This document shows positions 1 through 25,344 of a stretch of 25,344 nucleotides of DNA, piece by piece. Source of the stretch: a virus. Numbering within the stretch: the stretch's first letter is position 1; each line of letters opens with the position of its first letter. The position numbers were made by a program, and so were the translations under genes. The notes under the pieces were generated by a model. It did not search any database and was not told the origin of the DNA. It saw nothing but the letters and a program-made list of their open reading frames with translations. The stretch spans positions 1 through 25,344 of the IMG/VR virus record IMGVR_UViG_3300023106_000026, one strand, 5' to 3'.

Positions 1-377
1 CATTGGCGCTATTGGATGGCCGTGATCCATATGACGCTTCTGAAGCTGAATACGACTTGCCGAACCTCCCGGTTATCGATGATTTGCATAGGTATCAAGA
101 AGACGGCGGTAAAGTTATTATCACTTCCGGGCGCAGTGACAAGTACGGAAAAGAAACTATCGCCTGGCTCGAAAAGGTAAACATTAAACCCGACTTACTC
201 ATTATGCGTAAACAGGATGATGTTCGCAAAGATAGTGTACTTAAAAAAGAAATGTTCATGGATCATATCTACGGGAAGTTTAACGTAGAAAAAGTAACCG
301 ATGATCGCCAACAAGTAGTAGATATGTGGCGCGATCTAGGATTAACAGTTCTGCAAGTAGCAGACGGAAGGTTTTAA
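1..377 (+). CDS. Polynucleotide 3'-phosphatase (HAD-type, T4 Pnkp C-terminal domain-like), 5' end outside window
   Basis: The reading frame is open from base 3 and continues off the left edge, so the first TTG is probably an internal Leu codon. The visible part begins with LALLDGRDPYD, which in T4 Pnkp-type HAD phosphatases directly follows the DxDGT nucleophile motif. Next come IITSGR (HAD motif II), a Lys in KDSVLKKE (motif III) and DDRQQVVDMW (motif IV acidic pair), ending LQVADGRF. This family removes 3'-phosphates from broken nucleic-acid ends; in T4 Pnkp a 5'-kinase domain precedes it, but that part is not visible. It probably repairs cleaved tRNA or DNA ends in the infected cytoplasm. 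It ends 1 base before the next ATG, so it is likely first in, or inside, the rightward early operon. Confidence 0.85.
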   Translation, partial: LALLDGRDPYDASEAEYDLPNLPVIDDLHRYQEDGGKVIITSGRSDKYGKETIAWLEKVNIKPDLLIMRKQDDVRKDSVLKKEMFMDHIYGKFNVEKVTDDRQQVVDMWRDLGLTVLQVADGRF

Positions 378-378
378 T

Positions 379-588
379 ATGAGTAATCAGACAGTAAGTA
401 ATAGTTCAATAGAGGGCGGTGGCATCGGATTTGCCGGCTTGCTCACCATCGTATTTGTAGTATTAAAACTAACAGGTGTGATCACATGGTCGTGGCTATG
501 GGTACTCTCTCCGTTGTGGATCGGGTTCGCTCTAGCACTGCTGATTTTCATCCTTATCATTGTGTTGGTTGTGGCGTTAGCCGATTAG
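379..588 (+). CDS. Small two-helix membrane protein (phage 'transmembrane Fragile-X-F'-like)
   Basis: A 69-residue protein. A polar N-terminus rich in Ser and Asn (about 1-13) is followed by GGIGFAGLLTIVF, a first hydrophobic helix (about 15-37), a WSWLWVLSPLWIG turn, and a second strongly hydrophobic helix (about 45-67). This GGIGF...LKLTGVI.WSW..VLSPLWI layout is common in small phage proteins annotated as 'transmembrane Fragile-X-F'; no biochemical role is established for them. It starts 1 base after the phosphatase stop, so it is probably translationally coupled. It would sit in the host inner membrane. It lies far from the lysis genes, so a holin role is not supported. Confidence 0.8.
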   Translation: MSNQTVSNSSIEGGGIGFAGLLTIVFVVLKLTGVITWSWLWVLSPLWIGFALALLIFILIIVLVVALAD

Positions 589-595
589 TTCTAAG

Positions 596-721
596 ATGAG
601 TGAACGAGAAGACAAAGCAATTGAAACCATCTGCGTTCCAGTAACCTATCTTCACGAATTAGAGGAACTAAAAAAGGAACAAGATAATGACGATGGAGAC
701 ACCGAGAAAAAGCAAAGCTGA
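596..721 (+). CDS. Possible 41-residue small protein overlapping the next gene
   Basis: An ATG at 596 opens 41 codons ending in TGA at 719. The first 30 residues (TICVPVTYLHELEELKKEQ core) look like a real beta strand followed by a charged amphipathic helix. The last 11 codons overlap the next gene in another frame, and no clear Shine-Dalgarno precedes the ATG. It fills the only gap (589-686) in an otherwise tightly packed operon, which is the main argument for it. No homologous family recognised. Confidence 0.4.
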   Translation: MSEREDKAIETICVPVTYLHELEELKKEQDNDDGDTEKKQS

Positions 722-896
722 AACAGGAGAAATAGCCATCGTTGATCCAGAGCTAATCACACTCATGGAAGTGCTAGATGGAATGAACGATGCGCAACTT
801 AAAGAGTATAAAGCAAAGATGTTATATCAGATATCAGACCGAGAACAAATGGTCAGAATGATTAATGATGTACTAGATGGGAACGGAGTTATTTAA
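687..896 (+). CDS. Hypothetical 69-residue helical protein
   Basis: An aaaggaac Shine-Dalgarno (about 673-680) lies about 8 bases before the ATG at 687; a second ATG at 693 is possible. The protein is charged and predicted helical, with 'ELITLMEVLDGMNDAQLKEYKAKMLY' character across its middle (quoted only as composition) and no Cys or hydrophobic segment. It looks like a small soluble dimeric or coiled-coil phage protein. Function not recognised. It ends two bases before the next gene, so it is operonic. Confidence 0.75.
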   Translation: MTMETPRKSKAETGEIAIVDPELITLMEVLDGMNDAQLKEYKAKMLYQISDREQMVRMINDVLDGNGVI

Positions 897-898
897 CA

Positions 899-1384
899 AT
901 GCCAACAACAAAAGCACCGGCGACAGAACCTAAAAAGAAGAGTCTGTTAGAAGAGGCTGTGGGACAATCAGGATACACCCGTATTGAGGTCGTCAAGATC
1001 GCATACATGGAATACCTGATATCACAACAAAATGCGAGGGCTATGTCTGATATATTCGGGCAGAACCTTCCAAAGAAGCTTTACAGTACTAGAAAAGGTG
1101 TAAAGAAAATCCAGTTTATGGCCGGTAAGACAGGGGCTATCCCTAAGTCAAAGCACCTGATAATGTTTGATAAGCTCATGAGAGCCCAACAAAGAGTAGG
1201 ACTTGCATATGATCGCTTTGAGATGTTAGCTAAACAGCTATCTCCAATCGAGCAAGCTTCCATTATCGGTGGATATGACGTACCTGTGAATGTATTTGCG
1301 GACAAGCCGAAGAAACAATCGATTGTGACGCAGATTAATAGTTCACCAGCAGAAAAAATCAATGTTAAGAAGAAAGAAGTATAG
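899..1384 (+). CDS. Hypothetical basic protein, 161 residues
   Basis: It is Lys-rich at both ends (about 1-20 and 145-161), with a helical middle containing 'YTRIEVVKIAYMEYLI' and a basic stretch 'LPKKLYSTRKGVKKIQF'. A GGAG sits about 11 bases before the ATG. The net positive charge and basic termini would suit nucleic-acid binding, but no HTH or zinc motif is evident and I do not recognise a family. It follows the 69-residue gene by 2 bases and precedes the next by 2 bases. An opposite-strand ORF inside it is a shadow. Confidence 0.75.
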   Translation: MPTTKAPATEPKKKSLLEEAVGQSGYTRIEVVKIAYMEYLISQQNARAMSDIFGQNLPKKLYSTRKGVKKIQFMAGKTGAIPKSKHLIMFDKLMRAQQRVGLAYDRFEMLAKQLSPIEQASIIGGYDVPVNVFADKPKKQSIVTQINSSPAEKINVKKKEV

Positions 1385-1386
1385 TT

Positions 1387-1821
1387 ATGTGTTTAGAAGC
1401 AAACCGACCAGAAACTCGCACAGCGACAGAGAGTAAAGCAAAAGAAGCTACATTAGGATCTGACGAAAAGAATCAGATTGATACATTGGCAGAATACCTA
1501 ATTAAAAACTGGCCACACCGTATTACCGCAGAAGGCAATGTAACCGATGTTACTATGCAAATCTTAGAGAGCTTCCGAGATGAAGTAGACGAAGCAGAAG
1601 ATATGTTTGATGATGACGCTTTAACCATCGGTGAAGAAATCATTGGCACTCATAACCCATCTGGACGAGAAGATGTAGATAGTATCGAAAATGCAGCCGC
1701 TCACTTTATCAATGTACTAGATGATTATTTCGACTTTGACCATCACCTTGTCAGTGTGGCAATTGACAATATTCTCACGGCCCAGATGTTTGCAGTAAAA
1801 GCAGCAACTTCTGAACAATAA
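1387..1821 (+). CDS. Hypothetical acidic protein, 144 residues
   Basis: A strongly acidic protein (DEVDEAEDMFDDDAL; FINVLDDYFDFDHH) with predicted helices and one Cys at position 2. No domain recognised. It directly follows the basic 161-residue protein (2-base gap). A basic-acidic pair could form a complex, but that is only a guess from charge. It ends just before the promoter at 1825, so it is probably the last gene of the first rightward unit, though no terminator hairpin is visible between them. Confidence 0.75.
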   Translation: MCLEANRPETRTATESKAKEATLGSDEKNQIDTLAEYLIKNWPHRITAEGNVTDVTMQILESFRDEVDEAEDMFDDDALTIGEEIIGTHNPSGREDVDSIENAAAHFINVLDDYFDFDHHLVSVAIDNILTAQMFAVKAATSEQ

Positions 1822-1824
1822 GAC

Positions 1825-1853
1825 TTGACATTTAAAGCCTGGTGTGCTACACT
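1825..1853 (+). promoter_or_regulatory. Strong extended -10 promoter for the secreted lysozyme
   Basis: TTGACA (1825-1830), a 17-base spacer and TACACT (1848-1853), with TGC just before the -10 (extended -10). The transcription start is expected about 1859-1861, which coincides with the GTG start codon at 1860. The mRNA should therefore be leaderless or nearly so. Confidence 0.8.
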
Positions 1854-1859
1854 GAATAG

Positions 1860-2462
1860 GTGATTCAACTACTAATAATCGTGGTGGCATTGGGGGTTTC
1901 CCTGATCACTATCCCGATAGCAGCAGAACCAACACCTGTCGCCAGTGAGCCACCGGCTACTGTCGCAGTTCAAGAAGAAAAGAAAGTGGAACCGATACAG
2001 GAAACTCCGAAAGAAGTACCTCCCAAACCGGCTCCCGTAGTAGAACAGCAAATAATACCTACACAATCAAACACAACCCCATCAGAAAACGAAGCAATCG
2101 CTTGGAACTTTCTGATCTCTCAAGGGTTTACTCGTAACCAGACAGCTGGTATAATGGGTAATCTCCAACAAGAGCACGGCTTTAATACATCCGATGTCCC
2201 AGGTGGACTCGGCATTGTCCAGTGGACAAGTGGTCGTAGGGCAAACCTCATCAATAAAGGTAACTACTTGGACATTAATGTTCAGCTAAGTTACCTGATG
2301 GAGGAATTAAACGGAAGCGAGTCTGGAGCAAAGGCAGCCGTACTAGCGTACGACAGCGTTGATTCAGCAACGATCGCATTCCAAAATAAGTTTGAGCGTT
2401 GTGGACAATGTATGCAGTCTCAACGAATAATGTACGCCTACGAAATACTAGGACGACATTAG
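1860..2462 (+). CDS. Secreted phage tail lysozyme-domain protein (signal peptide, Pro-rich linker, Phage_lysozyme2-like)
   Basis: Residues 2-21 form a hydrophobic export segment ending in IAAEP (possible signal cleavage near 21-23). Residues 23-75 are a Pro/Glu/Lys linker. From about 76 the phage tail lysozyme fold follows: IAWNFLISQGFT, then GIMGNLQQEHGFN with Glu105 as probable catalytic acid, then GIVQWTSGRRANL. These match the GNxxxESxFnP and GxGQWT..R patterns of that family. A CGQC pair lies at 181-184. It probably cleaves peptidoglycan from outside the membrane. The GTG at 1860 is the most upstream possible start because TAG immediately precedes it in frame, and later starts would lose the signal peptide. 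No Shine-Dalgarno is present; the promoter places the start codon at the mRNA 5' end. It is not near the tail or lysis genes, so it may act on the host wall during infection. Confidence 0.82.
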   Translation: MIQLLIIVVALGVSLITIPIAAEPTPVASEPPATVAVQEEKKVEPIQETPKEVPPKPAPVVEQQIIPTQSNTTPSENEAIAWNFLISQGFTRNQTAGIMGNLQQEHGFNTSDVPGGLGIVQWTSGRRANLINKGNYLDINVQLSYLMEELNGSESGAKAAVLAYDSVDSATIAFQNKFERCGQCMQSQRIMYAYEILGRH

Positions 2463-2465
2463 ACA

Positions 2466-2612
2466 AAAGCAACCCTTACGGGTTGCGATGCGTCTCCGTA
2501 AATGGAATCCACTAATCCATTGCAGTAAGTGGCCCGGAGATGCTTCGCAGTTTGTAAGAACTGCGCATGGCTACCCCTATTCGGAGGTGTTCCTGCGAGG
2601 GCACCTCCACCT
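2466..2612 (+). ncRNA. Structured RNA candidate with H-type pseudoknot between lysozyme and exonuclease genes
   Basis: No ORF fills 2463-2622, yet almost all of it pairs. Seen directly: hairpin GCAACCC/GGGTTGC (2469-2475 with 2480-2486, TTAC loop); a 9-bp stem 2490-2498 with 2535-2543 (one G-U); inside it an H-type pseudoknot, AATGGA/TCCATT (2501-2506 with 2516-2521) whose loop CCACT (2509-2513) pairs AGTGG (2528-2532); hairpin CGCAGTT/AACTGCG (2546-2552 with 2559-2565); hairpin GGAGGTG/CACCTCC (2583-2589 with 2602-2608). No T-tract follows, so it is not a plain terminator. It may be a cis-acting leader of the exonuclease, a stable 3' end of the lysozyme mRNA, or a free small RNA. No known family recognised. 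Confidence 0.6.
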
Positions 2613-2622
2613 TAATTAAAGA

Positions 2623-3399
2623 ATGGACATTATGAACAGAGAACCAAAGATATTATTATACGACATTGAGGTGTCGCGACAAGTGGTAGAAGGATATGGT
2701 AATCGCTGGGAATTTAAGCTTGTCAAAACCATTAAAGAGCAGCAGCTTATGAGCTTTGCCTACAAATGGCTAGGAGATAAGAAAGTAAGTTATCTCAGCC
2801 GTCATGACTTTAAGACTTATGAAGCGTTCGTATTCTCACTATGGGAACTGATTGACGAAGCCGATATCGTAATAGCACATAACGCTAAACGATTTGACAA
2901 CAAGATGGCAATGCGTTTCTTTATCGAAGCAGGGCTGACACCCCCGTCTCCATACCGCACTATTGATACGTTACTAGTCGCACGTTCAGAATTTAAGTTC
3001 CCCGGTAACTCATTAAATGATCTATCCGCCTTCCTAGGAATAGGCGAAAAAGAAAAGATCACCTATGCTGACATCGAGACTGACTTCATGTCTGATAACC
3101 CTAGCCATAAAACATTGAAGCTTATGGAGAAGTACAATAAGAAGGATGTTGATCTACTAGAGAAACTCTACCTTAAACTTCGACCTTACATTCGTAACCA
3201 TCCTAACCTCGCAGTCATCTCTCAGAAGCCAAACACTTGTGTACAATGTGGCGGAGATCACCTACAGAGTAGAGGATATGCAGTGTCTAATAGTGCAGTC
3301 TATAAACGATTCCACTGTCAGGACTGTGGAAAATGGCAACGGACTAGGCTTGCTGATAAAGAAGCTGGACAACACAAATCTGTCTATGTTAATATATAA
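2623..3399 (+). CDS. DEDDy 3'-5' exonuclease (RNase H fold) with C-terminal zinc ribbon
   Basis: Residues about 8-190 carry the three exonuclease motifs: YDIEVS (Asp14, Glu16), AHNAKRFDNK (Asp92) and YNKKDVDLL (Tyr171, Asp175, the DEDDy form). Residues 206-235 hold two CxxC pairs (CVQC and CQDC), a zinc ribbon resembling those of IS200/605-type and phage proteins that bind DNA. It should degrade DNA or RNA from the 3' end with two metal ions, perhaps host DNA or repair intermediates; it lacks a polymerase domain. The ATG at 2623 has no good Shine-Dalgarno, and the only GGAGG nearby (2583-2587) is inside a hairpin. A second ATG at 2632 is possible. The structured RNA lies directly upstream. 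Confidence 0.87.
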   Translation: MDIMNREPKILLYDIEVSRQVVEGYGNRWEFKLVKTIKEQQLMSFAYKWLGDKKVSYLSRHDFKTYEAFVFSLWELIDEADIVIAHNAKRFDNKMAMRFFIEAGLTPPSPYRTIDTLLVARSEFKFPGNSLNDLSAFLGIGEKEKITYADIETDFMSDNPSHKTLKLMEKYNKKDVDLLEKLYLKLRPYIRNHPNLAVISQKPNTCVQCGGDHLQSRGYAVSNSAVYKRFHCQDCGKWQRTRLADKEAGQHKSVYVNI

Positions 3400-3421
3400 G
3401 ACTAACTAAACGGAGATTCTA

Positions 3422-3622
3422 ATGAGCGAAGCAATAATGACAGCACCTATGCTGGGTAAACAACTAAACGATGAGTCTTTATCATTAGAACAAAAACTCG
3501 CCCTCATTGATCAAGCTATGGTTGATCGTGAGGCTGAGGCCCGTGACTATGCTGTGAATGCTGGAACAATATACCTACCACCAGATCCAGCTAATGCATT
3601 TGCCTGCGAAAGTTGCCAATAA
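3422..3622 (+). CDS. Small protein ending in CESCQ (first of a tandem pair)
   Basis: 66 residues; ACGGAG gives a Shine-Dalgarno about 6 bases before ATG. A helical part (LSLEQKLALIDQAMVDREAEA) is followed by a Pro-rich stretch IYLPPDP and the C-terminal FACESCQ. The next small protein ends the same way. The CxxC could bind metal, be redox active or be a processed tail; none is shown. The stop TAA shares its last A with the ATG of the next gene (TAATG), so translation is probably coupled. Family not recognised. Confidence 0.75.
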   Translation: MSEAIMTAPMLGKQLNDESLSLEQKLALIDQAMVDREAEARDYAVNAGTIYLPPDPANAFACESCQ

Positions 3623-3771
3623 TGGAACGTCTTAATTTACAAGAAGTGGTACAAGCTAACCCAGAAGTGAATCAAGAATTAGCAGCCAAGCTAATTGGTG
3701 GACAAGCAATGGAAATGTATGCAGTGCCTATCGATCCTATGGATGATTTACAATGTGAGAGTTGTCAATAA
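3622..3771 (+). CDS. 49-residue small protein ending in CESCQ (second of the pair)
   Basis: ATG at 3622 overlaps the previous TAA by one base. The protein has a helical first half (LNLQEVVQANPEVNQELAAKL), then MYAVPIDP and terminal LQCESCQ. The ends of both proteins align as Y-x-x-P-x-D-P followed by CESCQ. The DNA for the shared five residues differs at three positions, all third-codon and silent (tgc/tgt, gaa/gag, tgc/tgt), which supports selection on the peptide. It is too short for many gene finders. No function recognised. Confidence 0.7.
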   Translation: MERLNLQEVVQANPEVNQELAAKLIGGQAMEMYAVPIDPMDDLQCESCQ

Positions 3772-3805
3772 TGAGTATTAATGATTAAGAAGTAGGAGGA
3801 TGGTA

Positions 3806-3835
3806 ATGACCAAAGAATATAAAGGTGGAGTATAA
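3806..3835 (+). CDS. Possible 9-codon micro-ORF with strong Shine-Dalgarno
   Basis: AGGAGG (3794-3799), the best ribosome site in the rightward region, lies 6 bases before this ATG, which encodes only MTKEYKGGV. Its TAA overlaps the next ATG by one base. A five-codon ORF (MSIND, 3771-3788) precedes it. It may be a coupling leader that feeds ribosomes to the glutaredoxin rather than a functional peptide. Confidence 0.3.
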   Translation: MTKEYKGGV

Positions 3836-3870
3836 TGGTTTACAACGATACAGTGACCGTAGGTGTATGA
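3835..3870 (+). CDS. Possible 11-codon micro-ORF coupled to glutaredoxin
   Basis: ATG at 3835 overlaps the previous TAA (TAATG) and has GGTGGAG just upstream. It encodes MVYNDTVTVGV and ends in a TGA that overlaps the glutaredoxin ATG (ATGA, 3867-3870). The arrangement suggests termination-reinitiation; peptide function is unknown. Confidence 0.28.
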   Translation: MVYNDTVTVGV

Positions 3871-4109
3871 AAGTAACCATCTACGGAACCACAAACTGTG
3901 CCTTCTGTAAAACAGAGAAGCAATGGCTAGATAGCAAAAACGTACCTTATACTTACATCAACCTAGATGAAGATGAGTCAGCGCGTATGTTCATGCAAGT
4001 TACCCTAGATCTATCAATGGTTCCGGTGACAATGGTTACAGATGGGGATGAAGTGACTATAGTACTAGGCTTTGATCGCCCACGACTAACAGAAGTGATC
4101 GGAATTTAA
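3867..4109 (+). CDS. Glutaredoxin / NrdH-type redoxin
   Basis: 80 residues, the usual length for small phage glutaredoxins. MKVTIYGTTNCAFCK opens the thioredoxin fold with the dithiol C11-AF-C14; VPYTYINLDED and MVPVTMV (cis-Pro53) follow, then GFDRPRL near the end. The start at 3867 is chosen because MKVTIYG is the first beta strand; an earlier GTG at 3825 would add an unrelated 14-residue tail in place of the micro-ORF. It acts in the cytoplasm as a hydrogen donor, classically for ribonucleotide reductase, which is not in this window. The nearby CESCQ proteins and this gene are all CxxC proteins, a possible but unproven link. Confidence 0.9.
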   Translation: MKVTIYGTTNCAFCKTEKQWLDSKNVPYTYINLDEDESARMFMQVTLDLSMVPVTMVTDGDEVTIVLGFDRPRLTEVIGI

Positions 4110-4138
4110 TGCCAGACTACGTAACTAAAAGCATATAA
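4109..4138 (+). CDS. Possible 9-codon micro-ORF after glutaredoxin
   Basis: ATG shares a base with the glutaredoxin TAA (TAATG) and encodes MPDYVTKSI, stopping at TAA 4136-4138, just before the promoter at 4144. It resembles in length and coupling the minus-strand micro-ORF at 21832-21861 (MPTYVPAGS). It could be chance. Confidence 0.2.
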   Translation: MPDYVTKSI

Positions 4139-4143
4139 AAGGC

Positions 4144-4172
4144 TTGACAAATTAAAAACCTCCTGTTATGCT
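4144..4172 (+). promoter_or_regulatory. Extended -10 promoter whose -10 lies inside an inverted repeat
   Basis: TTGACA (4144-4149), a 17-base spacer and TATGCT (4167-4172) with TGT before it (extended -10). Expected start near 4179. ACCTCCT (4158-4164) in the spacer is the perfect complement of AGGAGGT (4189-4195) downstream; GTTA/TAAC extends the pairing past a one-base bulge. Confidence 0.8.
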
Positions 4173-4178
4173 AGATAA

Positions 4179-4280
4179 GCACTTAACTAGGAGGTAAAGA
4201 TATCGGACTGCCCCGAGATGATATCAGCTCTTAGAACAAAGGGGTATAAAAAAGACTATCGTAATTGATAGTCTTTTTGT
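4179..4280 (+). ncRNA. Very short promoter-to-terminator transcript carrying an ideal Shine-Dalgarno
   Basis: The promoter at 4144 and the hairpin at 4249-4278 define an RNA of about 100 bases. It contains AGGAGGT (4189-4195) but no ATG, GTG or TTG at normal spacing. In reach are ATA at 4200 (5 bases after AGGAGG; 22 codons to TGA 4266, ending KGYKKDYRN, joined in frame by ATG 4218) and ATC at 4202 (10 codons). It is either a small RNA, a ribosome-site decoy, or an mRNA for a tiny peptide with a rare start codon. No family recognised. Confidence 0.45.
4249..4278. terminator. Bidirectional intrinsic terminator between convergent operons
   Basis: AAAAAGACTATC (4249-4260) and GATAGTCTTTTT (4267-4278) form a perfect 12-bp stem with loop GTAATT; T-rich sequence follows on both strands. 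It ends the rightward genes and the short RNA, and the leftward lysis operon whose last stop is at 4282. Confidence 0.92.
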
Positions 4281-4281
4281 T

Positions 4282-4452
4282 TTAGCCTCTATTGACTAAT
4301 GCAACGATACCCGCGATAACCAATACGACTGCTGCAATGAATCCTACGACTACTGCTGCTAGTACAAGACCGGCGACAATAGGGATTAGCTTTGCAAGTA
4401 ATAGTACTGCTATAGCTGAGAAAAGTGCGATTGAAGCGATTGCTACAAACAT
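4282..4452 (-). CDS. Small hydrophobic membrane protein, 56 residues
   Basis: ATG at 4452 preceded by AAAGGGA; stop TAA at 4282-4284, immediately before the terminator. The protein is almost wholly hydrophobic (Ala, Val, Ile, Leu), with two predicted membrane helices (about 2-21 and 27-52) separated by KLIP, and a C-terminal NRG. It is the last gene of the lysis operon, directly after the holin candidate. It could be a second holin, an antiholin or an unrelated small membrane protein. No Cys, and little charge apart from one Lys and one Arg. Confidence 0.72.
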   Translation of the reverse strand: MFVAIASIALFSAIAVLLLAKLIPIVAGLVLAAVVVGFIAAVVLVIAGIVALVNRG

Positions 4453-4471
4453 ACATTCCCTTTCGTTTAAG

Positions 4472-4729
4472 TTATTTAGTTGCAGCCTTGATCTTATCCT
4501 GGATGTAATTATACAGGAAGGTTACGATAGCTACTGCTGGTGGCAAAAGGGGAACCAACCAGGTTACGTTGTTGATAACAAACTCACGAACTTCTGGGAG
4601 TCCAACGATAGCAAGAAAAACAGGTGCCATTAAAATGAATACCTGGTTGAACGTACGAATAGTGCGTCCAAGACGTGTGTCTTTAAACTCTACTACCTTT
4701 ACTTCTCCGATGTCTTCTGATGTTGCCAT
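4472..4729 (-). CDS. Holin candidate, two membrane helices
   Basis: 85 residues: a polar N-terminus to about 27, hydrophobic helices at about 28-45 and 56-75, and a basic tail (DKIKAATK). Size, topology and place next to the endolysin fit a class II-like holin that forms inner-membrane lesions at lysis. AAAGGT lies about 8 bases before the ATG. The upstream 59-base gap (4730-4788) is AT-rich and holds one TATAAT (4763-4768, minus strand) but no matching -35. Family not certain. Confidence 0.68.
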   Translation of the reverse strand: MATSEDIGEVKVVEFKDTRLGRTIRTFNQVFILMAPVFLAIVGLPEVREFVINNVTWLVPLLPPAVAIVTFLYNYIQDKIKAATK

Positions 4730-4788
4730 ATCTGTTTTACCTTTTAACTATTCTTATTACTAATTATACTTATATCTATTGGGGTTTT

Positions 4789-5613
4789 CTAGTGTCTGAT
4801 ACTGTTTTGTTCGTTAATGTAAGTCATTAATCGCGCGAACAATGCCTTGAGTAGTCTAATAATATTAGCTACCAGGTTGTTTTCGTTTTTTACTGGAGGC
4901 ACTCCAATTGGATCTGCATTCTCTCCAGGATCAACAGGGTCGGGTGTTGGAATTTCTGGTTCTGGATCAGGAGTTGGTTCAGGTTCCACATAGGTACCAA
5001 TAACCGTAATTTCTGGAATCTGAGAGGTGTTGGATTCAGCAATACGAGTCCTACTCTGTTCAGTACCGTCTACAGTACGCACTTGATCAGTCCAACTGTT
5101 ACGTCCATTAACTCCAACTTGCTTGATACGAGTTTCACCTAATGGTAGAGTAGGGTCTTCTTCGGTGATACGCTCAAAGAGAATATCGTTCCCAAATTCT
5201 TCGTTGTGGTAATCTTCCCAACCGACTACTTTAACGTATCCCACCCACTCAGACCAACCAAGGAAACTAGGACGGTATCCGCCATAGTAACGCATTAGAT
5301 GATCGAGATTTGGGTGTAAATATGGTCGAGCATGATATCCAGGGTCGCTAGATGAGGCAACATAGCCATCATCAAGACGGGCCGCTACGTGACCAGCTGG
5401 TTCTCCTACTAACGAGAAGTAAACGGGTACTGTGATTCCCAGGGGGGGGACTTCACCTGGGTGGTTTCCACCACCTACATTAGCGTTCCATGCAGCTAAC
5501 GCTGTTGGAAAAGGGTGATCTGTGTGAAATGCATTTTGTACGTACGCCAAGCACCATCCGCCGGTATAACCGACTGACATGTCTGCGTCTCTTAGTTGTA
5601 TCCATCGTCCCAT
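4789..5613 (-). CDS. Endolysin: CHAP-like amidohydrolase plus G5 domain
   Basis: Residues about 1-130 look like a CHAP/NlpC-P60-type cysteine peptidase: GGWCLAYVQNAF gives catalytic Cys21, and PAGHVAARL gives His75, followed by the WSEW..GYVKVV end. Residues about 145-207 match a G5 domain (FERITEEDPTLPLGETRIKQ ... VDGTEQSRTRI ... VIGTYV), known for binding N-acetylglucosamine or cell-wall polymers. A Pro/Glu linker (208-240) and an amphipathic helix (247-268) end it. There is no signal peptide, so export should depend on the holin. An 8-base C run (G on the plus strand at 5442-5449) lies inside the catalytic domain codons and would be a slippage-prone site. Confidence 0.8.
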   Translation of the reverse strand: MGRWIQLRDADMSVGYTGGWCLAYVQNAFHTDHPFPTALAAWNANVGGGNHPGEVPPLGITVPVYFSLVGEPAGHVAARLDDGYVASSSDPGYHARPYLHPNLDHLMRYYGGYRPSFLGWSEWVGYVKVVGWEDYHNEEFGNDILFERITEEDPTLPLGETRIKQVGVNGRNSWTDQVRTVDGTEQSRTRIAESNTSQIPEITVIGTYVEPEPTPDPEPEIPTPDPVDPGENADPIGVPPVKNENNLVANIIRLLKALFARLMTYINEQNSIRH

Positions 5614-5622
5614 AATTTGTTC

Positions 5623-6069
5623 CTATTCTTTGATTATAAAATCGTTAGTTCTTCCGTTTGCTTCAAACCCGTACCAAGGGTACTTCACATCTATATCTAT
5701 TCGACAAGTTCTAGGTGTTCCCTCTAGGGCCGTCGGTAGCACTACCGGTATGTTCAGATTAAATTCACCTTCGCCTACTAGCGGGTTAAAGCTTGTATTA
5801 ATATCATAGGTAGAGGTGCGCTGTTCTGTTGTACAGGTAAGAGTGCGAGTTGATTCACCAGCTAATGCAAATTTCTTGTGTCCTACTGAATTGATATTAA
5901 CTGTTTCGCCCAGGGAGTACTCGATCTTATCCGTAGTGAGTGACCACGGACTAAGAACCTGAATAGGAGATATTGTTAAAACTAGGGCTACAAAAGATGC
6001 TAGCGTTACTAGGGCACCTAAGCCTACAATAAACGGAACTAATAAATTCTCTTTTATATAATCTAACAT
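5623..6069 (-). CDS. Membrane-anchored beta-rich protein, 148 residues
   Basis: One transmembrane helix (about 10-33) is followed by an outward-facing beta-rich domain with Cys79 and Cys122, possibly a disulfide, and no further membrane segment. The pattern 'SLGETVNINSV' is typical of Ig-like or pilin-associated beta sandwiches. It starts 1 base after the collagen-like gene and ends 9 bases before the endolysin ATG. Its place in the lysis operon suggests a role at the cell envelope (spanin-like or lysis regulator), but no family is recognised. Confidence 0.65.
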   Translation of the reverse strand: MLDYIKENLLVPFIVGLGALVTLASFVALVLTISPIQVLSPWSLTTDKIEYSLGETVNINSVGHKKFALAGESTRTLTCTTEQRTSTYDINTSFNPLVGEGEFNLNIPVVLPTALEGTPRTCRIDIDVKYPWYGFEANGRTNDFIIKE

Positions 6070-6070
6070 T

Positions 6071-6514
6071 TTATTCTCCTACTGACATCGGCATAGAACA
6101 TGCCAATACTCTTCCTAGAGGGTGCCAGTAAACTTCGGAAGAAGTCTTCCAAGATATCACGCCGTTTTCACATCTCATCTCGGGTGATGGCCCTGCTGGG
6201 CCGGTAGCACCAACGGCTCCGTCTTGTCCATCTTTACCATTGACCCCATTAGTACCATCGGCTCCATTAGAACCATTCTGCCCGTTAGATCCATTTGAAC
6301 CATTTTGGCCACTAGATCCGTTAGCACCGTCTCTACCGTTAGCACCGTTCTTACCATCATCACCGTTGATTCCGGGAGACGCAGGAACCCCTACGGTTAC
6401 ATATCCGCTATCGTTTTGATTAGCAGAATATACAACGTAGAGGTTAGATATAAAGATAGAGACTATAATAATCACTACCGATGCGACACCTATTTTCTTC
6501 CAGTTAATACTCAT
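6071..6514 (-). CDS. Membrane-anchored collagen-like protein, 21 GxY triplets
   Basis: A short basic N-terminus and one membrane helix (about 8-29) precede an uninterrupted collagen-like tract of 21 Gly-X-Y triplets (residues 48-110; DNA 6185-6373), rich in Asn, Ser and Asp rather than Pro. The C-terminal 37 residues contain Cys114 and Cys139. The topology implies a trimeric rod standing out from the membrane. Collagen repeats are common in phage tail fibres, but a membrane helix plus location among lysis genes is less usual. ATG is preceded by 'gataGAAATG' context; the upstream gene ends 2 bases earlier. Confidence 0.75.
   Translation of the reverse strand: MSINWKKIGVASVVIIIVSIFISNLYVVYSANQNDSGYVTVGVPASPGINGDDGKNGANGRDGANGSSGQNGSNGSNGQNGSNGADGTNGVNGKDGQDGAVGATGPAGPSPEMRCENGVISWKTSSEVYWHPLGRVLACSMPMSVGE
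6185..6373 (-). repeat. Collagen-like GGN NNN NNN codon repeat (21 units)
   Basis: Nine-base period encoding 21 consecutive G-X-Y triplets inside the 147-residue membrane protein. The repeats are divergent at DNA level, so copy-number change by slippage is possible but not evident. Confidence 0.85.
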
Positions 6515-6516
6515 TT

Positions 6517-6846
6517 CTATCCAGCTCCCTGCAAATTAATAAATAATTGGAAGGCATAGCTTACTAGGATACCTACAACTGTTGCGCCGATCCCCCATAC
6601 TGCTTTTTTAGTAGGGCCGTACTTCTCTTCAATGAGACGGTTACTAGCAGCTAGATCTTCTTTTGTGACAAACTTATCACGAGATTCTTTAATGAAGTCA
6701 TTGATAAGTTTCTTTGTCTCTGAATTATCTTCTCTCATAGAAGACTTTAGATCATCGATACTTTCTTTAATCCCATCAACACGCCAATTAGGCGCGTAAG
6801 CTTCTGGCCCACCTGGCCCCTGTTCTGTTTGTTTTCGTTCGCTCAT
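6517..6846 (-). CDS. Coiled-coil protein with C-terminal membrane helix (XhlA-like layout)
   Basis: 109 residues. After a Pro/Gly-rich start, residues about 23-76 are charged and helical (coiled-coil likely), and residues about 83-104 form one membrane helix. This is the layout of hemolysin XhlA-like proteins that accompany holins, and of phage DUF-type small membrane proteins. It is the first of the membrane genes in the lysis group. Topology would leave the coiled coil in the cytoplasm. Exact family unverified. Confidence 0.65.
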   Translation of the reverse strand: MSERKQTEQGPGGPEAYAPNWRVDGIKESIDDLKSSMREDNSETKKLINDFIKESRDKFVTKEDLAASNRLIEEKYGPTKKAVWGIGATVVGILVSYAFQLFINLQGAG

Positions 6847-6863
6847 TAGTTTCCTCTAGGGGT

Positions 6864-7277
6864 TTAGCTGCCCCAAACCTTGATATATTGTTTGTAGGCA
6901 CTTGTTACTCTATCATAGTCTATCTCAATGGTCGCATTACCGCTACCGTCTGTGCCATATCCGACTAATACGCCAGAAACAACGCGTCGAGTAAGGTTGG
7001 TCGAGGTATCCACATCGTAGTGTTGGGCACAATACGTTTCTGAAAGTCTAGTGATCGGGGTACCGTTATTTAGATCTAGTAGAATCGAGTGTGCAAACGA
7101 TGTAGTGCCGGCTGTTGTAGCTGTTGATACGTGCATTGCGCCATTTTCTGATGGTGTTGCTGATGGTGCACTCATTGTGATTTCAAAACCGTCTATGGTT
7201 GTGAAGCCAGGGACTGATAGGATCATGTTAGTTGTTGTGCTGTTATGGACAAACCAGCCTATGTGCATTTTTGACAT
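6864..7277 (-). CDS. Probable virion protein, 137 residues
   Basis: A Ser/Thr/Gly-rich, beta-type protein without signal or membrane segment, with one Cys and a Tyr/Lys-rich end (YDRVTSAYKQYIKVWGS). AAGGAG lies 8-9 bases before the ATG. It sits between the 1235-residue internal protein and the lysis genes. Composition is like small tail or head-decoration proteins; no family recognised. The 60-base gap upstream (7278-7337) holds a weak TTGTTT/TAAAAT pair only. Confidence 0.6.
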   Translation of the reverse strand: MSKMHIGWFVHNSTTTNMILSVPGFTTIDGFEITMSAPSATPSENGAMHVSTATTAGTTSFAHSILLDLNNGTPITRLSETYCAQHYDVDTSTNLTRRVVSGVLVGYGTDGSGNATIEIDYDRVTSAYKQYIKVWGS

Positions 7278-7337
7278 TATAAAAACTCCTTATTTTATGT
7301 CTAAAGTGTGACAGAAAACAAGGTCTCCAGCAAGCGT

Positions 7338-10300
7338 CTACTTGCCTCTAAGTTTGTCATCAATGAAATCAGAGATACCATTACCCCCGGTAACTGTACG
7401 GCTAATTGTATTAACTGTACCAGCAACAGGAATTGCGTTCAATACTGTTCGACTACTCACGCCACCGTACTTATTAATAGGGTTAAGCGGAGTATTTAAG
7501 CCACTACGCACCTTAGAGTTTTCATTCCAAGGGTTGATGAGGCTTGAGCCAGTAGGGTCTGTCTTAGATATAGATCCAGCAACTGTAGGAGCATCTGCTT
7601 CTGGGTTGATTGAACTTGCAAGTCCATCCCATGCGAATTGGATAGCGGCCGTAGCAGCCCACATAGCACCTAGTGCAGCGACCCTTTTAGGTCCACGAAG
7701 ACTTGACAATCCTTTAATAGTAGTATCAATAGTTTTAACGTTATCTTCTACAAGCTTGATATGATCTCGTATAACCTCAGCTGAAGGTGCGTCAGATGGA
7801 GCTTTACCAGATTTAACGGCTTTCTCTACATCCTTTAGGCCCTTTAGATAAGCCTTGTATTCACCGCGCATATTGGCGATACTAGTTGCTCGAGGATCTC
7901 CACGTTGGATAACGTCGAGTGCACGGGCATCTTTGATCTGAATTGTATCACGAATGAAGTTGCTAATACCCAATGGGAATCGCATGAACATTGTGATTGC
8001 ACGCTTAAGGGCTGAACTATCACGAAGGAACTCTGGTCGAGCCAGTGAGTTAGCGCCAAATGCTGTATTATTTACCTGGATATTACCCGATCGTTCTGCG
8101 AATGCAAGCGCTTCGGGATCTTTGAGCGCAGTTTTAATAGCTTCTTGTTGAGATCTGCCAGCAGCAATAGCTTCGGTATAGGCTTTTGTTTGAGAAAGTC
8201 CTTGTGCAAATGCCTGTCGGAAAGGAGCTTCGATTGACTTCTGTTCACCCCAACGGTTAATGTCGTACTTACGAGCAGCTTCACCAACCTTAGTTCCACG
8301 TAGTGCTTCACCGGCTTGGGTCGCAGCTGTTTCGCCACCATTAATATCACCTGATACAGTTTGATCACCAAACCAAGCCTTACTGTCTACTAGTTTTAAA
8401 TCATCTTTGTCAAAGGCTTTGGCAAGTTTACGCCCATCACCTGTGATATCACCACGAGCAAGTAGCTTCTGTGATAATGCAAATGCAGCGTTCTTTGGGT
8501 TATTCCATAGGAAGGCGCTGTAAACATTATTTTGTAGTCCCTTAATCCACTTATCAGCCGTAGAACTAGAACCTTGAGAGATCCCGTTAGCAAGCATAGT
8601 GTTTAAGTACTGAATACCATCATTGAATTGACCGGTATTAGCACGAATGTAAGCTGGAACCTTATCAAGCGAGTCGGCGAATTCATCTAGTACTGGTGTG
8701 AAGGCGATGTGATTGATCATTCCATCGACATATCGAGGAAGAACTTCGAGGATATTGTTGTTTGTAAGTTCTGGTTTCTCATCAAGTTTACGCTCCATTG
8801 CGTTACCAGATACAACACGAGTCTTTTTATCTACAAGTCCACCAGCAAGGTAGCTAGGTGATTCGGAATAATCTTTAAGCATATTCCAAGGAGAGTAGTT
8901 ATCACGAACCGGCATACCGGCATCGATCATCTTTTGTTTTATGTTATCAAATACTGTAACAACACGGTCATAGATTTGACGTGTCTCCGGGTCGGTAATA
9001 TATTTAGCAACATTGTCTCGATCTTCAAGGGCTTTAACGATGTCGGCACCAATCTTGATGCGTCCTGTCTCTGTTTTACCAGCAACTCCCTTAGATAGTT
9101 TGACGATCTCTCGCATAGGTACACGGAGGTCAGTCTTCATATCAGCTTTGATCTTAGATCCACGAACAAGTGATTCTGCTGTCTTTGCACCGGCTTCACC
9201 TAGTGTACGAGTGGCATAGCCAATAGAGTCGCTTAAGTAACGACCAATAGATTTCGTAAGATTTTCACTAGCTCCGTTAGAAACTTTACCTTGTGTAAGG
9301 TAAGTTACTGCCTTTGCAACTTCTGGATCAATCTTGTTTAGGTTAAGATCAGCAGCAAGTTGTGGATCAACATCTCCAATAGTGGCAAGTTCTGTATCTT
9401 TAGCTTTACGAGGTGTTTGTTTCTTTCCTAGAATCTCAGCAGCACGATCAGCTGGACTTATATCCATAGTTATCTCACCGATATCAGCTTGAGGGGTAAC
9501 CTCTGCGGCCATTGTCTTTACTGGCATTCCACCGTATGATTTAGATACATCTTCAATAGGGAATGATGTCATTCCTAACTCACGAGCAGCCTGTAATCGG
9601 TGGCGGCCATCTTCAATAACGACAGATCCTTCTGGAGTCTGACGTATGCGAATAGGTTGAGCTGTACCGTTTTCAATTTCCTGTTTGGCACGTTCAACTG
9701 CACCATTCTTTACACCGGCAGATGTTTTCTCTAGTGAGTTATCTGCTAATTGTGATAGCTTAGTAACATCCGCCTCACCATCATAAGTAGGTAGTGTAAG
9801 TGGATCTACATCAGCAGCAATAAATCGATCAGCAGTTCCTACTGTTTCAGCAGCTTGCTTAGATTTGAGGTATTCTGCTGGATTATCAGAAAGTGCAGCA
9901 GCTTCAAGATCATTAACTGGTTTCTGAGCAGGAGTTATGGTGTTAGGTTCAACATTTTGTGGTTCTACACGTGTAAACGGATTAGTAGCCGCTTCAGGAA
10001 CTTCAGGTGCTTTTTCTGTTTTCCCACCCTTTGTGATTTTAGGGCCTTCAATAAGAGTATCTGCGAATTTAGTAGCAGTATCTTGGTCCATTTCAAGTAA
10101 ACGCATAGAGAGATCTGGATTGGTTTCAATTGCTTTTTGAATCTTGGCTTGTTGGCTAGGTTCGAGTCGTTGTACTGCCTGGAAGAATGGTAGTTCTGAT
10201 ACCTTAATGTCATCAAGTGGGCTTTTGTCCCGACCACGAGTCTTTGCGAGTGTGCTAGATAGACGACCGAGAATACCACCAAGGGCACCTCCGATAGCAG

Positions 10301-11045
10301 CTCCACCAGCAGCACCGCCAATAACATCTGCCGCAGTAGTATCTGCACCGTTTTCTTCAACAGCACCAAAACCACCGTAGCCAGTACCAAGAATGGCACC
10401 AGAAGCAAGCCCTTGTTTTCCAGTAGTAGGGTTAAGAACTGCATCTTTAGCTGTATCGACAGCGCTTTTAATACGCGATGTCTTTGCAATGTTAAGTCCA
10501 CCTTCGGCGGCGGCTTCAACGCCCTTAGCGCCCTTAATCACGGAGCTACCCGCTCCGGCTGTGAGTGCATCAATAGCTACTTCACCGGCAGCACCGGCGT
10601 ACTTAGTAGGATCGGTAACATCTAGGATTTGTTCAGTGTCACCTTTTTGCTTAGCTTCCATTCTTTCAATCTCTTTATTGAGATTATCAAGCATCATCTT
10701 TTCTGACTCAGATAGAGAGCTAGCTCCAGGAGCTTTTACACCAACACTGTTGTCTGTTTTTGAAGTTAGAGTATCGCGAAGCTTTTTAGAAGCTGATATA
10801 GACTTACGCAAAGCATCATCTGCTTTTTCCTGAGAATTAAAAGTAACACTATCAAGTGCTCGGGCGTTGGCTTCAGTAATCCTTTTGTAAGGTTCGATAA
10901 TAGCATTAGCAACACCCTTGGCTGCGCCAGGGATACTGTATGGGCTATTAACATCGGTAGCTTGTCCCCACCAGCTTGAGTGTTGGAGATCTTTCTGAGT
11001 TGTAGCCGTCTTGGCTCGTTCGTCTTCTCTGTTGTAAAAAGGCAT
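7338..11045 (-). CDS. Giant internal virion / ejection protein candidate with ParB-like segment (1235 residues)
   Basis: The largest gene here. A helical N-terminus leads to a Gly/Ala-rich hydrophobic stretch (about 237-261, GGAAGGAAIGGALGGIL). A ParB/sulfiredoxin-like segment lies at about 430-500: QPIRIRQTPEGSVVIEDGRHRLQAARELG, shown here by its IEDGRHRLQAARELG core. Long charged helices follow, with a second hydrophobic stretch near 1115-1143. Its position after two helix-rich proteins copies the T7 gp14-gp15-gp16 order, in which the last is the large channel or lytic protein that enters the cell first. No transglycosylase motif was seen. It may be released into the host with the DNA, where a ParB-like fold could act on nucleic acid or nucleotides. 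Role by position is inference. Confidence 0.7.
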   Translation of the reverse strand: MPFYNREDERAKTATTQKDLQHSSWWGQATDVNSPYSIPGAAKGVANAIIEPYKRITEANARALDSVTFNSQEKADDALRKSISASKKLRDTLTSKTDNSVGVKAPGASSLSESEKMMLDNLNKEIERMEAKQKGDTEQILDVTDPTKYAGAAGEVAIDALTAGAGSSVIKGAKGVEAAAEGGLNIAKTSRIKSAVDTAKDAVLNPTTGKQGLASGAILGTGYGGFGAVEENGADTTAADVIGGAAGGAAIGGALGGILGRLSSTLAKTRGRDKSPLDDIKVSELPFFQAVQRLEPSQQAKIQKAIETNPDLSMRLLEMDQDTATKFADTLIEGPKITKGGKTEKAPEVPEAATNPFTRVEPQNVEPNTITPAQKPVNDLEAAALSDNPAEYLKSKQAAETVGTADRFIAADVDPLTLPTYDGEADVTKLSQLADNSLEKTSAGVKNGAVERAKQEIENGTAQPIRIRQTPEGSVVIEDGRHRLQAARELGMTSFPIEDVSKSYGGMPVKTMAAEVTPQADIGEITMDISPADRAAEILGKKQTPRKAKDTELATIGDVDPQLAADLNLNKIDPEVAKAVTYLTQGKVSNGASENLTKSIGRYLSDSIGYATRTLGEAGAKTAESLVRGSKIKADMKTDLRVPMREIVKLSKGVAGKTETGRIKIGADIVKALEDRDNVAKYITDPETRQIYDRVVTVFDNIKQKMIDAGMPVRDNYSPWNMLKDYSESPSYLAGGLVDKKTRVVSGNAMERKLDEKPELTNNNILEVLPRYVDGMINHIAFTPVLDEFADSLDKVPAYIRANTGQFNDGIQYLNTMLANGISQGSSSTADKWIKGLQNNVYSAFLWNNPKNAAFALSQKLLARGDITGDGRKLAKAFDKDDLKLVDSKAWFGDQTVSGDINGGETAATQAGEALRGTKVGEAARKYDINRWGEQKSIEAPFRQAFAQGLSQTKAYTEAIAAGRSQQEAIKTALKDPEALAFAERSGNIQVNNTAFGANSLARPEFLRDSSALKRAITMFMRFPLGISNFIRDTIQIKDARALDVIQRGDPRATSIANMRGEYKAYLKGLKDVEKAVKSGKAPSDAPSAEVIRDHIKLVEDNVKTIDTTIKGLSSLRGPKRVAALGAMWAATAAIQFAWDGLASSINPEADAPTVAGSISKTDPTGSSLINPWNENSKVRSGLNTPLNPINKYGGVSSRTVLNAIPVAGTVNTISRTVTGGNGISDFIDDKLRGK

Positions 11046-11046
11046 A

Positions 11047-11736
11047 TTAACCCCTTATGCTGAGGTTTGGGGCAACTGTTCGGCTAGCAGTGGCATTAGC
11101 TTGAGCCTGACTAAATCTGTCAGGGTAAGCAGAACGGAAACGTTGTACATAAGATGAGAACGTTTTAATATCGTTATCTGCCATAAACTGCTTAAGACCT
11201 GGGCGATCTTCGTAGAACTTATCTAGTTCTTTCTTGTTCCCGGTAGCCATAATAGATCCGAGTTTCATAGTATCTTCATAATCATTAGTGAAGTCAATAT
11301 CACTAGGATCAGCAGAACCCTTGAGGGCATTGGCAATAGTAGTATTAGTAGCACGAGCATAGTCGTTTACACTAATAGGCTTTCCTTCGCCATCAACAAA
11401 GGTATATCCACCGGCATCATTGAGGATGCGTTGGTAGTTCTTCGGGTCAGACTTTGCACGTTCTAGATCACGTACTCGCATTTGTTCTTTTAGATTAATC
11501 TCTGATTCTTGTTCTGCAGCACGACGTGCGGCTTCTTGCTGTTCAGCCGTGATAGCAGCGCTACCAGCACCCGCAGCACCTGAGGCTCCAGCCGCGGCTG
11601 AGATAAACTTAAGTTGAGCAAGGTTTTGAAGGTTGCCTATTTGACCTGCATTTTGTGCAGTCTGCGCAGGAGAAGCACCCAGGTTAGCCCGAGTGTTTGC
11701 TGCTTTGATTATTGCGTCAATAAAAGGTTGTTCCAT
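11047..11736 (-). CDS. Internal virion protein candidate, 229 residues
   Basis: Start ATG at 11736 is preferred because it overlaps the upstream TAA by one base (TAATG) and encodes MEQPFIDAIIKAAN; a longer reading to 11781 would use codons inside the upstream gene. The protein is helical, with a small-residue stretch (SAAAGASGAAGAGSAA) and a charged coiled-coil (about 60-100, rich in Glu, Arg and Gln). There is no Cys. It lies between the 322-residue and 1235-residue genes and resembles the middle member of an ejection-protein set. No family recognised. Confidence 0.7.
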   Translation of the reverse strand: MEQPFIDAIIKAANTRANLGASPAQTAQNAGQIGNLQNLAQLKFISAAAGASGAAGAGSAAITAEQQEAARRAAEQESEINLKEQMRVRDLERAKSDPKNYQRILNDAGGYTFVDGEGKPISVNDYARATNTTIANALKGSADPSDIDFTNDYEDTMKLGSIMATGNKKELDKFYEDRPGLKQFMADNDIKTFSSYVQRFRSAYPDRFSQAQANATASRTVAPNLSIRG

Positions 11737-12704
11737 TATGCGTATACCTGTGCTGCGAGAGCAATATCTTGTGGACGCCATCCTTGGTCCTTAAGGCCAG
11801 CAAGCCATGTTTGTACATCCGTTGAGTAAATATCATTTGTAGCATCGTATAGAGCGGCCTGGCGATCAGATTCGTTATTAAGACGGAAGTCGCGTTCATC
11901 TTGTGCTTGCATTGAGATGAAGTCATTGAGTTGCCTATCGAGATCCTGCTTAGTTGTGTCATTAAGTTCAATAGCACGATTACCTTTAACATCAAGATCT
12001 TCAAACGTACGAGTACGGAAGAGGTTCTGAGTCGCACGTTCGTCGCTAAAGTCTTTGAGTTGATTGTTACTTGCACGATTACGATCGAGCGTGGTTTGTT
12101 CGAGCTCTTGTTGCCCAAGCCCAGATTCAGTTAATCCTGCTTCTGCAAGTGCAGTACGAGCAGCACGGTTATTAACATCAAACTCGCTACCTTCTGTTTG
12201 TTGGAATTGGTCTTCATTATAAAGGCTCTGGTCAATAGCAGTATTAACATCTTGATCAGTACGAAGTCTATTAGTTCCTATATCTTCCTGCGTATATCGA
12301 AGGTCGGTATCAGAAGCTGCTTTAGCGGCGTCTACTTGACCGGTCTGTTGTGTTCTCTGTAATGTGTAGCGTTCTAGTTGGTTATTCAATTTGTCCTGAT
12401 AAACTGGGTTCACCGAACTACCAGCCTTAGAAGTTGCCGTTGCACGTGCAGAAGCGGTGTCTAGAAAAGGAAGTCGAGGAGTGGCGGCAGACTGAGCACG
12501 GATAGCTTCAATTTGTTGCTGAAGCAATTGTAGTTCTAGTGAATTAGAAGGAGAAGAGGCTATCTGATAGTTAGGAGCCGCTATAGGGGTTTTAGGTGTA
12601 AGGGGTTTGTTTCCCCAGATATCAGTAGTAGGCTTTGGGGTTTCTTTGATTAAACCTAGCCCTTTGAAAATATCTGCGCCCAAGTTTTGTAGCCAGTCAG
12701 CCAT
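11736..12704 (-). CDS. Internal virion protein candidate, 322 residues, coiled-coil
   Basis: An N-terminal MADWLQNLGADIFKGLGLI amphipathic helix is followed by a Pro/Ser linker (about 22-55) and a very long Gln/Asp/Arg-rich helical region (about 56-310) with 'LNNQLERYTLQRTQQTGQ' character and no Cys. The amphipathic N-terminus could touch membrane. This is the first of three consecutive helix-rich genes. The layout recalls T7 gp14, but sequence identity is not claimed. Confidence 0.7.
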   Translation of the reverse strand: MADWLQNLGADIFKGLGLIKETPKPTTDIWGNKPLTPKTPIAAPNYQIASSPSNSLELQLLQQQIEAIRAQSAATPRLPFLDTASARATATSKAGSSVNPVYQDKLNNQLERYTLQRTQQTGQVDAAKAASDTDLRYTQEDIGTNRLRTDQDVNTAIDQSLYNEDQFQQTEGSEFDVNNRAARTALAEAGLTESGLGQQELEQTTLDRNRASNNQLKDFSDERATQNLFRTRTFEDLDVKGNRAIELNDTTKQDLDRQLNDFISMQAQDERDFRLNNESDRQAALYDATNDIYSTDVQTWLAGLKDQGWRPQDIALAAQVYA

Positions 12705-12744
12705 TGTTCATTTGCACTTTCAGAGGTTTTATTATTCTTTAGAT

Positions 12745-12773
12745 AGTATGCTTTATTAGAGAGGTTATAGCAA
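12745..12773 (-). promoter_or_regulatory. Weak candidate promoter before the internal-protein genes
   Basis: On the minus strand TTGCTA (12768-12773), a 17-base spacer and CATACT (12745-12750), in the 76-base gap upstream of the 322-residue gene. Each box matches the consensus at four of six bases, so this is only tentative. Confidence 0.28.
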
Positions 12774-12780
12774 GGGTCTA

Positions 12781-13293
12781 TTACGGAGCAGCACGTCTGA
12801 TTTGCCCAACATACCTAGAGTTGAGCACTAATAGCTTTGCCCTAATTTTGTATTCATCTGCTCCAGTCTCAGTTATAGGGTCGACTGGTGGGGCTGGCAA
12901 TGGTGGGTATGTGTAATAATAATCGTGCTTAATATAAACATACGTGTCATCCGCATACGCATATATTAAAGTTGGACCAAGCCTATAGAAGTCCGTAGTA
13001 TACGTTCCAATAAAAGTATTGCCAGCAGCTGGCGCGTCGATAACACTCATATACAACCATACAGCTGGACGGAAAGGCATATTATGTTTAAAAGGCGGAA
13101 TAAGATCTTCGCTTACAAGCTGATTAGTAGAGCCTGCAGTCAGATTATTCATCGTAGGTAATGGGTTAAAAAGATACAAATGTTTTGGATTTGCAACCAT
13201 ATTAACCTTTAATTGATCATGCTCAGTAGTAAAGACAACATTTTTGTCTTCTGTCACTGGCTTTCCTTCTTCTGAAAACTTAGCACCTATCAT
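12781..13293 (-). CDS. Probable tail protein, 170 residues
   Basis: A beta-rich, Tyr- and Pro-rich protein (DDTYVYIKHDYYYTYPPLPAPP) with no Cys or membrane helix. Its ATG overlaps the TGA of the upstream gene (ATGA). It follows a YGI-type small tail protein and precedes the internal protein genes, where podoviruses often carry minor tail parts. No family recognised. A 76-base gap follows it. Confidence 0.6.
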   Translation of the reverse strand: MIGAKFSEEGKPVTEDKNVVFTTEHDQLKVNMVANPKHLYLFNPLPTMNNLTAGSTNQLVSEDLIPPFKHNMPFRPAVWLYMSVIDAPAAGNTFIGTYTTDFYRLGPTLIYAYADDTYVYIKHDYYYTYPPLPAPPVDPITETGADEYKIRAKLLVLNSRYVGQIRRAAP

Positions 13294-14129
13294 ACTGCAA
13301 TATCCACTGGGTCACGAAATATAATGTACCTATAACGATCATCATCAGGATAACCTGTTCTTATAACTAGCTGGCCTGGTTCCACTCGTACACCAGATGA
13401 ACCAAGAAGTCTCATTGGACCATAAAACTTACCAGTAGCACTAGGTGGTTTGTTCTGGACTAAGAAGTTGTTTTCGTAAGGAGTACTATCCACTAATTTT
13501 AATAGTGGAGGATACGGTAGGTCATGTCTGATAATACCCCTATTTAATACAGTGAATCCAACTGGATCACCACCACGAGCGTGCACAGTTCCAATTTCTG
13601 CTATACCAATACCTTTGGCGTCCGTCGATAGAGAGAAGCCTAATGGATCAGAATCGTTAGCATCATGTGCTGCGTACTTTCCATTACCTATAAGTTTCAC
13701 GCCCCTATCGCTAGATCGAGGTGCAGCTACGAGTCCGTTTCGAGTAGAGGTAAAATCAACTTCTATATTCACATCATAGACATTAATCACACCATCTATA
13801 ACTGTAGGAGAAGCTGATGGTGTAGAATTATGAACTCCATTAACAAACCAAATAGAAGTGCTATCTGCAACAAATAAATAAGAACCAGATAGACTAGACT
13901 GTGATTCGTATGTTGTGTTGTAGAAAGGTGCTTCAAAAGCGGGGATGTAGCCTAGATTATGATCAAATATCTTAACAAACTCTGGACCATATTCTAAGTC
14001 CTCGTTGCGATATGGGATACTAGCAATAATAGAGGCAGTCTTCCACCTTGTGTCTATAATCTTTTGATAGTCAGAAGCCCTATCAATAGGCGTTCCCGAC
14101 TGAGCTATGGCTATTCCGTATTTAGTCAC
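13290..14129 (-). CDS. Phage tail protein with N-terminal KYGIAI motif, 279 residues
   Basis: The GTG at 14129 is preferred: it overlaps the upstream stop by 8 bases and gives (M)TKYGIAIAQSGTPIDRASDYQKIIDTRWKT, matching the usual beginning of phage tail proteins of the 'YGIkiskpG.dv..a....l.idS....lki' kind. A longer TTG-start reading to 14201 would overlap the upstream gene by 80 bases. The rest is beta-rich, with FDHNLGYIPAF and a C-terminal YRYIIFRDPVDIAV. Likely a virion surface or distal tail part. It ends in TGA overlapping the next ATG. Confidence 0.65.
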   Translation of the reverse strand: MTKYGIAIAQSGTPIDRASDYQKIIDTRWKTASIIASIPYRNEDLEYGPEFVKIFDHNLGYIPAFEAPFYNTTYESQSSLSGSYLFVADSTSIWFVNGVHNSTPSASPTVIDGVINVYDVNIEVDFTSTRNGLVAAPRSSDRGVKLIGNGKYAAHDANDSDPLGFSLSTDAKGIGIAEIGTVHARGGDPVGFTVLNRGIIRHDLPYPPLLKLVDSTPYENNFLVQNKPPSATGKFYGPMRLLGSSGVRVEPGQLVIRTGYPDDDRYRYIIFRDPVDIAV

Positions 14130-14391
14130 CGATATTACCGATCCAACCCACTTCAACTCCCAACTCGTCTGATATTGCAATACGTCGGTTAGGACCGTCA
14201 AGTTTAATTCCTGTTACACTAATAACATCCCCAAGTGAACCAGAAGTTGACGTCTTATCAAAATCAATCTCTTTACGAGGGGTATCGTTACTCAGACCCT
14301 GAAGCGTCACCGCGTTAGGTCGTCGTATTCTTCGGCTTAGGAAGCCATTAAAGCCGGAGTTTGTGTAGTCGTATGGGTCATTTCTATCCAC
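14122..14391 (-). CDS. Small tail protein, 89 residues (GTG start)
   Basis: AGGAG about 10 bases upstream and an 8-base overlap with the nozzle gene stop support the GTG at 14391; an ATG further upstream lies inside the nozzle gene. The protein contains SGFNGFLSRRIRRP and EIDFDKTSTSGSLGD, then LDGPNRRIAISDELGVEVGWIGNIGD, a short beta-strand unit typical of trimeric phage fibre shafts. Function inferred from this motif and from neighbours only. Confidence 0.6.
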   Translation of the reverse strand: MDRNDPYDYTNSGFNGFLSRRIRRPNAVTLQGLSNDTPRKEIDFDKTSTSGSLGDVISVTGIKLDGPNRRIAISDELGVEVGWIGNIGD

Positions 14392-16408
14392 CGAAGGTCG
14401 TCTCCTGTAGTTCGTAATGCATATCAAGCAGATCAATACTTTGAGCTTCACCATCAGATGCGTGGCTAATCCTAACGTTGAAGTTGTAATCGTTCAGGTC
14501 TTTAGTATCGCCAATCGCTATCTTTGTAATAGGTTCTTCCAGTTGGCCAACGGTAGTAAATTCTGCTTTAGTAACTTTAGGGGGTCGAGCAATTTGAACA
14601 TTAGCTCCAGAGACGCCAGTACCAGAAACGAAGAAGCCTTTTAGTGCCTTTTTGAATGAGGTGCCGTAGTCACGCTGACCGTATTGAATCATAAAAGGAA
14701 TGATATCGCCAGCATCAGTGTTGCCTTCATCTTCACGGTAGATCGTCATTGTGTCGGTAAGCGCATACATACGGTTCTTACCACTAATACGACTATTAAT
14801 AGTGAACTTGAGGTTGCGTGTGTACGTATCGCGTGTCCAGGCGTTAAGGTCGAAGTCGTAAATAAAGCGAGTGAATTCACTGTCGATAGCCCCAACATTG
14901 ATTTTCAAGACATTATCAATCATTCCAACAGTAATACTTTTGTAGTAAGCAGGATCAACATTTGCAAACAAGCCCTTGATACCACGAGATATAACTTCAT
15001 GTGCACCACTTGTAGAGTCACGTGCGTGCACGTTAAGATCTACGTCCACCCATATTAGCCATTCAAGAGTGTTCACCATCGCATTGGCGTTAATAAGACC
15101 GATATCTTCAAATACTGGTTTAAATTGAGCACCGTCATAATCCAGCATTGAAGTCTTAGTGAAGATGTCTAGGCGGTTATTAGTATTAGCCCATCCAACA
15201 ACCGCAGTATCAGCAGCACTACCAGATGGTACCTGTAGATAATCGGCTGTTTGTTCTGTACGATAGTCTGTGTTCCAAAGAACTGAAAGTTCTGTTTTGC
15301 GTCCGTCAAGCCATACTTCATCGTTATCAGCGAATGAGTATCGAGCTGAGAAGTATGCACTACCAGAACCGGTAGTTGTCAAGTTGATGGCCGTCCCTGC
15401 GTTTGCATTCGCAAGTGTAGTGGCAAGTTTTATAGTAGTGGCTGAAAGGTTAATGACATAGTACACTGTACCGCTAACAAGTGGGGCTGGGGCTGCTCCG
15501 GCTGTGAAACTAATAGGAGTACCAGTTGTCATCCAGGCGTTACTAGGAACTGTGATTATTTCTGTAGAAGTGTCTACTGTACCTACGCCAAGCGTAACAG
15601 TAACTGCGTTAATAGACGACAAGGTAATAGTCACTGTATCTTTTGCATTATTAACAGTACCGATAGTAGCATCGTAAGTCTTAGTCGCAGTACCAGCGGC
15701 GTAAATATCAACTGCCATACCTGATTTAATATAGCGAACTGAGTCTAGACGAACCGCACCTGATGTATTGTCGGCATCGCTTGCATTTAAAGTGGTTCCG
15801 TTAGTAGAGTATAGTGTTTGAGCTGCTTGGATATATGTAACCGCGCCCATTGGAGGTGAAGATTCATAGATCCTATCAGGGTAGACCGCTGTTGTTTCTA
15901 CGTTCATAAGGTAAAGCTTGCCACCGCGACCACCAACATAAGCTGCTTTCGGTGCGCCGATTAAGTTTCGAGTTGTAGAAGTTGTAATAGTTGTTGATAC
16001 GAGTCGGATGTTGTAAGGTGTAATTCTTACTCCGGCATCTGTTATACCAGCCATGTAAACTTCGTTTAAGTGGAAGTAAAATTGAACATTCAAGTTAGCC
16101 GGTAATCCGGTGATAACATCTTCAAATGAATCAGTACCGGGTCGATAAGCCTTAATGACAGTATTTGAACTGACAGTAGCGGCCATGAACCAGATAGTTT
16201 CTTCTTTGAATTTTGCTTCATAAAAAGCCCAGGCGGCAGTACCGGCTGTGTCTTTAAATTCAACATGACCGTCACGACGGACGGCTGAGCCAATTTTCTT
16301 CCCAAGACGTGTGTTTAAAGCGTCCTCAAGTTCCTTAGATTGACGAAGTTTCCAGTTAGTAGCGCTTTGGATACCACCACTAACATCAGCGATCATAGTA
16401 TTAGCCAT
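14384..16408 (-). CDS. Tail nozzle / stabilization protein (T7 gp12, P22 gp10-like role), 674 residues
   Basis: A beta-propeller-like protein: MANTMIADVSGGIQ, then NWKLRQSKELEDALN, 'GGRGGKLYLMNVET...YPDRIYESSPP', VGWANTNNRLDIFTKTSM and 'IDNVLKINVGAIDSEFTRFIYDFDLNAWTRD', all features of podovirus nozzle proteins that close the tail tube. Residues about 270-355 look like a separate Thr/Ala-rich beta domain inserted between two halves of the propeller. It directly follows the adaptor gene (1-base gap), the usual adaptor-nozzle order. It acts at the virion vertex, controlling DNA release. Confidence 0.75.
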   Translation of the reverse strand: MANTMIADVSGGIQSATNWKLRQSKELEDALNTRLGKKIGSAVRRDGHVEFKDTAGTAAWAFYEAKFKEETIWFMAATVSSNTVIKAYRPGTDSFEDVITGLPANLNVQFYFHLNEVYMAGITDAGVRITPYNIRLVSTTITTSTTRNLIGAPKAAYVGGRGGKLYLMNVETTAVYPDRIYESSPPMGAVTYIQAAQTLYSTNGTTLNASDADNTSGAVRLDSVRYIKSGMAVDIYAAGTATKTYDATIGTVNNAKDTVTITLSSINAVTVTLGVGTVDTSTEIITVPSNAWMTTGTPISFTAGAAPAPLVSGTVYYVINLSATTIKLATTLANANAGTAINLTTTGSGSAYFSARYSFADNDEVWLDGRKTELSVLWNTDYRTEQTADYLQVPSGSAADTAVVGWANTNNRLDIFTKTSMLDYDGAQFKPVFEDIGLINANAMVNTLEWLIWVDVDLNVHARDSTSGAHEVISRGIKGLFANVDPAYYKSITVGMIDNVLKINVGAIDSEFTRFIYDFDLNAWTRDTYTRNLKFTINSRISGKNRMYALTDTMTIYREDEGNTDAGDIIPFMIQYGQRDYGTSFKKALKGFFVSGTGVSGANVQIARPPKVTKAEFTTVGQLEEPITKIAIGDTKDLNDYNFNVRISHASDGEAQSIDLLDMHYELQETTFGG

Positions 16409-16409
16409 A

Positions 16410-17582
16410 CTAGAACCTTCTCAAACCGCGGCTGTGTCCTGTGTCTGGTCGGAATCCAGTAGGTGAGCCAACATCAATTCGGTTAGCGCGTTGCAACTTA
16501 ACTACTTCCGATGTGTAGTCATTCATGTATCGGTCAGAAATACCAACAAAGCTAGGCTCTTTTAAAGCACGCTTGCGGTAGTATCGAGCATAGAGATACA
16601 TTTTATAAATTCGGTTATTTGGTGTTTCGAGTGTTTGAGACATGGTGCTGATTTCATCAAACATCTTGTAATAGTAAAGTGTTACTCTACCGGTAAGTGA
16701 TGTTAATGGTGTAGGCATTACAACAATCTCTTCTTCGATATCATCGTAAGCAAGATATAATAGGCCGTCGCTGCGATCGGCAAGGTTGTTGTAGTCTAAG
16801 TATTCCATCTCCGTAAGCGTGAGAACGCGATAAAGGTCAGTTCGACTCTCTCCACTATCTACGAAGTTGTAAGAAATTCGATCTAGTTTCCAGAAATCAG
16901 TAGGAACAGCAATACGATTACTGCCGGCAGTTGTATTTAATAGTGCGCTTGTTTTCAGGAACCTAAACGGACGACGAGATTGTGTTATGAGGTCACTGTT
17001 CACTTCATTCAATGTAGCGAGTGCTTCGCTAATCGTCATATTCTGTTGTGTTGTATCATTTACACTCTCGAAGAAATCATTAACTAATCGGCCGACAGAA
17101 TCAAGCGGGTATCCAGATCCAGCAATTGGATCAGTGTAGTCAGACTCAACAGGAGTAATGCTATCGTAAAAGCTTGCTTTGTAAAAATAAGAAGTTAGAC
17201 CAGAGGCATCATCATAAATAGTAAGTAGATTTTTGTTATCCACATCAATGTCTACTGTTGCAATAAGTGAGTAAGAGCCGTCAATACCGGTGGTAGATCG
17301 ATAGATCTTCATTTGATCCCACTTAAGCGCAAAGATAGGATCGTCGGTGTCATGAGCAAACTTGGTTGCTGTTACAGTTAAGTTCTGGCCCGCCGTTACT
17401 GCACCGTTGATTGTTACAATTTCAGTGCGTTCATAACCGGGGAAGCCAATCATTACTTTTCGGTTATTCACAAATCCTTGGTTATTACGGACTTTTATAG
17501 CAGTAGCTGCCGGCTGAAGGGCAGTTGTGAGAAAGCTATTCTCTAGTTTTTCCGTTGAAGGATTGTTTATACTAATTTTCAT
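16410..17582 (-). CDS. Head-tail adaptor protein with N-terminal Fn3-like domain, 390 residues
   Basis: Residues about 80-150 (DQMKIYRSTTGIDGSYSLIA ... SYFYKASFYDS) form a fibronectin-III-like unit. From about 165 the chain becomes helical with a beta core: NDFFESVNDTTQQNMTIS, VPTDFWKLDRISY, VTLYYYKMFD and LYARYYRKRALKEP, the signature style of phage adaptors that join portal to nozzle (T7 gp11 or P22 gp4 role). TAGGTG lies 8 bases before ATG. Placement next to the nozzle gene supports this; the precise family would need a profile search. Confidence 0.65.
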   Translation of the reverse strand: MKISINNPSTEKLENSFLTTALQPAATAIKVRNNQGFVNNRKVMIGFPGYERTEIVTINGAVTAGQNLTVTATKFAHDTDDPIFALKWDQMKIYRSTTGIDGSYSLIATVDIDVDNKNLLTIYDDASGLTSYFYKASFYDSITPVESDYTDPIAGSGYPLDSVGRLVNDFFESVNDTTQQNMTISEALATLNEVNSDLITQSRRPFRFLKTSALLNTTAGSNRIAVPTDFWKLDRISYNFVDSGESRTDLYRVLTLTEMEYLDYNNLADRSDGLLYLAYDDIEEEIVVMPTPLTSLTGRVTLYYYKMFDEISTMSQTLETPNNRIYKMYLYARYYRKRALKEPSFVGISDRYMNDYTSEVVKLQRANRIDVGSPTGFRPDTGHSRGLRRF

Positions 17583-17624
17583 ATTACACCTATTTAATAA
17601 CTTTCATCACTTTAATACAATGGT

Positions 17625-19331
17625 CTACCTAAATGTCGGCTTGTCGTTAGATATCAATCCTATGTCAGATTTATACTCGGGAGATGAGAATTTTGGCTTT
17701 TCGCTTGAAATCTGTATATCTACCCTATCTATGATTATATTCGCAAAAACTTTTTCCTGAGAGGTGTTAAGTTGTGGTTGTTCTGGATCGACATACTTAG
17801 TAACGGTTGCATTACCAGTAATTATCTGCGTAGTAGTGATTACAACACGCGCATTACCGACAATAGTTCTTGTTGAGAAGCTAGCAATACGAGCGTTACC
17901 CGCTATTGTTCTATCAGTAGTGAACTGGATTCTGGCGTTACCAGTAATTGTCCGGGTAGTCGTAACCTGGATTCGCGCGTTACCCGTAATAGTCCTATCG
18001 ACAGTTAACCGGATAGATGCATTACCATTAATAGTGCGATCAACTACCTGGGTAATACGCGCATTACCGGTAATAGTTTTACTTACGAGAACAGAAATTC
18101 TCGCGTTACCCGAAATAGTACGACTGACAACTGTTTGAATTCTAGCATTACCACTTATTGTGCGATCAACTGTTTTTAGAATAGATGCGTTACCCGTGAT
18201 AGTACGAGTAGTTACAACTGCAATACGTGCATTACCTGTAATAGTACGATCGGTTGTCATAATCGCAGATATAATATTAGCATTACCACTAATTGTTCTA
18301 TCTACAACAGATGTGATACGTGCATTACCTGCAATAGTACGATCTGTGACAATACTAATTCTAGCATTACCCGTGATAGTGCGGTCAGTGGTAACGGTAA
18401 TACGCGCATTACCTGTGATAGTTTGATCAACAGATTTGGTAATTCGTGAGTTACCAGCAATAGTTCTATCTACGACGGTTTGAATCCGTGCGTTACCGGT
18501 GATAGTTCTATCTACGGTGACGGTGATACGAGCATTACCTACAATAGTGCGCGTAACCACATTGGTTATCCTCGCATTACCCGTTATTGTCTTCGTGGTT
18601 ACGGCTGTGATTCTAGCATTACCAACAATAGTACGACTTGTAAGTGTGCTAACCCTGGCGTTACCAGTAATCACTCTGTCTACCGTAAGTGTGAGCGGAC
18701 GCAGGACTTCGCCGGCAGACTGTCCACCGATAGTAGACGAGCCCCACCCACCGACAATACCCTGGACTGGCATCGAAGAGGGGGCAGCCGAAGCAATATA
18801 CGCTTTACCCACAATATCTCGCGAATTTTGCAGGGGTTCGAGACCGTAAACGTAAAACGGCAAATCATCACCAGCGAATGCATTCCATGCTCCACTAAAA
18901 TATACTCCACCGTTAGCGCCGGCGTCTGTACTAGTAGAGTTGTAGCCTGGACCTACGTAGTTTAATGTATCGCCGCCACTATACTCGACGGTTAGTGCAT
19001 AGTTCCCTGTGTTTAATACGATAGAGTTAGCCCCGCTGAACTGAAGTTCAGTAAGTACGTAACTAGTTGTAAGGGTGGCAACATTAAGGTTATCCGAGGT
19101 GGCTAACGCCGATCCGGTAGGGACTGCTGAAGACCCAGGAGTGCCCGTTATTGCGTATACTTTATAATTTGCATTACCCGTAGGTGATCCAAGTTTATTT
19201 ATATAAAACTTGGCACTGGATAAATTATAAGTACCTACTACAGAGAACGTTTGGAATGCCGCTGGGGCACCACTGTAAACTGCATTCCATGCAGACGTAG
19301 CTCCTGTGTCGTAACTATCTAATAAAGCCAT
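17625..19331 (-). CDS. Repetitive fibre-like protein, 568 residues, 21 TITGNARI repeats
   Basis: Residues 1 to about 165 are a beta-sandwich of the carbohydrate-binding or lectin type (TFSVVGTYNLSSAKFYI ... LPFYVYGLEPL). A Gly/Ser linker runs to 214. Residues 215-511 are 21 copies of a 14-residue unit, consensus xTVDRTITGNARIT, with a single 3-residue insertion after copy 10. The last 57 residues are charged. Such regular short repeats with a fixed Gly-Asn suggest a beta-solenoid or trimeric fibre. Position among receptor-binding genes argues for a tail fibre. An arrangement of small domain, long shaft and short tip is likely. No identical family recognised. Confidence 0.7.
   Translation of the reverse strand: MALLDSYDTGATSAWNAVYSGAPAAFQTFSVVGTYNLSSAKFYINKLGSPTGNANYKVYAITGTPGSSAVPTGSALATSDNLNVATLTTSYVLTELQFSGANSIVLNTGNYALTVEYSGGDTLNYVGPGYNSTSTDAGANGGVYFSGAWNAFAGDDLPFYVYGLEPLQNSRDIVGKAYIASAAPSSMPVQGIVGGWGSSTIGGQSAGEVLRPLTLTVDRVITGNARVSTLTSRTIVGNARITAVTTKTITGNARITNVVTRTIVGNARITVTVDRTITGNARIQTVVDRTIAGNSRITKSVDQTITGNARITVTTDRTITGNARISIVTDRTIAGNARITSVVDRTISGNANIISAIMTTDRTITGNARIAVVTTRTITGNASILKTVDRTISGNARIQTVVSRTISGNARISVLVSKTITGNARITQVVDRTINGNASIRLTVDRTITGNARIQVTTTRTITGNARIQFTTDRTIAGNARIASFSTRTIVGNARVVITTTQIITGNATVTKYVDPEQPQLNTSQEKVFANIIIDRVDIQISSEKPKFSSPEYKSDIGLISNDKPTFR
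17799..18689 (-). repeat. Tandem 42-bp coding repeat, 21 copies
   Basis: Each unit encodes a 14-residue xTVDRTITGNARIT motif. The copies differ at many third-codon positions but keep the protein pattern, so selection acts on the peptide. Opposite-strand ORFs rich in VIRALPVIV are shadows of it. Confidence 0.9.
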
Positions 19332-19351
19332 ATCGTCCTATCTTAGACGAC

Positions 19352-19708
19352 TTAGCGTCTACCTTCTGCTGACCAGTTTACACTAGTAGAGCCTATTAGA
19401 GCACCTAAAATATTAGCTGCTTGAAATGAGAATCCAGTAGTAGAGACACTAACCATTTGGGGAGTGGCGATGCCAGCACCTAGGACGGTGAGCATAACAT
19501 GGGGTTTCTGAGAAAAGGGTAAGGCAAATGTGATATTAGTCACAGAGAAAGCAGTAGAAATAGCAACACCAATTTGCTTCATCATATCAGTCTTTTCTTC
19601 TGCATAATTAGTACTACCAGGAACGCTAAAATCATTAGCGTCTCCACCTTGTCGTAATCGAATTTGTCCGCTGAGCATATCATCAGCTGTGATTTTTGTT
19701 TCAGCCAT
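19352..19708 (-). CDS. Small tail fibre-like protein, 118 residues
   Basis: MAETKITADDMLSGQIRLRQ begins it; the C-terminal half (VTNITFALPFSQKPHVMLTV ... VNWSAEGRR) has the strand-loop pattern of H-type lectin-like phage fibre tips, with a conserved-looking KPHVMLTV strand and a final aromatic W. Its ATG shares a base with the upstream TAA. It probably contacts the host surface or the fibre above it. Family not confirmed. Confidence 0.62.
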   Translation of the reverse strand: MAETKITADDMLSGQIRLRQGGDANDFSVPGSTNYAEEKTDMMKQIGVAISTAFSVTNITFALPFSQKPHVMLTVLGAGIATPQMVSVSTTGFSFQAANILGALIGSTSVNWSAEGRR

Positions 19709-20142
19709 TATGTAGTACCCTTTAAGAACCCATTAAAGAACGTAGTTGAGATACCAACCTCCATAGCCACGGCACTGTTTGAGTAACACCATAATTCTAC
19801 GGTATCACCAGCGGTAAGTAACATACTAGATGTCGGCGTTGAGCTAGCCTGGCCCGAACTACCTAATTTGTTTCCTCGTTTATATTCAACTCCATTTTTG
19901 TAAAAAGCAGCAAGGAAGGTTGTAAGTGTTGAGTTATGGGACACGCTACCACTGAAGAAGTAGACTCCAGTTACCGGGGCTGTAAACGTACCTGAGGCAA
20001 AATTACTACCAATATCGTATTCTTCGGTATCAAAAGCCACCTTAGCCCATACAGCGGCTCCGGTGTTTTGAGCGGCAGCCCTGTAAGCACTAAAGGCAAT
20101 CGGGGTGTTTATTTGTCTGTCTGTTATTCTTTGTTTTACCAT
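19708..20142 (-). CDS. C1q-like domain tail protein, 144 residues
   Basis: Nearly the whole protein matches a C1q/TNF jelly-roll: FSAYRAAAQNTG near the start, FTAPVTGVYFFSGSV, FLAAFYKNGVEYKRGN, LLTAGDTVELWCYSNS and STTFFNGFLKGT at the end. C1q-like modules form trimers and are found as receptor-binding tips in phage. It lies between two other fibre proteins and has a 1-base gap to the upstream gene. Likely host-recognition part. Confidence 0.8.
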   Translation of the reverse strand: MVKQRITDRQINTPIAFSAYRAAAQNTGAAVWAKVAFDTEEYDIGSNFASGTFTAPVTGVYFFSGSVSHNSTLTTFLAAFYKNGVEYKRGNKLGSSGQASSTPTSSMLLTAGDTVELWCYSNSAVAMEVGISTTFFNGFLKGTT

Positions 20143-20143
20143 A

Positions 20144-21352
20144 TTATACTCCTATCGCTATCCACGCGTAACCAACGCGTCGGGTAGATGCTATATTAGT
20201 ACCATCTATAGTACCGACAGCCGCGGTGAATGTGGTGGTTGTAATCACCGTTCCATTCACGTTTGGATTTTCCCAGTTTCCAAAGTCGCTAACAGCGGTA
20301 GGGTCGGTTGTATCCTTATAACCGATACACGAAATTAATACAATCGGTGGACTTGTGAAGGCGGTGCTGAACGTTACCGATTTGTTGGCGAACGTTGCGC
20401 CCGTTCCTAGCACAAAACCCCACCCAGTCTCTACACGGGCGTTAATAGTAGTATTAGTAGTACTATTTTGTTTGCCTAGATTAGCTATTATAGTCCTAGC
20501 ACTCGAGTCTAGAGGGAAGAGCGTATTAGCGGCGGGGCTGGAGTTAGCATTAATCCCATCCACTGTATCGGCGTTAGCTGTAGCGCCGGTGGCAAACTGA
20601 TAAGAAACCATAATATCATCACCCGTAAGTGGCGCATCGCTCATCGTGAATGATCCCGTGCCTGGGCTTGTTTCAGTATAGTGAGTTACTCTTTTTTGCT
20701 TGATACCGTTAATAAACACCTGGAGGGAGCTACCAACGTATGGTTGCGACGTTGTAAATACGGTATTAGCTGAGTTTACTAAACCAGTTGGGGTCTCATC
20801 TGTAATAATTGAGTTTGAACCAACGATCATCATTTGGTTCCCCATGATGTAGTTTACTAACAGGATTTGACCAGTACTAGGTGCACTCGTAAATGTGATT
20901 GTTGTATTATTTGTGACAGTATAGTCTGCACCACCGCCCTTCATACGAAGGCCGTTCTTAAAAACCTCAATCGATGTGAACGGTTGAGAAGTTGTATAAA
21001 CAGTGTTCGATGAGTTTACTAGACCAGTTGGAACTTCACCTAACGTATAGGTAGATAGAAGATCTTCAGTATAGATACCATTAGTTATAATCCAACCCGC
21101 AGCAACACTTTTAGCAGTAGTGCTTTTCTGTGCGCGTGTAATAGTAAATGTATCAGTAGCTTTAGCCGTAACTAAAACGATCTCAGAAGTACCTTTAGTG
21201 GACAGGCTGCCGGCGGGTGTTAGCGTTGCATAAAAAGGAGCAGCGGGGAAATCCGCACCCGTGGCAGCTGTTACAATTAAAGAAGTACCAGATGTTGCTG
21301 GACTTGGTGCCGTTACTACGAAGCTTGATCCGAGGTTACTAATATTAGCCAT
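20144..21352 (-). CDS. Tail fibre protein with two-copy adhesin repeat, 402 residues
   Basis: An N-terminal 100 residues with attachment-like beta pattern, then two related units: PTGLVNSSNTVYTTSQPF ... EVFKNGLRM (about 108-171) and PTGLVNSANTVFTTSQPY ... QVFINGIKQ (about 188-256), then DTVDGINANSSPAANTLFPL, and a C-terminal H-lectin-like domain (about 309-402: GWGFVLGTGATFANKSVTFS ... GYAWIAIG). Both units resemble the common phage fibre adhesin module. It is probably a receptor-binding fibre. ATG is just upstream of, and overlaps, the next gene's end. Confidence 0.78.
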   Translation of the reverse strand: MANISNLGSSFVVTAPSPATSGTSLIVTAATGADFPAAPFYATLTPAGSLSTKGTSEIVLVTAKATDTFTITRAQKSTTAKSVAAGWIITNGIYTEDLLSTYTLGEVPTGLVNSSNTVYTTSQPFTSIEVFKNGLRMKGGGADYTVTNNTTITFTSAPSTGQILLVNYIMGNQMMIVGSNSIITDETPTGLVNSANTVFTTSQPYVGSSLQVFINGIKQKRVTHYTETSPGTGSFTMSDAPLTGDDIMVSYQFATGATANADTVDGINANSSPAANTLFPLDSSARTIIANLGKQNSTTNTTINARVETGWGFVLGTGATFANKSVTFSTAFTSPPIVLISCIGYKDTTDPTAVSDFGNWENPNVNGTVITTTTFTAAVGTIDGTNIASTRRVGYAWIAIGV

Positions 21353-21794
21353 TGATATAAATTACTTTCTTTTGTACTTTGCCTTTAGAATCTTTACCCT
21401 CATATCCAATAACATACCTATTAACAAAAGGTTCTCCGGCTTCTTTACCGAGTTCCTGTTGCTGGTACATTTCACGGAAGAAAATAATCTTGCGTTCAGT
21501 AAGTGGTTCGTCTTCAAGACTAAACTCAAGTGATCCTTCTGGATTCCACGTCCAGAACATGCCATCTCCTAAATCAATCCCATATTCAGCATAGCCATCA
21601 GTTACATCCTTTAACACAAACGTAGCTAAATTATGCTCTTCTGAATAGTCTAGGACATCACGAAAAGCCGATGGATTCCATTCGGCTGTATCTAAATGTT
21701 TTGAGTACCTATCGTCGGCTGGCTGTTCAATAACGCGCCCGTCATCAAAGACGGCGGTCCAAAGGTATTTAAGTGATTGAGTGGTAGTTGACAT
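21345..21794 (-). CDS. Conserved-looking phage protein of unknown function, 149 residues
   Basis: An acidic, aromatic-rich protein with KYLWTAVFDDGRVIEQPADDRYSK near its start, the recognisable beginning of a small phage family found near virion genes, and FWTWNPEGSLEFSLEDEPL in the middle. It ends with a basic KGKVQKKVIYING and overlaps the fibre ATG by 8 bases. No enzymatic motif. It may be a tail assembly chaperone or virion protein; the order suggests it is expressed with the fibre. Confidence 0.65.
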   Translation of the reverse strand: MSTTTQSLKYLWTAVFDDGRVIEQPADDRYSKHLDTAEWNPSAFRDVLDYSEEHNLATFVLKDVTDGYAEYGIDLGDGMFWTWNPEGSLEFSLEDEPLTERKIIFFREMYQQQELGKEAGEPFVNRYVIGYEGKDSKGKVQKKVIYING

Positions 21795-21831
21795 TGTATT
21801 GTCTTTCTGCGATTGTATTCGCGTTTGTAAT

Positions 21832-21861
21832 TTATGATCCCGCAGGAACGTACGTGGGCAT
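21832..21861 (-). CDS. Possible 9-codon micro-ORF
   Basis: ATG at 21861 overlaps the TAA of the 86-residue gene by one base (TAATG); it encodes MPTYVPAGS and stops at 21832-21834. It lies in the 66-base gap before the 149-residue gene. The rest of that gap has nothing else recognisable. Confidence 0.2.
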   Translation of the reverse strand: MPTYVPAGS

Positions 21862-22121
21862 TATTCTAATGACTTAAGAAGCGCAAGGTTTTTAGCCTCA
21901 ATATCTTCTTGTTCTTTTAATTCTTTTTCAGAAATAGGAACTTGATCAGCGTTCACTTTATTGTGCTCGTCTACAAGCTTCTTGAACTGTTTAGCAGTAA
22001 GTCCACCAGGGAACTTAATAAATGAATCTTTGTGGGTTGCGATAATCTCGCCGTTTTCAGAAATAACTTCGTAATCTACGAGTTTACTTTCTTTAACATT
22101 GTATAGTTTTACAGTAGCCAT
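21861..22121 (-). CDS. Small acidic/basic phage protein, 86 residues
   Basis: Start at 22121 (MATVKLYNV) is preferred; ATG 22133 would add MRTN and overlap the upstream stop by 11 bases. The first half is beta (KLYNVKESKLVDYEVISENG), the second helical and charged (LTAKQFKKLVDEHNKV, EKELKEQEDIEAKNLALLKS). No motif recognised. A member of the virion-side gene set by position. Confidence 0.68.
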   Translation of the reverse strand: MATVKLYNVKESKLVDYEVISENGEIIATHKDSFIKFPGGLTAKQFKKLVDEHNKVNADQVPISEKELKEQEDIEAKNLALLKSLE

Positions 22122-22122
22122 A

Positions 22123-22650
22123 TTAGTTCTCATTGTACCTTAGTGTTAAAGTAATTGATCCGATATCACCAGCAGCGGCAGAACCAGTTGTCTGGAGTTG
22201 AGTACCAAGGTATTGTGAATAACCAGCAGTGGCGATAGAGGTTGTAGGTGAAGCGCCTTCTGGGCCGACAGTTGAGAACAGAACAGTTGCACCAGATGTA
22301 ATCGCAATAGCGGTTGTAATGTCTGTTGAGAATGCAGCTACGGCAGTAGTCGTAGGAGTTGCATAGGTAGTAGTTACGGCACTCTTAAGCGTAAGACCAG
22401 TACCGAGTGTACCAGCGGTGTGAGCAAAGAGTCCAGAACCTACTGAGTTGAATGTACCGGTAAACTTACCGAATGTATATTTAGAGAAGCTGTTTGCTCC
22501 GGCGGTGATAGGACTAGCAGTGTAAGCCGTAGCAACATCATCGATGTTCTTCCAGTTCACCTGGGTGACAGCGGTCGTACGGGTTGTACCTTTTAGGGGT
22601 GAACCGGTTTGCGTACCGTTATCTTCGTTAAATTCAAATGTTGCTGCCAT
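22123..22650 (-). CDS. Phage virion protein, 175 residues, Thr/Ala/Gly-rich
   Basis: Strongly beta-type: FEFNEDNGTQTGSPLKGTTR, TQVNWKNIDDVATAYTASPI, ANSFSKYTFGKFTGTFNSVG, FAHTAGTLGTGLTLKSAVT and a C-terminal GDIGSITLTLRYNEN. I recall this 'NG.QTGSP.KGTTR...VNWK..D...TAYT..PI.AG.NSF.K' style from small head- or tail-associated proteins in many metagenomic podoviruses; the exact role is unverified. It follows a promoter-like palindrome and would be the first gene of that unit. Confidence 0.65.
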   Translation of the reverse strand: MAATFEFNEDNGTQTGSPLKGTTRTTAVTQVNWKNIDDVATAYTASPITAGANSFSKYTFGKFTGTFNSVGSGLFAHTAGTLGTGLTLKSAVTTTYATPTTTAVAAFSTDITTAIAITSGATVLFSTVGPEGASPTTSIATAGYSQYLGTQLQTTGSAAAGDIGSITLTLRYNEN

Positions 22651-22678
22651 GAGCTTTATTTTTCTTTCTTATATTAAA

Positions 22679-22716
22679 TCTACTCCCAGTATAGGGAGTA
22701 GAAGTGTTTTGTTCAA
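22679..22716 (-). promoter_or_regulatory. Promoter with -10 box as loop of a 9-bp palindrome
   Basis: Minus strand TTGAAC (22711-22716), a 17-base spacer and TATACT (22688-22693). TCTACTCCC and GGGAGTAGA (22679-22687 and 22694-22702) form a perfect 9-bp inverted repeat whose 6-base centre is exactly the -10 box. It may be an operator, or an RNA hairpin when transcription passes through from the upstream gene. No T-tract follows, so it is a weak terminator at most. Confidence 0.5.
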
Positions 22717-22726
22717 GGGTCTAGGG

Positions 22727-23329
22727 TTAAAGTATAAACTCTCGGTTCCATACCTTTAGCGATTCTGAGTTCGCCTTGATCCTATAAGCGCCTTCTGGCG
22801 TAGGTTTAACTGTCGCTGGGGGAAAATAGGTGCTTCCGGGGTTCAACTCGATACGCAACCCATTTGACCAAAATTTATCAGAAATTAACACAGTTTTAAA
22901 CATAGTCTCTCTTTTGAGATTAACTAGGTACTTCTTGAGTGCGCTGACCCTTATGACTGAGCCATAAAAGTGTGCAATTGATACTGGATACGATTCTTCT
23001 TCGTTATCCATAATCGTATCTAATGCAAGCACCCCTTCGTAGCTATAACCATAACGTCCCTCTAGGGCATCGTAGTCTACTGGTGTTGCTACCATTGCAA
23101 GCTTGCGATATGACGGTCGATCAAGGAATACCTGTAGCGAACTACGCAGGCTACCTGGAGCAAAGCCCGAGTCTTCCTCTAAGAACACAATAAAAGCACC
23201 AGATGCAACCTCTAGTGCTTTAGCCTCATCTTTTAACGGAATGATTTCGTATTCGATATCTTTTAATTCTTCATCTATTCTTTCCCACTGTGCTCGTTGG
23301 AGACGCGGGACCACTACTGTAAGGATCAT
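22727..23329 (-). CDS. Glycosyltransferase-like (GT-A fold) protein, 200 residues
   Basis: MILTVVVPRL is the first strand of a family-2-like GT-A fold; ALEVASGAFIVFLEEDSGFAPGSL is the nucleotide-sugar/metal region, with EEDS in place of the usual DxD, and PVSIAHFYGSVIRVSALKK resembles the 'GA.m.irrsal' strand. It might modify virion or host glycans, but the acidic motif is altered, so it may be a non-catalytic relative. Its ATG overlaps the upstream TGA (ATGA). Lying among virion genes, it is probably expressed late. It has no membrane helix. Confidence 0.6.
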   Translation of the reverse strand: MILTVVVPRLQRAQWERIDEELKDIEYEIIPLKDEAKALEVASGAFIVFLEEDSGFAPGSLRSSLQVFLDRPSYRKLAMVATPVDYDALEGRYGYSYEGVLALDTIMDNEEESYPVSIAHFYGSVIRVSALKKYLVNLKRETMFKTVLISDKFWSNGLRIELNPGSTYFPPATVKPTPEGAYRIKANSESLKVWNREFIL

Positions 23330-23613
23330 ATAATATTTTCGTATCTTTCTTGACGATATTTCTTATAGTTAACTGGATAATCCAGCTTCTCATTCTGAGG
23401 GTTATCGCCCAATTCTTTTTTTATATCGATGTATTTCCCGTCGACACGAGGATTGAGATGAATCTCATTTGGAGAGTATTCAATCCCAACCTCGTATTCG
23501 TCAGGTTCTAACCCATAAAGAGCGGCAAGGGTTGCTGCGTCAATGTATTGTTCGGCCTCTGATGGGGCTATTCGCCCGTATCCTGGGTGACAAACGTAAG
23601 GGAGTGATGCCAT
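23326..23613 (-). CDS. Hypothetical acidic protein, 95 residues
   Basis: MASLPYVCHPGYGRI is followed by an acidic middle (AAALYGLEPDEYEVGIEYS style) and a charged C-terminus (NYKKYRQERYENII). One Cys. It stops in TGA overlapping the next ATG. The EYEVGIEY..NEIHLNPR part looks like a small beta hairpin of a head or tail completion protein. No family recognised. The start ATG is only about 1-4 bases after the predicted transcription start of the promoter at 23623-23651. Confidence 0.6.
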   Translation of the reverse strand: MASLPYVCHPGYGRIAPSEAEQYIDAATLAALYGLEPDEYEVGIEYSPNEIHLNPRVDGKYIDIKKELGDNPQNEKLDYPVNYKKYRQERYENII

Positions 23614-23622
23614 CTATTACCT

Positions 23623-23651
23623 ATTCTATATTATGGGTTATTATTTGTCAA
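23623..23651 (-). promoter_or_regulatory. Promoter upstream of the 95-residue gene
   Basis: Minus strand TTGACA (23646-23651), a 17-base spacer and TAGAAT (23623-23628). Expected start about 23614-23617, so the mRNA leader would be nearly absent before ATG at 23613. It also provides transcription after the terminator downstream of the capsid gene. Confidence 0.7.
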
Positions 23652-23656
23652 GTACT

Positions 23657-23932
23657 TTATGGAAGTAAGTTATTAGTTTTGATATACTCGAGGTAATAAT
23701 TGTCCGAGTGAGTCTTAGTAGGCTCTGTTATATCTAATCCTGATATTTTCTTCAACCAGTAGTTGTTCGTGTGGACACCTGTGCCAACTGCTAATATCCG
23801 TAGCCACTCATTAGTGGACTTTACGGTTGTACCGCCAGCTTTGATTCGTAACCATTCGTTAGTACTCTTGGTAACATTTGCTGCACCGTTAGCAATAGCC
23901 TTGGCCCAGTAGTTATTAGAGTGAATAGCCAT
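23657..23932 (-). CDS. Small repeat protein, 91 residues, five NNYW/NEWL units
   Basis: The protein is five divergent copies of a short motif: HSNNYW (4-9), KSTNEWL (22-28), KSTNEWL (38-44), HTNNYWL (54-60) and HSDNYYL (75-81), spaced 16-21 residues apart. The rest of each unit is Gly/Ala/Thr-rich. This may be a small beta protein decorating the capsid or an adhesin-like unit. It sits between the capsid-associated protein and a promoter. No family recognised. Confidence 0.7.
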   Translation of the reverse strand: MAIHSNNYWAKAIANGAANVTKSTNEWLRIKAGGTTVKSTNEWLRILAVGTGVHTNNYWLKKISGLDITEPTKTHSDNYYLEYIKTNNLLP

Positions 23933-23934
23933 TA

Positions 23935-24615
23935 TTAGAATCCGTAGTTAGGGTTGTCGTTGGTTGGGTTAAGTTGCCAGTTGTAGTTGAATGCGTACAA
24001 GTAGTACTGGTTCAAACCGTTAGCTGTAACGTCTAGAGTAACATAGTTGTCTTCAAGAACAGTTGTGCTAAAGTTACTTGATGCTGGGGTTACAAGAGAT
24101 TCGACACCGGTTGAAACAAGCTTTTTAACAAGACGTACCTGAGTAACTGAGAGGTTGCGAGTTCCGATACCGAAACGGTCACCTACACCTACTGAGAACA
24201 ATACACCAGCACCATCTTGTGCAGGGAAAGCAACGCTTGTTACGGTGTGGAAGATTTTAGTTCCAACAACTGTACCAAGTGTATCAACTGTAGGGGTAAG
24301 AGTCTCTGTGAGAACTTTACCTTCAAGCGTTTTACCTGTTACAACTACACCAGCAGCTTTTACGTCAGCGGCAGTACCGGTAGAAGTAATAGTAATGTTG
24401 CGAGGGGTAGGAAGAACGAGGTTAGGCGTTACAGTAACAGTAGTAGATGCGTTAGCAGCGGTAGCTGCTGTGATAGTCGCTACAGCACCAGCCGCAGGGA
24501 CACCTAGGTCAACACTTGATAGAGCTGCTGAGATTAGGCTTTTCTTTCCGTTTGCACCGTTAGCACCAATGGTGATTCGAGTAGGACGGATTGTTTGATT
24601 TTTGAGGAATGGCAT
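23935..24615 (-). CDS. Capsid-associated or decoration protein candidate, 226 residues
   Basis: Starts MPFLKNQTIRPTRITIGANG, then long Thr/Val/Ala-rich beta segments (TITAATAANASTTVTVTPNL, NITITSTGTAADVKAAGVVV) ending NQYYLYAFNYNWQL. This sequence style is common in phage genes placed next to the major capsid protein, where such proteins stabilise or decorate the head; that is the main reason for the call. Alternatively a tail protein. No membrane segment. It lies after the UUCG terminator and would need read-through from the capsid gene. Confidence 0.62.
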   Translation of the reverse strand: MPFLKNQTIRPTRITIGANGANGKKSLISAALSSVDLGVPAAGAVATITAATAANASTTVTVTPNLVLPTPRNITITSTGTAADVKAAGVVVTGKTLEGKVLTETLTPTVDTLGTVVGTKIFHTVTSVAFPAQDGAGVLFSVGVGDRFGIGTRNLSVTQVRLVKKLVSTGVESLVTPASSNFSTTVLEDNYVTLDVTANGLNQYYLYAFNYNWQLNPTNDNPNYGF

Positions 24616-24643
24616 GATAGCCTTTCTATATATTACTTAATTT

Positions 24644-24670
24644 GAGAGAAAAGGGGAGCCGAAGCTCCCC
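24644..24670 (-). terminator. UUCG-loop intrinsic terminator after the capsid gene
   Basis: On the minus strand GGGGAGC, loop TTCG, GCTCCCC, then TTTTCTCTC. The stem is 24653-24659 with 24664-24670, about 28 bases after the capsid stop. It should stop most transcription from the capsid side, letting only part read through to the 226-residue gene. No promoter is visible between 24616 and 24643. Confidence 0.85.
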
Positions 24671-24697
24671 AAATCATTTGCGTCATTGGGGACTCAA

Positions 24698-25344
24698 TTA
24701 AGAGTTATCGCCCTTTGAACCGTAGATTCCGCGCCAGTCAGAGAATCCAACTGTGAAACGGTCAACTACTGACCACTTAGCACTCTTCGTGTCGAAGTCG
24801 TACTCTGGGCCTTCAAGACCACGGTAGTCTCGGTTGAACCAGCGAAGTGGGTTTTGTGTGCGGTCAACTAGGAACCAAGCAGTTGTGCTTGCGAGGTAGT
24901 CCCAGACAACAATGTTCAATCGTCCCTTGTAAGGGTTGATGTCGTTGTTTGCTGTACCAGTACGAAGTTGGCTATCGAGCAAGATACGTGCTTCTTTTTC
25001 GAGTTCAGGTGGAACGATCAGGTCAGTCGCGCGAACGGCTACCTTTTCACCACGTTGGTCAACTGTACGTCGCATAGCGAGCATACCAGCTTCAAGTGAG
25101 TCTTCAGACAAAGAAGCAGTTGTGTAGTTGCTTTGAACGGCTCCACCATCTTTACGAGGGTGAGAGGTTGAGAATAGCGCTTGGCCATCTCCACCGTTGA
25201 ACAGTGTTTCACCACCACCACCGTATGTGAAACCGTAGTTTAACAAGTCGGCAGCGAACTGTTCGCGTGTATGCATACGAGCTTTTGCTAGGCGAGCTGG
25301 AGCTTTTTTAATGATTCCAGTTTCGTCGTCGCTGTAAAGTTCGT
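24698..25344 (-). CDS. Major capsid protein, C-terminal part (HK97-like / Mu gpT-like), 5' end outside window
   Basis: The frame stays open to the right edge (reading ELYSDDETGIIKKAPARLAK upstream of an internal Met), so the ATG at 25276 is not the true start. The visible part has the signature late part of Mu gpT-type major head proteins: NGGDGQALFSTSHPRKDGG, SLEAGMLAMRRTVDQRGEKV, LIVPPELEKEARILL, GTANNDINPYKGRLN, VVWDYLASTTAWFLVD and GFSDWRGIYGSKG. It forms the icosahedral shell. It precedes the terminator and a set of virion genes, which fits a strong, separately terminated capsid unit. Confidence 0.85.
   Translation of the reverse strand, partial: ELYSDDETGIIKKAPARLAKARMHTREQFAADLLNYGFTYGGGGETLFNGGDGQALFSTSHPRKDGGAVQSNYTTASLSEDSLEAGMLAMRRTVDQRGEKVAVRATDLIVPPELEKEARILLDSQLRTGTANNDINPYKGRLNIVVWDYLASTTAWFLVDRTQNPLRWFNRDYRGLEGPEYDFDTKSAKWSVVDRFTVGFSDWRGIYGSKGDNS

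Follow-up and report, generated by a model that had tools for sequence, protein, structure and literature searches.

Positions 2463-2622 of the phage sequence analysed here (the window, 25,344 bases that make up a complete IMG/VR record, a fragment of a tailed phage) lie between a lysozyme gene and an exonuclease gene and are tightly folded in a way that chance does not explain. In close relatives an outer frame of helices is conserved while the inner module has been replaced, and in more distant relatives the same place holds arrays of tRNAs and other structured RNAs. We give about even credence to the reading that this gap is a swapped non-coding RNA locus, which would be transcribed with the lysozyme, processed and active in trans. 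A processed non-coding RNA is thus more probable here than a switch that controls the exonuclease.

Both flanking genes agree with the description in the original prediction. The upstream gene (1860-2462, + strand) encodes a Phage_lysozyme2 protein with a signal-like N-terminus (Pfam PF18013, E 2.2e-29), and the downstream gene (2623-3399, + strand) a DNA-polymerase-type exonuclease subunit (phrog_403, E 6.2e-73). The nearest annotated capsid relatives of this phage have less than 40% identity. A search with the lysozyme protein identified three IMG/VR phages that share this gene order, L016, L017 and L018 (89%, 75% and 64% identity, respectively). Just upstream of the lysozyme GTG is a sigma-70-like promoter (1825-1853, + strand; TTGACA-17-TACACT with an extended -10 TG, 10 of 12 consensus matches), which in an alignment of all four phages has a conserved -35 and extended -10 and a variable spacer. 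Because this conserved promoter precedes the lysozyme and no terminator follows it, the gap RNA is likely part of a lysozyme-exonuclease transcript, and the promoter likely drives all three.

The fold was compared with 200 dinucleotide shuffles, a control proposed with the original prediction. On the + strand, 2466-2612 has a minimum free energy (MFE) of -60.1 kcal/mol versus -41.7 +/- 3.6 kcal/mol for the shuffled sequences (z -5.07), none of which was as good; the minus strand folds less well (z -2.72). All segments quoted in that prediction lie where it placed them and pair as it described, but its statement that almost every base can pair was too strong: about two thirds of the 160-base gap (67%) is paired in the MFE structure, and 2565-2582 is mostly single-stranded. 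The + strand structure begins with hairpin H1 (2469-2486, 7 bp, loop TTAC), followed by a bounding stem whose strands, 2487-2498 and 2535-2546 (CGGAGATGCTTC), pair in the MFE structure and have a pair probability of 0.97. This stem consists of the previously noted 9-bp stem A (2490-2498 with 2535-2543, including one G-U) plus two more pairs and one T-T mismatch. Next come hairpin H3 (2547-2564, GCAGTTT-GTAA-GAACTGC), a single-stranded leader, TACCCCTATTC (2572-2582), and, directly after it, hairpin H4 (2583-2611, GGAGGTG...CACCTCC and then ACC). The suggested second arrangement, ATGCG with CGCAT, was rejected with a pair probability of 0.0. An intrinsic terminator was likewise discarded, in agreement with the original prediction: the gap has no run of four or more T, and the sole terminator-like match is on the opposite strand at H1.

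The bounding stem encloses a module of 37 nt, in which stem S1 (2501-2506 with 2516-2521, 6 bp) and stem S2 (2509-2513 with 2528-2532, 5 bp), both exactly complementary on the + strand, can be arranged as an H-type pseudoknot with loops of 2, 2 and 6 nt, which is sterically possible. When the 160-base gap was shuffled 3000 times, such a knot with 6 + 5 perfect pairs arose 11 times, and never together with an enclosing stem of 8 bp or more; as the thresholds were fixed after the feature had been seen, these counts are an upper limit on the surprise. The nested ensemble gives probabilities of 0.97 for stem A, 0.73 for S2 and 0.15-0.18 for S1. Since it thus prefers A with S2 over A with S1, the knot would need tertiary stabilisation, and its formation is possible but not proven by energy alone. 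S1 and S2 are absent from L016, L017 and L018, and because these relatives carry another module at this point, the case for the predicted pseudoknot is made by the shuffles and not by conservation. A tight pseudoknot descriptor matches the window and none of the relatives, an exact search found the pseudoknot core nowhere else in IMG/VR, and the region was not found in the phage collection. With a relaxed descriptor, a knot topology common to the relatives was considered and dropped, the loop pairing CCGTGA/TCACGG of L016 being within the shuffle level (21%). In the twister ribozyme, an enclosing stem contains a hairpin whose loop pairs with the junction, and UAA follows the enclosing stem directly. 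The predicted fold in the window shares both traits, but it has no Rfam match even at E 10, no internal-loop P2/L2/P4 or second pseudoknot on inspection, and a module that is not conserved.

At this position the window, L016, L017 and L018 each carry a gap that is structured and non-coding (tested stretches of 158 to 617 nt), with folding z values of -2.4, -5.1 and -4.1 in the three relatives. The frame common to the window, L016 and L017 comprises H1, the bounding stem (its 5' strand matching GAAGAG.. in both relatives), the CTTCGCAGTT junction from bounding stem to H3, H3 itself, the pyrimidine-rich leader and H4 with ACC; L018 has kept only the leader, H4 and ACC. A frame pattern search matched L016 and L017 only. 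When the frame pairs were aligned by hand (four genomes in all, L018 with the H4 part only), 7 pair columns showed compensatory changes, with one broken cell overall. H1 has one compensatory and two one-sided columns, none broken; the bounding stem has compensatory changes in 2 of 7 columns and the one broken cell; H3 has one-sided changes only (L016, L017). In H4, 4 of the 7 pairs are compensatory without a broken cell and the ACC is invariant in the four phages. Leader and H4 form the most conserved part of the gap. Of the structure for which compensatory changes in related phages had been proposed as a test, the frame therefore passes and the pseudoknot is not conserved.

Inside this frame the content differs in size and sequence. 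The inner module measures 37 nt in the window, about 90 nt in L016 and about 200 nt in L017, and the gaps of L017 and L018 hold two or three modules. Outside the frame, no similarity was found between the modules of the four phages (BLAST, 7-base words, E 0.01). In L017 and L018 an identical bounding stem of 14 perfect pairs (AATGTTGATAATAA/TTATTATCAACATT) encloses contents that differ. Window and L016 are 92-100% identical at the DNA level over most of the lysozyme and about 62-65% identical from 2460 onward; as their similarity collapses inside the gap, we regard the gap as a recombination junction. From these four genomes the modules appear to have been replaced and not to have slowly diverged. 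Such a junction, with identical stem arms around different contents, is also what would be seen if the inverted repeats were a DNA-level element (an origin, or sites of recombination or insertion) and the RNA fold a by-product. We consider this improbable, given that in each of the four gaps the + strand gives a better fold than the - strand and that G-U pairs are kept in the frame helices, which favours RNA. For a replaced RNA module, it follows that the turnover of structured RNA modules can outpace that of the adjacent genes, and conservation-based RNA discovery would therefore miss such modules.

The start of the exonuclease, AATGGA with two in-frame ATGs, is kept in all four phages. The original prediction had pointed out that this second copy of AATGGA (2622-2627) could compete for the TCCATT of the pseudoknot and act as a start-site switch. 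The copy is there, but TCCATT occurs in the window only; because it is absent from all three relatives and the pairing has a probability of 0.001, the switch is unsupported and we rejected it, while the other suggestion, a stable small RNA, remains a sensible guess. A broader role in cis is a tentative alternative: as an element of the lysozyme-exonuclease transcript, the structure might protect the lysozyme 3' end, serve as an mRNA processing site or tune exonuclease translation. Differences in mRNA stability are often set by stable structures between cistrons, and this fold fills the space between two co-directional genes, with H4 and its leader as the most conserved part and the end of H4 14 bases before the exonuclease start. 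Against this, the gap fold leaves the start region free of sequestration, a cis role does not need modules that range in size from 37 nt to about 200 nt and number two or three in L017 and L018, and in relatives this place is occupied by trans-acting RNAs. A short protein gene can be read through the structure as well, in a 43-codon ATG frame (2488-2619) that is open from end to end. We rejected this very unlikely reading, because a frame of this kind occurs in 5-8% of shuffles, and the one here lacks a ribosome-binding site before it and has no homologous frame at this place in the relatives. The scan with Rfam 15 bore out the initial impression of an unrecognised class: no family matched the window at its gathering score, and 2440-2640 gave no match at E values up to 10.

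To the non-coding RNA reading, the distant relatives add a context. L052-L062 were found with an alignment of the four exonucleases and have exonuclease identities of 51-66%. In L052-L056, L058, L061 and L062, a region of 0.7-1.4 kb ahead of the exonuclease is filled with tRNAs and other structured RNAs, and tRNA arrays occupy the same slot in L026, L053-L056, L058, L061 and L062. Seven of these phages carry an RNA of 81-83 nt (M1; L053:3119-3199, L054:3598-3679, L055:3434-3515, L056:2670-2752, L058:1465-1546, L061:3509-3589 and L062:3455-3536) that matches the Rfam tmRNA model over its full length, except that 12 nt stand in for about 300 model positions (tag frame, pseudoknots); a short hairpin replaces tag and pseudoknots. 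The scores reach 48.6 bits in L055, above the gathering threshold, and 42.7 bits in L061 (E 1.5e-15). Across the seven sequences, 96.6% of cells are paired and 9 of 17 pairs have changed on both sides, and none of 500 shuffles covaried as highly on the main measures. The third acceptor pair, an alanine identity position when it is G-U, is an invariant G-U in all seven. TLD-only tmRNA is already known from mycobacteriophage DS6A (PMC4131195, PMC11915505), and the M1 RNAs thus join a type already described. Another recurrent RNA, about 200 nt long (M2; L053:3516-3719, L054:3677-3893, L058:1784-1976, L061:3666-3890 and L062:3677-3882) adjoins the exonuclease in its five phages. Compensatory changes affect 14 of its 53 pairs, its bounding stem covaries, and its near-invariant core, CGTAAGTCAGCCAAACGAGATTTCCGTAG, is in its exact form confined within IMG/VR to phages of this clade.

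The RNA of the window belongs to none of the families found in these relatives. A model of M1 (R1: acceptor, T-arm and short P2-like hairpin ending ACCA) found nothing in any of the four phages (window and L016-L018) at E values up to 1, and a model of M2 (R2) had no match in the window at the same limit. Two further kinds of element were observed during these comparisons. Genes of 121-140 nt that resemble tRNAs but have long insertions, with T-arm, acceptor and CCA intact, are located at L053:3283-3421, L062:3540-3679 and L061:3385-3505. The short motif GCCrCTArCCTCTTCGwGAAwGyTAG(T/C)CCCC, which has a covarying stem but otherwise stands in surroundings that differ from one another, occurs at L017:9075-9123, L055:3544-3592 and L056:3232-3269 (coordinates converted from the stretches compared).

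Hairpin H4 has the start, length and end that would be expected of a tRNA acceptor stem. In all four phages, it is a 7-bp stem that begins with G1-C72, is followed by A73 and CC, and starts with its G after a tRNA-type leader, CCCCYWTTC. Similar leaders (CCYCCTTTCT or CCCCTTTCT) abut the 5' ends of true tRNAs or mini-tmRNAs in L054, L058, L061 and L062. The window RNA has neither a T-arm nor CCA, its last base being T and not A. The genomic slot is the same as that of phage tRNA arrays; ARAGORN detected no tRNA in the window or in L016-L018. In L018, the stretch 8684-8757 inside a 14-bp bounding stem has a hairpin that resembles a T-arm (CAGG-TTCGAGT-CCTG), and an acceptor and a D arm are possible there, but an anticodon arm is missing; a tRNA-like reading was dropped, as neither Rfam nor ARAGORN accepted it as a tRNA.

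For the swapped RNA locus, we propose that the lysozyme promoter drives a common transcript of lysozyme, gap RNA and exonuclease, and that the conserved frame (H1, bounding stem, H3, leader and H4) holds an exchangeable structured module, which in the window would be the H-type pseudoknot. Because H4 sits where the 5' ends of tRNAs and mini-tmRNAs sit in the relatives, the frame helices would probably be where the transcript is cleaved, by analogy with stable-RNA operons. The released RNA might then target a host RNA or an RNA-binding factor in trans, and selection could drive the turnover of the modules. Such trans action has a precedent in a molecule similar to the TLD-only tmRNA of DS6A, which strongly inhibits host tmRNA, perhaps via SmpB titration (PMC4131195). 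Both are phage RNA loci, and relatives of the window carry TLD-only tmRNAs at the homologous place, but a covariance search found no tmRNA or tRNA-like domain in the window RNA, in which the acceptor-like H4 alone is suggestive. GOLLD and ROOL are RNAs of phages and prophages found near tRNA islands, with unknown function (PMC12286853). Like them, the window RNA would be a pseudoknotted phage non-coding RNA at the position of a tRNA array, and in GOLLD the 3' part is conserved and the 5' part less so. However, GOLLD and ROOL are homo-oligomeric and hundreds of nt long, compared with about 145 nt here, and their Rfam models have no match in the window. A more speculative extension, which we hold with clearly lower confidence, is that the locus is a phage RNA-effector cassette. 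Its RNA domains (pseudoknots, tRNA-like and tmRNA-like RNAs) might be swapped by recombination at conserved bounding stems, turn over like protein accessory genes and serve as decoys or inhibitors of host RNA machinery in trans. The roles of phage non-coding RNAs at tRNA islands (GOLLD, ROOL, TLD-only tmRNA) are mostly unknown, and a slot with swapped modules would allow their function to be addressed by comparing modules in isogenic phages.

A separate small RNA gene was noticed on the + strand at 4144-4282, between a glutaredoxin gene and a converging gene at 4472. It consists of a promoter (TTGACA-17-TATGCT), an RNA from about 4179 and an intrinsic terminator, all three of which are conserved in L016, L017 and L018. 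No Rfam family reached its gathering score for 4179-4282, and a model of this RNA (R3) matched the window and L016-L018 only, apart from a weak match in L071 (8434-8499); it had no match at the 2463-2622 locus. The RNA contains the hairpin GATATC/GATATC, whose loop TGCCCC can pair with a downstream GGGGTA. In the L016 copy, hairpin (GCTAAC/GTTAGC) and loop pairing (GCCTC/GAGGC) are both preserved by compensatory changes.
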